A stretch of DNA of 64,000 bases, from positions 186,001 through 250,000 of the forward strand of contig NZ_AWXE01000001.1 of NCBI RefSeq assembly GCF_000469155.1. Reading direction: 5' to 3'. Below are positions 1 to 64,000 of the stretch, piece after piece. Within the stretch, counting starts at the first letter, position 1. The number at the start of each line of letters is the position of its first letter. A program made the translations under genes and the position numbers. A model generated the notes under the pieces. The model made no database searches. It saw only the letters and a program-made list of their open reading frames with translations, and was not told the DNA's origin. This stretch comes from Candidatus Micropelagos thuwalensis. Lineage in GTDB: Bacteria > Pseudomonadota > Alphaproteobacteria > RS24.

Positions 1-1
1 G

Positions 2-706
2 GCGCAAGATGCATGGCAGCAAATTATTATTTTCATGTCTCTCGCCAGTATGGTTTTGGGTTCACTCGCGGCGATTGGACAGCAAAGCATTAAGCGTTTG
101 ATGGCCTATTCGTCTATCGGGCATATCGGTTTCGCGCTGGTCGGTTTTGCAGCCATCGCAGGAAATAACAGCGCAGAAGGCGTAAGCGGCGTTATAATTT
201 ATGTCATTATCTATTCCGTTATGACGATTGGGACTTTTGCGTGTATTTTGTCCATGCGCCGGTCACAGGGCATGGTTGAACAAATTGACGATTTGTCCGG
301 TCTCAGTCAGACGCGTCCCTTCATGGCATTTTGTCTGGCGGTTTTCATGTTTTCCATGGCTGGTATTCCACCTCTAGCCGGTTTCTTCGGCAAGTTTTAT
401 GTGTTCAGAGCCGCAATTAATGCAGAGCTTTATACGCTTGCGGTCTTGGGGGTTCTTACGAGTGTTATCGGTGCCTATTATTATCTCCGCATTGTAAAAA
501 TCATGTATTTAGATGCGCCTGATGATGAGGTGAATCTTCCTATGCCAAGAAATCTTGGTTTTTTGGCGGGGGCATCAGCCTTTTTGATGATTCTATTTTT
601 CATATATCCCAAGCCACTTGTCTCAGTGGTTGATAATGCTGCAGATGCTTTTCTGGAGATAGATGTTCAGCCGGGCTATGTGCATTATCAGGATACAACT
701 AAATGA
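2..706 (+). CDS. nuoN: NADH-quinone oxidoreductase subunit N (C-terminal part)
   Basis: This is the C-terminal 234 residues of a polytopic membrane subunit of respiratory Complex I, which helps translocate protons as NADH reduces quinone. The gene enters from the left edge, so its start is outside the window. The segment KRLMAYSSIGHIGFALVGFA near the beginning is the conserved lysine-bearing helix of the NuoL/M/N antiporter family, and several hydrophobic helices follow. The stop overlaps the birA start by four bases (ATGA), so the two are probably cotranscribed at the end of the nuo operon. NuoN is preferred over NuoM because nuoN is the last nuo gene before birA in this class. Confidence 0.93.
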   Translation, partial: AQDAWQQIIIFMSLASMVLGSLAAIGQQSIKRLMAYSSIGHIGFALVGFAAIAGNNSAEGVSGVIIYVIIYSVMTIGTFACILSMRRSQGMVEQIDDLSGLSQTRPFMAFCLAVFMFSMAGIPPLAGFFGKFYVFRAAINAELYTLAVLGVLTSVIGAYYYLRIVKIMYLDAPDDEVNLPMPRNLGFLAGASAFLMILFFIYPKPLVSVVDNAADAFLEIDVQPGYVHYQDTTK

Positions 707-1503
707 CTTTGCCTGAATTTCCGGTGGTATTCCCATCAGATTTTCCAGAAGCCACAGGTCTTATTCATTTCACTGAAACCGATAGCACGAATGATGAAGC
801 GCGACGCTTATTTGCTTCTCAACCCGATGGAAGTGCATCGCCCATTTGGATAATGACAGATAGGCAGGTTTCTGGTCGCGGACGTATGGGGCGAAATTGG
901 TCTTCCCCCGAAGGCAATCTCATGACGAGCTTAATGTGCAAGCCCAATTGTGATCTGAGTACAATGGGTCAGTTGGGGTTTGTTGCCGGTTTGGCGGTGC
1001 AGGCGAGTATTCAGGAAACGACATCACTTCCAGCCAAGCTCAAATGGCCAAATGATGTTTTAATAGAGGGGGCTAAATGCGCTGGTATTCTCTTGGAGAC
1101 CCTTTCGAATGAGGCGCAGGAAATAGGTCTGGCCATTGGTATTGGTGTGAATTTACAACACCATCCGACTGATACGCCTTATCCGGCAATTTCTCTAAAC
1201 GCGGCGGCAGGTGTTTCTCCGACACCCAGAGAGATGATGAAGGTTCTGGCACTTCACTTTAATCGCTTGCATGTATTATGGGAACGTAACGGGTTTTCTG
1301 CCATTCGATCCTTGTGGCTTGAACAAGCTTACGGCGTTGGGGCAGACATAACCGCCGTTCTCACCAATGAGGCTTTAACGGGAGTTTTCAGAGATATTGA
1401 CGCAGATGGCAGGCTTTTACTTGAAAAAAGCAATGGCAGCATCCACCTCATTGCAGCCGGGGATATTTTCTTTGGTGCAACCAAAGGTGCGATAAATGAC
1501 TGA
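703..1503 (+). CDS. birA: Biotin--[acetyl-CoA-carboxylase] ligase
   Basis: This 266-residue enzyme activates biotin with ATP and attaches it to the biotin carboxyl carrier protein of acetyl-CoA carboxylase. The signature GRGRMGRNWSSPEGN binds biotinyl-AMP, and KWPNDVL and KCAGILLE are the following family motifs. There is no N-terminal helix-turn-helix, so it is a ligase-only (class I) BirA and not a repressor. It starts inside the nuoN stop and overlaps the RNase J start by eight bases, a placement seen in many alphaproteobacteria. Confidence 0.95.
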   Translation: MTLPEFPVVFPSDFPEATGLIHFTETDSTNDEARRLFASQPDGSASPIWIMTDRQVSGRGRMGRNWSSPEGNLMTSLMCKPNCDLSTMGQLGFVAGLAVQASIQETTSLPAKLKWPNDVLIEGAKCAGILLETLSNEAQEIGLAIGIGVNLQHHPTDTPYPAISLNAAAGVSPTPREMMKVLALHFNRLHVLWERNGFSAIRSLWLEQAYGVGADITAVLTNEALTGVFRDIDADGRLLLEKSNGSIHLIAAGDIFFGATKGAIND

Positions 1504-3172
1504 AAACCCAGAGTTTGAGCGACAAGAAGATGTGGTATTTGTTCCGCTTGGTGGGACAGGCGAAATAGGGATGAATATGAATCTCTATGGATTTGGTCTG
1601 CCAGGAAACCGCGATTGGATTATGGTCGATGCAGGTGTCATGTTCGGCGATGAGAGAGAGCCGGGTATTGATGTCATTCTTCCAGATACACGTTTTATCG
1701 AACAGCATAAGAAACGCTTAAAAGGTTTGGTGCTAACGCATGGGCATGAAGACCATATTGGTGCTGTCGCGTATCTCTGGCCGCGTCTTCGGTGTCCGGT
1801 CTTTGCAACGCCATTCACCGCTGAATTAGTGCGCAGCAAGCTTCTTGAAGCTGGCTTAGAGGATCAGGTTGAGCTGAACATCCTTCCCTTGAACAGCCAA
1901 ATAACACTTGGCCCCTTTGAGATTGATTTGGTTGGTCTGACACACTCAATCGTGGAGCCGTGTGCGCTGGCTATTCGCACGCCTGTTGGAAATCTTCTTC
2001 ATACCGGTGATTGGAAAATTGACCCTGATCCACAAATTGGCAAGGTTACAGATGTTGAAAAGCTCAAAGCTTTTGGGGAAGAGGGTATTGAGGCGATAAT
2101 TTGCGACTCGACCAATGTCTTATCTCCCGGTACATCAGGTTCCGAGTCGTTGGTTGCCGAGTCACTTGCGGAAACCGTTAAGCATTGTAAAGGCCGTGTT
2201 GTCATCACAACATTTGCTTCGAATGTGGCGCGGCTTTCGGCTATCGGTAAAGCTGCTAGTAAAAATGACCGGCATTTGACAATGCTTGGGCGCGGCATGT
2301 TTCGAATTTTTAACGCGGCACAAAAAACCGGGTATCTCAAAGATTTTCCTTCGCTTGTCGATGAGCAAGAAGCAGGTTATTTGCCACCGGATAAAACACT
2401 CATAGTTTGTACCGGCAGTCAGGGTGAGGCGAGGGCTGCGTTATCTCGATTGGCGGCTGGGCAAAATCCACACCTTGTTTTGGAGCCAGGGGATACGGTC
2501 ATCTTTTCTTCAAAAATGATACCGGGGAATGAGACTTCTGTGATGGAGTTACAAAACCGCTTGGCTGCGATAGGTGTTGAGGTGCTGACTGGTAGTGATG
2601 GTCTATTGCATGTGTCCGGGCATCCGAACCGTGATGAACTGATTGAAATGTATGGATGGGCTAAACCTAAAGCAGCAGTGCCTGTACATGGTGAGTTTAG
2701 ACATTTGCTCGCGCATGAGAAGTTGGCAAAAGACCTACAAGTTCCGCAACCCGTTTGCGCGCGTAATGGAGATATGGTTAGGCTTGCGCCCGGCAATGCT
2801 GAGATTATTGATCGCGTTTATGCAGGGCGACTGCATCTTGATGGTGATGTGTTTATGCCAGCAGATGAATGCCCTTCTCGTGAAAGGCGAAAGCTTTCCT
2901 TTAATGGCTTTGTTGGGATTAGTTTAGCGCTGGATAAAGCCAGTCGATTAGCAGGTGCGCCGGGTGTGGTTCTCATTGGCCTGCCGGATGATGACGGCTT
3001 GGGTGTAAGTCTTGAAGATTGGGTGTTTGATGCGCTGGAGCGTGTCATTCCTGAAAATGGAAAAATTACACCGAAGCGTGCTGAGCAGGAAATCTCCAGA
3101 CAAGTGCGTTCAGAGATGCGGCGGCGTTGTGGTAAAAAGCCTGAAGTTGCAGTCACTTTCATCACAGTATAA
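1496..3172 (+). CDS. rnj: Ribonuclease J
   Basis: This 558-residue metallo-beta-lactamase/beta-CASP ribonuclease acts in the cytoplasm in mRNA decay and rRNA maturation. The zinc motif HGHEDH is at residues 82-87, and the HSI and HTGDW segments supply further ligands. The beta-CASP part carries the TGSQGE and HVSGH motifs and is followed by a C-terminal domain rich in basic residues. RNase J occurs in many alphaproteobacteria, and this position between birA and the epimerase gene is common there. The start overlaps the end of birA, suggesting translational coupling. Confidence 0.95.
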   Translation: MTENPEFERQEDVVFVPLGGTGEIGMNMNLYGFGLPGNRDWIMVDAGVMFGDEREPGIDVILPDTRFIEQHKKRLKGLVLTHGHEDHIGAVAYLWPRLRCPVFATPFTAELVRSKLLEAGLEDQVELNILPLNSQITLGPFEIDLVGLTHSIVEPCALAIRTPVGNLLHTGDWKIDPDPQIGKVTDVEKLKAFGEEGIEAIICDSTNVLSPGTSGSESLVAESLAETVKHCKGRVVITTFASNVARLSAIGKAASKNDRHLTMLGRGMFRIFNAAQKTGYLKDFPSLVDEQEAGYLPPDKTLIVCTGSQGEARAALSRLAAGQNPHLVLEPGDTVIFSSKMIPGNETSVMELQNRLAAIGVEVLTGSDGLLHVSGHPNRDELIEMYGWAKPKAAVPVHGEFRHLLAHEKLAKDLQVPQPVCARNGDMVRLAPGNAEIIDRVYAGRLHLDGDVFMPADECPSRERRKLSFNGFVGISLALDKASRLAGAPGVVLIGLPDDDGLGVSLEDWVFDALERVIPENGKITPKRAEQEISRQVRSEMRRRCGKKPEVAVTFITV

Positions 3173-3200
3173 AAAAGGGATAAGAATTAAGGAGTTCACT

Positions 3201-3605
3201 ATGATTGGTCAGTTAAATCACATCGCAATTGCCGTTCCAAATTTGGAAGAAGCAGCAAGTGTTTACCGGAATATATTGGGCGCCAAGGTCACAGATCCGG
3301 TTGCCTTGCCCGAGCATGGGGTGACGACAGTTTTTGTGGAATTACCGAATACAAAAATCGAGTTGCTTGAAGCGCTTGGTGATGACTCACCGATTGCCGG
3401 GTTTATCGAGCGCAATCCAAAAGGGGGCATGCATCATATTTGCCTAGAAGTTGGGGATATTATGGAAGCCCGAGATAAGTTGATTGCAGAAGGCGCACAT
3501 TTTGCCGGAAGTGATGAGCCTAAAAACGGCGCGCATAACAAGCTGGTTCTGTTTATGCATCCAAAAGATTTTTGCGGGACGCTGATTGAGCTGGAACAGG
3601 TTTAA
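3201..3605 (+). CDS. mce: Methylmalonyl-CoA epimerase
   Basis: This 134-residue glyoxalase-fold enzyme interconverts the two epimers of methylmalonyl-CoA in propionyl-CoA breakdown. Metal ligands are visible as His7 (LNHIAIAV), the histidines of GGMHHICLEV, and the glutamate in the C-terminal LIELEQV. The frame stays open upstream into the end of the RNase J gene, but ATG 3201 is chosen because AAGGAG lies seven bases before it and the family begins at this point. The stop shares one base with the next start. The mutase genes are not in the window. Confidence 0.93.
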   Translation: MIGQLNHIAIAVPNLEEAASVYRNILGAKVTDPVALPEHGVTTVFVELPNTKIELLEALGDDSPIAGFIERNPKGGMHHICLEVGDIMEARDKLIAEGAHFAGSDEPKNGAHNKLVLFMHPKDFCGTLIELEQV

Positions 3606-3853
3606 TGATTGATATTGGTTTTACCTTTGGCGTTGCCATTTATGGCATGATTTGGTTTGTGACACTTTTTACGGTATTGCCTTTTGGGGTTGTCACTCAG
3701 GACGAAGCTGGCGATGTTGAACCCGGATCGCCTGGAAGCGCGCCTGCCAATGTGCGTATCGGACGTAAGTTGCTTATCACAACATTTATATCGAGCGTTT
3801 TATTTATAATCGTTTACTGGCTTCTTACCTCGGATATTCTTGTCGGCATTTAG
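3605..3853 (+). CDS. DUF1467 family membrane protein
   Basis: This 82-residue protein has two predicted membrane helices, at about residues 8-28 and 57-78, separated by a short hydrophilic loop rich in Gly, Pro and Asp. It matches the DUF1467 family in pattern, including the segment TVLPFGVVTQDE after the first helix. These proteins are nearly confined to alphaproteobacteria and usually sit between the epimerase and proS, as here. No function is established. The start overlaps the epimerase stop by one base. Confidence 0.88.
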   Translation: MIDIGFTFGVAIYGMIWFVTLFTVLPFGVVTQDEAGDVEPGSPGSAPANVRIGRKLLITTFISSVLFIIVYWLLTSDILVGI

Positions 3854-3888
3854 CGGCATTCGGCGTATGATAAATAAAGGAAAATTGA

Positions 3889-5226
3889 ATGCGTCTATCT
3901 GCTTATTTTTTGCCAACTCTAAAAGAAAACCCTGCTGAGGCGCAGATTGTATCGCATGTATTAATGTTGCGTGCCGGGCTGGTGCGTCAAGCAAGTGCCG
4001 GTATTTATAGCTGGTTGCCTCTTGGTCATCGCGTATTGAACAAAATCTCTGATATTGTCAGAGAGGAACAAAACCGATCAGGCGCGCTTGAAATGTTGAT
4101 GCCAACTATTCAGTCTGCAGAGTTGTGGGAAGAGTCCGGTAGATATGACGGTTATGGCAAAGAAATGCTGAGGATTACCGACCGCCATGAACGCCCCATG
4201 CTTTTTGGCCCCACCAATGAAGAGCAAATCACTCAGATTGTTCGCGATAATGTCCGGAGCTACAAGGATTTACCGCTGAACCTCTATCATATCCAATGGA
4301 AGTTCAGAGACGAAATACGTCCGCGTTTTGGTGTGATGCGGGGGCGCGAATTTTTGATGAAAGATGCCTATAGTTTTGATGTCAGTGTGGATACGGCGCG
4401 TATTGCCTATCGTAAGATGTTTGTTGCCTATTTGCGGACTTTTGAACGACTCGGATTGCAGGCACTTCCTATGGCAGCAGATACAGGGCCAATTGGCGGC
4501 GATATGAGCCATGAATTTATTATTCTCGCTGAGACGGGTGAGTCTGCGGTTTACTGCCATCGGGATTTAATCGAATTGCCAGCCCCCGGTGATGAAGTCA
4601 GTTATGAGGACGACCTCACACCTGTTATTGAACCTTATATATCTGGCTACGCTGCCACGGATGAAAAGCATGACCAGGCCGCTTTTGAGGCGGCAGTTCC
4701 AGCAGATAAAAGGGTTGAAGCGCGTGGTATTGAAGTCGGGCATATTTTCTATTTTGCAACCAAATATAGTGAAGCAATGAATGCGACTGTGGCAACGCCT
4801 GATGGGCAAAACGTAACGCTACATTGCGGTTCATACGGGATTGGTGTCTCGCGTTTAGTTGGGGCGATTATTGAAGCCTCGCATGATGACGACGGAATTA
4901 TTTGGCCTTGGAGTGTTGCTCCGTTTCAGGTTGGTTTGATTAACTTAAAAATTGCAGATGAAGGGTGTAACACCATGTGCGAGGATATTTACGCACGCCT
5001 CACTGCACAGGGTATTGATGTTTTATATGATGACCGGGATGAGCGCGCGGGCGGAAAGTTTTCGGATATGGATTTGATTGGCTGCCCATGGCAGGCGGTA
5101 ATCGGGCCGCGTGGTGTTGAGGCCGGAGAGGTCGAAATTAAGAACCGCGCTACCGGAGAAAAAGAAACTCTTCCGCTGGAGGCAGCGATGGACAGGCTGG
5201 TTTCTCCCCCGCCTGAAAAGAAGTAA
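3889..5226 (+). CDS. proS: Prolyl-tRNA synthetase, short alphaproteobacterial type
   Basis: This 445-residue class II synthetase charges tRNA-Pro. Motif 2 lies around [20 protein letters not shown] and motif 3 around [13 protein letters not shown], followed by an anticodon-binding domain. At about 445 residues it is much shorter than the E. coli enzyme (about 570) because the inserted Ala-tRNA-Pro editing domain is missing, which is usual in this class. Editing would then depend on a free-standing deacylase elsewhere. AAAGGA precedes the ATG at good spacing. The stop overlaps the lolC start by one base. Confidence 0.96.
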
Positions 5227-6491
5227 TGGCAGGTATCTTCAACCGATTTGAATGGCAGATTGCCGGTAGATATATTCGGTCTCGCCGCCGCGAAGGGGTT
5301 ATATCTCTGATTGCTTGGGCATCATTCCTTGGCATCATGATTGGTGTTGCGACCCTGATTATTGTTATGGCGGTAATGAACGGTTTTCGCGCGGATTTAC
5401 TTGAGCGCATTCTCGGTGTTGGCGGGCATGCGGTAGTTCGCCCCTATGGTGGGGCATTTCAATCTCAAAAAGAAGTAGTTGATCGACTTGTCCAACTGGA
5501 CGGCGTGCAGCGTGTTACCCCTGTTCTGGAAGCTCAGGTTATGGTTTCAGTCGGTACAACCGCACGCGGCGCGATATTACGGGGTGTTGATAAAGCTCTT
5601 ATTCCTCAACTTCCTGTTTTGACGGATAATAAAGTGCTGGGTGATTTATCGCGTGTTGGAGAAATTGAAAATACAACTCCAGGCATAGCTATTGGTCAGC
5701 GCATGGCGGAAATTTATGGGCTGGAAATAGGTATGCCGCTATCACTGATAGCACCAAAAGGAGCAAAAACGCCTTTCGGTACAGCACCGCGTGTACGCCA
5801 ATACTCCGTGGAGAGTATTTTTGAAGTTGGCTTGTCCGATTATGATGCCACATTTATCTACACGGATATGGATACAGTTTCTGCCTTGACTGGAACAAGC
5901 ACAGATATGGCTGCGCTGGAGATTGTTGTTGCGCAACCGGATAAAATTCAGGACTTACGACCCGCGATTGACCGCGCTGTTGGGGAGGCCGGTTGGGTTA
6001 GAGACTGGCAACAAACCAATGCCGCGCTTTCTGGTGCGCTGAAGGTGGAGCGCAATGTTATGTTCCTTATTCTGACGATGATTTTGCTGGTGGCCTCGCT
6101 GAACATTGTTTCCGGTCTGGTGATGTTGGTCAAAGATAAAAGCCGCGATATTGCTATTTTACGCACTATGGGCATGAAGCGAGGGGCGATTTTGCGGATA
6201 TTTTTCATCACCGGCGCGTCTATCGGCGTGATTGGTACGCTGGTTGGCGTCATTGTTGGCGTTGTGTTCTGCCAGAATATTGAAGCCATCAGGCAACTTA
6301 TTACAACCCTCATAGGAACTGAATTATTTCCCTCTGAAATATATTTTCTGAATGAACTCCCTGCCAAAATCATTGTTGAAGATGTTGTGATGGTAGCGGG
6401 GTTGTCGTTGGCGCTTTCATTTTTGTCGACGCTCTATCCGTCCTGGCGCGCGGCATCGCTGGCGCCTGTAGAGGTGTTGCGAAATGACTAA
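5226..6491 (+). CDS. lolC: Lipoprotein-releasing ABC transporter permease (LolC/LolE family)
   Basis: This 421-residue inner-membrane permease, with LolD, extracts outer-membrane lipoproteins from the inner membrane and passes them to LolA. It has one N-terminal membrane helix (about residues 27-50), a large periplasmic MacB-like domain, and three C-terminal helices. The cytoplasmic loop DIAILRTMGMKRGAI is the segment that couples to the ATPase. A single permease gene with lolD is normal in alphaproteobacteria, where it probably works as a homodimer. It overlaps proS by one base and lolD by eight. Confidence 0.94.
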   Translation: MAGIFNRFEWQIAGRYIRSRRREGVISLIAWASFLGIMIGVATLIIVMAVMNGFRADLLERILGVGGHAVVRPYGGAFQSQKEVVDRLVQLDGVQRVTPVLEAQVMVSVGTTARGAILRGVDKALIPQLPVLTDNKVLGDLSRVGEIENTTPGIAIGQRMAEIYGLEIGMPLSLIAPKGAKTPFGTAPRVRQYSVESIFEVGLSDYDATFIYTDMDTVSALTGTSTDMAALEIVVAQPDKIQDLRPAIDRAVGEAGWVRDWQQTNAALSGALKVERNVMFLILTMILLVASLNIVSGLVMLVKDKSRDIAILRTMGMKRGAILRIFFITGASIGVIGTLVGVIVGVVFCQNIEAIRQLITTLIGTELFPSEIYFLNELPAKIIVEDVVMVAGLSLALSFLSTLYPSWRAASLAPVEVLRND

Positions 6492-7167
6492 ACGCGATAC
6501 AGTTCTGGAAATCATCGATCTACATCACCAATATGGTGATACAGATAAGCTGGTAAGAGTGCTGAACGGGGTCAATTTTTCGTTATATCGCGGTGAGAAT
6601 GTAGCCTTACTCGGGCCGTCAGGGGCAGGGAAGTCAACTTTTTTGCATTTGGTTGGCCTTCTGGAAACGGCGCATAAAGGTCATATAAAGCTTTTGGGGC
6701 AAGATGTGGCGGGTTGTTCGGATGCTGAGCAAACTTTTTTAAGGCGTCAGTCTATTGGCTTTGTCTACCAGTTTCATAATTTACTGGCTGAGTTCACGGC
6801 TTTGGAAAATGTCATGCTGCCAATGCGTCTGGCAGGTTCAAATTCTGATATAGCGCGCGATAAGGCTGCAACACTCCTTAACCGGTTAAATTTAACCGAG
6901 CGTCACCAGCATTATCCGGGGCAGCTATCTGGTGGCGAACAGCAGCGTGTTGCCATTGCCCGGGCGCTGGCAAATGACCCTGTACTCCTCTTGGCTGATG
7001 AACCGACGGGCAATCTTGATCCGGCTTCCGGGCGGATGGTTTTTGAGCTTCTGCTTGAAACTGCAAATGAACGTGGGAGTGCAGCACTGGTTGCAACGCA
7101 TAATCCTGAGCTTGCGAATCTGATGGATCGTCAAATAACTCTTACGGACGGTCTTATTCATGCATGA
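6484..7167 (+). CDS. lolD: Lipoprotein-releasing system ATP-binding protein LolD
   Basis: This 227-residue ABC ATPase powers the LolC permease encoded directly upstream. Walker A is GPSGAGKST (about residues 44-52), the signature is [15 protein letters not shown], Walker B ends in [11 protein letters not shown], and the H-loop is ATHNPEL. All catalytic motifs are intact. It is the last gene of the nuoN-to-lolD run, and an AT-rich 333-base gap follows. Confidence 0.96.
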
Positions 7168-7282
7168 ACTTATTTAAACACCTATAATTAACTGTAATTA
7201 TTTGATAATTATATTTATTGACAGTAAAGAACAAAAAGTGAACAATAGGGGCTCTGTGCGTTATAATTGAGGGTCAGGATTG

Positions 7283-7363
7283 ATGATTGTGAAGGATTTA
7301 ATTGCGTTGGTATCGCTTATTTCATTTGGTTATTTTGTTCTTATGATAGGTAGTTTCCTTTAA
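7283..7363 (+). CDS. Putative 26-residue single-pass membrane peptide
   Basis: A short reading frame of ATG, 25 further codons and TAA lies alone in the lolD-dnaE gap. The product begins MIVKDLIALVSL and is followed by an unbroken hydrophobic run ending in GSFL, so it would be a single membrane helix with a charged N-terminus. A weak purine-rich stretch (GAGGGTCAGGA) precedes the ATG, and TATAAT lies at 7262-7267, too close to be its own promoter. The residue composition looks like a real membrane segment, but the length makes chance hard to exclude. No function is proposed. Confidence 0.4.
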   Translation: MIVKDLIALVSLISFGYFVLMIGSFL

Positions 7364-7500
7364 ATTTGTGTCTAGCGGGCAAAGTTTAGTCTAGGTGTAT
7401 TTCTTTAGACTTACCCACAATCGATTCCTCTCTATGTTGTGAAAAACATCATCCAGTGACTGACAAGACTCAGAACTGGTGGCACATTGAGTAGAGTAAA
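7364..7500. other. Gap upstream of dnaE
   Basis: No gene is visible here. The only structure I see is an imperfectly spaced inverted repeat, AGTCTA at 7388-7393 and TAGACT at 7406-7411, separated by 12 bases. The sequence before the dnaE ATG (GAGTAGAG) is a weak ribosome-binding site. The dnaE promoter presumably lies here or further upstream, but no convincing -35/-10 pair is evident. Confidence 0.3.
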
Positions 7501-10500
7501 ATGATGGCCACGACAGAAAACATAGCAAGCGAAAATATGAGTGACGTAAAAGAAGCTGTGCCCGTTAAATTTATACATTTGCGGGCACATAGTGCTTATT
7601 CCCTGCTTGAAGGCGCATTAAAGCCAGCGGTTTTGGCTAATGCGGCTCTCCGATTTGAAGCGCCTGCCATTGGCGTGACGGATCGCAATAATCTCTTCGG
7701 GGCGCTGGAGATTTCAGAAAAACTCTCTGATATCGGCGTGCAACCAATTATTGGCGTGACTTTATCTCTGCGAGGTCTGGAGTTACCGGGGCGTGACCGC
7801 TATGACCTGCCTTCTATTGCACTTTTCGCCCAAAATGAAACGGGATATTTGAATTTGCTTTCCATTGTTAGCCGCGCTCATCTGGAGGGCGATGGCATTG
7901 AACCACCTGGTGTTACCTTAGAAGATGTTTCTAAAGCAGGGGCAGGCATTATTTGCCTTACCGGGGGGCGCGAGGGGCCGATTGATAAGTATTTAGGCGC
8001 TCAAAACAAAATAGAGGCTGAAAACATTCTTCACCGACTGTGTGATATTTTCCCTAATAATCTGTATATAGAATTGCAACGCTATGGGCTTCAGGATGAT
8101 GAGGAAATTGAAGCAGGGCTGATAGATTTTGCCTATGCGCATGACATCCCACTTGTGGCGACTAATCAGAGTTTCTTCGAGTCCGAAGAAGACTTTGAGG
8201 CACATGATGCTTTGATTTGTATTGCCGAGGGAACATATGTGCGCGAAACGGAACGGCGTCAACTAACACCTAATCATCGTCTCAAAACGCCGCAAGAAAT
8301 GGTTTCTCTTTTTGCAGATTTGCCTGAAGCCATAGAAAATACTGTTGAAATTGCCCGTAGATGTGCTTTCCGTCCGCAAAAACATGCGCCTATCTTGCCC
8401 GATTTTGTATCCGGGGATGGCGGGCAGGGCGAGGCCGATGAATTAGCGCGTCAGGCACGGGCAGGGCTTGAAAAACGCCTTACGGACACGCCACCCGCTA
8501 CAGATCGGGAAACCTACTTCAACCGGCTTGATTACGAGCTTGAGGTTATTAACGGCATGGGCTTTCCAGGCTACTTCCTGATTGTTGCTGATTTCATCCA
8601 GTGGTCAAAGCAAAATAGCATTTCTGTTGGTCCCGGACGGGGGTCGGGTGCGGGGTCGGTAGTTGCGTGGGCTTTGACGATTACAGATCTCGATCCTTTA
8701 CGTTTTGGTTTGCTGTTTGAACGCTTTTTAAACCCCGAACGTGTGTCCATGCCGGATTTTGATATTGATTTTTGCCAGACGCGGCGTGATGAGGTTATCC
8801 GCTATGTTCAGCAAAAATACGGCGTCGATCAGGTCGCGCAAATTATTACATTCGGGAAGCTACAGGCGCGGGCTGTTTTGCGTGATGTAGGGCGGGTGCT
8901 GCAAATTCCTTACGGGCAAGTCGATAGGCTGTGCAAAATGGTGCCCAATAATCCTGCCGCGCCTGTAACCCTGCAGGAAGCCATTGATAGTGAACAGCGT
9001 CTTCAAGAAGAGAGGGATAATGACCCCGCCGTCGCCCAACTGATTGAGATTAGCCTCAAACTCGAAGGCCTTTATCGCCATGCTTCAACGCATGCCGCCG
9101 GTGTGGTTATTGGTGATCGCCCCCTAGAAAAGCTTGTGCCACTTTACCGTGACCCAAAGTCTGATATGCCGGTTACGCAGTTCAATATGAAATGGGTGGA
9201 AAATGCAGGGCTTGTGAAGTTTGATTTTCTTGGCCTGAAAACCCTTACTGTACTGGAGCGTGCTGTAGAGCTACTTGCCAAGACCGGTATAGAGATTGAT
9301 CTCAGCAAATTAGCACTTGATGATGAGAAAACCTTCACCATGCTGGGTAACGGCGATACGGTAGGTGTGTTCCAGTTTGAAAGTACCGGTATGCGCGATG
9401 TGCTTCGGAAAATGCAACCGGACTGCTTTGAAGATATTATCGCGCTCGTTGCTCTGTATCGTCCAGGGCCGATGGATAATATTCCGCGCTATATCGCCTG
9501 TAAGAAAGGGGAGGAAGAACCCGATTATATGCATGACATGCTGAAGCCTGTGCTCGAGGAAACCTATGGTGTGCCTATTTATCAGGAGCAGGTCATGCAG
9601 ATTGCTCAGGTCATGTCCGGCTTTTCGCTGGGAGAGGCGGATTTGCTTCGCCGCGCCATGGGTAAAAAAATTAAAGAGGAAATGCAGGCGCAAAAAAGTA
9701 GATTTCTTGAAGGGGCAACAGAAAACGGTGTTGACCAAAAGAATGCCAGTGCGGTTTTTGATCAGGTTGATAGGTTTGCCGGATATGGTTTCAACAAAAG
9801 TCATGCTGCCGCTTATGCGCTTGTGGCTTATCAGACTGCGTTTATCAAAGCTAATTATCCTGTGGCTTTTTACGCGGCATCAATGTCGCTTGATTATGAA
9901 AACACCGACAAATTACAAATTTTTGTACAGGATGCGTTGGCCCACGATATCAAAGTATCTGCGCCGGACATTAATCGTTCGGATGTGATGTTTGAAACCG
10001 GCGAACAGGAAATCATATATGCTCTGTCTGCGATTAAGAATGTCGGACGCCAATCCATGATTGATCTCGTTGCCGAGCGTACACAAAACGGGCCCTATAA
10101 GGATATTTTTGATTTCGCTAGGCGGGTAGGTGCTGTCGGGATTAACAGCAAACTTCTGGAAAATTTGATTTCATCGGGGGCATTTGATTGTTTGGAAACT
10201 GACCGCGCTCGACTTTTTGAATCCGTGAAAATGCTTTTGTCTGAAGCTTCGATTGCCCAGAACGAGAGAAAAGAAGGGCAAAGTAATCTTTTTGGTGAAG
10301 AAGAAATTTCTGAGAGCCGCACATTGCAAGAGGTCGCCCCATGGTCGCCTGTTGAACGCCTGACCCGAGAATTTGATGCCATCGGGTTTTATCTCTCCGG
10401 TCATCCGTTAGATGATTACCGGACGGTATTACGCCGGATGAATGTGCTGGGTTTTGAAGACCTTGCCAAATCGGTTGAAAATAATGTCCTGCTTGCCGGA

Positions 10501-10995
10501 ACGATTGCTAAGATGGATGAACGTAAATCCAAACAGGGAAATCCTTTCGCATATTTAGGGCTTTCCGACCCTACAGGTCAGTTTGAAGCGATCGTGTTTT
10601 CAGAAGTCTTAAATAATAAACGCGAGATTCTGAGTGTCGGGCAATCCGTGATTATCAGCGCTAAAGTCTCTCGAGAGGATGATACAATCAGACTACAGGC
10701 CGAGAATATCCGTTCACTTGATGAGGTGGTCGCTTCGGGCAATGATGCAAGCCTCCGCATTTTCGTCGAAAATAAAACTGCATTGCCCTATATCAGGAAA
10801 CAACTGGATGAAGGGTGTAGTAAGGGTGACACAGATATCAAACTGAGCACTGCAAAGGGGGGGATTGTAACCCTCATTATGCAAAATGAGCGTCATGAGG
10901 TTGAACTTCGTCTGCCTGGAAAATATCAGATAAACCCACGCATTTCAGGGGCTATCAAGGCTTTGAACGGTGTGTTGCATGTTGAAGATATTTAA
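7501..10995 (+). CDS. dnaE: DNA polymerase III subunit alpha
   Basis: This 1164-residue protein is the replicative polymerase catalytic subunit. The N-terminal PHP domain begins at HLRAHSAYSLLEGALKP (about residue 27). Two catalytic aspartates lie in PDFDIDF near residue 418. They are followed by the palm and fingers, the FNKSHAAAYALVAYQTA helix-hairpin-helix region, and a C-terminal OB fold (about residues 990-1075). Length is normal for DnaE1. It may begin at either of two adjacent ATG codons. It stands apart from the preceding operon, with a 333-base gap before it and 167 bases to rpsB. Confidence 0.97.
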   Translation: MMATTENIASENMSDVKEAVPVKFIHLRAHSAYSLLEGALKPAVLANAALRFEAPAIGVTDRNNLFGALEISEKLSDIGVQPIIGVTLSLRGLELPGRDRYDLPSIALFAQNETGYLNLLSIVSRAHLEGDGIEPPGVTLEDVSKAGAGIICLTGGREGPIDKYLGAQNKIEAENILHRLCDIFPNNLYIELQRYGLQDDEEIEAGLIDFAYAHDIPLVATNQSFFESEEDFEAHDALICIAEGTYVRETERRQLTPNHRLKTPQEMVSLFADLPEAIENTVEIARRCAFRPQKHAPILPDFVSGDGGQGEADELARQARAGLEKRLTDTPPATDRETYFNRLDYELEVINGMGFPGYFLIVADFIQWSKQNSISVGPGRGSGAGSVVAWALTITDLDPLRFGLLFERFLNPERVSMPDFDIDFCQTRRDEVIRYVQQKYGVDQVAQIITFGKLQARAVLRDVGRVLQIPYGQVDRLCKMVPNNPAAPVTLQEAIDSEQRLQEERDNDPAVAQLIEISLKLEGLYRHASTHAAGVVIGDRPLEKLVPLYRDPKSDMPVTQFNMKWVENAGLVKFDFLGLKTLTVLERAVELLAKTGIEIDLSKLALDDEKTFTMLGNGDTVGVFQFESTGMRDVLRKMQPDCFEDIIALVALYRPGPMDNIPRYIACKKGEEEPDYMHDMLKPVLEETYGVPIYQEQVMQIAQVMSGFSLGEADLLRRAMGKKIKEEMQAQKSRFLEGATENGVDQKNASAVFDQVDRFAGYGFNKSHAAAYALVAYQTAFIKANYPVAFYAASMSLDYENTDKLQIFVQDALAHDIKVSAPDINRSDVMFETGEQEIIYALSAIKNVGRQSMIDLVAERTQNGPYKDIFDFARRVGAVGINSKLLENLISSGAFDCLETDRARLFESVKMLLSEASIAQNERKEGQSNLFGEEEISESRTLQEVAPWSPVERLTREFDAIGFYLSGHPLDDYRTVLRRMNVLGFEDLAKSVENNVLLAGTIAKMDERKSKQGNPFAYLGLSDPTGQFEAIVFSEVLNNKREILSVGQSVIISAKVSREDDTIRLQAENIRSLDEVVASGNDASLRIFVENKTALPYIRKQLDEGCSKGDTDIKLSTAKGGIVTLIMQNERHEVELRLPGKYQINPRISGAIKALNGVLHVEDI

Positions 10996-11099
10996 AAGCT
11001 CATTTCAATGATAATTGGGGCTTGTTTTCCTGCCCAACCTGTCCTATACCCGCCGCATTACACACATGGGGATTGGCTTTGCTTAAATGTAAACCCCCT

Positions 11100-11145
11100 C
11101 CGGTGCTGAGATGTTCAGCCCATTTCCTCATGGCGGATTAACCGG
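11100..11145 (+). promoter_or_regulatory. Structured leader upstream of rpsB
   Basis: The sequence can form a small three-way junction. CCGGT (11100-11104) pairs with ACCGG (11141-11145) and encloses two hairpins, GCTGA/TCAGC (11105-11119) and CCAT/ATGG (11120-11133). The 3' strand of the closing stem touches the purine-rich stretch that leads into the Shine-Dalgarno sequence AAAGGAG (11148-11154). Autogenous control of rpsB-tsf by protein S2 through a leader RNA is known in other bacteria, so this is a reasonable candidate for such an element. That role is inferred. Confidence 0.4.
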
Positions 11146-11162
11146 AGAAAGGAGAGAGAGTT

Positions 11163-12047
11163 ATGGCTCTACCGGATTACAATATGCGTCAGCTTTTAGA
11201 GGCTGGTGTTCACTTTGGTCACCAAACACATCGCTGGAATCCCAAAATGGCCCCTTATATATTTGGGGACAGAAACGGTATTCATATTATTGATTTGGCG
11301 CAAACCGTTCCGCTTTTGCATCAGGCACTTGTCGCGGTTCGTGATACTGTTGCTGCTGGCGGACGGGTTCTGTTTGTCGGCACAAAACGTCAGGCGACGG
11401 AAGTTATTGCGCGCACGGCGCAACAATGTGCTCAATATTACATGAACACACGTTGGTTGGGTGGCACGCTGACAAATTGGAAAACAATTTCCAATTCTAT
11501 TAAGCGCTTACGCGAACTAGAAAATTTGTTGTCTGATGAGGCTTCCACTGGCTTCACTAAGAAGGAAATTCTGAACCTTACACGTGAACGCGATAAGCTT
11601 GAACTGGCAATTGGCGGCGTCAAGGATATGGGTGGTCTGCCGGACCTGATGATTGTGATTGACACGAATAAAGAGTCTATCGCAATTGCAGAAGCGCATA
11701 AGCTTGGTATTCCTGTGATTGCTATTCTTGACAGTAATTGTAACCCTGATGGCATTACTTACCCGGTACCTGGCAATGATGATGCGACACGGGCGATTGA
11801 ACTTTATTGCTCACTTTTCTCGGGAGCCGTCATTGACGGTATTGAGCAGGGTGCAGTTTCATCAGGTGTGGATATTGGCGCTCAAGCCGAACCAACGCCT
11901 GAAGCTGCTCTTGAGGCCACAGAGGAAGAAGTGCCTCAAGAAGATGCGCCTGCAGAGGAAACTTCTACTGAAGAAACGCCTGCCGAGGAAGCTCCTGTTG
12001 AAGAAGCACCCGCTGAGGAAGACGCTACAGAAGAAAAAGCTGACTAG
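11163..12047 (+). CDS. rpsB: 30S ribosomal protein S2 with acidic C-terminal tail
   Basis: This 294-residue protein is part of the 30S head and needed for S1 binding. The core is standard: [22 protein letters not shown] at the start, [13 protein letters not shown], and [11 protein letters not shown]. After about residue 240 it carries a roughly 50-residue tail made almost only of Glu, Ala, Pro and Thr, in an imperfect repeat of the type EE(A/T)PAEEAPVEE. The E. coli protein, at about 240 residues, lacks this tail, although acidic extensions are known in alphaproteobacteria. A strong AAAGGAG site precedes the ATG, and tsf follows as usual. Confidence 0.97.
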
Positions 12048-12088
12048 ATCATAAATTTTATCCAACTCTATAAGAAAATGGAGCGACA

Positions 12089-13021
12089 ATGGCTGATATT
12101 ACTGTTTCAATGGTCAAGGAACTGCGTGAACAAACCGGCGCAGGCATGATGGACTGCAAAACAGCACTTTCCGAAACGAATGGTGATTTGGAAGCTGCAG
12201 TTGATTGGTTAAGAACTAAAGGGCTTTCTAAAGCAGCTAAAAAAGCTGACCGCGTTGCTGCAGAAGGGCTTGTCTCTATTATCACTGACGGAACAAAAGG
12301 TGCTGTTGTTGAAGTCAATTCGGAAACAGACTTTGTTGCGCGTAATGACCAGTTTCAGAATATGGTTTCCGATATTGCGAAAGTTGCCCTGAGTGTTGAT
12401 GGTGATTTTGATAAACTTGTCGCTGCCGATTACCCCGGTGCGGGTAAATCTATTCAGGATCATGTCGCTGAAATGGTTGGTACAATCGGAGAAAATATGT
12501 CTGTAAGACGTTCGGCAGCTCTGTCTGTCGGACAAGGTGTGGTGGCATCCTATCTGCATGGTCAGGTTGTTGAGGGTCAGGGTAAGATTGGTGTGCTTGT
12601 TGCTCTGGAGTCTTCAGGCGATAGTGAAAAGCTTGGTGCGCTTGGCAAGCAGATTGCCATGCATGTTGCTGCGACAAACCCGTTGGCACTTTCAACGGAT
12701 GATTTGTCGAAAGACGAAGTTGATCGTGAGCGTGAAGTGCTTATTACTGAAGCGCGAGAAAGCGGCAAACCAGAAGAGATTATAGAAAAAATGGTTGAAG
12801 GACGGTTGCGTAAATTCTACGAAGAAGTTGTGCTTCTTAATCAGGTTTTCGTGATTGATGGCGAAAACACCATTGAAAAAGTTTTGCAAAATGCAGCCTC
12901 CGATATTGGTGGTGAGGTAAAGTTGGCTGGGTTCGTCCGTTTTGGACTGGGTGAAGGCATTGACAAAGGCCCTGAAGAAGATTTTGCTTCTGAAGTTGCC
13001 GCCGCAGTGGGCAGTTCTTAA
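12089..13021 (+). CDS. tsf: Elongation factor Ts
   Basis: This 310-residue nucleotide-exchange factor recycles EF-Tu. The N-terminal UBA-like module contains [15 protein letters not shown], and the core has the conserved TDFVARND motif that contacts EF-Tu. It lies 41 bases after rpsB, the almost universal arrangement, with GGAG before the ATG. Length is normal for the class. Confidence 0.97.
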
Positions 13022-13068
13022 ACCAACCACAATAAAGCGAATATAGAAATCAGCCGGAGTTACTGGAA

Positions 13069-13785
13069 ATGACAGAAAAACGAGAATTTAGACGCGTTCT
13101 TCTGAAAATCTCTGGTGAAGCCCTCATGGGTGACGGACAATATGGCATTGATGTTGGCACTGTCGATAGAATAGCAACCGAAATTAGTCAGGCCCGCCAA
13201 TCCGGCGTTGAAATTTGTCTTGTTATTGGCGGCGGTAATATCTTCCGTGGGCTATCTGGTGCTGCCGGTGGGATGGATCGGTCTAGTGCAGATTATATGG
13301 GCATGCTGGCAACGGTTATGAATGCGCTTGCCATGCAAAATGCACTTGAGCGGCAAGACATTCAAACGCGGGTGTTATCGGCTATCCCAATGACGACGGT
13401 TTGCGAGCCTTATATCCGACGACGCGCCATTCGCCATATGGAAAAAGGCCGGGTTGTGATTTTTGCTGCCGGTACGGGGAATCCATTTTTTACTACTGAT
13501 ACAGCTGCGGCTTTGCGTGCGGCTGAAATGAATTGCGATGCGTTGATGAAGGGAACCAATGTTGATGGGGTTTACTCAGCTGATCCGCGAATAGATAGTT
13601 CCGCGACTCGATTTGATACGTTAAGCTATATGGATGTGCTATCTAAAGATTTGAAAGTAATGGATGCATCTGCAGTAAGTTTGTCGAGGGAAAATAATAT
13701 ACCAATCGTGGTTTTTTCAATTCAATCAAATGGTGCGTTTCTCAAAGTACTTGAAGATAATGAAAATTGTACAATAATCTTCTAA
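13069..13785 (+). CDS. pyrH: Uridylate kinase
   Basis: This 238-residue amino-acid-kinase-fold enzyme phosphorylates UMP to UDP. Recognisable motifs are the N-terminal [18 protein letters not shown] for phosphate binding, and [19 protein letters not shown]. It is hexameric and usually regulated by GTP and UTP. It sits between tsf and frr as in most proteobacteria. Confidence 0.97.
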
Positions 13786-13808
13786 ACTTAAAAAAATAGG
13801 GATATAAA

Positions 13809-14363
13809 ATGTCTGCTGATATGGATGATTTACAAAGACGCATGGAAGGGGCTTTAAACACCCTGAAAAGCGATTTTGGTGGCTTGAGAACAGGCCGTGC
13901 CAGCACAACGCTACTCGAACCTATTATGGTGGAGGCTTATGGGCAGCAAATGCCAATGTCTCAAGTAGGTACGATTTCAGCACCGGAGCCACGCCTTCTT
14001 TCTGTTCAGGTATGGGATAAAGGGCAGGTTTCCTTTGTTGAAAAAGCTATACGTGAGGCTGGATTGGGATTGAACCCGATGGCGGATGGCCAAATGGTTC
14101 GTGTGCCATTGCCCGAACTCAATGAAGAACGCCGTGAGGAGTTGGTCAAAATTGCGGGTAAATATGCCGAGCAATGCCGCGTTGCTGTTCGGAACGTTAG
14201 ACGTGACGGCATGGATCAGCTTAAAAAAGGTGAAAAAGACGGCGAGATTAGTCAGGACGAACAAAAGTCACTTTCTGATGATGTGCAAAAGTTAACTGAT
14301 GATTACGTTGAAAAGATCGACGAAGCGCTTTCGCAAAAAGAAGCTGAAATCCGTCAGGTTTAA
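13809..14363 (+). CDS. frr: Ribosome recycling factor
   Basis: This 184-residue factor, with EF-G, splits the post-termination ribosome. Domain I helices and the inserted domain II (about residues 31-104) are intact. The motif [13 protein letters not shown] (97-109) and the helix [14 protein letters not shown] (126-139), with the essential arginines, are present. It lies just after pyrH and 27 bases before uppS. It is the reference used here to recognise the divergent RRF-like protein at 59688-60395. Confidence 0.97.
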
Positions 14364-14390
14364 CTTTAGTTTCAATTAAATGGTTGATTG

Positions 14391-15194
14391 ATGACACCTC
14401 CACATGAAATTACCGAAACGATTGAGCCACTTCCGCATGTCGCCATTATTATGGATGGTAACGGGCGATGGGCGAAATCTAGAGGGTTAAGCCGTCCCGA
14501 GGGTCATTTGGCTGGTGCAGAAGCCATTAAACGGATTGTGAAAGCCGCCCTTTATCGTAATTTGCCAGTTCTAACATTGTTTGCTTTTTCATCGGAAAAC
14601 CGCCTCAGACCAGAAGCCGAGGTGAATTTTCTGTTTAACCTCATGCATAGATATTTTGATGAGCATTTGAAGGATCTTGCAGAAGAAGGCGTTTATATCA
14701 AAATTATCGGTGAAATTGATGGGCTACCTCAAGCCACGCTTAAGCTGATTGAACATGCACAGAACGCGACACGCGATAACAGCAAAATGACTCTACAGAT
14801 TGCTTTCAATTATGGCTCACAAGAAGAAATTGTTTATGCCGCCAAATCAATTGCAACTAAAGTCAGTGAGAACAAACTTTCCCCTGCGGATATTACCAAA
14901 GAGGTTTTCGAGGAACATCTCAGAACTGCTGGTTTACCAAGTCCAGATTTGATTATCCGCACAAGTGGTGAATATCGGCTTAGTAATTTCATGCTCTGGC
15001 AAGCTGCTTATGCGGAGCTTTATTTTACCGACGTGTACTGGCCTGATTTTAATGAACGGGAACTTGATATAGCTCTGAAAGAATATTCTAGGCGTGAGCG
15101 GCGCTTTGGTAGGATTATAGAAGATGACAACTCTAACGATAAAAAAGATAAGAGCTTTCATGAAAAGTTCTCGCTCAAAAAGGCCTCAAAATGA
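14391..15194 (+). CDS. uppS: Undecaprenyl diphosphate synthase
   Basis: This 267-residue cis-prenyltransferase builds the C55 carrier lipid for peptidoglycan and O-antigen. The catalytic aspartate lies in IMDGNGRWA near the N-terminus. FSSENRLRPEAEV and RTSGEYRLSNFMLWQ bind the substrates; the latter is usually RTGGEQRLSNF, so Ser and Tyr are mild variants. A TTG directly before the ATG could also serve as start. No clear Shine-Dalgarno sequence is seen. The stop overlaps cdsA by four bases. Confidence 0.95.
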   Translation: MTPPHEITETIEPLPHVAIIMDGNGRWAKSRGLSRPEGHLAGAEAIKRIVKAALYRNLPVLTLFAFSSENRLRPEAEVNFLFNLMHRYFDEHLKDLAEEGVYIKIIGEIDGLPQATLKLIEHAQNATRDNSKMTLQIAFNYGSQEEIVYAAKSIATKVSENKLSPADITKEVFEEHLRTAGLPSPDLIIRTSGEYRLSNFMLWQAAYAELYFTDVYWPDFNERELDIALKEYSRRERRFGRIIEDDNSNDKKDKSFHEKFSLKKASK

Positions 15195-16039
15195 ACCAAC
15201 AAGTTGTTCAGGCTGTCGGTTCGTCGCCTAAGGGCGGCCTTAAATCACGTTTCATAACAGCCGTTCTAGCGCTTCCGATTGTTTTGATTATCTTATGGCA
15301 GGGTGGGCTTCCCTTTACGGCTTTCATTGCCATTATTTGTGTCATCATGGGTGTTGAGTGGATTAATATCATCTCTAAAGAAGCCAAACTCGCTCAAATT
15401 TTGTTAAGTAGTTTGTTGGTGTTAATCGCTTTGGCAAGTCATGAAGGGTTTGGGGCCGGCCTGGGTTTTTATATCTTCGGACTTCTTATTTCAATTGGTT
15501 TGTCTTTATTACTTGGGTTGCAGCTCTCTCTTTTAGGGGGCGGCTTTGCCTATATTGGTGCAGCAACCTTATCTATCATCCTTTTGAGGAGCCTTGATAA
15601 TGGCATCTGGTTGGTACTTTTTGTTTTCTGGGTTGTCTGGGCTACCGATGTTATGGCCTATGTTTTTGGTAAAACGATAGGGGGAGCCAAACTCGCACCG
15701 GTGATTTCGCCAAATAAAACTTGGGCTGGTCTTGCTGGCGGTATTATAGGCGCCGCCATTATCGGGGCCGTTATGAGTTTCTTTATTCCCAATACCTCAG
15801 CCATATATCTCATTGTGTTTGGTGGTATTCTGGCGGTCATTTCTCAAATAGGTGATTTGTTTGAGTCTTCTTTAAAAAGAAAATATGACGTGAAGGACTC
15901 TGGGGGGATATTGCCGGGGCATGGCGGTATGCTTGACAGGCTAGATGGTATGCTCGCCGTAGCGATTACAGTATTCCTGCTTCTCATTGCCAGAAGTTTT
16001 GACAAAGGATTGACCGCAAACGCAGTTCTGGTCTGGTAA
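15191..16039 (+). CDS. cdsA: Phosphatidate cytidylyltransferase
   Basis: This 282-residue integral membrane enzyme makes CDP-diacylglycerol from phosphatidate and CTP for phospholipid synthesis. The family signature is clear near the C-terminus: SSLKRKYDVKDSGGILPGHG, followed by GMLDRLDG. Seven or eight membrane helices are apparent. The start overlaps the uppS stop, and dxr follows after four bases, so uppS-cdsA-dxr are probably coupled. Confidence 0.95.
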   Translation: MNQQVVQAVGSSPKGGLKSRFITAVLALPIVLIILWQGGLPFTAFIAIICVIMGVEWINIISKEAKLAQILLSSLLVLIALASHEGFGAGLGFYIFGLLISIGLSLLLGLQLSLLGGGFAYIGAATLSIILLRSLDNGIWLVLFVFWVVWATDVMAYVFGKTIGGAKLAPVISPNKTWAGLAGGIIGAAIIGAVMSFFIPNTSAIYLIVFGGILAVISQIGDLFESSLKRKYDVKDSGGILPGHGGMLDRLDGMLAVAITVFLLLIARSFDKGLTANAVLVW

Positions 16040-16043
16040 AATA

Positions 16044-17195
16044 ATGGTACAGAAGATTTCAATATTAGGTGCTACCGGATCTATCGGGGATAGTACACTG
16101 CAGGTGATAGATGCTCATCCAGATGATTTTTGCGTTTCTGCTGTTACTGCCGGAAATAATGTTGAGCGTTTAGCCGAGATTTGTAAACGTTTTAGACCAA
16201 AATTCGCCGCGATTGCCGATGAAGCGTTATATGAAGATTTCAAAGCTGCTTTGGCTGGCTTAGAAGTTGAAACTGCTTGCGGCGAAGCAGGTGTGTTGGC
16301 AGCTGCGGCTTATCCTGCAGACCGCGTGATGGCAGCGATTACCGGGTTTTCTGGCCTGAAGCCAACATTAACTGCACTAGAAAACTGTTCAATTGTCATG
16401 CTTGCAAATAAGGAATGTTTGGTGGCGGCTGGGTCTCTATTTATGGACATTGCGGCGCAACAAAACACGACTGTATTACCTGTCGACTCTGAGCACAATG
16501 CATTGCATCAGCTTCTTGTTAGCAAATCTATTGAGGATGTGAGGCATCTGACGCTAACTGCTTCTGGCGGGCCCTTTTTGAATTTGCCATTAGATCAACT
16601 TGCTGAAGTTACCCCGGAAATGGCAGTTAAGCATCCCATCTGGTCTATGGGAGAAAAAATTTCAATAGATTCCGCGACAATGTTAAACAAGGGTCTTGAA
16701 CTTATTGAAGCTCAGCATCTGTTTGCGGTGCCAGCAGATAAACTCAAAGTGCTGATACATCCACAATCAATTATCCATGGTCTGGTGACCATGCATGATG
16801 GATCAGTCATGGCGCATATGGGAACGCCTGACATGCAGATACCCATTGCTTACTGTTTGGGGTGGCCAGAGCGTTTAAAGGCTAATATAGCTGCGCTTGA
16901 CCTTGCTGATGAAAGGGAATTGAGCTTTTTGACCCCTGATTTAAAACGTTATCCTTGTTTAGAACTCGCTTTTGAAGTCCTTAATGCAGGACAAGGCATG
17001 CAGACTGTTATGAATGCGGCGAATGAAATTGCAGTTGAGGCGTTTAGAAAAGCGCAAATCGGTTTTGCGGATATAGCGGGTCTTATTCGCGATACTATGG
17101 ACAAAATGACCGATGCTGACATTTCCTGCTTGGCTGATGTTTATGCCGTTGACGAAGCTGCCAGACGAGAGGCATTGGACAGTATCTCTCTGTAA
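16044..17195 (+). CDS. dxr: 1-deoxy-D-xylulose 5-phosphate reductoisomerase
   Basis: This 383-residue enzyme makes 2-C-methyl-D-erythritol 4-phosphate, the committed step of the MEP isoprenoid pathway. The NADPH site is GATGSIGDSTLQVI at the N-terminus. The metal and substrate motif PVDSEHNAL and the loop HPIWSMGEKISIDSATMLNK are intact. The same pathway is represented by ispDF at 47958-49151. Confidence 0.96.
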   Translation: MVQKISILGATGSIGDSTLQVIDAHPDDFCVSAVTAGNNVERLAEICKRFRPKFAAIADEALYEDFKAALAGLEVETACGEAGVLAAAAYPADRVMAAITGFSGLKPTLTALENCSIVMLANKECLVAAGSLFMDIAAQQNTTVLPVDSEHNALHQLLVSKSIEDVRHLTLTASGGPFLNLPLDQLAEVTPEMAVKHPIWSMGEKISIDSATMLNKGLELIEAQHLFAVPADKLKVLIHPQSIIHGLVTMHDGSVMAHMGTPDMQIPIAYCLGWPERLKANIAALDLADERELSFLTPDLKRYPCLELAFEVLNAGQGMQTVMNAANEIAVEAFRKAQIGFADIAGLIRDTMDKMTDADISCLADVYAVDEAARREALDSISL

Positions 17196-17262
17196 AATGA
17201 AGAAAAAAAACAAACACTAATGATAAAACCATGTTAATAAATGCTTTCAATATTGCCGTTTA

Positions 17263-18405
17263 ATGGAGACCGTTTTGGATATAATCTTTAACGCCTTGTT
17301 TGGAGTTGTTGTTCCTTTCCTTTTTGTAATCATGGTTGTGGTATTCTTCCATGAGTTAGGGCATTTCTGGGTCGCAAGGCGGTGCGGGGTAAGGGTTGAA
17401 ACCTTTTCTATTGGTTTTGGGCACACCCTTTATTCATGGATGGATAGTAAGGGTACGTCATGGAAAATTTGCCTGTGGCCATTAGGTGGGTATGTCAAAT
17501 TTTACGGTGATGAGGATGCTGCCAGCAGCCCAGATAATGAAAAATTAAAAGAGCTGACCGAAGACGATCAAAAAGATGTTTTCCACTTTAAACCCCTGTG
17601 GCAACGGTCAGCTGTAGTCGCGGCTGGACCTATAGCTAATTTTGTTCTGGCTATCTTAATTTATGCCTGTCTCTTCACATTTGTCGGCAAGCAAATTTCT
17701 CTTCCGATTGTTGATACCATCCGTGAGAATAGCGCTGCTGAACGGGCAGGGTTTATTCCCGGTGATCTTATTTTATCCATTGATGGTTCTCCGGTTGAGA
17801 GTTTTAACGATGTCGCCCGGACAGTATCCGTTAATCCTGACCGTGATTTGGTGTTTGTTGTTGAGCGCAGCGGCATGGAAGTTGAACTGGTAGCACGCCC
17901 TGAACTGGTTGAAGATGTTGATAATTTCGGAAACCGATATCGCCTGGGGCGGCTCGGCATTACGAGCAGACCAGATCAAACGCGCGTCAGCAAAGTTTAT
18001 TACGACCCCATTACAGCAATTGGTAAGGGTGTCTCAGAAACTACATTTATCATCACTCAGACCTTCAGGTCGTTAGGCGGGATTATCTCTGGACGTGAGA
18101 GCGCTGATGCGTTGGGTGGGCCGGTTAAAATTGCTCAGATATCAGGTCAGATGGCCTCTTTAGGCTGGGTTGCGGTTTTTAATTGGATTGCACTAATTTC
18201 AGTAAGTATCGGACTGATTAATCTTTTCCCGATACCGATGCTTGATGGCGGTCATTTGTTGTTCTATTCCTACGAAGCCGTTATAGGAAAACCAATGCCT
18301 GAAAAAGTTCAGGAGTATGGTATGCGTGCCGGCCTTGCTTTTGTTATTATGCTCTTCGTTTTCGTAACGTGGAATGATGTTTCTAAAATAAGCCTGTTCA
18401 ACTGA
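17263..18405 (+). CDS. rseP: RIP metalloprotease RseP/MmpA (site-2 protease)
   Basis: This 380-residue inner-membrane zinc protease cleaves transmembrane segments of regulators such as anti-sigma factors. The zinc motif HELGH is in the first helix (about residue 30), a PDZ domain lies at about 140-210, and the third ligand is in LFPIPMLDGGH near the C-terminus. The start is uncertain. A TTG at 17275, four codons in, has GGAGA five bases before it, while the ATG at 17263 has no visible ribosome-binding site. It precedes bamA, as is usual. Confidence 0.94.
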   Translation: METVLDIIFNALFGVVVPFLFVIMVVVFFHELGHFWVARRCGVRVETFSIGFGHTLYSWMDSKGTSWKICLWPLGGYVKFYGDEDAASSPDNEKLKELTEDDQKDVFHFKPLWQRSAVVAAGPIANFVLAILIYACLFTFVGKQISLPIVDTIRENSAAERAGFIPGDLILSIDGSPVESFNDVARTVSVNPDRDLVFVVERSGMEVELVARPELVEDVDNFGNRYRLGRLGITSRPDQTRVSKVYYDPITAIGKGVSETTFIITQTFRSLGGIISGRESADALGGPVKIAQISGQMASLGWVAVFNWIALISVSIGLINLFPIPMLDGGHLLFYSYEAVIGKPMPEKVQEYGMRAGLAFVIMLFVFVTWNDVSKISLFN

Positions 18406-18417
18406 GGCCATAACGTT

Positions 18418-20724
18418 ATGACAAATTCAAAATTCTCAGCTTTCATTGCTTTGTTTGCCTTTACATACCTAGCCACAATTATTGCTGAACCATTGGCTGC
18501 GCAAGAGAATAGAGCACCAGCCGAAGAAGATTTTAGTATCCAATTCATTGAGGTTGAGGGTAGCCAGCGTGTGGAAGCCGATACAGTTCGGTCTTATATG
18601 ATTTTAAAACCCGGTATGACTGCTGATCCCCTATTACTCGATCAGTCACTCAAGTCCATGTTTGCTTCAGGCCTATTTGCGGATGTTACGATCAGGCGAG
18701 AAAGGGGTGGGCTTATTGTCACCGTGGTTGAGAATCCAATTGTTAACCGCGTCATTTTTGAGGGTAATGATAAGCTGGATGATGATGACCTCTATGAAGA
18801 GTCCTCACTGCGTCCACGACAGGTCTATACGCGTTCCAAAATTCAAAATGATGTAGAGAAATTCGTCGAACTATATCGTCGCTCTGGTCGTTTTTCAGCG
18901 AAGGTTGAACCAAAAGTCATTCAATTACCACAAAACCGCGTGGATGTTGTTTTTGAGATTGAAGAGGGTGAAACCACGCGCGTCCGGTCGATTAATTTCA
19001 TCGGTAATAAAAGATTTGATGATGACCGGTTGCGCGAAGAAATTTCCACACAGGAGTCACGTTGGTGGCGCTTTTTGTCCTCAAATGACAAATACGACCC
19101 TGACCGTATCGCTTATGATAGTGACCTTTTACGCCGATTTTATCTTAGCAAGGGTTATGCAGATTTTCGCGTCATTTCTTCTTTTGCAGAATTAACTCGT
19201 GACGGTAAAAAATTCTTTGTAACATTTAATGTTGAAGAAGGTGAAAAATACGAATTTGGTGACTCGGTCATCGACACGAACCTCAAAGACGTAAATATCC
19301 AGGAGCTTGAGCAGCTTATTCGACACGAGACAGGGCGCGTCTATAACTCCAAAAAAGTTGACGACACGGTAGATGATTTAACAGAGGCTCTTGGTACAAA
19401 AGGCTATGCTTTTGCAGATGTTCGTCCACGTGTTCGTCGTAACCGAAAAGACCTGATTGTTAACATCACCTATCGTATTCAAGAGGGGCCGCGTGTTTAT
19501 GTAGAGCGCATTAATGTGAATAATAATGTGCGCACACAAGATCGCGTTATTAGACGTGAAATGTACCTGAGAGAAGGGGATGCCTTTAACCGTGCGTTGT
19601 TGAATAAATCTGAAAGAAATATTAAAGCCTTAAATTTCTTTGGTGAAGTTGAAATAACCGAGACACCCGGAGATGATGAAGACTCTGTAGTTCTTGATAT
19701 TGATGTCGAGGAGCAATCAACAGGTGAGTTAGCATTCGGTATAGGCTATTCTTCGGTCGAGGATCTTTCAACCCAGTTTTCAATTGTTGAGCGCAACCTT
19801 CTCGGTCGTGGTCAACTTCTGAGTTTGTCCACTTCAATTAGTTCTCAACGTACCTTTCTAAATCTAAGATTTGCTGAGCCTTATTTCCTAAATAGAGATC
19901 TCTTCGGAAGTGTTGATGTGTTCAGAACAACGACTGATTATGACACAGAGGCAGCCCTTGAGACATCTGAAACCGGTCTTGGTGGTTCAATTGGCTTCCC
20001 AGTTGCAGAGGATGCAAGGTTGAATATTTTTGTACGCCTTTCTGAAAATGAGTTAATTAACGATGCTTACACGCCTCAATTTGGAGCATATCTTAGACCT
20101 TTTACAGAATTAAAAGCGCAGTTAGGGTATACTTACACAATTGATAAGCGAGACGATGTGATTGATCCAACTGAGGGTTGGGACTTTATTTTTTCTCAAA
20201 ATATTGCAACTCCACTTGGTGACGTTACATATATTAGATCAACCATTGTAGCGGACTATTACAAACCATTTTTTGAAGAATGGGTTTTCCACGCAAAATT
20301 GAGTGGAGGAATTATTGGAGATTATGAGAAAGAAGGTATCTCATATAACGACAATTTTTTTGTTGGTGGTTCTATCATTAGGGGTTTCAAAAGATCTGGT
20401 GTTGGCCCTCGTGACCTACAGACAGATTATGTTTTAGGTGCTAAGCAATACCTTGTTGGAACTTTGGAGGCGAAAGTCCCACTAGGAATTCCAAAAGATT
20501 TTGGAATAAAAACATACATTTTCACCGATTTTGGTGTTATTGGTAAAACTGACGTTGAGGCTACCAATGTTCAAGATGATACTGCTTTCAGGGCAAGTTA
20601 TGGTTTAACTTTTAACTGGAAATCGCCATTTGGGCCTGTTCGTTTTGATCTGGCCAGACCATTAGCGGAAGAGGAATATGACCGTGCTCAGTTCTTCCGT
20701 TTCACTGCAGGAACACGTTTTTAA
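18418..20724 (+). CDS. bamA: Outer membrane protein assembly factor BamA
   Basis: This 768-residue Omp85 protein inserts beta-barrels into the outer membrane. It has a signal peptide ending near AEPLAAQE (about residue 30), five POTRA domains (about 35-430) and a C-terminal 16-strand barrel ending in FRFTAGTRF, with the terminal Phe typical of outer-membrane proteins. The barrel lid-loop motif GGSIIRGF is present as the VRGF/Y-type loop. It is followed at once by the skp-like gene. Confidence 0.97.
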   Translation: MTNSKFSAFIALFAFTYLATIIAEPLAAQENRAPAEEDFSIQFIEVEGSQRVEADTVRSYMILKPGMTADPLLLDQSLKSMFASGLFADVTIRRERGGLIVTVVENPIVNRVIFEGNDKLDDDDLYEESSLRPRQVYTRSKIQNDVEKFVELYRRSGRFSAKVEPKVIQLPQNRVDVVFEIEEGETTRVRSINFIGNKRFDDDRLREEISTQESRWWRFLSSNDKYDPDRIAYDSDLLRRFYLSKGYADFRVISSFAELTRDGKKFFVTFNVEEGEKYEFGDSVIDTNLKDVNIQELEQLIRHETGRVYNSKKVDDTVDDLTEALGTKGYAFADVRPRVRRNRKDLIVNITYRIQEGPRVYVERINVNNNVRTQDRVIRREMYLREGDAFNRALLNKSERNIKALNFFGEVEITETPGDDEDSVVLDIDVEEQSTGELAFGIGYSSVEDLSTQFSIVERNLLGRGQLLSLSTSISSQRTFLNLRFAEPYFLNRDLFGSVDVFRTTTDYDTEAALETSETGLGGSIGFPVAEDARLNIFVRLSENELINDAYTPQFGAYLRPFTELKAQLGYTYTIDKRDDVIDPTEGWDFIFSQNIATPLGDVTYIRSTIVADYYKPFFEEWVFHAKLSGGIIGDYEKEGISYNDNFFVGGSIIRGFKRSGVGPRDLQTDYVLGAKQYLVGTLEAKVPLGIPKDFGIKTYIFTDFGVIGKTDVEATNVQDDTAFRASYGLTFNWKSPFGPVRFDLARPLAEEEYDRAQFFRFTAGTRF

Positions 20725-20735
20725 GAGAGGGATTA

Positions 20736-21275
20736 ATGCTTAAAAAACTCGTAATATTTTCGTTCGCACTGTTTTTATTTAGTGTACCACAACAAGTCTT
20801 TGCTCAGTCGAATGTTCTGATTTTGAATATTGAAAAACTTTTTGCCGACTCTAAGGCTGGCAAAAGTATGATTTCTCAGGTTCAAAAGAAGCAAGAAGCA
20901 ATCAAGTCTCAAAGAGATAAGGCACAAAAGGATCTTTCTGATAAGGTTCAAAAGCTCGAATCTCAGAAAACAATGATGGCACCTGATGCACTTCAGGCTA
21001 AAGCAGATGAGCTTAAACTTGAAGAAATTGCTAAGAACCAAGAGCTTCAACAAGAGCTGCGCAAAATTGATGCTGGTCTTGCTGCCGCAAGAGCAGAAAT
21101 TTTGAAAAGCCTCAGCCCGATTTTGAAAGATATTATGAACGAGAAGGGTGCTATTGCAATTCTCGAACGTAGTGCTGTTCTTATCGGTAGCCCTGATGTT
21201 GATATTACAGACACTGCCACAAAACGCCTTGATGGTGTTCTGAGTTCTGTAAAGGTTGAGGCACCTGCAAAATAA
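20736..21275 (+). CDS. skp: OmpH/Skp family periplasmic chaperone
   Basis: This 179-residue protein begins with a signal peptide (first 24 residues, cleavage after VFA). A long Lys/Glu/Gln-rich coiled coil follows (about 45-125), the tentacle arms of the Skp trimer that hold unfolded outer-membrane proteins. The gene lies 11 bases after bamA and abuts lpxD with no spacer, the standard envelope-gene order. Confidence 0.9.
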   Translation: MLKKLVIFSFALFLFSVPQQVFAQSNVLILNIEKLFADSKAGKSMISQVQKKQEAIKSQRDKAQKDLSDKVQKLESQKTMMAPDALQAKADELKLEEIAKNQELQQELRKIDAGLAAARAEILKSLSPILKDIMNEKGAIAILERSAVLIGSPDVDITDTATKRLDGVLSSVKVEAPAK

Positions 21276-22316
21276 ATGGTAGATAGCCGTTTCTATCCCC
21301 CTGGTAAGACGTTTTCGATTGCTGAATTAGCCGGATTTCTGAATGTAGAAATCAAGCAGGGGGATGGGAATGCTTCTATAAACGGTGTTTCCTCTTTATT
21401 GGATGCTCAGCAGAGTGATATCGTTTTCTATAACGACGTCAAATATAAAAATGATTTGGCTGTTACCCGTGCAGGCGCTTTATTAATATCCGCTGGCGAC
21501 ATTGACAGTATCGGTGATTTTCCTGCCGCTGTATTGGTTGTTGATGACCCTTATAAATCTTATGCATTGATTGCTCAAAAAATTTTTCCGGATCAAGCGC
21601 AGGCAAAACCTGTGGTAGGGGTTCAGGCAGAGCAGATTCATGACGATGCTATTATCGGCACAAATGTTGAGATTGGTTATGGTGCTGTAATTTGCGCTGG
21701 GGCTGAAATTGGTGAAGATACAATTATAGGTGCTAATGCAGTAATTGGCCCGGGTTGTGTTGTAGGGCGTCGATCGGTTATTAGTGCTAACAGCGTCGTA
21801 CAATTTGCTCTTATTGGTGATGATGTTCATATTCACCCGAATGTTTCAATTGGTCAGGATGGCTTTGGATATGCGCCTGATTTTTCAGGCCATGTAAAAA
21901 TTCCCCAGCTGGGCAGGGTGATTATTCAAAACCATGTGAGCATCGGTGTTGGCTCTGATATAGACAGAGGTACCCTGAGCGATACGATGATAGGGGAAGG
22001 CACAAAATTAGATAATCAAGTTCATGTTGCACATAATGTCCGGATTGGGCGTCACTGTTTGATTGCCGGACAAGTCGGTTTTGCCGGAAGCACAATAATT
22101 GAGGATTATGTTATGTCCGGAGGGCAAGCAGCTTTTAACGGTCATATTCATGTCGGAAAAGGGGCTCGGATACTAGGGGCTTCCGTAGTTGTGAAAAGTA
22201 TACCTGCCGGTCAAGAAGTCGCCGGTTACCCAGCACGGGCTTCTTCGCTTTGGCGCAAGGAAACGGCATTATTAGGCCAGTTGCTCAGAAAGAGAAAAAC
22301 TAATAAAGGCGAATAA
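21276..22316 (+). CDS. lpxD: UDP-3-O-(3-hydroxyacyl)glucosamine N-acyltransferase
   Basis: This 346-residue enzyme adds the N-linked acyl chain in lipid A synthesis. An N-terminal uridine-binding domain is followed by left-handed beta-helix hexapeptide repeats (about 110-290). The catalytic histidine lies in DNQVHVAHNVRIG. The ATG directly follows the skp stop. In many alphaproteobacteria fabZ would come next, but here 71 noncoding bases lead to lpxA. Confidence 0.95.
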   Translation: MVDSRFYPPGKTFSIAELAGFLNVEIKQGDGNASINGVSSLLDAQQSDIVFYNDVKYKNDLAVTRAGALLISAGDIDSIGDFPAAVLVVDDPYKSYALIAQKIFPDQAQAKPVVGVQAEQIHDDAIIGTNVEIGYGAVICAGAEIGEDTIIGANAVIGPGCVVGRRSVISANSVVQFALIGDDVHIHPNVSIGQDGFGYAPDFSGHVKIPQLGRVIIQNHVSIGVGSDIDRGTLSDTMIGEGTKLDNQVHVAHNVRIGRHCLIAGQVGFAGSTIIEDYVMSGGQAAFNGHIHVGKGARILGASVVVKSIPAGQEVAGYPARASSLWRKETALLGQLLRKRKTNKGE

Positions 22317-22366
22317 AATAATTTGTTTTCACCAAATAGAATCTAACGCAATATGTTCGCCAATCC

Positions 22367-22385
22367 CTGATTGAGGTCAAATCAG
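22367..22385 (+). promoter_or_regulatory. Hairpin presenting the lpxA ribosome-binding site in its loop
   Basis: CTGATT (22367-22372) pairs with AATCAG (22380-22385), leaving GAGGTCA in the loop. The GAGG in that loop is the only Shine-Dalgarno-like sequence before the lpxA ATG at 22388. A six-base stem is modest, so any effect on translation is an inference. Confidence 0.3.
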
Positions 22386-22387
22386 CT

Positions 22388-23185
22388 ATGAGTAACATAC
22401 ATCCAACAGCCGAAGTCGATAAAGGCGCAGAAATAGGGAATGGGGTGGAAATTGGCCCTTTTTGTGTCATTGGTCCAAATGTAAAAATTGGCGATAACAC
22501 TGTTTTACATTCACATGTGAGCATTTCTGGCCATACAACAATAGGCATGGGAAATGAAGTTTTCCCATATGCCTCACTGGGGCATATTCCTCAAGACTTA
22601 AAGTTCAAAAATGAGAAAAGTTTTCTTGAGATTGGAGATGGCAATCGTATCCGTGAAAATGTCACCATAAATCTTGGTACAGAAGGTGGCGGTGGTATTA
22701 CGCGTGTAGGTAATAACAGTTTGTTTATGGTGGGTGTTCATATCGCTCACGATTGTATACTTGGTGACAATATTGTTATGGCGAATTACGCGGCACTTGG
22801 TGGGCACGTCGAGATTGCGAATAACGTAATTTTTGGTGGTTTCAGTGCAATTCACCAGTTTTCTAAAGCTGGGAAATATTCTTTTATTGGTGCTGGGGCT
22901 ATGGTCGTAGGTAATGTTATTCCTTTTAGCACTGTCATGGGAGACAGAGCATGTCTTGTAGGGTTAAATCTGGTTGGACTCAAACGCGCTAATTTTAAAC
23001 GTGAGGATATTCATAGCTTACGTAACGCTTACAAATTGTTATTTTCATCCTCTGATGTGGATTTATTAGAGCAGCGTGTACAACAAGCAGAAGAAGAGTT
23101 TGGTGGATCACCTCTGGTTAATGACTTATTGAGTTTTATTAAATCTATTGATAAGCGGGGCATATGTTTACCTCCACAAAATTAA
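22388..23185 (+). CDS. lpxA: UDP-N-acetylglucosamine acyltransferase
   Basis: This 265-residue enzyme starts lipid A synthesis by moving a 3-hydroxyacyl chain from ACP to UDP-GlcNAc. Hexapeptide repeats run from the N-terminus to about residue 190, beginning IHPTAEVDKGAEIGNGVEIG. The catalytic histidine is in GVHIAHDCILGDN, and a helical C-terminal domain follows. It forms a lipid A block with lpxD, lpxI and lpxB. Confidence 0.96.
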   Translation: MSNIHPTAEVDKGAEIGNGVEIGPFCVIGPNVKIGDNTVLHSHVSISGHTTIGMGNEVFPYASLGHIPQDLKFKNEKSFLEIGDGNRIRENVTINLGTEGGGGITRVGNNSLFMVGVHIAHDCILGDNIVMANYAALGGHVEIANNVIFGGFSAIHQFSKAGKYSFIGAGAMVVGNVIPFSTVMGDRACLVGLNLVGLKRANFKREDIHSLRNAYKLLFSSSDVDLLEQRVQQAEEEFGGSPLVNDLLSFIKSIDKRGICLPPQN

Positions 23186-23205
23186 AAATTAATAAGTGAA
23201 TAAAC

Positions 23206-24051
23206 ATGTCGGGCAAACCACAAAAATTGGGTGTTATTGCTGGAAATGGTGCTTTACCCGGTTTAGTTGTCGAGGCAGCGCAAAAACAAGGATATGATGT
23301 CTGTGTTTTTGGAATAAGTGATGCTTATGATCTATCGCTTGAAATTGATCATAAAATCTATCCCCAGCGTCTTGGACAGACCCTTCGAACAATTAAAAAA
23401 AACAAATGTAAAGAAGTTGTGATTGTCGGCGGGGTTACGCGGCCTAACCTTTTTCGTTTCATACCAGATTTTGGAACCATGAAGTTTGTCGCGCGTGTGG
23501 CGTTAGAAGCTAAGAAAAACGGGATTGGTGATGATACCGTTTTAAGTATACTCGTCAGTATTTTTGAAGAAAACGGCATTACCATTCGTGCGACCAAAGA
23601 TATTATTGAAGATATAATGGCACCTGCAGGTGTTCTAACAAAATCCAAACCTTCAAACAAAAATGATATTGATATCAAGAGAGGCCGCATTGTAACCGAT
23701 ACCATAGGAGATTTGGATATTGGTCAATGTTGCGTTGTTTGTCGTGGGCAGGTTCTTGCTGTTGAAGGACCAGAAGGTACTGATGAAATGTTAAAGAGGG
23801 TTGCACAACTTTCTCAAGCGATGAGAGGAAGTGTTACGAAACGCGAGGGGGTGCTCGTTAAACTACCCAAGACAAATCAAGATCGCCGTATTGATATGCC
23901 GACACTCGGTCTTACAACTATTGAAAATGCCTCACTTGCAGGTCTTGCCGGTATTGCTTTCGCAGGTGAGGAAACTCAACTAATTGATGCAGATGCATGC
24001 ATTAAACTTGCGGACGAACTTGGCATGTTCTTAAAAGGTTTAAAACCCTGA
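23206..24051 (+). CDS. lpxI: UDP-2,3-diacylglucosamine pyrophosphatase LpxI
   Basis: This 281-residue enzyme hydrolyses UDP-2,3-diacylglucosamine to lipid X. It is the form that replaces LpxH in alphaproteobacteria. The N-terminal LGVIAGNGALPG and the C-terminal TLGLTTIENASLAGLAGIAF match the LpxI (DUF1009) pattern. It lies between lpxA and lpxB, with a start just before lpxB overlap, supporting the assignment. Confidence 0.94.
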   Translation: MSGKPQKLGVIAGNGALPGLVVEAAQKQGYDVCVFGISDAYDLSLEIDHKIYPQRLGQTLRTIKKNKCKEVVIVGGVTRPNLFRFIPDFGTMKFVARVALEAKKNGIGDDTVLSILVSIFEENGITIRATKDIIEDIMAPAGVLTKSKPSNKNDIDIKRGRIVTDTIGDLDIGQCCVVCRGQVLAVEGPEGTDEMLKRVAQLSQAMRGSVTKREGVLVKLPKTNQDRRIDMPTLGLTTIENASLAGLAGIAFAGEETQLIDADACIKLADELGMFLKGLKP

Positions 24052-25220
24052 TGGGGCTTCACCTAACAATTATTGCGGGGGAAACATCCGGTGATCTTTT
24101 GGGTGCCAGATTAATTGCTTCACTAAGACGTCAGGTTTCAGACATTGCATTATCTGGGGTAGGTGGCATTGAAATGACCAAAGCAGGCATCCAATCCGTT
24201 TTTCCCATGGAAGATATTGCGGTTATGGGCTTACAGCAAATTCTTCCGCGTCTGAAATTAATCTATCAACGAATAGACGAAACAGTTGAGTCTATTATTC
24301 AATCTAATACGGATGCAGTTGTTTTTATTGACAGCCCTGAGTTTGCGGTTCGGGTTGCGAAGCGCCTTCGCCGGTTACGACCTGATTTGCCTATGATTAA
24401 GTATGGGGCGCCAACTGTTTGGGGTTGGCGTCCGGGACGGGCAAAGGCCATTAAGCCATATTACAACCTTATCCTTGCTCTGCTTCCTTTTGAGCCGCGT
24501 GTTTATCAATATCTTAATGGATCTGAATGTCGCTATGTGGGCCACCCCGCAGTCGCAAATCTCCCAAACGGTGAGCATGTTAATGAATTTAAAAATAAAT
24601 ATAACATCACAGAGGAGGAGCAGGTTTTGGCTTTGCTGCCGGGAAGCCGTGTAAGTGAAGTTAATCGCCTTAATGCACCCTTTTTAGAAACTGTTAGTTT
24701 GCTCGAAGACAAGAAACAAAGATTACGGGTGTTTATTCCTGCTGTGCCTCATATCCGCGATAAAATAGAAGCGTCTTTAAAGCAAAAGGCAAGCACGCTT
24801 GACGGGTTTCAGATAACCTTGATTGAGGGGGAAGGCGATAAGCTGGGTCTTTTTGGGTGTGCGACGGCTGCCCTTGCGGCCTCAGGTACAGTGTCTCTAG
24901 AGCTAGCTTTGGCAGGGGTGCCGTCTGTTATAGGTTATGATATTGACCGATGGATGGCTTATTTTGTTATGAGAATGGCGAAAACCCCCTCGGTTGTTAT
25001 GCCAAATCTTATACTTGATAAGCCTGTTGTTCCGGAATTTCTCCTGCATCGATGCACGCCGGAAAAATTGTCAGCCGCGTTGCAACCCTTATTAGATGAG
25101 ACGAGTGAAGACAGGCTTAATCAAATTGAAGCATTTAAATCACTGAAAGATATAATGAGTATTGAAACTGGTGATCCAAGTTCGGAAACAGCAAGCCAGA
25201 TACTGGATTTTTTAAGCTAG
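24051..25220 (+). CDS. lpxB: Lipid-A-disaccharide synthase
   Basis: This 389-residue GT-B glycosyltransferase joins lipid X and UDP-diacylglucosamine. IIAGETSGDLLGARLI is the N-terminal signature, and KYGAPTVWGWRPGRAK and ALLPGSRVSEV are further family motifs. The start overlaps the lpxI stop by one base. The stop codon touches the stop codon of the convergent gltA with no bases between. Confidence 0.96.
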   Translation: MGLHLTIIAGETSGDLLGARLIASLRRQVSDIALSGVGGIEMTKAGIQSVFPMEDIAVMGLQQILPRLKLIYQRIDETVESIIQSNTDAVVFIDSPEFAVRVAKRLRRLRPDLPMIKYGAPTVWGWRPGRAKAIKPYYNLILALLPFEPRVYQYLNGSECRYVGHPAVANLPNGEHVNEFKNKYNITEEEQVLALLPGSRVSEVNRLNAPFLETVSLLEDKKQRLRVFIPAVPHIRDKIEASLKQKASTLDGFQITLIEGEGDKLGLFGCATAALAASGTVSLELALAGVPSVIGYDIDRWMAYFVMRMAKTPSVVMPNLILDKPVVPEFLLHRCTPEKLSAALQPLLDETSEDRLNQIEAFKSLKDIMSIETGDPSSETASQILDFLS

Positions 25221-26522
25221 TTAGCGTTTCTCTACTGGAACGTAGTCGCGATGTGTCGCACCGATATAAAGTTGACGTGGGCGACCAATACGCTGACTCG
25301 GATCCTCAATCATTTCATTCCACTGAGATACCCAGCCGACAGTTCTTGCAAGGGCAAATAAAACTGTGAACATGGTTGTTGGGAAACCCATGGCTTTGAG
25401 AGTAATGCCGGAATAAAAATCGATATTTGGATAGAGTTTCTTCTCTATAAAATAATCGTCGCTGAGCGCAATGCGTTCAAGTTCCATTGCCACGTCAAGG
25501 AGCGGGTCATCTTTGATGCCAAGCTCACCCAGAACTTCATGACATGTTTTATGCATCACACGGGCGCGTGGGTCGTAGTTTTTATAGACCCTATGCCCAA
25601 AGCCCATAAGACGGAATGGGTCATTCTTATCTTTGGCACGTTTAATAAATTCCGGGATACGGTCAACAGATCCGATTTCAGCCAGCATATCAAGAGCCGC
25701 TTCATTGGCGCCGCCATGAGCTGGTCCCCATAAGCAAGCTATACCTGCTGCTATACATGCGAAGGGGTTAGCGCCTGAGGAACCAGCAAGACGCACGGTT
25801 GATGTGGATGCATTTTGCTCGTGGTCTGCATGGAGAATAAAAATTCTATCCATTGCACGGGCGAGAATAGGATTAACTTCTCTCTGCTCACTGGGAACGG
25901 AAAAACACATATGTAGAAAGTTAGCTGCATAGCTAAGATTATTTTGCGGATAAGCAAAAGGCTGACCAATATGATATTTGTAAGCCATAGCTGCGATTGT
26001 TGGAATTTTAGCAATGAGACGACGACTGGCGATTTTACGTTGATCAGGATCGTTGATATCCGTGCTGTCGTGGTAAAAAGCGGACAGTGCGCCAACAACG
26101 CCGACCATAATTGCCATTGGGTGTGCGTCGCGTCTAAAGCCAGAATAGAATTTTTGCAGTTGCTCATGAACCATGGTGTGCATGGTTATTGCTTGTTCAA
26201 ATTCCTGTAGCTCGTCATTATTAGGGAGTTCGCCATGCATGAGCAAATAACAGGTTTCAATAAAATTGCCTTTTTCAGCCAGTTGTTCAATCGGATAGCC
26301 GCGGTGCAGAAGAATACCTTCCTCGCCATCAATATAAGTAATGGAAGATTTACAGCTTGCTGTCGATGTGAAACCGGGGTCATAAGTGAACTGACCAGAT
26401 GAACCATAGAGACCTGAAACATCAATAACGCTTGGGCCTATGCTCCCGCCATGAACGTTTAGGTTATAGTCATTTCCGCCTGACTCAAGCTTAGCGGCTG
26501 GTGCATCTTTAGGCTCGCTCAT
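25221..26522 (-). CDS. gltA: Citrate synthase
   Basis: This 433-residue enzyme condenses oxaloacetate and acetyl-CoA at the entry of the TCA cycle. It has the N-terminal extension of the large hexameric Gram-negative type, which is often NADH-sensitive. Catalytic residues are seen in [29 protein letters not shown] and [15 protein letters not shown]. An AAGGAG lies just upstream of the ATG (in + coordinates, after 26522). It ends exactly against lpxB. Confidence 0.97.
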
Positions 26523-26573
26523 TTGAACTCCTTAAGGGGGTGTGAATTGAGGGCAATATAATTAAATTGAAGC

Positions 26574-26602
26574 AAAAATACCATAGCCAGACTGGTATTT
26601 TT
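26574..26602 (-). terminator. Intrinsic terminator of gltX
   Basis: Just after the gltX stop, AAAAATACCA and TGGTATTTTT form a perfect ten-base-pair stem with a nine-base loop, ending in a run of T on the minus strand. It separates gltX from gltA, which lies downstream on the same strand. The symmetry means it could also act on the other strand. Confidence 0.75.
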
Positions 26603-26604
26603 AT

Positions 26605-27999
26605 TCAATTTGCGAGGATATCATCCAACCTTGCTAAGCTTTCTTCTTTACCGAGCAAAAGCAATAAATCATAGACACCTAATGGCGAACCCGTTCCGGT
26701 CAATATATTGCGCATCACGGGGCCGAACTGTCCTAATTTCAAATCATTTTCTTCCATAAATTTTCCGAAAAAATTAGCAATGCCATCTGCGTCCCATGCA
26801 TCAAGCTTTTGGAGTGCCGGGAAGACTTTCCGGACATTTGCCATTTTGTCATCGGTCAGGCTTTCTAGCGCTTTGTCATTTAGCTTAACGGGACGCGTAA
26901 GGAATAAAAAACGAAGATTCTCTACGAGATTATCCAAGCTTTTGGCTGTTTTTTTTATCATCGGTAAGGCTGTCATCAATTTAGTTTTATTCTCCGGTGA
27001 AAGCGAAAGTTGTTCCATGACATAATCAGCTAAAACATCCTCATCTCCATGTTGGATATGATGAATATTAGTGGCTTGCATTTTTTCCATATCTAGTCGG
27101 GCGGGGGACTTGCCAATTGCAGCAATGTCAAACCAGTTGATGAGGTCAGCTGTTGAAAAAAGCTCATCATCACCATGGCTCCAGCCTAATCTTGCTAAAT
27201 AATTCCGCATTGCCTCTGGTAGAAAACCCATATCCTTATATGCTTCAACACTAAGTGCACCATATCGCTTTGACAACTTAGCGCCGTCAGCTCCGTGAAT
27301 AAGTGGTATATGCGCGTAAGCAGGGCGCGACCATGATAACGCATCAAAAATTTGACTTTGGCGTACCGCATTTGTCAGATGATCATCACCGCGAATAACA
27401 TGCGTAATTCCCATATCGTGATCGTCTACGACAACCGAAAGATTATAAGTCGGCGTGCCGTCCGAGCGCAGGAGAATGAGATCATCAAGCTGGTTGTTCT
27501 CAATGCTGACTTCTCCTTGAACCAAATCACCCAGCACGGTTGTGCCTTCTTGTGGCGCTTTAAACCTAACAGTGAAAGGCAAATCATCTGGCACGCTTTC
27601 CTTGTTCCTGCATGTGCCGTCATAGCGTATAGGTTTTCCTTCGGCTTTGGCTTTCTCTCTCATTTTATCAAGGGCCTCTTTGGTGCATGTGCATTTATAG
27701 GCAAGACCCTCAGCTAGCATCTGGTCGATGATTTCGCGGTGGCGTTCAATATTTTGATGCTGATAGACGGGCGGTGCGTCGGGTGTCAGGTCAAGCCAAT
27801 CTAAACCGTCCAGAATTGCTTGTATTGCATCGTCAGTCGAACGCTCTCTATCAGTATCTTCAATTCTTAACAAAAACAATCCCTGATGTTTACGTGCAAA
27901 AGCCCAGCTGAACAAAGCCGTGCGGGCGCCACCAATATGAAGAAAACCCGTCGGGGAGGGGGCAAATCGCGTGATGATTTTTGTCTCAGAGCTGGTCAT
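26605..27999 (-). CDS. gltX: Glutamyl-tRNA synthetase
   Basis: This 464-residue class I synthetase charges tRNA-Glu. The HIGH motif is in PSPTGFLHIGGARTALF and the KMSKS motif is KLSKR. The zinc-like region CKCTCTKE near residue 105 is present in modified form. The frame is open 27 codons further upstream, but that extension is rich in Arg and unlike the family. ATG 27999 has AGGAG twelve bases before it and begins MTSSETKIITRFAPSPTG, so it is chosen. Confidence 0.95.
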   Translation of the reverse strand: MTSSETKIITRFAPSPTGFLHIGGARTALFSWAFARKHQGLFLLRIEDTDRERSTDDAIQAILDGLDWLDLTPDAPPVYQHQNIERHREIIDQMLAEGLAYKCTCTKEALDKMREKAKAEGKPIRYDGTCRNKESVPDDLPFTVRFKAPQEGTTVLGDLVQGEVSIENNQLDDLILLRSDGTPTYNLSVVVDDHDMGITHVIRGDDHLTNAVRQSQIFDALSWSRPAYAHIPLIHGADGAKLSKRYGALSVEAYKDMGFLPEAMRNYLARLGWSHGDDELFSTADLINWFDIAAIGKSPARLDMEKMQATNIHHIQHGDEDVLADYVMEQLSLSPENKTKLMTALPMIKKTAKSLDNLVENLRFLFLTRPVKLNDKALESLTDDKMANVRKVFPALQKLDAWDADGIANFFGKFMEENDLKLGQFGPVMRNILTGTGSPLGVYDLLLLLGKEESLARLDDILAN

Positions 28000-28089
28000 A
28001 TTGCTTGTGGTTCTCCTGAATACACGCCTCAGTTGCTGGTGGCGTCTCCTCAAATAGTGGAAACTCTTCGTTAAGTACATTCACCGATT

Positions 28090-30240
28090 TTGTTAACTCT
28101 GCGTTCATATCATAGCGCAAGGAGTTCGTCAGTCATCAAAACAAAAATTAATATACTGATTTCTCTTTTCCATGAAGGGTTTAAAGGCCAATACATTCTG
28201 TGGATTCTGGTAATTTTCTCAATCGGAATTATCATCTATTTCAGCCTCCCTTTTGAACCTTCTATTGTGCCAGTTATGCTCGTGCAGTTAGCAGCATTGG
28301 GTGTGGGGATTTTGTTATCCGTTCGTCAGCCTGACCAGATATATCGATATTTGGGTCTATCGTTGATTATTGTTTCAGCAGGTTTTCTGTTTGCCCAGAT
28401 CAAGACATCTCGTGTTGATAGTCCCTTCTTAAAATATCCGATTACAGCGGATATGGTGGCGCTCGTTGAATGGCAAGAAAAGCGGGTAAATGGCAGTCTA
28501 TTTATCTTAAAGGTTTTAAAGGCGGATAAAATTCATCCGCGCTACCGCCCGCATCGTGTCAGAGTTTATGGAAAACATAGCTTTTTGGAAGAAACTCAGC
28601 CGGGCTGTGAGATCTTGCTTCGTGTTCAGCTCCGACCCAATGAGTTTGCAATCTGGCCAGAGGTTTATGAACCTCTTTTTGTATCGCATTTTCATCAAGA
28701 AGGTGCTGTTGGTTTTATCCGGGAATTTAAATCTGTGGATTGTAAAAGTATAGAAAATCCCACGGCTGAAATATCGCGCAGTGAGCGTTTCTCATTCTGG
28801 CTCGCTCAAAAAAGACTGGCGCTTTCCCATCGGATTACAACTACCATGTCTCCTTCAGCGGGCGGGATTGCAGCTGCATTAATTACCGGTGTGCGTGGAC
28901 AGATAAAACCCGCTGATAGAGAAACACTCAGACATACTGGGCTCGCGCATATGCTCGCAATATCTGGCATGCATATGGCGATGTTTGCTGGCACGGTCTA
29001 TGCCTTATTGGGGGTGATGCTTGCTTTTATTCCTGTGTTGGTACAAACGCATAATACACGCATATTTCGTGTCCTTATTGCGTGGTCATTTAGACTTTTT
29101 TACCTGTTTATCTCGGGTCGGATGGTGGCGACACAACGCGCTTTCATTATGATGTCGCTGGTGTTTCTCGCCATAATACTTGGGCGGGCGGCACTCACAA
29201 TGCGCAATGTTGCGCTTGCCGCTATGGTTGTTTTGCTTCTTGCCCCGCAATCTGTGATGCAAGCAAGCTTTCAAATGTCTTTTTCTGCTGTGGTGGCGCT
29301 TGTTGCTTTTTATGAAGTGTATGGCAGAGGACGGTTAATGCCATGGCCGAAACGCCGAATTGGACTTGTTGAAAAAAACATCCGTCTTATCTGGCTCTAT
29401 TTTATCGCTTTGTTTATGACCAGTATCATTGCTGGTTTAACAACGGGATATGTCGGGATTATACATTTCAATTTGATTGGCAACCATGGACTGCTCGCAA
29501 ATCTCCTCGCTATGCCAATACTTGGGGTGGTGATTATGCCTGCGGCAATGGCGGGTTTAATTGCCATGCCGTTTGGTCTGGAGCAAACACCGCTCATGGT
29601 TATGCTATGGGGAATTGAAAAGGCACTGATGGCTGCAAACTGGTGTCTTACACTTCCTGCCCCTGTATCTTATATCGCCGCTTCAGCAAAGCTTGCATTA
29701 CCGCTGTTTGGTATTGCTTTAGTTTGGCTATGTCTGGTTAAAAGTAAATTGAGGCATGCTGCCTGGCCTGTGCTTTTGGCGGTGTCCCTCATGATGGGGC
29801 AGGGCAAGAAGCCGGATTTAATGATTAATGGTAATGCCAGTTATGTGGCTGCGCGTCAGTTGGATGGTTCATTGGTAATTATCTCTAAAATCAAAAATAG
29901 CTTCGTGCCGTCGCGGTGGTTGTTGAGTGATGGTGATGATCGCAAGGCAAAAGGAGTGCAGAGGATTTGTACACATCCAGTTTGTTATATCTCTCTTAAA
30001 GACAAGAGGCTTGCTGTCATTTATGAAAACGCCGGAATTGCACAAGCTTGCATCAAGGCCGATATAGTTATTTTGGCAATCGTTAACAAAAAGAAGCTCT
30101 TTTGTCCGTTAGTTTTTCACAGGGGAATGTCGAAACCGGGAGAGACGTTATTTTATGAATTCAACGCAGGTGACGATGTTCCCACGCATTTCGCAGGTGG
30201 GATTAAAACTAAAAAAGGATTTGGCTGGATTAGGCGTTAG
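28090..30240 (+). CDS. comEC: ComEC/Rec2-type competence membrane protein
   Basis: This protein of about 716 residues has many membrane helices and the Competence domain, recognisable in [11 protein letters not shown] and [15 protein letters not shown]. ComEC forms the inner-membrane channel for DNA uptake. An N-terminal DUF4131-like part is present. The C-terminal domain is short and I see no HxHxDH metallo-beta-lactamase motif, as in many alphaproteobacterial members. No ATG exists near the start: TTG 28090 is the first option, while AAGGAG at 28119-28124 is followed by GTC and ATC codons only. Its stop overlaps that of lexA. Confidence 0.85.
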
Positions 30241-30905
30241 TATTTTCTGATGATACCGACAAGCCGACCTTGGACACGAACCTGATTGGATTTGAACAAC
30301 CTTGTTTCGTAGGCAGGGTTAGCGGCTTCAAGAGCAATCATATCCCCTTTACGACGCAGTCTCTTCAGCGTGGCTTCATGTTCTTCTACAAGGGCAACAA
30401 CAATGTCCCCACTTTCTGCTGAATCACTGCGCTGAATAATTGCTGTGTCACCATCTAAAATACCTGCATCAATCATGGAGTCGCCATTGACCTCTAAAGC
30501 ATAATGTTCGCCGCTACGCATAATTTCCAGCGGCACACTGATGCGGTGCGTTTCTTCCTGAATGGCTTCAATAGGTGTTCCTGCTGCAATCCGACCCATC
30601 ACGCATAGGCTAACGGAGTTGTTGTCGTTAGAAGCTTCAGCTTCCATAGGGGCAGTGGTGTGGTTTGATATTGCCAGACTCGGTGATGCGGCATCCGGCA
30701 TTTTGATAATCTCAAGAGCGCGTGCGCGGTGTGCAAGTCTGCGGATGAAGCCACGTTCTTCGAGCGCGGTGATTAACCTGTGGATGCCTGATTTGGAACG
30801 CAGATCTAAGGCTTCCTTCATTTCATCGAAAGAAGGCGCGACACCTTTCTCTTTAAGTCGTTCACTAATAAACATCAATAATTCGTATTGCTTATTGGTT
30901 AGCAT
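30237..30905 (-). CDS. lexA: LexA repressor
   Basis: This 222-residue SOS repressor is a self-cleaving protease. The winged helix covers about residues 1-65 and begins [13 protein letters not shown]. The cleavage bond is Ala108-Gly109 in GRIAAG, the serine is Ser143 in GDSMIDAG, and the lysine is Lys181 in EATLKRL. All are intact, so it should be autocleavable. ATG 30905 is chosen over an upstream in-frame ATG because AAGGAG lies six bases before it. A class-typical SOS box lies at 30994-31008, so it is probably autoregulated. Confidence 0.97.
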
Positions 30906-30993
30906 AGCTAGCTCCTTAAAAGGTGGCTCCATCAAAGTAATGTAAATCAGTAAAGATGATTAACATTAAATAGAACAAAACATCAACGTGAAT

Positions 30994-31008
30994 GTTCTAG
31001 TTTAGTTC
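30994..31008. promoter_or_regulatory. SOS box (LexA operator) upstream of lexA
   Basis: GTTC-N7-GTTC is present exactly, with spacer TAGTTTA. This is the direct-repeat LexA operator established for alphaproteobacteria, and it lies 89 bases upstream of the lexA ATG, where autorepression is expected. The gap also separates lexA from trpC, which is on the same strand and ends upstream. Confidence 0.85.
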
Positions 31009-31032
31009 ATGCGAATCTGTCAAGCACGATTT

Positions 31033-31821
31033 TTAAGAAAGAAGGTTTTTTGTTGCTTCGCTGAGATTTTGCTGGCGCATTAAGCTTTCACCAACCAGCA
31101 CAGTTGTGATGCCTGCATTGGCCAGCAGACGCATATCATCGGGTGTATAAATCCCGCTTTCACTCACAATAAGGCAATCATCCGGTGCCATTTTGCAAAG
31201 CTTTAAAGTGGTATCAAGGCTAACGGAAAAATCTCTGAGATTTCGGTTGTTGATCCCCAGCAAACTCGGTTTGAGTTTTAAGGCACGGGTTAGCTCGTCC
31301 TCATCATGGACTTCGAAAAGAACATCCATCTGCCAATCACGGGCGGCGAATTGTAGGTCGCGGGCTTCTGAGTCAGTCACAGCCGCCATGATGATAAGGA
31401 TACAGTCACCGCCCCAGGCACGCGCTTCGGCGACCTGATATGTGTCGAACATAAAATCCTTTCGCAAGACCGGTAGGGTGCAGGCCTCACGTGCCTGACC
31501 CAGATATTCAGGAGCACCTTGAAAGCTTGGTGTGTCTGTCAAAACCGAAAGACATGCTGCGCCGCCTGCCTCGTAGGCTTTTGCCAAAAGGGCTGGGTTA
31601 AAATCTTCGCGGATGAGTCCTTTAGATGGGCTGGCTTTCTTAATCTCTGCAATTAATCCTGGTTTACTCTGTTGGCGCTTGGCGCGTAGGGCGGCTTCAA
31701 AACCTCTTACGCTATGGGCGGCTTCGGCTTTGGCGGTTAAGGTTTCCAGAGGCATTGACGATTTTGCGGCCTTAATTTCTTGCTTTTTATAATCCGAAAT
31801 TTTTTGCAGGATGTCTGTCAT
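31033..31821 (-). CDS. trpC: Indole-3-glycerol phosphate synthase
   Basis: This 262-residue TIM-barrel enzyme closes the indole ring in tryptophan synthesis. Recognisable segments are [38 protein letters not shown] and [13 protein letters not shown] 31821 is chosen because the family begins MTDILQKI; one base separates it from the trpD stop. It is the last gene of the ppiD-trpEGDC operon. moaC and moeA, often next in this class, are absent. Confidence 0.96.
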
Positions 31822-31822
31822 G

Positions 31823-32860
31823 TCAGCCCTGTTGTGAAATCTCAACGAGTTTGTTGAGTGCGTCATTCGCTTTGCCGGAGTCAATCGCCTGTTCCGCCAT
31901 GCGGGCGCCGTTTTCTAAATTCTCGGCTTGACCGGCAACAATAAGTCCTGCCGCGCTGTTCAGTACAACGATGTCACGATAGGCAGATTTATCGCCTGCC
32001 AGAAGTGCCTTCATGGCAATTGCGTTTTCCTCTGGTGACCCTCCGCGTAGGTCTTCAGGTTTTGCTATAGGGAGCTTGGCATCTTCTGGCGATACTTCGA
32101 AGCGGCGCACTGTGCCATCTTCAAGTGCCGCGACGGATGTCGGCCCGGTAGTCGTAATTTCGTCCAGCCCGTCTGAACCATGAACAACCCATGCTTTTTG
32201 TGAACCGAGTCCTTTAAGTGTTTCTGCCAAAGGCATTAACCACTTATCATCGAATACGCCCATAAGTTGATATTTTGCTGCTGCTGGATTGGACATTGGG
32301 CCAAGCAAATTAAAAATAGTACGTATCCCCAGTTCTGCGCGTACAGGGCCTACATGTTTCATGGCGCTGTGGTGAGCCGGGGCGAACATAAAGCCCATAC
32401 CAGCTTCATGAATACAGGCGCTGATACGTTCAGGACTTAAACTCAAATTAACGCCCATTTGTTCCAGTACTTCTGACGATCCGGATTTAGAACTGAGAGA
32501 ACGATTACCATGTTTGGCAACTGGAACGCCGCATCCTGCGAGGACAAATGCGACTGCTGTCGAGATGTTATAGGTTCCACCACCTGCGCTCCCCGCATCT
32601 CCGCCCGTGCCACATGTGTCAATGGCGTTGTCAGGCGCATCTACTCGGACAACAAGCTCGCGCATGAGCTCTGCGCCGGCTAATAGTTCCTCAAGCGTTT
32701 CACCACGTTGACTGAGCGCCATTAGAAAAGCGCCGATTTGTCCCGATGTTGCCGCACCACTTAAAATAGCTTTAAAGGCGTCTCCTGCTTCTTGTTTGGT
32801 CAGACTTTTACCGCTAGCCAGAATGGTCATAAACGGTTTCATTGTGTCGTTATCGCTCAT
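31823..32860 (-). CDS. trpD: Anthranilate phosphoribosyltransferase
   Basis: This 345-residue enzyme joins anthranilate to PRPP. The conserved [11 protein letters not shown] glycine-rich loop and [18 protein letters not shown] motif bind PRPP and magnesium. Its ATG overlaps the trpG stop by four bases and its stop lies one base from the trpC start, so the operon is tightly coupled. Confidence 0.97.
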
Positions 32861-33489
32861 GAGGGAATTTCCAGTTCAAGATTATGGGTTGGTGGTGGCG
32901 CTGAGGGGTCGCACCCCGCCGCTGTCAAGAAGTTTGCTAACAAATTATGCCCTTGTTGTGTTGCAATGCTTTCTGGATGAAATTGAACACTGTGAATGGG
33001 GAGGGTTTTGTGGGAAATACCCATGATAATGCCGTCATCTGTTTTCGCGGTTACTTCCAGACAATCCGGTAGATTTTTGGGTGACACGACCAGCGAGTGA
33101 TAACGGGTAACATTTAAGGGGTTCGGCAGACCCTCAAACAAGCCTTTTTCATTATGTGTAATTTTGCTGAGCTTGCCGTGTTTTATCTCATGACAGGAGA
33201 TAACGTCACCACCAAAAGCCTGCCCGATGGATTGATGCCCCAGACAGATGCCAAAGACAGGGACAGGCTTTTCGGCCTCAGCCGTAGCTTTAATTAAATC
33301 GAGGCAGATACCAGCTTCATTGGGGGTGCATGGACCTGGAGAGATAACAATAGCCTCCGGCGACATATCCAGCGCCTCCCGTGGGGTAATTTTATCATTG
33401 CGAACGACAGTGGTATCCATGCCCAAATCACTCAAAAAATGAACAATATTAAATGTAAAACTGTCATAATTATCAATGAGTAATATCAT
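32857..33489 (-). CDS. trpG: Anthranilate synthase glutamine amidotransferase component
   Basis: This 210-residue class I amidotransferase supplies ammonia to TrpE. The nucleophile cysteine is in FGICLGHQ and the His-Glu pair in SVQFHPES. ATG 33489 gives the family start MILLIDNYDSFTFN. A TTG at 33501, four codons earlier, would place the start nearer the trpE stop and is an alternative. No clear Shine-Dalgarno sequence is visible for either. Confidence 0.96.
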   Translation of the reverse strand: MILLIDNYDSFTFNIVHFLSDLGMDTTVVRNDKITPREALDMSPEAIVISPGPCTPNEAGICLDLIKATAEAEKPVPVFGICLGHQSIGQAFGGDVISCHEIKHGKLSKITHNEKGLFEGLPNPLNVTRYHSLVVSPKNLPDCLEVTAKTDDGIIMGISHKTLPIHSVQFHPESIATQQGHNLLANFLTAAGCDPSAPPPTHNLELEIPS

Positions 33490-33497
33490 GTTTCTAA

Positions 33498-35015
33498 TCA
33501 ATCAGGTTTGTTCTGCTCTATTGCCGCCTCGGCTGCCCTGAACAATGCCATAGCTTTGTTGACGGTCTCTTCATACTCCATCTCAGGAACGGAGTCATAA
33601 ACCACACCAGCACCTGCCTGAACATAAAGTTGGTTATCCTTCACAATCCCTGTACGGAGCGTAATGCAGGTATCCATATCTCCGCCTGCTGAAAAATACC
33701 CTACACAGCCTGCATAGGCACCTCTTTTTTCAGGTTCAAGCTCATCAATAATTTCCATAGCGCGGATTTTTGGTGCGCCCGACACCGTTCCCGCAGGAAA
33801 ACCGGCCATCAGCGCATCAATAAAGTCGCAATCTTCTGACAGCGTACCGACGACGTTAGAAATGATATGAATGACATGTGAAGCCTGCAAAATAGAAAAT
33901 GCCTCTGTAACCTCTACCGAGCCTTTTTCACTCACGCGCCCGACGTCGTTGCGGCCCAAATCAAGCAACATTAAATGTTCGGCACGTTCTTTTTCATCCG
34001 CGAGAAGTTCGGAGGCTATCGTTTGGTTTTCTGCATAGTTTTTTCCGATTTTTCGTGTGCCGGCAATTGGACGGATATTAACCTGTTTGCCCGTGAGACC
34101 AACCAACACCTCGGGGCTGGAACCGACCAGAGAAAAATCATCCATTTTCAGATAAAATAGATATGGGGATGGGTTGACCCGCCGCAAAGAACGATAAAGC
34201 TCAAATGGCGGCAAAGAAAAAGGTGTGCTAAATCGCTGGCTGACAACGCCCTGAAAAATATCTCCTGCCACAATATATTCTTTGACCTTCTTGACCATAT
34301 CCAGATAAGCGGCGCGGCTCATATTAGATATCGGCTGCTGCAGAGATGACATGTTTTTAAAATCATTCTTTGGTGGTGCTGATTGCAGTTGCTCAAAAAT
34401 TTTATTTAATCTTTGTGCTGCCAGGTCATAGGCCGCTTCAGCAGTCATTTCTGCGTGCGGATAGATAGGCGTTACAATTTGCATCGTGTCTGTCGCATCA
34501 TCAAACACCACAACAATGGATGGTCGGATAAAAATACTTTCCGGTAGACCAAGAATATCAGGGTTCTCAGAGGGTAAAGTTTCCATATAACGAACCATGT
34601 CATAGGCCATATAGCCGAACCAACCGGCTGCCATAGACGGCATGTCTTCGGGCATATCAATCTGATTTTGTTGTAATAATTCACCAAGTTTTTTAATCGG
34701 GTTGCCGGGCAGGGCCTCATAAGCTGACGGATCTGTCAATGCATCCTGATTGAGATAGGCTGTGCCGTTGATAACTTTCACACACATTTCCGGTGCGAAA
34801 CCAATCATTGAATAGCGACCTCTGATTTCGCCATCCTGTACGGACTCCATTAAGAAGCTGTGAGACTCGTCCTGACATAACTTTAAGTAGACTGAAACGG
34901 GTGTCTCAAGGTCGCTACTCAGTTTCCGACTAACAAGCTGGATTTTGCCATCATTATAGGCTTTTCCAAAATCAGCGCGAGAGGGTGCTAAGTTGGATGA
35001 AAATTTGTCGGTCAT
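33498..35015 (-). CDS. trpE: Anthranilate synthase component I
   Basis: This 505-residue protein converts chorismate to anthranilate with TrpG. The C-terminal chorismate-binding part shows PSPYLFYL, RPIAGTR, LGRNDVGRVS and GTVSGAPKIRAMEII. It is the separate (unfused) form. The start overlaps the ppiD stop by four bases, an arrangement common in alphaproteobacteria. Confidence 0.97.
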   Translation of the reverse strand: MTDKFSSNLAPSRADFGKAYNDGKIQLVSRKLSSDLETPVSVYLKLCQDESHSFLMESVQDGEIRGRYSMIGFAPEMCVKVINGTAYLNQDALTDPSAYEALPGNPIKKLGELLQQNQIDMPEDMPSMAAGWFGYMAYDMVRYMETLPSENPDILGLPESIFIRPSIVVVFDDATDTMQIVTPIYPHAEMTAEAAYDLAAQRLNKIFEQLQSAPPKNDFKNMSSLQQPISNMSRAAYLDMVKKVKEYIVAGDIFQGVVSQRFSTPFSLPPFELYRSLRRVNPSPYLFYLKMDDFSLVGSSPEVLVGLTGKQVNIRPIAGTRKIGKNYAENQTIASELLADEKERAEHLMLLDLGRNDVGRVSEKGSVEVTEAFSILQASHVIHIISNVVGTLSEDCDFIDALMAGFPAGTVSGAPKIRAMEIIDELEPEKRGAYAGCVGYFSAGGDMDTCITLRTGIVKDNQLYVQAGAGVVYDSVPEMEYEETVNKAMALFRAAEAAIEQNKPD

Positions 35016-36904
35016 TGTTGAAAGCTGCTAAGCTGCGCTTCCAATGTCTGATTGTCTACACTCACACCTAACTCATTTTGGAAATCTCGAATTAGCTGGG
35101 TGAGCACGGCATCATTCACCGATTGATTTGCGGATGACATAAAAGCATTCAGCATTATTTTATTGTTGAGGTCTGGCTTTACAATTTCAGCCACACGCAT
35201 AACAATCAAACTCTCTCCGAAACCAACCTGACTCCAAGTGAATTCCCCTTCTTCGGCGACAAAAAGTTTACGAACAGCTTGTCTCGAAAAGGTCTCATCA
35301 TCTGTTTGTCTATTAACAGCGGGCGATGTAATTGGCGATTTTCCGACTTCATCGGCAAGTTCGGAGAATTTCTTGCCCTTATTACCCTCGCTGACAATAT
35401 GCTCAGCAAGACCCTCAAGTAAAGCTCGACGCTCTCTGGACTTCCATTGCTGGGTTGCTTTTTCACGTACATCTTCAAATGGGCTAACACGCTCGGGCAT
35501 GATACCGTCAACACGTATCCAAATCAGACTGCCATCTTCAAGCTCAACGGCGCCGGCTTCTTGGCCCATGTCGGACTCAAAAATGCGGCTCATCACTTTT
35601 TCTTTTTTGCCGATAATCTCATTAATTGAGCCGTTCTCTAAGGCCCCATCACGGGAAATATTTTCTACCCGAAGTAACTCGAGGTTGCTCTCCTCAGATA
35701 AGGCTTCCAGCGAGCTCCCACCTGAGAGGCGGTCATATATATTTTCGGAGAGGACAACCAAATCATCTTCGGCTTTTTCCTGAGCTAATTTTAATCTAAT
35801 TTCTTCTTTAATATCTTCGAATGACTGTACAGTTTGTTCATTTATCTTCCGCACTTTCATGATGACTTTGCCAAGTGGGCCGTTGATAATCCCGCTTGTT
35901 TGACCCTCTTCAAGACTAAAGGCAAGGTCAGCCAGTTCATCGGCGATAAAGTCTCCGCGTGACATTTCACCTAAATCAGTGTCTGAAACTTTTTGATTGA
36001 GTGCTTGCGCAACATCCTCAAACTCTTTTCCGGACGCCAAAATATCCATTGCTTTCTGGACTTCGGTTTCATCTGTCAGTACAAGTTGGTTAACTTCCCG
36101 CGTTTCGGCATTGATATAATCATCTTGCAGGATGTCATATTCTTCCCGTAACTCCTCTTCTGTCACTGTGATTGTATCAATGAGGTTACTTGGTGAGAGG
36201 TTCAAAATTGTAGCGGTACGTCGTTCCGGCTCGGTAAAGATGTTTGGTACTTGCTGATAAAGTGAGCGGAGTTCATCTTCAGACGGGTCACCTATTACAC
36301 CCGCCATATCCGGCTGGATGAGGATATATTCCACTTTTCGGGTTTCAAGCGAGTGCGTGTAGATAATTTCGTTCAACTTAGTAGGAAAAACAGTGGCATA
36401 TGAAATCGCATCAAGCATTTGCTCACGTGTTTTGTTGTTGCGTCTGTCACGAACAAATACTTTTTCGGTCAGACCATTCAGAGCAAGAAGACGACGAAAT
36501 GTCGGCGCATCAAAGCCGCCCCCTGGCCCAGCGAAGCTGGGGTCATTGATAATCTGATCTCTGATATAATCGTCACTAACATCCAATCCGAGTTTATCTG
36601 TGGCTTCATTCAAAGTTGCGAGGGTGATCATTCTGCCAAGAACCTGCTGGTCTACACCGAATGTACGTGCCTGTTCAATACTAAGAGGCTCGTTGAGCTC
36701 GCGTGAAATCTGATCCATTTGTTGGGCCAGACGGAAGCGATATTCATTAGTCGGAATTTTTTGATTACCTACCTTAGCGACACTGCCGCGTCCGACCATG
36801 TCAAACATATCCGCAACGCCCCATGCGGCGAAAGCAATCACAAGCAATCCGATGAGTGCAAAGCCAAGCACTCCGCTAAATATTTTTCTGATTTTTGTCA
36901 GCAT
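35012..36904 (-). CDS. ppiD: Peptidyl-prolyl isomerase PpiD-like periplasmic folding factor
   Basis: This 630-residue protein has one N-terminal membrane anchor (about residues 12-33), a SurA_N-like chaperone region, and a parvulin domain (about 265-365). It is expected to stay attached to the inner membrane and help proteins emerging from SecYEG. The parvulin part is recognisable around SGKEFEDVAQAL and LGEMSRGDF. It heads the trp operon, a recurrent but functionally unexplained alphaproteobacterial linkage. It diverges from tpiA. Confidence 0.9.
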   Translation of the reverse strand: MLTKIRKIFSGVLGFALIGLLVIAFAAWGVADMFDMVGRGSVAKVGNQKIPTNEYRFRLAQQMDQISRELNEPLSIEQARTFGVDQQVLGRMITLATLNEATDKLGLDVSDDYIRDQIINDPSFAGPGGGFDAPTFRRLLALNGLTEKVFVRDRRNNKTREQMLDAISYATVFPTKLNEIIYTHSLETRKVEYILIQPDMAGVIGDPSEDELRSLYQQVPNIFTEPERRTATILNLSPSNLIDTITVTEEELREEYDILQDDYINAETREVNQLVLTDETEVQKAMDILASGKEFEDVAQALNQKVSDTDLGEMSRGDFIADELADLAFSLEEGQTSGIINGPLGKVIMKVRKINEQTVQSFEDIKEEIRLKLAQEKAEDDLVVLSENIYDRLSGGSSLEALSEESNLELLRVENISRDGALENGSINEIIGKKEKVMSRIFESDMGQEAGAVELEDGSLIWIRVDGIMPERVSPFEDVREKATQQWKSRERRALLEGLAEHIVSEGNKGKKFSELADEVGKSPITSPAVNRQTDDETFSRQAVRKLFVAEEGEFTWSQVGFGESLIVMRVAEIVKPDLNNKIMLNAFMSSANQSVNDAVLTQLIRDFQNELGVSVDNQTLEAQLSSFQQ

Positions 36905-37089
36905 GATAACTCCTAAGGACGCCAGAATTTTGCCGCATCATAAAGTTTGCGATAGTTAAAAACAAGCAAAGGATAGCGCGTCTATCGTTCTAATTGTGGT
37001 TTCAAAGTTGATGAATCATAGATAATCATGACATGCTTACTTCGCATATTTAAGATTAAACTCAAAAGAGAGTGAAAAGGATAGCATTT

Positions 37090-37836
37090 ATGTCGATAAG
37101 ACCTGCGATTATCGGAAACTGGAAGATGAACGGTTCCGGCAGGGATGTAAAGTTGGTTCGCCGATTTGCTGATTTTCTTGATAAGCAAAAGATTGTTGCT
37201 GACGTCATGATTTGCCCGCCCTCAACCCTTATTGACCGTTTGGGCGAGGCCATAAAAGGCGCAAAACTCAAAATCGGAGCGCAAAACTGTCATATCGAGC
37301 CGTCCGGCGCGTTTACGGGTGATGTCAGCGTGCTCATGTTGAAAGATGCAGGCGCCAAGGCTGTGATTGTCGGGCATTCAGAGCGACGAACCGAATATGG
37401 TGAAACAGACAAACAAGTCTGCCAAAAAGCACAAGCGGTCATCGGGCAGGGGTTACAGGCAATTATCTGTTTAGGCGAAACTCGCCAGCAATTTAACAAG
37501 GGGCAAACTTTGCAGGTTGTCGGTCGTCAGTTGCGAGGATCTTTACCGTCAACTGCGACGCCGCAAAACACTTTAATTGCTTATGAACCAGTCTGGGCGA
37601 TTGGGTCGGGGCGAACACCAAAACCCGCCGATATTATCAGGACACATGCACATTTGCGGAAAACCTTGCTGAAACTTCATCCTAAATCAGGCGCTAAGTT
37701 TAGAATTCTTTATGGTGGGTCTGTTTCCGCGGCGAATGCGGCTGACATTTTGGCGCTGGAGAATGTTAACGGTGCGCTGGTTGGTGGTGCGAGCCTGTCA
37801 TTTAAGGATTTCACAGCTATTCTTAAATCATTTTAA
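37090..37836 (+). CDS. tpiA: Triosephosphate isomerase
   Basis: This 248-residue TIM barrel interconverts dihydroxyacetone phosphate and glyceraldehyde 3-phosphate. GNWKMNG supplies the lysine, VGHSERR the histidine and AYEPVWAIGSG the catalytic glutamate. ATG 37090 has AAAAGG nine bases upstream. An in-frame GTG at 37072 would add six residues unlike the family. tpiA-secG-pyrG-kdsA is a standard order in this class. Confidence 0.97.
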   Translation: MSIRPAIIGNWKMNGSGRDVKLVRRFADFLDKQKIVADVMICPPSTLIDRLGEAIKGAKLKIGAQNCHIEPSGAFTGDVSVLMLKDAGAKAVIVGHSERRTEYGETDKQVCQKAQAVIGQGLQAIICLGETRQQFNKGQTLQVVGRQLRGSLPSTATPQNTLIAYEPVWAIGSGRTPKPADIIRTHAHLRKTLLKLHPKSGAKFRILYGGSVSAANAADILALENVNGALVGGASLSFKDFTAILKSF

Positions 37837-37911
37837 AAGCTTTACCTCACAGTTTTTTCTTTTCATTTTCGCCTATTTGGGGTAAATCCAACCAAATTTC
37901 AGGAGTTAAAC

Positions 37912-38280
37912 ATGTCCGCGACCCTTTTGGTCATTCATCTGATTATCACACTTGCCATGATTGTTCTGGTGCTTCTTCAGCGTTCCGAAGGTGGTGCACT
38001 CGGCATCGGTGGAGGTAGCGGCGGCAACATGTTTTCCAGCCGCGGGGTTGGTAATGCCCTGACTAAAATGACGACGATACTGGCCTTTGTGTTTTTCCTG
38101 ACCAGTATCGGCCTGACAGTTTTGGGTAGCATGTCCGGACGCGAGTCTATCTTGGAAGGTTATGTCCCGACAGAGATTGACGAGCAAACGGCTCCAGCAC
38201 CGCTCATGCCTGAAATTGATCCGCCTGTTGGACCTACCGGCACACAATCTGACATTCCGCTACCGCCTGTATCTGAATAA
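37912..38280 (+). CDS. secG: Preprotein translocase subunit SecG
   Basis: This 122-residue protein has two membrane helices (about residues 3-22 and 54-74) joined by the glycine-rich LGIGGGSGGNMFSSRG segment, the SecG hallmark. A Pro/Glu-rich C-terminal tail of about 40 residues follows. It assists SecYE in protein export. AGGAG precedes the ATG. Confidence 0.93.
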   Translation: MSATLLVIHLIITLAMIVLVLLQRSEGGALGIGGGSGGNMFSSRGVGNALTKMTTILAFVFFLTSIGLTVLGSMSGRESILEGYVPTEIDEQTAPAPLMPEIDPPVGPTGTQSDIPLPPVSE

Positions 38281-38351
38281 ACCCCAAAAAGTTTTATTTC
38301 GATGCATTTTCCTCTCGCACGACTCGATAGGACTATGTATTCTGTCCACCC

Positions 38352-39980
38352 ATGGCGCGATTTATCTTTATCACCGGCGGCGTGGTTTCCTCACTCGGAA
38401 AAGGCCTGGCATCTGCGGCTCTTGGGGCATTGCTTCAAGCCCGAGGTTATTCTGTAAAGCTCCGGAAACTTGACCCTTATCTTAATGTTGATCCGGGTAC
38501 GATGAGTCCCTATCAGCACGGCGAGGTGTTTGTCACGGATGATGGCGCTGAGACAGATCTCGATCTCGGTCACTATGAACGCTTTACGGGCGTTCCAGCC
38601 AGCAAGGGTGATAACGTCACCACTGGACAGATTTACCAGCAGATTATCACCAGCGAACGCCGTGGCGATTATCTTGGCGGCACGGTGCAAGTTATTCCGC
38701 ATGTGACGGATGCGATTAAATCTTTTGTGCGCGCGGAAACGGATGATGTTGATTTTGTGCTTTGTGAAATTGGCGGCACGGTTGGCGATATTGAAGGCCT
38801 CCCGTTTTTTGAGGCCATTCGTCAGCTAGGGAATGATTTGCCGCGCAGTCATTGCATTTATATTCACCTGACACTCTTGCCTTATATTCCTGCGGCGGGT
38901 GAGATGAAAACCAAGCCGACACAACACTCGGTTAAAGAGTTACGCTCCATCGGTATTCAGCCGGATATTTTGTTGTGCCGGTGTGACCGCCCGATACCTG
39001 AAGGTGAGAAACGCAAAATTGCGCTGTTCTGTAATGTGCGCGAGAGCGCTGTCATTATGGCGCAGGATGTCGATACGATTTATGCCGTGCCTGAAGCATA
39101 TCATATGGAGGGGCTGGACACGGAGGTGCTGGAGTCTTTCGGCATGAGCGATGCGCCACTACCTGACCTTACACGCTGGCGGCGCGTGGTTGAGCCGGTG
39201 CGCGCTCCCGAAGGCGAGGTGAATATCGCCATTGTCGGCAAATACACGGAATTGAAAGACGCCTATAAGTCACTCACCGAAGCGCTACAACATGGCGGCA
39301 TTGCCAATCGTGTGCGGGTCAATTTTGAATGGCAGGATGCAGAGGTTTTTGAGCGCGAAGATGCCGCGGCTTATTTGGAAAAGGTGCACGGCATTTTGGT
39401 GCCAGGCGGTTTTGGTGAGCGCGGGTCGGAGGGCAAGATTGCCGCCGCAAATTTTGCCCGCACGCGCAATGTGCCATATTTTGGTATTTGCTTTGGTATG
39501 CAGATGGCGGTTTTGGAAGCTGCGCGGAATCTCGCCGGCATTAAGGATGCCAGTTCAACCGAGTTTGGCGTCAATGGAACGCCTCTGATTGGCTTGATGA
39601 CGGAATGGATGAAGGATGACCAGCTTGAGACCCGTGGCATTGATGTCGATATGGGCGGCACAATGCGGCTGGGTGCTTATCAGGCGAGACTTGCGGCGGG
39701 CAGTAAGGTCGCTGATATTTACGGCAGTGAGGTGATTTCCGAACGCCACCGCCACCGTTATGAAGTGAATATGGCATATCGTGATCAGCTTGAGGCGACG
39801 GGGCTGTCGTTTTCGGGTGTTTCGCCGGATGGACTGTTGCCGGAGATTGTCGAGTTTAAAGACCACCCGTGGTATATCGGCGTTCAGTATCACCCCGAAT
39901 TAAAATCGCGGCCTTTTGAGCCGCACCCGTTATTTTCGTCATTCATTGAGGCGGCGCTCAACCAGAGCAGACTTGTATAG
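38352..39980 (+). CDS. pyrG: CTP synthase
   Basis: This 542-residue enzyme aminates UTP to CTP. The N-terminal synthase part begins with [20 protein letters not shown]. The C-terminal glutamine amidotransferase has [11 protein letters not shown], the nucleophile in FGICFGMQ and the His-Glu pair in YHPELKS. From here the sequence looks GC-richer than the first 37 kb. Confidence 0.97.
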
Positions 39981-39992
39981 GATATCTGCGTG

Positions 39993-40853
39993 ATGCAAAT
40001 GAAACTTGATAAATGGAATATCGCGATTGGGGACGGTGCGCCCTTGGTTGTGATGGCAGGGCTGAATGTGCTGGAGGATGAAGCGCTGGCGTTAGAGGTC
40101 TGTGCCGAGTTGAAATTTATCTGTGCCGATTTGGGCTTGCCGTATATTTTCAAGGCGAGTTTCGATAAAGCCAATCGCTCATCCGTGAGCAGTTATCGCG
40201 GGCCGGGAGAGGCGGACGGCCTTGCCATGCTCACCAAGGTCAAGGCCACGCATAATGTGCCGATTGTGACCGACCTGCACACGCCCGCGCAAGCCGAACC
40301 CGTGGCGGCGATTGCCGATGTGGTGCAACTGCCGGCTTTCTTGGTACGCCAGACGGATTTGGTCGTCGCGGCGGCAAAGGCCGTGGGCGCGCAACAAGGC
40401 TGGTTACATGTTAAGAAAGCGCAGTTTCTCGCCCCGTGGGATTGCGCGAATATCATCACCAAAGCGCGCGAGGTGTCGCCAGATGTGCAGATTATCCTGT
40501 GCGAGCGCGGCACGAGTTTTGGCTATAATAATCTGATTGTCGATATGCTCGGCATTGCCGAGATGAAAAAGCTCGGTGTGCCGGTGACGATGGATGCCAC
40601 CCATGCGGTTCAGCTTCCCGGTGCCGACCCGCGCACCGCCCATGCTCAGGGGGGGAGCGCGTCCACAGGCGGGCGGCGCGAAGGTGTGCCGGTGCTGGCG
40701 AAAGCAGCCGTGGCGGCGGGCGCGAATGGTGTGTTTCTTGAATTCCACCCCGAGCCGGATAGCGCGCTGTGCGACGCACCGAGTTGCTTGCCCCTCAGTG
40801 GCGCCCGCGACCTGCTCAGTCAGCTTAAGGTCTTGCACGAAGCGGTGAGTTAG
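39993..40853 (+). CDS. kdsA: 3-deoxy-8-phosphooctulonate synthase (KDO-8-phosphate synthase)
   Basis: This 286-residue aldolase condenses PEP and arabinose 5-phosphate for the Kdo sugar of LPS. KANRSSVSSYRGPG is the PEP-binding motif, CERGTSFGYNNLIVDM follows, and DATHAVQLPG and FLEFHPEPD complete the site. GTG 39990 and ATG 39999 are alternative starts; AGGA lies ten bases before ATG 39993. It is followed by an unusual 582-base gap, where eno would usually follow. Confidence 0.96.
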   Translation: MQMKLDKWNIAIGDGAPLVVMAGLNVLEDEALALEVCAELKFICADLGLPYIFKASFDKANRSSVSSYRGPGEADGLAMLTKVKATHNVPIVTDLHTPAQAEPVAAIADVVQLPAFLVRQTDLVVAAAKAVGAQQGWLHVKKAQFLAPWDCANIITKAREVSPDVQIILCERGTSFGYNNLIVDMLGIAEMKKLGVPVTMDATHAVQLPGADPRTAHAQGGSASTGGRREGVPVLAKAAVAAGANGVFLEFHPEPDSALCDAPSCLPLSGARDLLSQLKVLHEAVS

Positions 40854-41134
40854 CCGTAAAGTCTTCCCAAACACGCACCAAATAAGCGTGAGGGAAGAAT
40901 GGAAGATTTTTTTGTTTCTTGAAAGATAAGGAAACCATTGGGCTTGTCATCGACGTGCTGGAAGCCACATTCATAAGATCGATACTGTCCGGGCTTGGTG
41001 ATGCCCTCCGCCATTTGATAGCGCGACAGCCCGTTATAGACGCGTTAGAGCCAAAGATCTTCGCGAATATTCTCTGCATTTCCGGCGTTCATACTCTCTG
41101 GCGTGTTTTTTGATTTAGCGCTGCGCTTCTTCAT
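40850..41134 (-). pseudogene. Interrupted small reading frame (94 codons broken by one TAA)
   Basis: ATG 41134 has a good AGGAG seven bases upstream and opens a 29-codon frame that ends at TAA 41047-41045. The same frame then continues for 64 codons to a second TAA. The downstream part (RVYNGLSRYQMAEGITKPGQ and onward) has the composition of a real soluble protein. A single C-to-T change of CAA to TAA would explain the break. I do not recognise the protein. A 64-codon frame also exists on the opposite strand (40919-41113), so the coding strand is not certain. Confidence 0.3.
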
Positions 41135-41156
41135 GGCGCGGTCTCCTGTTCCTAAC

Positions 41157-41187
41157 AAAACCGACACCATCCAAAGAATGGTGTCGG
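41157..41187 (-). terminator. Intrinsic terminator downstream of queF
   Basis: CCGACACCAT and ATGGTGTCGG form a perfect ten-base-pair stem with a seven-base loop, followed on the minus strand by TTTTGTT. It would end transcription coming from queC-queE-queD-queF, or from the structured element between. The left arm of the 15-base inverted repeat begins in its last two bases. Confidence 0.75.
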
Positions 41188-41415
41188 GGTGCTAAGAACA
41201 ACCGAAACTGAGTACGGCAACGACGTATTCGGCATAGCCTTATTTCGTCGTCACCTCGACCTGAGTCATGGGTGAACGAGTTTTCCGCATATTCATAAAA
41301 AAAGGTTTAATGCTTGTCCCTGTTATCAGGTTTGCATTAAGCCGCATACGCAATACAAATTGCGGCTAAGATTAAAGGTGTTCTTAGCACCCCGCAGATG
41401 ACGTTCCGCATCTGC
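41161..41415 (-). ncRNA. Candidate structured RNA or palindromic element between queF and kdsA
   Basis: A perfect 15-base inverted repeat, GGGGTGCTAAGAACA (41186-41200) and its complement (41379-41393), encloses 178 bases. Each arm is directly bordered outside by a hairpin: 41161-41187 (a terminator on the minus strand) and 41394-41415 (GCAGATG/CATCTGC). Inside are further hairpins: 41220-41251 (ACGACG/CGTCGT), 41307-41340 (TTAATGC/GCATTAA with inner CCTG/CAGG) and 41341-41366 (GCCGCA/TGCGGC). This would make a closed multibranched RNA on the minus strand. I do not recognise a known family; tmRNA, RNase P, SRP RNA and 6S hallmarks were not found. A MITE-like DNA element is the alternative. 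Confidence 0.45.
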
Positions 41416-41435
41416 ATAACCAGCCTAGCAAAAAT

Positions 41436-41906
41436 TTAGCGTCCCGAATAGGAGGCGACGTCTTGATCGGGGATGTAGAGGTCGGCAGGGGGTTCGCCGG
41501 TCTGGTAAAACACATCAATCGGGATACCGCCACGCGGATACCAGTAGCCGCCAATCCTCAGCCAGCGGGGTTCCATGCATGCAATCAGGCGTTTTGCGAT
41601 TTCGATGGTGCAATCCTCATGAAACGCGCCATGGTTGCGAAAACTGCCCATAAAGAGCTTAAAACTTTTACTTTCGACCAAATATTTTTCCGGCACATAG
41701 TCGATAATCAGGCGTGCAAAATCCGGCTGGCCTGTTTTGGGGCAAATTGAGGTGAATTCCGGCACGGCAAATCGCGCAACATATAAGGTGTCGGGATGCG
41801 GGTTCGGCACACGCTCCAGCACCGCCTCATCGGGTGAGTTGGGCATGGGCGTTTGTTGCCCAAGCATGGTGCTGCCAGTTGTGTCGCTTCCCTGTTTAGT
41901 TGACAT
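41436..41906 (-). CDS. queF: NADPH-dependent 7-cyano-7-deazaguanine reductase
   Basis: This 156-residue T-fold enzyme reduces preQ0 to preQ1 in queuosine synthesis. It is the short unimodular type. The catalytic Cys55 and Asp62 lie in [13 protein letters not shown], and the NADPH motif ESKSFKLF follows. It is the last gene of a minus-strand operon with queC, queE and queD; its start overlaps queD by 11 bases. Confidence 0.95.
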
Positions 41907-42282
41907 GACGACTTCCCTGATAAAGGCAGGACTGACCGAGACTATCGCGGAAGACTTCCACCGCGCTCAAATCCGGCAGGTCGGGCATCAGATGTTCCCA
42001 CAGCCAGAGACAAATATTCTCCAGCGTCGGCGTTTCCAGACCGTCAATCTCGTTCAGCATGTGATGGTCAAGTTGCTGGCGCAGATGTTCCAAAATCGTG
42101 CCGAATTCAGCAAGGTCAACAATCTGTCCGGTTTTGTTGTCCGGCATGCCCGTCAGGGTTACGCGCACACGAAAGGAGTGACCATGTATCCGGCGGTTCG
42201 GATGACCGGGGTCGTAATTCTCGAGGCAGTGTGCCGCATCAAAACAAAATTCACGTGTCAGTTGCATTTTTTCCCCAAACAA
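41896..42282 (-). CDS. queD: 6-carboxytetrahydropterin synthase (QueD family)
   Basis: This 128-residue T-fold enzyme should turn dihydroneopterin triphosphate into 6-carboxytetrahydropterin for preQ0 synthesis. Zinc ligands are visible: His18 in FDAAH and His33/His35 in RIHGH. The catalytic cysteine that precedes HGH in E. coli QueD (C-x3-HGH) is replaced by Asn29 (NRRIHGH). A cysteine exists nearby at residue 19. The context between queE and queF supports a queuosine role, but the substitution makes the exact chemistry less certain. Confidence 0.85.
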
Positions 42283-42338
42283 AAAGGGTGTTCACGGCTT
42301 ATGCCCCATCCGTGCGAAATCGTCAATAAAGACAAATG

Positions 42339-42986
42339 CTAAGAAATGCCGATAATTTTATGCGTCTGCAAGCTCAACCGCCATTGCGGGTTTTGCAGGC
42401 AAAAAACAATGCTCGCCTGAATATTATGGTGATAGGCCCCTGGGTCTTCCACCTCCATGGGCTGAATAAAAAAATGCTCAAAATCATAGTCGGCAAATTC
42501 ATGGGGGGAGAGCGTTTCTTGCGGGTAAATGAATTTCAATTCATGCCCGCTATCTTGCACGAGAGGACTGTCCGGTTTGGGGCTGACACATACCCAGTCC
42601 AGATGGGCGGGCGCTATTTGTGTGCCATTGGTCTCGACACCTGTTTCAAAGCCATGCGCCTTGCACGCTTCCAGAAGTTTTGTATCCAGTTGAAGCAGTG
42701 GCTCACCACCCGTAAACACGACATAAGCATCAGCCAGCGCGTCTTTATCGGGCCAGAGCGCGGCGATTTTGTCCGCCAGTTCTTCGGCGGTGGAGAATTT
42801 GCCGCCATTCTCGCCATCCGTGCCGACGAAGTCTGTATCGCAAAAGGTGCAGGTCGCAGTGGCGCGATCAGTTTCAAGCCCAGACCAGAGATTGCATCCG
42901 GCAAAGCGGCAAAATACAGCTGGACGCCCGGATTGTGCGCCTTCGCCTTGCAAGGTGTAGTACATCTCTTTCACACTATAGGTCAT
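42339..42986 (-). CDS. queE: 7-carboxy-7-deazaguanine synthase
   Basis: This 215-residue radical-SAM enzyme makes the 7-deazaguanine ring. The iron-sulfur cysteines have the unusual spacing C-x14-C-x2-C (Cys31, Cys46, Cys49), which is known for one QueE subtype. The substrate and SAM motifs [11 protein letters not shown] and VETNGT are intact. It overlaps queC by 11 bases; 56 bases separate it from queD. Confidence 0.95.
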
Positions 42987-43698
42987 GCGATACCTTTTTT
43001 TGGGCTACCCATTGCGCGTACCCCTTGGATCGAAGCTCGCAGGCCGGGCAGTCATTACAGCCATAGCCCCATTCATGACGGGTGGTGCGATCACCGCGAT
43101 AACAGCTATGTGTGGCTTCGCGAATGAGGTCAATTAACATATCACCCCCTAATGTTTCTGTCATAGCCCATGTCGCGGCTTTGTCGAGATACATAAGCGG
43201 CGTTTCAATCTCAATGGGGGCGTCCATGCCTGCCGATATGGCTTTGGCGAGATGGTCAAGCGTATCCCGGCGGCAATCGGGATAGCCGGAGTAATCTGTC
43301 TCGCACATGCCACCAACCAGAACCGACAAGCCACGACGGTAAGCAATAGCCGCCGCATAAGTTAGGAAAAGAAGATTCCGCCCCGGCACGAAAGTCGAAG
43401 GCAAGCCATTGTCCAGAACCCGGATTTCTCCGTCGCCTGTCAGCGCCGTGCCGCCAATATCCGCTAAGGCAGGCAAGGCAAGCACATGGTCATCGCCCAG
43501 CTTTTCCGCCCAATCAGGAAAGGCGGCGCGTATTTGTGCCAGCACATCCAGCCGGCAATCCAATTCAACGCGGTGCGTTTGCCCATAATCAAATCCGACA
43601 GTCTCCACATGGCTATAGGTCGCCAGCGCATGCGCCAGACATACTGTGGAATCCTGCCCACCCGAAAACAGTACCAATGCAGTTCGAGAATCTGTCAT
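42976..43698 (-). CDS. queC: 7-cyano-7-deazaguanine synthase
   Basis: This 240-residue ATP-dependent enzyme converts carboxydeazaguanine to preQ0. The PP-loop is LFSGGQDST at the N-terminus. The C-terminal zinc site shows four cysteines in HSCYRGD and [13 protein letters not shown]. It is first in the que operon and diverges from eno. I found no preQ1 riboswitch in the short gap upstream. Confidence 0.96.
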
Positions 43699-43762
43699 GC
43701 TTCATTACTAACAGTGAAGTGTAGCAGGTCAATAACTCTGGATATATTTGCAAATTTTTTAA

Positions 43763-45064
<1,302 letters not shown>

Positions 45065-45104
45065 CACTTTTTTAAGCACCGAATCAGTTTCACCTTGACC
45101 GGAT

Positions 45105-45121
45105 GAATCACTTTGTGATTC
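45105..45121 (+). other. Hairpin just upstream of ftsB
   Basis: GAATCAC and GTGATTC form a perfect seven-base-pair stem with a TTT loop, 12 bases before the ftsB ATG at 45134. No run of T follows, so it is not a typical terminator. It could shield eno mRNA or influence ftsB translation; neither is shown. Confidence 0.35.
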
Positions 45122-45133
45122 TCTGTGGACATC

Positions 45134-45487
45134 ATGATGATTCGTTTTTCAACATCTCCGGTGACACCCTATACAGTCGGACGCAAACCTCTGCGCTTGC
45201 GATTTCTGATTATGCCGTTTTGTCTGGCGCTGTTAGGCAGTTATCTCACCTATCATGCTTTGCAGGGTGAGCGCGGCTATTTTGCCTGGGGCGCGTTGAG
45301 TGAGAAACGAGCCGATAAAGATAAGGAATTGTTGGCGCTTCAATCTGCCAATGCCGAATTACTCGCCCGCATTGGTTTACTTTCAGGCCCAAATCCTGAT
45401 CCGGATTATCTGGATGAGCGTGTCCGCGATGTGCTTGGCTTTTCTGCGGCAGGTGAAACGGTAATTTTGTTACCATCAGCCGATTAA
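45134..45487 (+). CDS. ftsB: Septum formation initiator (FtsB/DivIC family)
   Basis: This protein of about 117 residues has an N-terminal cytoplasmic stretch rich in basic residues, one membrane helix (around FLIMPFCLALLGSYLTY) and a periplasmic coiled coil ending in DYLDERVRDVLGF. It belongs to the divisome complex with FtsL and FtsQ. The start could be GTG 45125, ATG 45134 or ATG 45137. It follows eno, as in many proteobacteria. In this class pdhA usually follows, but here lipA does. Confidence 0.88.
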   Translation: MMIRFSTSPVTPYTVGRKPLRLRFLIMPFCLALLGSYLTYHALQGERGYFAWGALSEKRADKDKELLALQSANAELLARIGLLSGPNPDPDYLDERVRDVLGFSAAGETVILLPSAD

Positions 45488-45525
45488 TCTTAAAATTCCT
45501 GAGAAATTGATATATATAAACGTCT

Positions 45526-46497
45526 ATGACAGTGATTATAGACAATCTCTCGCCTGACAAACGTCCCCGCCATCCGGAAAAGGCCAATCGTCCAGATACG
45601 GAAGTTTTACGCAAGCCTTCCTGGATACGTGCCAAGGCACCCGGCGCTGGGCCAGATGCCGAGATTTATGCAGAAACCAAGAAAATTATTCAAGATAACA
45701 ATCTTGTGACGGTGTGCGAAGAAGCCGCCTGTCCCAATATTGGCGAATGCTGGTCACAGCGCCACGCCACCATGATGATTATGGGTGAGATTTGCACCCG
45801 TGCCTGCGCTTTTTGTAATGTAAGTACTGGCCTGCCGCTTGCGTTGGATGCTGATGAGCCAGCGCGTGTGGCTGATGCTGTTGCCAAGCTTGGCTTACGT
45901 CATATCGTAATTACCTCGGTTGACCGCGACGACCTCGATGATGGCGGCGCGCAGCATTTTGCCGATACGATTTATGCCATTCGCGCCACCTCGCCGGAGA
46001 CAAGTATTGAAATTCTGACTCCTGATTTTCTAAGAAAAGAAGGCGCATTGGAAATTGTTATCGAGGCGCGGCCTGATGTTTTCAATCATAATCTTGAGAC
46101 CACGCCGCGGCTTTATCTGAATATTCGTCCCGGGGCACGTTATTTCCATTCCATGCGTCTGTTACAGCGCGTAAAAGAGATTGATCCGACGATTTTTACC
46201 AAATCCGGCATTATGGTTGGGCTTGGCGAAAGCCGGGAGGAAGTTATGCAGGTGATGGACGATATGCGATCTGCTGACATTGATTTCATCACGATTGGGC
46301 AATATCTTCAGCCGACTCGTAAACATGCGCCGATAGATCGGTTTGTTACGCCGGAGGAATTTGAGTCCTATGCGACAATGGCTCGGGCCAAAGGGTTCTT
46401 AATGGTCTCAGCCACGCCGCTCACGCGATCCTCGCATCATGCTGATGAGGATTTTGCCAAGCTTAAAGCGGCCAGAGAGGCGCAACAGGCGCGATAG
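45526..46497 (+). CDS. lipA: Lipoyl synthase
   Basis: This 323-residue radical-SAM enzyme inserts two sulfurs into octanoyl chains on lipoyl proteins. The auxiliary cluster motif is [12 protein letters not shown] and the radical-SAM motif CTRACAFC. The C-terminal RSSHHADED supplies the serine ligand. Its targets include pyruvate dehydrogenase E2, whose genes would often stand just upstream but are absent here. Confidence 0.97.
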
Positions 46498-46502
46498 TCA
46501 GT

Positions 46503-46952
46503 TTGACAGAAGCTGTTTCACTTATCCGGCATAGTCCTTTTTCCGCACAGCAAATGTATGACCTTGTGTGCGACGTGGATAATTACAGCAAATTCGTACC
46601 TTATTGTACCGCGTCACGGGTGATATCCGTCACTGAGGCGGCAGAAGGCCAGTCTGTTATGCTCGCTGATTTGCGTGTTGCCTATAAAATGCTGCGAGAA
46701 ACTTATACCAGCGAGATAAAGATGGATGCGGCGGCGCACTCTCTTCTTGTTACTCAAGCCAATGGGCCGTTTCGCAAATTGGATAATCGATGGACTTTCA
46801 CTGATACGTCAGAAGGCTCGGATATTCACTTTTATCTGGATTTTGAGTTCGGTATGCCGTTATTGCGGCAAATTATTCAGCCAATGATGGGGCGCGTCGT
46901 CGAAAAATTTGTCTCAGCTTTCGAAGAACGTGCGCTAGATATATACAGCTAG
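46503..46952 (+). CDS. COQ10/RatA-like START-domain protein
   Basis: This 149-residue protein matches the COQ10/polyketide cyclase family, beginning RHSPFSAQQMYDLVCDVDNY. Members bind ubiquinone or its precursors; in E. coli the homologue is called RatA. The start is TTG 46503 because no ATG occurs before the conserved region. It lies five bases after lipA and commonly follows lipA in alphaproteobacteria, so a role in ubiquinone function is likely. Confidence 0.85.
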   Translation: MTEAVSLIRHSPFSAQQMYDLVCDVDNYSKFVPYCTASRVISVTEAAEGQSVMLADLRVAYKMLRETYTSEIKMDAAAHSLLVTQANGPFRKLDNRWTFTDTSEGSDIHFYLDFEFGMPLLRQIIQPMMGRVVEKFVSAFEERALDIYS

Positions 46953-46961
46953 AAAAATTAG

Positions 46962-47453
46962 CTAATTCAACCGTTTAACAAGCATGTCAATGGCGTGTTC
47001 AACGGTTGCCATGCGGACATTGTGTCGCCCGATATATCCGAAATGCTGGCAATCATAGGCTGTTTCATTTTTATAGTGCGTAGCGAAATGTACCGTTCCG
47101 ACGGGTTTGTCCGCTGTGCCACCCCCCGGGCCGGCAATGCCCGAGACAGCAACACTGATGCTTGCACCACTAATTATAACGGCGCCTTCTGCCATGGCCC
47201 TGACAACCTCTTCACTCACCGCGCCCTTATCCCTTAATATATCTGTCGGAACGCCCAGAATTGCGTGCTTGGCTTTATTGGCATAGGTAACGTAGCTTTG
47301 ATGTAGCGATGCGGAAGAGCCTGGGATTTCAGTTAAAAGTGCGGAAATCATGCCGCCTGTGCATGACTCAGCTGTGGTAAGGGTAATATCAAGGCGTTTG
47401 CAAGTGTCCAGCAAATCACTTGTTTTGTCGATAAGAGCCGTTTTGAACATCAT
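46962..47453 (-). CDS. cinA: CinA C-terminal-domain protein (nicotinamide-nucleotide amidase)
   Basis: This 163-residue protein has only the C-terminal CinA domain (PncC), which deamidates NMN to nicotinate mononucleotide. [20 protein letters not shown] and [19 protein letters not shown] are the family motifs. The larger MoCF-like N-terminal domain is absent, as is common. It starts directly after the pgpA stop. Confidence 0.93.
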
Positions 47454-47948
47454 TTATCCGTATATTTGAATGAAAAATAAAAGAATACCCGCAATAAGGC
47501 CTGCTGCCATATCATCAATCATGATGCCGTATGCGCCTGAAAAACGCTTTTCCAGCCATGAAACAGGCCAGGGTTTGGCAATATCGAAAAAACGGAACAA
47601 GACAAAGCCAAAAAACACGCTCATTAAGCTCATCTCAGCAAAAGCAAGCGTAAGGCTCAGGCCGGCGGCTTCATCAATCACAATCATGGATGGGTCATTA
47701 TCTTGACCTTCAACTGCTGTTAGCCATTCCTGACAAGCCCACATGCCACCAAAAAATAAAGCAATGCTTAAACAAACTAGATATAAAGCACTGTAATTAA
47801 ATAATATATATGAGATTAAAGGCAGGGCGGCAAGACTCCCCCATGTGCCGGATGCTGGTGAGATAAAGCCGCTTCCACCAAAGCTAGCCAGTAACGTAAC
47901 GGGCGAGAATACTGAGAGTTGTTCCGGCGGGGTATGAAGTTTGAGCAT
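47454..47948 (-). CDS. pgpA: Phosphatidylglycerophosphatase A
   Basis: This 164-residue inner-membrane phosphatase makes phosphatidylglycerol. The N-terminal GFISPASGTWGSLAALPL, the acidic VIDEAAGLSL and the C-terminal MIDDMAAGLIAGILL are the PgpA motifs, with several membrane helices. It lies nine bases after ispDF and abuts cinA, so the three are probably one operon. Confidence 0.93.
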   Translation of the reverse strand: MLKLHTPPEQLSVFSPVTLLASFGGSGFISPASGTWGSLAALPLISYILFNYSALYLVCLSIALFFGGMWACQEWLTAVEGQDNDPSMIVIDEAAGLSLTLAFAEMSLMSVFFGFVLFRFFDIAKPWPVSWLEKRFSGAYGIMIDDMAAGLIAGILLFFIQIYG

Positions 47949-47957
47949 ATAATTTCC

Positions 47958-49151
47958 TTACAACCCTGTGGGAAGAGCAATAGAAGTTACGGCTTGGGCC
48001 GCAATACCTTCTGAACGGCCTGTAAAACCCATTTTTTCAGTAGTTGTAGCTTTAACACTGATCCGGTTTTCAGGCATATCCAATATTGTAGCGAGGCGGT
48101 GAACCATTTTTTCACGGTAGGGACTTATTTTTGGGCTTTCACAGATTATTGTCAGGTCGATATTAACAATATGCGCTCTTTGTTTAGTGGTTAGATTGGC
48201 CGCATATTTGAGGAAGTCCTCTGAATTTCGATTTTTGTTTCCAGCTTCTGACATTGGAAAATGCTCCCCGATATCCCCTGCTGCCAAAGCGCCCATGAGC
48301 GCATCGGTGAGGGCATGAAGAGCTACATCGGCATCTGAATGCCCCTCTAACGACCGGTCATGAGGGATATTTACCCCACACAGCATGACATGGTCGCCAT
48401 TGGTGAAGCGATGGGCGTCAAATCCTGAGCCAGTTCTGTATTCAAGGGTTTCCATCAGGTCACTTTCAACTGTCAGCTTGATATTCCTCTCGTCACCGTC
48501 AACGCTTACCACTTCAATACCGAAATGCTCAACAAGAGATGCGTCATCTGTGAACAAATCCTTTATTTTTGTGGCTTTCTCATGGGCTTCTAAGAGTGTG
48601 GCATAGTCGAAGCCTTGTGGCGTTTGCACGCGTTTAAGACGGTCACGCGGGAGGGTTTGAGATGATTGATCCTTATGAAACAACTTCACCGTATCTGTGA
48701 GAGGTAAAACTGGAATAACCGAGGGCGAGGTTTCGAGGGCAGCGAGTATTCTGGAGATCAAATCTTCAGATAGATAAGGTCGTGCCGCGTCATGAACAAG
48801 AATACACTTCGGGTTTATGTCCTTTAATGCTTTCAAACCTTCAAAAACAGATATTTGTCTTTCTAACCCCCCGAAAACAGGTGGCAGGCATTTCGTAATA
48901 CCTTGTGAGGCTGCGATATATAAATCTGCATCATCAGGATGAATAACGGTCTGGATATGGCTGATAAGATGATGATTTTCAAAAGCCTTCAAAGTGTGCT
49001 GCAACACCGGCTCGCCATTGAGGGGCTGATATTGTTTTGGCAAAGCTGATACCGGTTTAATCGCTGTATCGCTATCAGAGGCAGAAAAGCGATGCCCCCG
49101 ACCTGCGGCAACAATAAGCGCTATATTTTTATTTTCGGAACCTTGCGACAT
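47958..49151 (-). CDS. ispDF: Bifunctional IspD/IspF isoprenoid enzyme
   Basis: This 397-residue fusion carries the MEP-pathway cytidylyltransferase (about residues 1-230, beginning NIALIVAAGRGHRF) and the 2,4-cyclodiphosphate synthase (about 240-397, with GSGFDAHRF and LEGHSDADVALHALTDA). The fusion is common in alphaproteobacteria. The two activities bracket IspE and belong to the same pathway as dxr in this window. Confidence 0.96.
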   Translation of the reverse strand: MSQGSENKNIALIVAAGRGHRFSASDSDTAIKPVSALPKQYQPLNGEPVLQHTLKAFENHHLISHIQTVIHPDDADLYIAASQGITKCLPPVFGGLERQISVFEGLKALKDINPKCILVHDAARPYLSEDLISRILAALETSPSVIPVLPLTDTVKLFHKDQSSQTLPRDRLKRVQTPQGFDYATLLEAHEKATKIKDLFTDDASLVEHFGIEVVSVDGDERNIKLTVESDLMETLEYRTGSGFDAHRFTNGDHVMLCGVNIPHDRSLEGHSDADVALHALTDALMGALAAGDIGEHFPMSEAGNKNRNSEDFLKYAANLTTKQRAHIVNIDLTIICESPKISPYREKMVHRLATILDMPENRISVKATTTEKMGFTGRSEGIAAQAVTSIALPTGL

Positions 49152-49221
49152 GACACCAACCTAATATGCTCCGCGAATAAAGGCGATAGAATTTATATTA
49201 TCCACTTGCTCTTTTGGGGTG

Positions 49222-49257
49222 AATTGCCTACTTTGCTCAAAATTTAGGCAATTTTTT
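49222..49257 (+). promoter_or_regulatory. Terminator-like hairpin in the dusB-ntrBC leader
   Basis: AATTGCCTA (49222-49230) and TAGGCAATT (49245-49253) form a perfect nine-base-pair stem with a 14-base loop, followed by T's through 49257. It has the form of an intrinsic terminator on the plus strand, yet the only gene upstream (ispDF) runs the other way. It therefore lies in the leader of dusB, whose ATG is 14 bases beyond the T tract, and may attenuate dusB-ntrB-ntrC. Confidence 0.5.
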
Positions 49258-49271
49258 GTTGTGACCGATTT

Positions 49272-50342
49272 ATGAACACATCATTCTCAACCCCTACGGA
49301 TAATAGTCCACTACCAGGCATGGTTGCGTTGGCACCGATGTCTGGTGTGACGGATTTACCGTTTCGAAAACTCTCTCTTAATGTTGGGTGTGATTGGGTT
49401 GTAACTGAGATGGTTGCCAGTGAGCCGCTCGTCGAAGCGCGTCCCGATGTCGTGCGCCGTATGGCAGGTTATGAAGCCTGTAATGGCACATCTCATGATA
49501 AAGTGAAAAAACCCTTCATTATACAGCTTGCGGGTCGTGACCCCTATTGGATGAGTCTGGGCGCAAAACTGGCCGAAGAATCTGGGGCAGATATAGTGGA
49601 TATTAACATGGGGTGCCCTTCACGTCAGGTTACTGGGGGGCTGTCCGGGTCTGCGTTAATGCGTGAAGAAGATTTAGCAATGGATATCATCAAAGCCACG
49701 GTGGATGCGGTTTCCATTCCTGTAACTTTGAAAATGCGGCTGGGTTGGGATCATGACTCTCTTAATGCGGCTGATATTGCTGCAAAGGCTGAAGAACTGG
49801 GCGTGTATTTCATAACTGTTCACGGACGCACAAGATGCCAGTTTTATAAAGGGCAGGCAGACTGGAAGGCTGTTAATAATGTTGTTAAGGCTGTCTCAAT
49901 ACCCGTTATCGTGAATGGTGACATCACAACAGCCAAGCAAGCTCAAGCAGCGTTAGATCAGTCAGGCGCAGCGGCGGTAATGATTGGTCGTGCCGCTATT
50001 GGTAATCCCTGGTTGCTGGATGAAGTGGCATGTTCTCTCACGCAAAACAACCTGACTTCTTTTTCTTCACAGCAACGATGTGAGCAGGTTCAGACTTGGT
50101 ATGCCGATATATTAGATTTATATGGCGAGAAGCTGGGTAATCGCATGGCACGCAAACATCTTGCAGGGTTTGTTGATACAGAGTTTTCAGAGCCGCATTT
50201 GGGTGATGAGGTGAAATTAGAAGACATAAAATATTATAAATCAAAGCTTTGTCAGATTGAAAACCCTAGTGATGTTTTTCATGAGATTGAAACACTTTTT
50301 CTCAGAAAGTCAGACATTTTCCGAAATACGGTAGCCGCCTAG
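49272..50342 (+). CDS. dusB: tRNA-dihydrouridine synthase (DusB/NifR3)
   Basis: This 356-residue FMN enzyme reduces uridines in the tRNA D-loop. [15 protein letters not shown] and [12 protein letters not shown] are family motifs, with the catalytic cysteine in the second. The placement directly before ntrB-ntrC is the old nifR3-ntrBC arrangement of alphaproteobacteria. No clear Shine-Dalgarno sequence is seen. Confidence 0.95.
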
Positions 50343-50351
50343 AAAGACAGT

Positions 50352-51503
50352 ATGAGCAAAACAACAGCTAAAACAGATGAGCTAAATCTTCTTGCCGCTA
50401 TTCCCCAGCCATTTTTGGCACTGAACCGCGACGGTCAGCTTATGTATCTTAATTTGGCAGCCGAGGAATTTTTTGCTGCGAGCCGTAATCTGATGATTGG
50501 CAAGACCTTTAGTTCATTCGTGCCTTTTGGTAGTCCGATTTTATCTTTGATTGAGCAGGTTTTTAAGACCGGTCATTCCGTGAATGAATATAATATTGAT
50601 CTTGGTACGCCGCGTAATGGTCGGAAGAAACCCGTGGATGTGCTGGTCGCACCCGTGTCCTCCGACGCGTCAGGGACTGTCGGGTCATTCAATGATATTG
50701 ATGACCTTGAAAGCGTGATTGTTATTATCCAGCAAAGGTCGATTGCGTCTAAAATTGACCAGCAATTAACGCATCGCGGGGCGGTTCGTTCCGTTAGTGG
50801 AATGGCGGCAATGTTGGCGCATGAAATTAAAAACCCCCTTTCTGGTATCCGAGGAGCCGCGCAATTACTTGAAAGTGATTTGAGCGAGGCGGATAAAAAC
50901 TTAACCTCCTTAATCTGTGCTGAGGCAGACAGGATTGCAGGGCTTGTTGATGAGTTTGAGGTCTTTACGGATAGCCCAAGAGAGTTTGATGAAAATTTAA
51001 ACATTCACTCCATTCTTAATCATGTCATTCAGTTGGCACGGGCGGGCTTTGCCAAAAAACTTAAAATCAATGAAGTTTACGATCCCTCTTTACCGCCATT
51101 ACGGGGTAATCGTGACCAGCTTATTCAAGTCTTTTTAAATCTCGTAAAAAATGCTGCCGAAGCCTGTGATGCCAAGAATGGAGAAATCACACTTATCACC
51201 GCATTCCGCCCTGGAGTAAGACTTGCTGTGCCGGGAAAAGGTAAGCGCGTCAGCCTGCCGCTAGAGTTTAGCGTGATTGATAATGGTGCAGGTATCGATG
51301 AGGATCTGAAGCATATTATTTTTGAGCCTTTCGTAACCGGCAAGCAGGGTGGGTCAGGCCTCGGGCTTGCTTTGGTTGCTAAAATTATTGGAGATCATGG
51401 TGGCATTATTGAATGTGAAACAGAGTCAGGGCAGACAATTTTTAGAGTCTTAATGCCGATGTCTGCCGCACCATCTGATACGCAGGAGAATAATAATGAG
51501 TAA
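50352..51503 (+). CDS. ntrB: Nitrogen regulation sensor histidine kinase NtrB
   Basis: This 383-residue cytoplasmic kinase phosphorylates NtrC when nitrogen is scarce. A PAS domain (about 12-110) precedes the H-box [19 protein letters not shown] and the ATPase domain with [16 protein letters not shown] and [10 protein letters not shown]. There are no membrane helices. It lies nine bases after dusB and overlaps ntrC by eight. Confidence 0.95.
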
Positions 51504-52944
51504 GGGCGTTGTGCTACTCGCAGACGATGACAAAGCAATTCGGACAGTTGTTACACAGGCGCTTGTCAGAGCGGGCTATGAGGTTCTGGCAAGCTCAAAT
51601 GCATCCATGCTCTGGCAATGGGTGATTAATGGTGAGGGCGTTCTGGCGATTACTGATGTGGTTATGCCAGATGAAAACGCTTTTGATCTTATCCCACGCA
51701 TTAAAAGGATAAGACCTGAACTGCCCATTATTGTGATGAGTGCCCAGAATACATTTTCAACAGCTATGACTGCGGCTGAAAGTGGTGTGTATGAATATCT
51801 GCCTAAGCCTTTTGATTTAACGGAGCTTGTTTCTATAGTTGGTCAAGCGATTGCCTCGGCTGAAAAGCCTGCTGTTGAAAAGGAAGAAGAAGAGACCGAT
51901 GAGGATATGCCGCTTATCGGGCGCTCAGCGGCAATGCAGGAGATTTATCGCGGCCTGGCTCGTATGACGCAGAATGATTTGACGGTCATGATTTTTGGCG
52001 AGAGTGGTACGGGTAAAGAGCTTGTTGCGCGTGCATTGCATGATTTCTCGTCCCGTAAGCATAATCAATTTGTACCAATTAATATGGCGGCAATTCCAAG
52101 AGAATTGATTGAAAGTGAATTATTTGGTCACGAAAAAGGTTCTTTTACTGGGGCTGATCAACGTGTTGAAGGTCGATTTGCTCAAGCTGAGGGAGGTACA
52201 TTATTTTTGGATGAAATTGGTGACATGCCAATGGAAACGCAAACACGATTATTGCGTGTTTTGCAGGAGGGAGAATATACAACCGTAGGTGGGCGCAAAG
52301 CGATTAAAACCAATGTGCGTATTGTTGCCGCCACAAATCGCGATTTAAGCCAACTTATTAATCAGGGGCTGTTTAGGGAAGATCTTTATTATCGTTTGAA
52401 CGTTGTACCGTTGCGCCTACCGCCTTTGAGAAATAGGGTCGAGGATGTGCCGGATTTATGTCGACATTTCCTCCATCAAGCAGAAGTTGAGGGGCTGCCG
52501 GCGCGCTCGGTCTCCAAGGAAGGCCTTGAATTTTTAAAAGATTGGCACTGGCCGGGTAATGTCCGTGAGCTTGAGAATTTGATGCAAAGAGTGGCGGCTC
52601 TTTATAATGAAGATGTTATTGATGTGTCCGTTCTTAAGCAGGAACTTGGGGTTAATCAGGTGTCGTTTCCTAATCAAGAGTCGGTAAGTGGTAAATCACT
52701 CTCCGAAAGTTTGGACATGCATCTTACGCGATATTTTTCTGATCACAAAGATGGCTTGCCACCCAACGGGCTTTATGACCGCGTGTTGCGAGAGGTCGAA
52801 GAACCTCTCATACGCCAATCCCTTGCCGCGACCAATGGTAACCAGATCAAGGCGGCTGATTTGCTAGGGCTGAACCGGAACACGCTCCGTAAGAAAATCC
52901 GTGAATTGGATATTGATGTAATCCGGGTACCTAGAAAAAATTAA
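51496..52944 (+). CDS. ntrC: Nitrogen regulation response regulator NtrC
   Basis: This 482-residue sigma-54 activator has a receiver domain (about 1-120, with the phosphoacceptor in [12 protein letters not shown]), an AAA+ domain (about 140-375) and a C-terminal Fis-type helix-turn-helix. Walker A is GESGTGKE. The sigma-54 contact loop is GSFTGA, a mild variant of [15 protein letters not shown] is Walker B. ntrY-ntrX, often next in this class, are not found after it. Confidence 0.96.
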
Positions 52945-52972
52945 TTTTATGAGACTGTTGAACTGAGAAAAT

Positions 52973-54793
52973 TTAGTTCTGCGGGTTAATCCACCAGCTA
53001 TCAATCTGTGCGCCATAAAGCGCATGTCTCCAACTGTGTTCAACCTGACTCCAGACGGCAAACCATTGACGTGGCAAATGATATAACGGGACGACATAAT
53101 GCCCACCCATCAATAAGCGATCCAGAGCGCGGGCGGCTGTTACAAAATCTTCACGCTTTCGTGCTTGGGTAAGGGCTTCAATAGCACGGTCAACCTGTTT
53201 GCTTTTGATGCCAGGGTAATTACGACTACCCTTTTGATCGGCGGCTGCTGACCCCCAGTAAAATGCTTGTTCATTGCCAGGTGAAAGAGAGGCGTACCAA
53301 TTATAAATAATCATATCGAAATCAAAAGATTGGAGGCGGTTCTGATATTGCGTGGCATCGACATATCGAACTTTTGCCATGACCCCAATACTGTTCAACA
53401 TGCGACTATAAGTAAGGGCAAGTCGCTCGTCCTCCCGCGTTTGAACAAGAATCTCGAACTCTAATTCGTCACCACTGCGCTTATGTGCAAGGCGTCCATC
53501 CACAATGGCGTAACCGGATTTTTTAAGAAGGTCCAGAGCTGTCTGTCGGACTTGACGATTGTGACCCTTATCATCACCTGCCGGCGCGACATAACCATTT
53601 TGTAAAATGTTGCGCGGTAGTTTTGCCCCACGCAGAATTTTCATCTCCGCTGGTGAAGCAGATTGTCCTTGTGCGCTGAGATCAGAGTTTTGGAAATAAC
53701 TTTCGGTACGCTGATAAGCGCCACTGAAAAGAGATTTATTAATCCAGTCAAAGTTTAAAACCAGAGACAGAGCGCGGCGCACCTGTATATCTTTGAAAGA
53801 TTTTTTTCTGGTATTAAATACGAAGCCTCGTAAACCTGAAGGTATTCCGGTTTTGATTTCTTTTTTGATAATGCGTCCATCACGCGCTGCAGGAAAGTCA
53901 TAGCCTGTTTGCCATCGCTTAGGGTCAGTTTCGCGCCATAAATCTATGAGCCCCGCTTTGAATGCTTCAAAGGCAGAATTTTCATCACGAAAATATTCAT
54001 AATCAAGACGTTCAATATTGTGCCGCCCTTTATTAAAGGGCATTGAAAGCCCCCAATAGTTTTTATTGCGCCGGTAGGTAATACGACGTCCGGGTTCAAT
54101 TGTTTCAACCATGTAGGGGCCGCTGCCGACGGGAAGTTTCATAGAGATATCGTCAAATGCTGCCCCTTTATAGATATGTTCCGGAAGAATGGGCATGAGC
54201 CCAACAATTAACGGGAGTTCCCTATCGGGGTTGTCGGTGTTGAAAATAAACTTTATTTGTCCAGACGCAGGGCGCTCCAAAGCCGTGACTTGCCCATAAT
54301 AATATCTATGGTTCGGGCGTCCGCGCGCTTTCAGTGTTTCATATGAAAAAATTACATCTTCGATACGCACAGGCTTACCGTCTGAAAATCGGGCCTCTTG
54401 GCGTAAAGTGAAAGTTACTGAGCTTCGATCTTCGGCAGTTTCAATGCTTTCAGCGAGCAAACCATATAGGGTGAAGGGTTCATCATTATGGCGAACCATA
54501 AGGCTTTCAAATACGAAATCACGTAAACCTTCAGGTGCCGTGCCGCGAACCAGAAAGGGATTCAGGCTGTCAAAGCTACCAATTTCTGCTCGGGTGAGTT
54601 TGCCTCCGATAATCGTTCGGCTGTCGGCAAAAGAGAATTTTTTATAATTAGATGGCAGGCTCATTTCCCCGTGCATGGCGATGCCATGTGAGGTTTGAGC
54701 GAGAGCAATAGAGACGCCAAGCATTGAAATGCTGCCAATAATGTGAGCAACAATAAGGCTGAAGGTGAGTGTTTTAAGAAATTTAGGACGCAT
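52973..54793 (-). CDS. Peptide-type ABC transporter substrate-binding protein (YejA/OppA-like)
   Basis: This 606-residue family-5 solute-binding protein has a signal peptide (about residues 1-33, cleavage near ALA-QTSHG). GSGPYMVETIEPGRRITYRR and VRRALSLVLNFDWINKSLF are typical of the family. It most resembles the YejA type of oligopeptide/microcin C binding proteins. No permease or ATPase genes are adjacent. It overlaps the YiiX-like gene upstream by one base. Confidence 0.87.
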   Translation of the reverse strand: MRPKFLKTLTFSLIVAHIIGSISMLGVSIALAQTSHGIAMHGEMSLPSNYKKFSFADSRTIIGGKLTRAEIGSFDSLNPFLVRGTAPEGLRDFVFESLMVRHNDEPFTLYGLLAESIETAEDRSSVTFTLRQEARFSDGKPVRIEDVIFSYETLKARGRPNHRYYYGQVTALERPASGQIKFIFNTDNPDRELPLIVGLMPILPEHIYKGAAFDDISMKLPVGSGPYMVETIEPGRRITYRRNKNYWGLSMPFNKGRHNIERLDYEYFRDENSAFEAFKAGLIDLWRETDPKRWQTGYDFPAARDGRIIKKEIKTGIPSGLRGFVFNTRKKSFKDIQVRRALSLVLNFDWINKSLFSGAYQRTESYFQNSDLSAQGQSASPAEMKILRGAKLPRNILQNGYVAPAGDDKGHNRQVRQTALDLLKKSGYAIVDGRLAHKRSGDELEFEILVQTREDERLALTYSRMLNSIGVMAKVRYVDATQYQNRLQSFDFDMIIYNWYASLSPGNEQAFYWGSAAADQKGSRNYPGIKSKQVDRAIEALTQARKREDFVTAARALDRLLMGGHYVVPLYHLPRQWFAVWSQVEHSWRHALYGAQIDSWWINPQN

Positions 54794-55548
54794 TAAAAAT
54801 CAGTAGGCTGGTTGTGTTTGGACCACTTGATATTGCGGTAATTAAAATCTTTTGCAAGGGTTGGTTTTACAATTTCAAAATATGGCGAAATATCGAAATC
54901 GCGGGGTGTGTAAAGCGAATGATGCCGAATATGAAATATTTCTTTGGCATTTTCGCGGGTCACTGTGGGTAATATCGGATATCGGATTTGTTCAAAGGCT
55001 TCGGCAATTAAAGTCGAGCATATCGCGCGTGTCGGTTCGCCACTACCTAATGCCAGCATGCGTCGCCGCCATTTTTGTGGTACCGGCGGTTGTGGAAAGG
55101 TGAAGCGAATTAAATCAATAAAATTTTTGATGTCATATTGGCGCCCTATTGAGGCGATGAGGGCATCCATCAATGTCTGGCGATCCGCGTTGATGAGTTT
55201 AACCGGTCGACATAGGCGGGTGTTAAAACCGTCATATTTATTCAAAGACACAGCTATAACCCCCTTGCCGGCATCGGCTTCAATAAGCTCGGCAGGGTTA
55301 CCATATTCGTCTGTCAATCCGGAGTCCGGTCCAACATAGATGGCCGCATGAGACCATGTTGATTGGGTGAGGTATTTGATGGCCAATGAGATACGTAAAT
55401 TGCCGTCAATAAGTAAAACATCTCCAGGCTGGATACAGGGTCTCAAATCAGCTGCAGTGGTCGTTGAGAATGAGTGATAACCGAGAACAGGCTCATCAAG
55501 ATATTGCACAAGTCGTCGTCCCAACCAGTGAAATAATTTGCTGAACAT
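54793..55548 (-). CDS. YiiX-like permuted NlpC/P60 (papain-fold) hydrolase
   Basis: This 251-residue protein has the circularly permuted NlpC/P60 fold (DUF830 type). The histidine is His67 in WSHAAIYVG, the acidic ELIEA (Glu90) follows, and the nucleophile is probably Cys177 in AICSTLIAEAF. No signal peptide is visible. Members are cysteine amidases or acyltransferases whose substrates are mostly unknown. The one-base overlap with the binding-protein gene suggests cotranscription. Confidence 0.78.
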   Translation of the reverse strand: MFSKLFHWLGRRLVQYLDEPVLGYHSFSTTTAADLRPCIQPGDVLLIDGNLRISLAIKYLTQSTWSHAAIYVGPDSGLTDEYGNPAELIEADAGKGVIAVSLNKYDGFNTRLCRPVKLINADRQTLMDALIASIGRQYDIKNFIDLIRFTFPQPPVPQKWRRRMLALGSGEPTRAICSTLIAEAFEQIRYPILPTVTRENAKEIFHIRHHSLYTPRDFDISPYFEIVKPTLAKDFNYRNIKWSKHNQPTDF

Positions 55549-55560
55549 TTAGTTTGTCAC

Positions 55561-55902
55561 TCAATGTGTGTTGTTGGTGAGTACCTGATATTGACCCCGG
55601 TCATAGGCACCGAAGATTTCGTTAATTTGCGGATGATTTACGGGGAGGTCAAGATCATCAGCCAATAAATTCTGTTCGGATACATAGGCGATATATTCGG
55701 TCTCTTCATTCTCTGCAAGAAGATGATAAAAAGGCTGGTTTTTATGAGGTCGGATATCTTCAGGAATCGACTCCCACCATTCATCCGTATTGTCGAAAAC
55801 CGGGTCGACATCAAAGATGACGCCTCTGAACGGAAAAAGCCTGTGTTTTACGACTTGTCCGATTGTGAATTTAGCTTTCTTGAGTGTGAATGTTTTGGTC
55901 AT
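55561..55902 (-). CDS. hspQ: Heat shock protein HspQ
   Basis: This 113-residue protein matches the HspQ/YccV family: FTIGQVVKHRLFPFRGVIFD at the N-terminus and QPFYHLLAENEET further on. In E. coli HspQ modulates Lon protease specificity and binds hemimethylated DNA near oriC. It lies 12 bases upstream of the YiiX-like gene on the same strand. Confidence 0.93.
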   Translation of the reverse strand: MTKTFTLKKAKFTIGQVVKHRLFPFRGVIFDVDPVFDNTDEWWESIPEDIRPHKNQPFYHLLAENEETEYIAYVSEQNLLADDLDLPVNHPQINEIFGAYDRGQYQVLTNNTH

Positions 55903-56034
55903 AACAAGAACCTAGCACGACTATTAAATTTGTCGATATCGTGAAATGCTAATTGTTAAAATATATTGAACAGATTAACCTCAAATCTAGATTTAGAAAT
56001 TTGTCTGTCCCATTTTAAAATAGGTAACTGCGTC

Positions 56035-56655
56035 ATGAAACTCTACACAGCCGATGGTATTCCCAATCCCAGAATTGTCGATGTTGCCATGTATGAAAAG
56101 AATCTCAATCTAGAGAGAATTATTGTTGATTTTCTTGAAGGCGAGAACCGTGCAAGTTCTTTTCTTACGAAAAATCCTGCTGGGCAGATACCAGTCCTTG
56201 AATTGGATGACGGGACAATTATCTCAGAGGTTACGGCAATTATTGAGTATTTTGAGGAAGTCTGCCCCGACCCGTTTTTAGTTGGGGCTACCGCGAAAGA
56301 GCGTGCGGAAGCACGTATGTGGGCGCGCCGTGTTGACCTTGCTGTGATGGAGCCGATGTCCATGGCTTTTAAATATGGCATAGGGAAAAATTATTTTGAA
56401 AAGCGCATTACCGTCTATCCCGAAGCGGCTGAAAGTATGAAAAACAAAGCCCAGGATGGACTTGTTTGGCTTGATAATGTGCTGGCAGGTAAGCAATTTT
56501 TATGTGGGGATCGTATGACTTACGGCGATATAATGCTTTATTGTTACACGGATTACTTCAAAAAAACGGGCCAAAAAGTTGAAAGTGGACTTGTGCATTT
56601 GACGCATGTGCTTGACTCAATTGCTGAACGCTCTTCAGTTCAAAAAACGGCTTAA
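56035..56655 (+). CDS. Glutathione S-transferase family protein
   Basis: This 206-residue protein has an N-terminal thioredoxin-like domain (about 1-80, MKLYTADGIPNPRIVDVA, then NPAGQIPVLELDDG and SEVTAIIEYFEE) and a helical C-terminal domain. The PVLELDDG...SEVTAI segments bind the gamma-glutamyl part of glutathione. A TTG at 55966 is in frame, but ATG 56035 matches the family start. The substrate is unknown. Confidence 0.88.
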   Translation: MKLYTADGIPNPRIVDVAMYEKNLNLERIIVDFLEGENRASSFLTKNPAGQIPVLELDDGTIISEVTAIIEYFEEVCPDPFLVGATAKERAEARMWARRVDLAVMEPMSMAFKYGIGKNYFEKRITVYPEAAESMKNKAQDGLVWLDNVLAGKQFLCGDRMTYGDIMLYCYTDYFKKTGQKVESGLVHLTHVLDSIAERSSVQKTA

Positions 56656-56686
56656 AATTTAAGCCAACAATAAAAAAGAGATAATA

Positions 56687-57088
56687 ATGACTGACTTTCC
56701 GCCGATTGCTGACTCACCTTTAAACAGGCTCCTTGGTGTTGAAATTGTTTCATGCGACCCTGAAACAGGGCATGTAAAATGTACCTTCAATATTTCAGAG
56801 GATTTGAATAATCTACAGGGCATTATTCATGGTGGTATTGTTGCAACCATGTTGGATCAACTCTGCGGTGTAGCTTTGGCTTATAAACGCGAAAAATTCA
56901 AAACACCGGAGCAGGTAACGCTTGATTTAAATGTGCGTTTTATGCGTCCGGTTGCTGCAGGGCCCTTATGGGGTATAGGTCAAGTGGAGCGTATGGGGCG
57001 CACCATTGGTTTTGTGGAAAGTATGCTTTATGACGACCAAGACCGATTGCTTGCCAAAGCCACAACCAGCTTTAAAATTTTGTCATAA
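56687..57088 (+). CDS. PaaI-type hotdog-fold acyl-CoA thioesterase
   Basis: This 133-residue hotdog protein has the family motif LQGIIHGGIVATMLDQLCG, which supplies the glycine-rich helix and the catalytic aspartate. It should hydrolyse a medium or aromatic acyl-CoA. It lies 31 bases after the glutathione transferase gene and ends two bases from the convergent acyl-CoA dehydrogenase. Confidence 0.88.
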   Translation: MTDFPPIADSPLNRLLGVEIVSCDPETGHVKCTFNISEDLNNLQGIIHGGIVATMLDQLCGVALAYKREKFKTPEQVTLDLNVRFMRPVAAGPLWGIGQVERMGRTIGFVESMLYDDQDRLLAKATTSFKILS

Positions 57089-57090
57089 GA

Positions 57091-58239
57091 TTATATTGAA
57101 CGACCGATAAGTTCTTTCATAATCTCGGATGTACCGCCATAGATACGCATAACACGCGCATCACGCCACATTCTGGCTATTGGATATTCATTCATATAGC
57201 CGGCGCCGCCATGGAGTTGCAATGCGGCGTCAATTATCTCACAAGCCATCTCCGTATGCCATAATTTGCAAACAGACGCTTCGCTATTTGTCAGTTTGCC
57301 TTCAACATGGCGTTCAATACACCAATCCAAATGTGCCCAGCCAACTTGAAGTTTGGATTGTAAATCTGCCAGAGTGAAGCGAGTGTTTTGGAAGTCAAAA
57401 ACCGTCTTACCAAAAGCAGGGCGGTCTTTCACGAATTTGACAGCCTCGTCAAAGCCTCTTTGAGCCATACCCATAGCAGATACGGCGATGGAGAGGCGTT
57501 CTTGTGGCAACTGGGTCATCAGATAAACAAAACCCATACCTTCTTCACCGAGAATATTCGTCATTGGGACGCGGGCATCATTGAAAAATAATTCTGATGT
57601 GTCAGCGCTATGCTGTCCAACCTTGTCAAGGTTTCGTCCACGCTCAAAACCTTCCGTATCGGCATCAACCAAGATAAGAGAAATCCCTTTGGCACCAAGT
57701 GATGGATCTGTTTTCGCGACGACAATAATAACATCGGCATTTTGTCCGTTGGTGATGTAGGTCTTCGAGCCGTTTAGAACATATTCATTGCCGTCTTTAA
57801 TCGCCGTCGTACGTACTCCCTGCAGGTCAGAGCCTGCGCCAGGTTCGGTCATAGCGATGGCGGTAACAATGTCGCCGGAAATAATACCAGGCACATATTT
57901 TTCAATTTGGTCTTGAGTGCCGTATTGAACAAAATAATCTGCGGTGATGTCATTTTGCAGGGTGAAGCCCGCTGAAGAGCCCATATAGGCAAGCTCTTCG
58001 GAGAATATTGCATTAAAAGAAAAGTCCAGTCCTAGACCCCCCATTTCCTCTGGAACAGTCATGCCAAGTAGTCCGGCATCGCCCATGGCTTTCCATGCTT
58101 CGCGTCCAACAATACCCTCTTCTTCGTGTTTATCCAGATGCGGCACCATCTCCTTATCAAAGACTTTGCGTACCGTGTCGCGGAACATATTGTGTTCTTC
58201 TTTGTAAAATTTACGTGCGTGCGTGGATAACATTCTCAT
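57091..58239 (-). CDS. Acyl-CoA dehydrogenase, long-chain type
   Basis: This 382-residue flavoenzyme oxidises acyl-CoA. AMTEPGAGSDLQG and YITNGQNADV bind FAD and substrate. The usual base position near the C-terminus reads YGGTSEI, without the Glu of short and medium-chain enzymes. Instead LPQERL (Glu247) holds the base, as in long-chain and isovaleryl types. KELIGRSI ends the protein in LCAD fashion. A long-chain or branched substrate is therefore likely. Confidence 0.92.
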   Translation of the reverse strand: MRMLSTHARKFYKEEHNMFRDTVRKVFDKEMVPHLDKHEEEGIVGREAWKAMGDAGLLGMTVPEEMGGLGLDFSFNAIFSEELAYMGSSAGFTLQNDITADYFVQYGTQDQIEKYVPGIISGDIVTAIAMTEPGAGSDLQGVRTTAIKDGNEYVLNGSKTYITNGQNADVIIVVAKTDPSLGAKGISLILVDADTEGFERGRNLDKVGQHSADTSELFFNDARVPMTNILGEEGMGFVYLMTQLPQERLSIAVSAMGMAQRGFDEAVKFVKDRPAFGKTVFDFQNTRFTLADLQSKLQVGWAHLDWCIERHVEGKLTNSEASVCKLWHTEMACEIIDAALQLHGGAGYMNEYPIARMWRDARVMRIYGGTSEIMKELIGRSI

Positions 58240-58316
58240 CTCCTGATTGCTGGCATTCTTATTTCAAGAAATAACCTACAAAAGAGTATGTGCTTATTCA
58301 AACACTAAACGTGCGA

Positions 58317-59564
58317 CTAATTGTTGATTATGAGTTGATTGATAATGCCACGAACAATCAGCTTTATCACTGGTGGTTCGAATGACAATTCCCTCGAGAC
58401 ATCTTTAGAGCGGACTTCAAATAAATCTGTATCAGTTTTGGCAACCAATCTTGCTGTGCGGGGCATGCTTGTCAAGGCGGCTATTTCACCAAAGGATTGG
58501 CCGGATGTGAGATTGGCAAGTACTTTACCGGTTTCATCGACAACATTCATCGAGCCTTCTGAGATATAAAAGAAAGTGTCACTTTTATCTCCGACATCAA
58601 ATAGTATTTCGCCTTCTTTAATATTGAAATGGTTATAGCGATCGAGTTGATTGATGAATCGATCATCGACCAGATGATGTGATGAACGTTCTTTTTGTCC
58701 CATAATCCGGTCATGCGTGTATTTGATAATGCCGCGGGTGAGGGGGCGTAAATTATCAATGGCAGATTTGATAATACCAAAATCAATAATAGCTACTTTG
58801 ACATAGCCCTCAGTTCGATAATCAAAATGAATTTTATTTGGGGCCAGCACTTCCGCTGCACCAATCATACTTCCTTCGCCCAGCAGATATTCATTCGTGA
58901 ATGAGTCGTAATATCTAACGCGCCCCTCAAGGATGCAGTAGCAAGCATTCAAGGGCGTGCCTTTGCTAATCATGCTGTCATTGAGTTTACCTATCTCGAT
59001 TTCCCGACCCATTTCGTTGAGAATTTTTAAGGTTTCTTTAGATTTGATAATCTTGCGCCCTTTTTCATCAATATTAGGCGTTTTGGGCATTTCAGTTGGC
59101 AAGACAGATGAAGAGTTTTCACTCTCTGAAATCACTTGAGCAATTTTTTCAAAGCGATCTGAGGGACTATTTACAGCAGGCTTTTGGTCCTTTGCGGGCA
59201 TTTTTTCATTGTTGGTGCGGCTTGGCACGTCGGCAAGAATGTTTGCAAGGTGTTGGTCAGTATTTTCCGAACTGAGATCATCAATCTCATCCTCAATTTT
59301 TTCCTTCGCTAAGTCGGCTGGTGTTTCAGTGTTATCCTGAAAACCGGCTACCAAAGGGTGAGTTGCAGGTGTGGGAGCTACTTCATGAGTAGTATCTTGG
59401 TGAGGCGTAATGGCTTTGTTAACAACTTCTTGTGCGGGCTCATCAATGAAGTACTCCATATCCTCATCATTATCCAGCCACACGGACGCATCATCGGCAT
59501 ATTCAGCCAACATATCGCGAAGATATTTTGCTCTTTCTTTAATGTCGTCTACTGTTCTTTGCAT
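58317..59564 (-). CDS. Protein with two cyclic-nucleotide-binding domains and no output domain
   Basis: This 415-residue protein begins with a short helix, then a disordered Asp/Glu/Pro-rich region to about residue 175. Two cyclic-nucleotide-binding folds follow, at about 185-275 and 310-405. The second has an intact phosphate-binding cassette, SFGEIAALTSMPRTARL, with Glu360 and Arg369, so it could bind cAMP or cGMP. The first (GSMIGAAEVLAPNK) lacks that Glu/Arg pair. There is no helix-turn-helix, kinase or membrane segment. It resembles a regulatory subunit. The RRF-like gene is 123 bases upstream on the same strand. Confidence 0.8.
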   Translation of the reverse strand: MQRTVDDIKERAKYLRDMLAEYADDASVWLDNDEDMEYFIDEPAQEVVNKAITPHQDTTHEVAPTPATHPLVAGFQDNTETPADLAKEKIEDEIDDLSSENTDQHLANILADVPSRTNNEKMPAKDQKPAVNSPSDRFEKIAQVISESENSSSVLPTEMPKTPNIDEKGRKIIKSKETLKILNEMGREIEIGKLNDSMISKGTPLNACYCILEGRVRYYDSFTNEYLLGEGSMIGAAEVLAPNKIHFDYRTEGYVKVAIIDFGIIKSAIDNLRPLTRGIIKYTHDRIMGQKERSSHHLVDDRFINQLDRYNHFNIKEGEILFDVGDKSDTFFYISEGSMNVVDETGKVLANLTSGQSFGEIAALTSMPRTARLVAKTDTDLFEVRSKDVSRELSFEPPVIKLIVRGIINQLIINN

Positions 59565-59687
59565 CTCAACCTACCCGCAACAGTCATTTCACATGACAAA
59601 TAAATTCTATTGCAAATTTCAGACCGATTTGTACGATCATTTTAAATATCACAATTAAATGTATTTCTAAATAAAGGGTTAAGCTTA

Positions 59688-60395
59688 TTAATCAAGCACG
59701 TGTGCAACTGTGGACATTTTACGGGCAAGAATGACGTCATCCTCGTCGGATAGCTTGAATTGGTTTTTTAAAACATCTTTGTGCTTAACAAAGAAAATCA
59801 ATTTAGCTGTTTTAATGTAGTGATCGATGATTTTCTCGATTTCTTTGGTTGCTTTTGCTGCATCCGGGCCGAAAATAAATTCATTTTGAAGCCCGGCTCT
59901 GATTTGTTGCATAGACTGGTTTTTTACCATCATCACATTTTTTTGGTAATTTTTAAACTTGCTTTCAATGAAGTCAGCAAGCTCAAACCTTTTTTCCAAA
60001 TCCATTTTTGGAAGTTTGACCGTAATAAGGCCGTCCTCCGCATTTTCTTCAACCTGTTTAAAGTTTTTTTCTTCTTTGAGGATTTTAATTACGGCAGTTC
60101 GCGCTTCAGCATCTGTTGAACGTAATTCAATTCGATCCAAAAAGGCTTGCACATTGACTAAGTCCATGGCTCGGCGCGATTTCTTTTTAACAACAATTTT
60201 TGTGTTTCTGAGGATTTGGTTATTTTCCTCTGAGGTACCGGCTTCGCGTATTTCTTTCACAAAAGTGATGAAGCGGTCACGCATCCGAGACTCGAACGAG
60301 TCGCTGTAGCTCATTAATTCTGTATTTTTCTTGAAGAAGAGGTTCTCGAGAAGTAACTCAAGAGCTTCATCGTCCATTAACGCACTATTACTCAT
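59688..60395 (-). CDS. Uncharacterised protein resembling ribosome recycling factor
   Basis: This 235-residue protein is charged and mostly helical, with no signal or membrane segment. Residues 121-166 align without gaps to residues 94-139 of the RRF in this window: TVKLPKMDLEKRFEL against [15 protein letters not shown], and VMMVKNQSMQQIR against [13 protein letters not shown]. Weaker similarity continues on both sides. The essential RRF arginine at residue 132 is Asn here, so it is not a standard RRF. An extra 30 N-terminal and 40 C-terminal residues are present. The resemblance is my reading of the sequence and has not been tested by a search. It is followed by the dual cyclic-nucleotide protein. 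Confidence 0.6.
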   Translation of the reverse strand: MSNSALMDDEALELLLENLFFKKNTELMSYSDSFESRMRDRFITFVKEIREAGTSEENNQILRNTKIVVKKKSRRAMDLVNVQAFLDRIELRSTDAEARTAVIKILKEEKNFKQVEENAEDGLITVKLPKMDLEKRFELADFIESKFKNYQKNVMMVKNQSMQQIRAGLQNEFIFGPDAAKATKEIEKIIDHYIKTAKLIFFVKHKDVLKNQFKLSDEDDVILARKMSTVAHVLD

Positions 60396-60587
60396 AACTT
60401 TCCCTCGTTTATTTTATATCACATCAGGAATATTTGAGTACAGAGTTTGTATAAAATTTCTAAACAATGTGACAATTTTAATCACGACAACTTGATGAAT
60501 ATGGTGCAGTCGTTTAAGACGAAAGTGGAGTCTTCAGAGTAAATAACACGTATAAGAAAATTCTGTTTTAAATATGAGGGAATAAGA

Positions 60588-61376
60588 ATGTCATTAGATC
60601 AAAAGCAGATACTGTCTGCAGCCACCGCCATTCGGGAGGCCTATGAGACTAAATCTCCGATTGATGCTTTGCGCAAAAGCTATGACATGGAAATCGACGA
60701 TGCTTATGCTGTCCAGGAAGAAAACACAAAATACTGGTTAAAGCAGGGTCGGCTATTGAGTGGGCGTAAAATTGGTGTAACCTCTCACGCCGTGCAAAGT
60801 CAGCTTGGTGTCAATCAGCCGGATTTTGGTATGTTGTTTTCTGACATGGCTTTTGCAGACGGGCAGGAGATTTCCATGTCTCATTTACTTCAGCCCCGCA
60901 TTGAAGGTGAAATTGCCTTTTATCTTGGTAAAGATCTCGATAGTACAGGCATTACGCTGGCGGAGGTTTTGTCGGCCATAGAATATGCTGTCGCTGCGAT
61001 TGAGGTTGTTGATAGCCGCATCGCTGCTTGGGATATTCAAATCACAGATACAATTGCCGATAATGCCTCTTCAGGCCTTTATGTATTAGGTTCTCGTCCG
61101 GTCAAGCTGGATGCTTTCGACCATCTGAATTGCGGCATGGTCATTGAGAATAATGGTGAAGTTGTATGTTCGGGGCAAGGCTCCGCCTGTCTCGGTAATC
61201 CCCTCAATGCATGTCTTTGGCTGGCGCAGATGATGATTAAATATGGTCGCCCTCTCAAGGCAGGGGATTTAATTCTGTCTGGTGCGCTCGGGCCGTTAAC
61301 GCAAGTTGAGGGTGGGCAGGTTTATGAAATGAAAATCGAAGGGCTTGGTTCAGTACGCGCTGATTTTACAGCTTGA
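60588..61376 (+). CDS. mhpD: 2-oxopent-4-enoate hydratase family protein
   Basis: This 262-residue enzyme of the fumarylacetoacetase-like hydratase family should add water to 2-hydroxypenta-2,4-dienoate, giving 4-hydroxy-2-oxopentanoate. GRKIGVTSHAVQSQLGV, PRIEGEIAFYL and the C-terminal GDLILSGALGPL are family motifs. GAGGGAAT lies upstream of the ATG. The next two genes catalyse the following steps, which supports the assignment. Confidence 0.9.
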   Translation: MSLDQKQILSAATAIREAYETKSPIDALRKSYDMEIDDAYAVQEENTKYWLKQGRLLSGRKIGVTSHAVQSQLGVNQPDFGMLFSDMAFADGQEISMSHLLQPRIEGEIAFYLGKDLDSTGITLAEVLSAIEYAVAAIEVVDSRIAAWDIQITDTIADNASSGLYVLGSRPVKLDAFDHLNCGMVIENNGEVVCSGQGSACLGNPLNACLWLAQMMIKYGRPLKAGDLILSGALGPLTQVEGGQVYEMKIEGLGSVRADFTA

Positions 61377-61417
61377 GATTTAAATAGCCTTCTAAATTGA
61401 GATGAAAAGAAAGTAAT

Positions 61418-62356
61418 ATGTCCAAAATTAAATGTGCTCTTATCGGTTCAGGAAATATCGGAACCGACCTGTTAATCAAAATTCAGGAAACCTCGGATAT
61501 TCTTGAAGCGGCTCTTGTGATTGGTATTGACGCTGACTCCGACGGTCTCCGTATAGCACGTGAGCGTGGTGTGGCAACCACCCATGAGGGCATTGAGGGG
61601 GCGGTGGCGTCTGATATATGGTCAGAGATTGTAATTTGCTTCGATGCAACGTCGGCAGGCGCGCATAAAATCCATAACGAAATCTGTGTACGCGATGGCA
61701 AATTGATGGTGGATTTGACGCCGGCGGCTATTGGCCCGTTTTGTATCCCTCCCGTTAATGCCGATGAGCATGTAGACAAGCAGAATGTGAATATGGTGAC
61801 CTGCGGCGGGCAAGCCACCATTCCAATGGTCTATGCTGTTACCCGTGTGAGCGACAGCGTACCTTATGCCGAAATCGTAGCTTCTGTTTCGTCGCGCTCT
61901 GCGGGGCCGGGCACACGTGCCAATATTGATGAATTTACAGAAACCACCGCGCGCGGCGTTGAGGTGATTGGCGGGGCAGAAAAAGGTAAGGCGATTATTA
62001 TTCTCAATCCTGCCGAACCGCCCATGATTATGCGCGACACAATCTATGCGTTTTCAGTTGGCGGCGAGGAAGATAAAATCCGCCAAAGCGTTGAGGATAT
62101 GGTTGCCGAGGTTCAGAAATATGTGCCGGGCTATCGCCTGAAACAAGAAGTTCAATTTGAGCGCTTTACCGGCAATAGCCGTCTTAAAATCCCGGGGCAG
62201 GGTGAATATGAAGGCGTTAAAACAACGATTTTCCTTGAGGTAGAAGGTGCGGGTCATTATCTGCCGAATTATGCGGGTAATCTCGACATTATGACATCTG
62301 CGGGTATGGCAACCGCCGAACGCATGGCGACAAAAGTACGAGGGGGTGTGGCATGA
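61418..62356 (+). CDS. mhpF: Acetaldehyde dehydrogenase (acylating)
   Basis: This 312-residue enzyme oxidises acetaldehyde to acetyl-CoA with NAD. The nucleotide site is IGSGNIG (residues 9-15) and the catalytic cysteine is Cys129 in [11 protein letters not shown]. It normally channels acetaldehyde from the aldolase encoded next. Its stop overlaps the aldolase start by four bases. Confidence 0.95.
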
Positions 62357-63390
62357 GTGGCTTTTTGAAAGATCCTACCAAAGAAAAACTTTATATTCAG
62401 GATGTTACCTTGCGCGATGGTATGCATGCTATCCGACACATGTATGGCATTGATCATGTAGCAATGATTGCCAAGGCGCTCGACGAAGCTGGTGTTGATG
62501 CGATTGAAGTCGCACATGGTGATGGTCTTTCCGGCGCCAGCTTTAATTACGGGTTCGGCGCGCATACCGATTGGGAATGGATTGAAGCCGTTGCCGATGT
62601 GATTGATAATGCTGTTCTGACAACGCTCATTCTGCCGGGTATTGCGACGGTTGAGGAATTAAAGCGGGCTTATGACCTTGGTGTGCGGTCTGTGCGTGTT
62701 GCCACGCATTGCACAGAAGCAGATGTGTCCAAACAGCATATTGGTATTGCGCGGGATTTGGGGATGGACACCATCGGCTTTTTAATGATGAGCCATATGA
62801 GTGAGCCAGAGCAACTTGCAGAGCAAGCCAAGCTGATGGAAAGCTATGGCGCGACCACGGTTTACGTCACTGACAGTGGCGGGGCTTTGGATATGGATGG
62901 CTATGCGGCGCGTGTGCGGGCTTATTGTGATATTTTAGACCCGGCGACAGAAATTGGTGTGCATGCCCATCACAATTTATCTTTAGGGGTTGCGAACTCG
63001 ATTGTTGCTGTTCAAAACGGCGTGCGGCGCGTGGATGCGTCTTTGGCGGGCATGGGTGCGGGGGCAGGTAATGCCCCACTGGAAGTGTTTATCGCGGCGG
63101 CTGACCGGAAGGGCTGGCAGCATGGTTGCGATGTATACAAACTTATGGATGCTGCCGAAGAATTGGTGCGCCCATTGCAAGACCGCCCGGTTAGGGTTGA
63201 TCGGGAAACGCTCTCATTGGGTTATGCGGGTGTGTATTCTTCCTTCTTGCGTCATGCGGAAAAAGCGTCAGAAGATTACGGCATTGATGTCCGTACAATT
63301 TTGGTTGAACTTGGCAGACGCCGCATGGTTGGCGGACAAGAAGATATGATTGTCGATGTCGCGCTCGACCTCCTGAAACAACAAAATTAG
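62353..63390 (+). CDS. mhpE: 4-hydroxy-2-oxovalerate aldolase
   Basis: This 345-residue TIM-barrel aldolase of the DRE-TIM family splits 4-hydroxy-2-oxovalerate into pyruvate and acetaldehyde. [14 protein letters not shown] supplies Arg21, Asp22 and His25, and [13 protein letters not shown] the metal histidines. With the upstream genes it completes the lower branch of a meta-cleavage pathway. The ring-cleavage genes that would feed it are not in the window. Confidence 0.95.
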
Positions 63391-63516
63391 AATCAGTCAT
63401 CATCTTGAAGCTACTATTTCCGTTAATGGTTTTTAATTAACCCAATCGTTTGCTCAGAAAAGCCAGCCTAAACACGCCCATAAATATTGCTATAAGACAT
63501 GTGCAATACAGATAAT

Positions 63517-63545
63517 TTGACAACGTTGTCACAAAAAGTAATTAT
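63517..63545 (+). promoter_or_regulatory. LacI-type operator palindrome overlapping a -35 box
   Basis: TGACAACGTTGTCA (63518-63531) is a perfect 14-base palindrome with the central CG typical of LacI-family operators. A perfect -35 hexamer TTGACA (63517-63522) overlaps it, and AATTAT (63540-63545) lies 17 bases further as a weak -10. Repressor binding would block this promoter, which reads into the symporter. The regulator gene is not in the window. Confidence 0.55.
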
Positions 63546-63587
63546 CAAGCCTAATATAATAAGAGCTAACATTATTGGGAGGGAATA

Positions 63588-64000
63588 ATGCTTACATTTC
63601 TAGATTTATCCGTGATTGCAATCTACGGAGCCGTATTGATGGGTGTCGCGCTTTATGTTTCCAGAGCGCCAGCAGATCACGAAGTTAATAGTAAAGATTA
63701 TTTCCTTGCCGGTAACAGCCTGAAATGGTGGGCGGTTGGTGCTTCTTTAATTGCGGCCAATATTTCTGCTGAGCAAATTATTGGGCAATCAGGGCAGGGG
63801 TTTGTCGTTGGGCTGGCGATTGCCGCTTATGAATGGCAGGCCGCCTTGGTGCTGATTATTGTTGCGAAATATTTTCTACCAATATTCCTTGAGAAAAAAA
63901 TCTATACCATGCCGCAATTTTTGGAGACCCGCTTTGGGGGTGAGGTCAAATTGCTTTTGGCAATATTCTGGGTCGTGCTCTACACATCTGTCAATTTAAC
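63588..64000 (+). CDS. Sodium/solute symporter, SLC5 (SGLT-like) family, N-terminal part
   Basis: The first 137 codons of a membrane transporter run off the right edge. Helix 1 is near the N-terminus, then KDYFLAGNSLKWWAVGASLI and AANISAEQIIGQSGQGFV, the sodium-site helix of SSS transporters. FLETRFGG ends the third helix region. The closest pattern is the sugar-transporting SGLT branch. GGGAGG precedes the ATG. The LacI-type operator upstream fits a sugar substrate, but the substrate is not shown. Confidence 0.9.
   Translation, partial: MLTFLDLSVIAIYGAVLMGVALYVSRAPADHEVNSKDYFLAGNSLKWWAVGASLIAANISAEQIIGQSGQGFVVGLAIAAYEWQAALVLIIVAKYFLPIFLEKKIYTMPQFLETRFGGEVKLLLAIFWVVLYTSVNL

Follow-up and report, generated by a model that had tools for sequence, protein, structure and literature searches.

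Within the window (the whole 64,000-nt stretch of DNA analyzed here), the genes queF and kdsA (NCBIfam TIGR03139 and NF003543, each above its cut-off) flank a structured element at positions 41161-41415, in agreement with the neighbors that a sequence-only reading had named. The element is built around an inverted repeat whose arms (41185-41200 and 41379-41394) are 100% complementary; the perfect pairing and the spacing of 178 nt had been recognized before, while each arm measures 16 nt rather than the 15 then given. Hairpins border both arms as described, at 41161-41187 (10-nt arms) at one end and 41394-41415 at the other, and a terminator-like site is found on the minus strand at one of these, with shuffles of the element region being no poorer in such sites (mean 2.0). 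The proposed structure of about 255 bases is likewise borne out, as 41161-41415 folds far more stably than shuffled sequence on both strands (plus strand, -103.3 kcal/mol, z -9.2; minus strand, -104.7 kcal/mol, z -7.9), and none of 200 shuffles is as stable as either strand's value. At the element, every Rfam family stays below its gathering score; elsewhere in the window, the rpsB sRNA (RF01815) lies at 11061-11158 on the plus strand, above its gathering score.

The earlier reading had overlooked the minus strand, the multicopy nature of the element, and its continuation beyond 41161 as far as the remnant of a gene. In the minus-strand direction, the order of parts is a promoter motif, a 5' hairpin, the boxes b1 and a1, a terminator-like hairpin with a T7 run, a core of ~90 nt, a second terminator-like hairpin, a ribosome site, and the remnant of an HTH-like gene:

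41422-41430, minus strand: extended -10-like promoter motif TGCTAGGCT (sequence motif match), with a predicted start near 41415
41394-41415, minus strand: 5' hairpin, from sequence and fold
41377-41393, minus strand: b1 hairpin, seen as a small hairpin in the folded leader, with box b1 (CUAAGAA) in its loop; one arm of the 16-nt inverted repeat (41379-41394) lies here
41366-41373, minus strand: box a1; in the window copy, 6 of 8 positions pair with a' (41205-41212)
41341-41366, minus strand: hairpin A (GCCGCAAU...AUUGCGUAUGCGGC), conserved, with all cells of its 5 pairs (100%) paired in the alignment
41297-41340, minus strand: terminator-like hairpin B, then T7; 4 of 7 pairs changed on both sides
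41173-41272, minus strand: core RNA (model R2, E 3.9e-19, the model being built partly from the window copy)
41175-41260, minus strand: sRNA-Xcc1-like stretch of the core (RF02221, 21.6 bits, E 0.4, model positions 1-87 of 87, gathering score 53)
41220-41251, minus strand: core hairpin 1, AAUA motifs on either side; 5 of 6 pairs changed on both sides
41201-41218, minus strand: core hairpin 2, with a' (41205-41212) in its loop, from alignment and sequence
41185-41200, minus strand: b', complementary to b1 and second arm of the inverted repeat
41161-41187, minus strand: 3' hairpin, then TTTT, terminator-like, overlapping the outer helix of the core on its 3' strand
41147-41156, minus strand: possible box b2 (GUUAGGAACA), complementary to b' over 10 base pairs, two of them G-U, with the Shine-Dalgarno sequence at its end
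41143-41147, minus strand: Shine-Dalgarno sequence AGGAG, at the end of possible box b2
40853-41134, minus strand: what remains of a small regulator gene of HTH (XRE-like) type, with ATG at 41132-41134 and an in-frame TAA at 41045-41047

Hairpin B with its T7 run is the expected end point of a short leader RNA.

BLAST locates the unit at three places in the window's own genome, and matches occur in 14/61 genomes, all belonging to the same genus or to one sister genus and mostly at ~70% identity. A scan of genome contigs for the conserved motif gave 27 stretches, with carriers in the PS1 clade, the Rhodobiaceae, and other Alphaproteobacteria (IMCC14465 included); two matches beyond the Alphaproteobacteria (L081 and L099, in Dokdonia and Saprospiraceae records) were taken, by a rough estimate, as chance matches to the motif. 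Model R2, which represents the family cores, identifies 79 cores in 21 of the 28 family genomes, including six in the genome of the window. A core follows in 41/44 leaders, and a leader is recognizable at 44/79 cores, with none at 35/79.

Twenty-five full copies, hand-picked from the loci, share in alignment the -10-like motif, the 5' hairpin, a GGGG...CCCC hairpin, the GCGTATG hairpin (invariant), a terminator-like hairpin with a T run, and the 3' half; 21 are left after dropping the near-duplicates L018, L019, L022, and L023. The motif TGn(1,2)TAnnnT occurs in the same upstream zone in 14/21 copies, compared with 2.3 expected from shuffles. A shorter zone combined with a stricter motif gives 7/21, a longer zone with the motif loosened by one base gives 14/21, and in L005 and L031 (among the 14) the first match is off the common distance. 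Partial or extra cores stand in tandem with full units at L031, L033, and L007, as if units recombine, and R2 places a second core-like unit directly after the 3' hairpin at L010, L027, L011, and L014, with others at G025:C60:25402-25514 and G022:C75:9516-9614.

The serC leader (RF00517, by Rfam) lies immediately downstream of copies L008 (two in tandem), L012, L019, and L112, in each of the two genera, which may mean that the position is an old one that has been kept. Other copies adjoin genes that we take to be ychF-like and purN/ndk-like, among others. These surroundings bear on the suggestion that the element belongs to the queF transcript as its 3' UTR or as a terminator structure: it begins ~20 nt past the queF stop, on the same strand, but the unit recurs beside unrelated genes, has the promoter-like motif upstream in 14/21 copies, and is absent from the same junction in one relative (G001). 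That the element forms part of the que operon's 3' UTR, as considered in the sequence-only reading, is therefore extremely improbable.

The presence of several copies per genome, some in tandem (L008/L020), and the differences among relatives at the queF-kdsA junction could point to a small palindromic (MITE-like) mobile element having the 16-nt arms as its ends. With queF and kdsA present in both, G003 keeps the leader alone at this junction, and G001 lacks both leader and core. However, the arms lie inside the conserved unit, with the 5' hairpin, the promoter-like motif, and the gene all outside them, and the copies are about 70% alike. Terminal inverted repeats common to the copies are not found: arm sequence differs from copy to copy, yet complementarity within each copy is kept, which argues for an antisense pair. 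Additionally, BLAST of 331 nt against 50,697 phage and 72,556 plasmid records gave no match, and no viral contig scanned contained the conserved motif. A palindromic mobile element, another suggestion made from the sequence, is thus very unlikely. The surroundings of the window element do not have the look of a prophage; a PF03237 terminase is absent from its genome and present in 5/28 family genomes, a limited test in that it concerns a single terminase family.

The complementarity of the arms reflects a more general property of the unit, namely that a' (in the loop of hairpin 2) and b' (the strand after it) are complementary to a1 and b1 of the same leader. The core thus has two boxes complementary to upstream boxes of its own transcript; in the window copy b1:b' is perfect (this is the inverted repeat) and a1:a' pairs at 6/8 positions. 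Across the 21 copies, pairing with their own upstream boxes has a mean of -18.75 kcal/mol vs. -13.53 with the boxes of other copies, and 0/20,000 permuted pairings reach the own sum, numbers that, as in the sRNA-Xcc1 pairing test below, are not independent trials because the loci are related to one another. A copy's own pairing does not come first everywhere, as L007, L010, L011, L014, and L032 rank 5 to 20 of 21. Outside this test are L004 (no core), L013, L016, L024, L026, L070, and L071 (stretches with no recognizable leader), L017 (cut by a contig end), L020 (the same places as L008), L029, L033, L034, and L035. In an alignment of 18 of the 25 full copies, 17/35 pairs are changed on both sides, among them all 7 a1:a' pairs (the b helix is outside this count), and all five measures of covariation exceed those of 500/500 shuffles and of every slid version.

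Downstream of the core, the window's possible b2 pairs with its own core at -20.4 vs. -17.8 kcal/mol for the best other copy, while downstream pairing is unspecific in the 10 HTH-linked copies taken as a set (permutation p 0.50). In 10 copies that have no HTH gene, sequence downstream is complementary to the first core (own vs. mispaired, p 7e-4).

RF02221 (sRNA-Xcc1) covers the window core from end to end at 21.6 bits, short of its gathering score of 53, and it scores 25.5-47.6 bits at other family copies (30.2 in L010), with 47.6 and 47.3 bits at two further places in the same genome. In the reciprocal direction, R2 detects 10/11 sRNA-Xcc1 loci across the Pseudomonadota (E 1.6e-7 to 0.0022), so that the end-to-end alignment is accompanied by detection in both directions. 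RF02221 matches at E <= 0.001 were obtained in 51/299 genomes of a phylum sample, 35 of them over the cut-off, and in 0/14 control genomes. Similar to the window unit, sRNA-Xcc1 has a core with an outer helix, an AAUA-flanked hairpin, a second hairpin, and a b' strand, and at sRNA-Xcc1 loci, as in the family, the upstream boxes match their own core; the downstream boxes match too. For 29 such loci (the best 30 phylum matches, minus L058 with its short flank), own pairing upstream averages -26.04 vs. -21.15 and downstream -21.02 vs. -17.30, with 0/20,000 permutations as good in either case. In contrast, the family leader (model R1) is absent from the 11 sRNA-Xcc1 loci searched, and the downstream gene is of HTH type in the family, as opposed to an antirepressor or SymE after sRNA-Xcc1. 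The description of the element as an undescribed noncoding RNA comes close, this being a structured RNA with covariation and relatives, but the kind is one already known, a C4/CI-type antisense unit with an sRNA-Xcc1 core. We call sRNA-Xcc1 its closest relative and the unit a new variant of the C4/CI kind; the Rfam clan CL00128 comprises C4, c4-2, and c4-a1b1, and RF02221 is in no clan.

Several units of the PS1 family precede a protein of 111-119 aa, in which HTH_3 is weak (E 0.00049 to 0.16, below the Pfam cut-off, in 7/7 proteins scanned). A search of the 28 family genomes with nine of these proteins as queries gave 25 loci after the merging of two fragments, and in 21/25 a core lies 23-107 nt upstream on the same strand. 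The four others comprise one locus that begins at a contig end, one whose core is cut by a contig end (a partial match in L102), and two fragments. Proteins of 90-110 aa with a common pattern near the start follow the cores at L114, L117, L124, L131, L024, L026, and L126, and from their translations these are small and apparently membrane-spanning. Pfam was scanned for 20 of 30 ORFs downstream of sRNA-Xcc1 cores, and 11/20 match Bro-N (one below the cut-off), KilA-N, P22_AR_N, Rha, AlpA, or SymE.

An alternative is that the core acts as a stand-alone sRNA in trans, as sRNA-Xcc1 itself has been portrayed, with the leader match being intramolecular folding only and the downstream gene incidental. 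It accords with the report from Xanthomonas in which sRNA-Xcc1 was cloned and, using Northern blots and RACE, mapped to an RNA of 88 nt (PMC2996969), with the window boxes folding onto each other as one long stem, and with the 58/79 cores that have no HTH gene behind them (21/79 do). We nevertheless consider it unlikely, given that own boxes match and covary with their own core, that a core stands upstream of 21/25 HTH genes, and that sRNA-Xcc1 loci also pair with the downstream start region.

At the window locus itself, the piece 40853-41044 matches the HTH family at E 6.5e-6, and in the genome search, with the single TAA read through, the remnant is matched at E 1e-11; the family match ends at about profile position 56. 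The predicted probability of forming hairpin B is 0.20 in the free window copy vs. near 1 in most copies. Judging from the broken gene and the imperfect a-box pair, the window copy looks to be decaying; at the same junction, the relatives G003 and G001 are missing some or all of the unit. The HTH genes behind L009 and L021 look broken too (an in-frame stop and a diverging C-terminus), so the loss of the gene in the window would not be unique.

The C4 (phages P1 and P7) and CI (satellite P4) RNAs of RF01695, antisense immunity RNAs that hold P1 and P4 in a dormant state, share with the window unit the order of promoter, two target boxes, antisense core, and gene, as well as a core whose two boxes are complementary to sites in its own transcript. 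The annotation of the phage P1 record gives, in order, promoter, a1, b1, C4, a2, b2, icd, and ant, and in P4 the Rfam matches to isrK, c4-a1b1, and C4 stand in a row (the isrK match is weak in P1). The IsrK/seqA leader (RF01394) and c4-a1b1 (RF03163) also resemble the unit, in that a short terminated leader with target boxes precedes a C4-type core. P4 SeqA is called a structural homolog of IsrK in a paper on Gifsy-1 IsrK, which also has the CI RNA pairing with seqA and seqC (PMC4825925); C4 is said in a review to block the ant ribosome site (PMC12197685), and a 2010 survey includes the c4 antisense RNA and c4-a1b1 (PMC2864571).

This likeness is in design and not in sequence. A covariance model match is found in neither direction: R2 detects neither the P1 nor the P4 C4, and at the window element the C4-clan families RF01695, RF03163, and RF02944 do not appear among the matches listed up to E 10, nor is IsrK (RF01394) listed there. 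Compared with IsrK and c4-a1b1, the family has its own conserved hairpin A and terminator sequence. As for the gene-proximal second box set of C4/CI, downstream pairing is not seen to be specific in the 10 HTH-linked copies, and the window shows the possible b2. Furthermore, C4/CI are phage RNAs, whereas the family units lie outside prophages as far as seen. Because the family core and the P1/P4 C4 lack a covariance model match, the relationship to C4 may be a distant one or reflect convergence, and we describe the unit as one that would work like C4/CI with an sRNA-Xcc1-related core, rather than as a member of RF01695.

We thus interpret the element as a minus-strand antisense leader unit of the C4/CI type, with a probability of roughly 0.74. 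The layout, the core homology, the specific complementarity, the covariation, and the gene linkage directly support this interpretation. From the layout and the phage systems we infer the transcription, processing, repression, and biological role of the unit, including early stopping, core release, leader pairing, and silencing. RNA polymerase would start near 41415, and hairpin B with T7 would end most transcripts early, leaving a short leader with b1 and a1, comparable to IsrK or P4 seqA. Read-through transcripts would carry the sRNA-Xcc1-like core, in which hairpin 2 would display a' and the strand behind it would provide b'. Once freed, the core would be expected to bind newly made leaders through the pairs b':b1 and a':a1, and in some units to bind boxes at the ribosome site downstream as well; the downstream gene would then stay off for as long as dilution or titration does not remove the core RNA. 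The gene controlled in this way in intact copies would often encode a small HTH regulator or some other small protein. In the window, b1:b', the core, and the terminators are preserved, but with a broken gene and an imperfect a1:a' pair, this copy could act, if at all, only in trans or on the leader of its own unit.

Blocking the boxes in folding raises the probability of hairpin B by more than 0.05 in 4/21 copies (from 0.20 to 0.59 in the window) and lowers it by that much in none. A box-controlled termination switch at hairpin B finds no support in these folds, as its formation is much the same with the boxes blocked or not in 17/21 copies; with hairpin B forming in most copies either way, a P4-like switch is not indicated.

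In the literature, sRNA-Xcc1 is discussed as a virulence sRNA (PMC2996969, PMC12189769, PMC12444791), and together with symE it is described as the most widespread integron cassette of Xanthomonas (PMC12444791). A Xylella study has RF02221, RF01695, and isrK side by side in one annotation table (PMC12189769); within the passages of the sources covered by our literature search, this is the only place where sRNA-Xcc1 and C4 antisense RNA occur together, as table entries. The same search, the scope of which did not extend to Chen 2011 on sRNA-Xcc1, gave no paper joining sRNA-Xcc1 with an antirepressor.

We tentatively propose, at somewhat less than even odds, that in a marine alphaproteobacterial group antisense immunity units of the phage type were adopted as numerous independent loci on the chromosome, where every locus guards a small regulator or membrane protein of its own by means of a private a/b code, and that sRNA-Xcc1 represents a widespread second lineage of C4/CI-type immunity RNAs across the Pseudomonadota. 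Should sRNA-Xcc1 be a cis unit of the C4/CI type and silence the gene that follows it (antirepressors and SymE being among such genes), both the targets predicted for it and its occurrence in integron cassettes would need rereading. The PS1 group, with several units per genome and differing box codes, offers a test set, and its units suit the question of how orthogonal antisense immunity codes arise and decay.

Follow-up and report, generated by a model that had tools for sequence, protein, structure and literature searches.

The RRF* gene and the canonical frr of the window

The window, which is the whole stretch of 64,000 nucleotides analyzed here, contains two genes related to ribosome recycling factor (RRF), a textbook essential factor. 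The canonical frr is part of an rpsB-tsf-pyrH-frr operon. The second gene, denoted here as RRF*, is located 45 kb from this operon and corresponds to a real open reading frame that is conserved across relatives. These two genes are exactly the RRF matches above the Pfam cut-off in the whole genome. The features used in this report are listed below.

13809..14363, plus strand: canonical frr, intact, in rpsB-tsf-pyrH-frr-uppS, for comparison only (Pfam RRF, 216 bits)
58317..59564, minus strand: neighbour of 415 residues with two cyclic-nucleotide-binding (cNMP) matches, a proposed partner (PF00027, E 1.5e-21; synteny)
59688..60395, minus strand: RRF* gene, encoding a divergent RRF paralogue of 235 residues (Pfam RRF, AlphaFold2 model, dN/dS)
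60312..60395, minus strand: N-terminal extension, residues 1-28, with a single short helix at 9-19 (AlphaFold2 secondary structure, alignment)
60243..60311, minus strand: domain I helix 1, residues 29-51 (AlphaFold2 model)
60015..60200, minus strand: domain II, residues 66-127, alpha/beta, with the conserved R74-R75-x-x-D78 that is new in the family (alignment, AlphaFold2 model)
59886..59999, minus strand: domain I helix 2, residues 133-170, with Lys158 at the position of E. coli R132 (alignment, AlphaFold2 model, HHalign)
59922..59924, minus strand: codon for Lys158, the equivalent of E. coli R132 (alignment)
59760..59870, minus strand: domain I helix 3, residues 176-212 (AlphaFold2 model)
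59691..59759, minus strand: C-terminal extension, residues 213-235, with two short helices (AlphaFold2 model)

Divergent from RRF*, at 60588-63390 on the plus strand, are three genes that resemble a lower meta-cleavage pathway (2-oxopent-4-enoate hydratase, acetaldehyde dehydrogenase, and 4-hydroxy-2-oxovalerate aldolase, as judged from their sequences by eye).

The initial annotation had described an RRF-like protein outside the frr locus, from an ungapped match of residues 121-166 to residues 94-139 of the window RRF at an offset of 27. This match was reproduced (11 of 46 residues identical, BLOSUM62 score of 43). The best ungapped local alignment of the two proteins covers query residues 119-195 with a score of 75; 2000 shuffles gave 35 ± 6, and none reached 75. 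The Pfam RRF profile (PF01765) was found to match residues 48-209 over profile positions 4-164 of 164 (E 5.5e-7) with a score of 30.0 bits, which is borderline above the gathering cut-off of 29.7, and at E ≤ 0.01 it matches 32 of the 43 RRF* proteins assembled in this work. HHalign aligned the RRF* family with canonical RRFs over 175 columns (probability 97.6, E 4.5e-12). RRF* is a full-length RRF homologue, and this homology is firm. It is not an frr equivalog, because its score of 23.8 bits is far under the TIGR00496 cut-off of 149.1 and a normal frr is present in the rpsB-tsf-pyrH-frr operon. At E ≤ 0.01, 15 of the 43 members match TIGR00496 at all.

The AlphaFold2 model of RRF*, calculated from the 43-member alignment, has a mean pLDDT of 88.6, and its elements follow the order found in RRF: a helix (29-51), an alpha/beta segment (66-127), and two long helices (133-170 and 176-212). 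The predicted fold is a three-helix bundle with an inserted alpha/beta domain, and every PDB match at E ≤ 0.001 (25 in all) is an RRF. The best VIA-align 2 match is to the RRF from Bacillus anthracis (4gfq; Z 14.3, rmsd 3.1) over 184 residues; since helical bundles inflate Z, it is the coverage of both domains that counts. For another member, encoded at a motA-motB locus, the model has a pLDDT of 86.7, the same fold, and a list of top matches composed only of RRFs. Other three-helix bundles that match by shape (designed binders, Bcl-2 inhibitors, and epitope scaffolds) were set aside because they cover domain I only and several were designed from RRF. The initial annotation had named a profile search and a predicted structure as the checks on its proposal that the genome encodes a second RRF fold in altered form, and the match above the gathering score and the two-domain model both bear this proposal out. 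For its further suggestion that the protein may bind ribosomes without recycling them, the evidence is neutral: most arginines on the rRNA side are lost, and the neighbouring genes relate to flagella and signalling, not translation.

Membership, conserved residues, and distribution of RRF*

The 43 members score 170-282 bits on the RRF* family profile (lowest 170.6) and at most 34.6 bits on the canonical profile. Conversely, canonical RRFs score no more than 68 bits on the RRF* profile and at least 257 bits on their own. The window protein, with 251.5 bits on the RRF* profile versus 23.4 bits on the canonical profile, is therefore a member of RRF*. In the phylogenetic tree all RRF* members constitute one clade (100/100), apart from the canonical RRFs. 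RRF* is a sharply bounded, monophyletic paralogue family that is apparently undescribed.

The invariant arginines of RRF face the rRNA. Six of them (R28, R31, R109, R110, R129, and R132 in E. coli) are arginine in 54 of 54 canonical RRFs, and RRF* lacks this full set, which would be expected of an Frr equivalog. The first five are mostly other residues in the 43 RRF* members, often neutral or acidic ones, and the position of R132 is lysine in 40 of 43. The assignment of Arg132 to Asn in the initial annotation was a misnumbering that stems from the numbering of the window RRF, where position 132 corresponds to E. coli R133. The counterpart of E. coli R132 in the window RRF is R131, which aligns with Lys158, and E. 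coli R133 aligns with Asn159. The accompanying statement that neighbouring arginines are lost holds for the family, where R28, R31, R109, R110, and R129 are largely replaced, but fails at the R110 position of the window protein, which is still arginine (R136). A new near-invariant set has appeared in RRF*, consisting of Y30, R74 (41/43), R75, D78, K158, E172 (41/43), and I174; the window protein has all of K158, R74, E172, and I174. Within PS1 the dN/dS of RRF* is ~0.03, a value that is only rough because dS is near saturation, but strong purifying selection is still clear.

RRF* was located in 8 of 28 PS1 genomes and, by profile search, in 76 of the 136 SAR116-order genomes and in a third family, f9; a contig scan with a narrower alignment (A4) recovered only PS1 and a part of SAR116. 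Relatives of the window protein occur in two genera of its family, its own and one other; these are PS1-clade bacteria and include Alpha proteobacterium IMCC14465. RRF* was found in no other family among the 385 alphaproteobacteria and 398 Pseudomonadota sampled; because these are samples, rare occurrences elsewhere are possible. A canonical frr is also present in those RRF*-bearing genomes that were checked. The PS1 sequences are nested within a 16-member clade whose other members are SAR116 sequences (100/100; inner join 95/80), a placement that fits if PS1 received the gene from a SAR116-like donor. From these sequence relationships, the PS1 gene was probably gained in this way. Organellar RRF sequences were left out of the tree, and its deeper branching order is unsure, with long branches.

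Several individual records deserve comment. The f9 genomes, despite a size of 1.4 Mb, each carry two different RRF* copies plus frr (L050:6468-7067 and L051:6534-7145); copy A is within a flagellar block and copy B is outside it. The contig NZKY01000075.1, a public MAG record with the title 'Opitutia bacterium', encodes a protein with 99% identity to the window RRF* and is probably a mislabelled PS1-clade contig. One SAR116 bin (G501) with 7% contamination contains two near-identical RRF* loci (L175:745-1467 and L176:5981-6703) and four flhA matches, and therefore probably represents mixed strains.

Other candidates were rejected. Weak second PF01765 matches in many other alphaproteobacteria (E 0.001-0.1) are partial, lie inside long unrelated open reading frames, and were dropped. 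The candidates from genomes G062 and G095 are canonical frr genes split over contigs or open reading frames, and that from G203 is a canonical fragment adjoining uppS at a contig end. With regard to a viral origin, there were no IMG/VR relatives of the window protein or of the RRF-BLUF fusion described below, and no PHROG match. With regard to a defence system, RRF* has no PADLOC match.

Flagellar and signalling genes near RRF*

In 12 loci from one family of the SAR116 order, motB is followed on the same strand by RRF* with a gap of 15-48 bp, and a thirteenth, which belongs to a different family of this order, has a gap of 167 bp (MotA and MotB neighbours were assigned by Pfam). The block that contains copy A in family f9 is composed of motA, motB, RRF*, flhB, fliR, fliP, and a fliN-type gene, with rpoN nearby. 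Flagellar linkage is present in separate branches of the RRF* tree, and a position beside motA-motB and flagellar export genes is likely ancestral. RRF* is outside the flagellar cluster in many lineages (g235, g114, and f176), and no flagellar gene adjoins it in the window itself.

In the order to which PS1 belongs, FlhA and RRF* are limited to the same two of six genera (Fisher p 0.009, kinship ignored), and this genus-level match holds even though RRF* there does not adjoin flagellar genes. Among SAR116-order genomes that are at least 90% complete, 23 have both RRF* and flagella, 2 have RRF* only, 10 have flagella only, and 8 have neither (Fisher p 0.009, kinship ignored); both tests are confounded by kinship, and incomplete bins add noise. 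Since ten of these genomes are flagellated without RRF*, the protein is an accessory and not a required part of the motor.

In the window, the gene for the 415-residue cNMP protein is downstream of RRF* on the same strand after a gap of 123 bp, and this arrangement is syntenic in five genomes of the genus (PS1 genus g1). The C-terminal cNMP match has a phosphate-binding-cassette-like FGEIAALTSMPRTARLVA, and this domain matches single-domain cNMP proteins near RRF* in the SAR116 order. These proteins are found at four loci (L146-L148 and L166) that fall in two related groups, 108-1125 bp from RRF*, and a fifth is 4.3 kb away (L173). No effector domain was found in the 415-residue protein; with PADLOC only the cyclic-nucleotide-binding part of Pycsar effectors was matched. 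At one SAR116 locus (L146:4528-5258, minus strand), two small adjacent genes beside RRF* encode a cNMP-binding protein and a protein of 133 residues without a Pfam match. The latter may be a degenerate cNMP domain, and the pair resembles a split form of the 415-residue neighbour.

An RRF-BLUF fusion of 415 residues (L055:5566-6813, minus strand) was seen once, in a complete SAR116 genome of 2,753,527 bp. The RRF part spans residues 36-198 and the BLUF domain residues 256-344 (E 2.9e-24), in which the Tyr and Gln expected in working BLUF domains appear by inspection to be kept. The gene adjoins those for a FliA-like sigma factor and a FlgF/G-like protein and is ~8 kb from flhA. This fusion is apparently undescribed.

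Possible function of RRF* and comparison with known systems

The residues with which RRF grips the ribosome are mostly lost and the neighbours are motor and signalling genes, which suggests exaptation into a regulator of cell behaviour. We infer that RRF* no longer recycles, acts in motility, and is fed by cyclic-nucleotide or light signals. The best reading, held with about even confidence, is that RRF* is a paralogue that has kept the fold, left the recycling pathway, and become a signal-linked accessory regulator of flagellar motility. Such a protein would leave recycling to the normal frr product and its RRF shape would serve for binding a protein partner in the motor or its regulatory circuit. 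The control signal would differ by lineage, with a cyclic nucleotide acting through the adjacent cNMP protein in PS1 and light sensed by the BLUF domain in a single SAR116 genome. After its gain from a SAR116-like donor, the PS1 protein would pair with the cNMP protein at 58317-59564. It is proposed more tentatively that the fold of an ancient, essential translation factor was recruited away from the ribosome to regulate flagellar motility under the control of signals, in motA-motB-RRF* operons and in cNMP-partnered and BLUF-fused versions, and that horizontal transfer accounts for part of its spread among abundant marine alphaproteobacteria. Counted against the motility reading is K158, which leaves the R132 site positively charged; some contact with RNA or the ribosome through this residue is possible.

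The main rival is that RRF* is still a ribosome ligand, specialised for hibernation, for splitting a subset of ribosomes, or for adjusting, close to the export apparatus, how flagellar or secreted proteins are translated. Its binding site would then be the A/P-site cleft, as for RRF, but the contacts would be altered. We regard this as unlikely. In its favour, the whole two-domain fold is retained despite large sequence divergence, 40 of 43 members have lysine at the R132 position, and some members are basic (pI 7.8 for the window protein and 9.4 for L150). There is also precedent in the chloroplast and mitochondrial RRFs, which occur on ribosomes together with hibernation or EF-G2 factors. 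However, five of the six arginines are mostly gone, often in favour of neutral or acidic residues, the net charge of members ranges from -25 to +9, unlike that of a protein held by rRNA, and the gene neighbours are flagellar and signalling rather than translational.

It is rather improbable that RRF* is a signalling or protein-binding module of general use whose flagellar neighbourhood is an inherited position without functional meaning. In support of this, several lineages have lost the flagellar linkage of the gene, and cNMP or BLUF modules recur with it instead, but the narrow motB-RRF* spacing retained in 12 loci, the flagellar linkage in separate branches of the tree, and the FlhA match among the PS1 genera, where RRF* does not adjoin flagellar genes, all argue against it. 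That RRF* is a further active recycling factor, either duplicating frr or serving some particular condition, is very improbable; the Pfam score is above the cut-off, but the TIGR00496 score is far below its own, the invariant arginines are lost, and a canonical frr accompanies RRF* wherever this was checked. A decaying frr duplication or a chance alignment, for which the borderline Pfam score of the window protein might speak, is refuted by the low dN/dS within PS1, the sharp boundary around 43 members, and the complete fold.

We know of no bacterial family of RRF paralogues with another job, and in the open-access literature we found nothing linking RRF with SAR116, BLUF, or an RRF-like paralogue. 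If RRF* acts off the ribosome, it shows the re-use of a tRNA-sized, ribosome-shaped protein, apparently in motility control, and its hosts, which are free-living, are among the commonest bacteria of the ocean. The RRF-BLUF fusion offers a light-addressable handle on function, and the presence of a canonical and an altered RRF in one cell provides an internal control for the effect of the lost arginines.

By analogy only, RRF* as a motility regulator would resemble the PilZ protein YcgR, in that both would be signal-controlled accessories dispensable for building the flagellum; YcgR has no sequence or fold relation to RRF* and reads c-di-GMP through its PilZ domain. The organellar RRFs (mtRRF and chloroplast RRF) share with RRF* the RRF fold and an N-terminal extension, and their structures (6nu2, 7nsh, and 6eri) match the RRF* model. 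Those proteins, however, are the sole RRF of the organelle and act on the ribosome; RRF* is additional to the normal frr product and branches apart from the clade of canonical RRFs. With Frr (PF01765, TIGR00496), RRF* has in common the whole two-domain fold, the order in which the helices and domain II occur, the LP motif at 128-129, and the pairing of helices 2 and 3. It differs from Frr in an identity of 14-17%, in the loss of most rRNA-side arginines with R132 replaced by lysine, in an RR-x-x-D motif in domain II in place of the canonical Y-G-x-x-x-P segment, in N- and C-terminal extensions (residues 1-28 and 213-235) that canonical RRF lacks, and in a location outside the rpsB-tsf-pyrH operon in a genome that also carries the normal frr.
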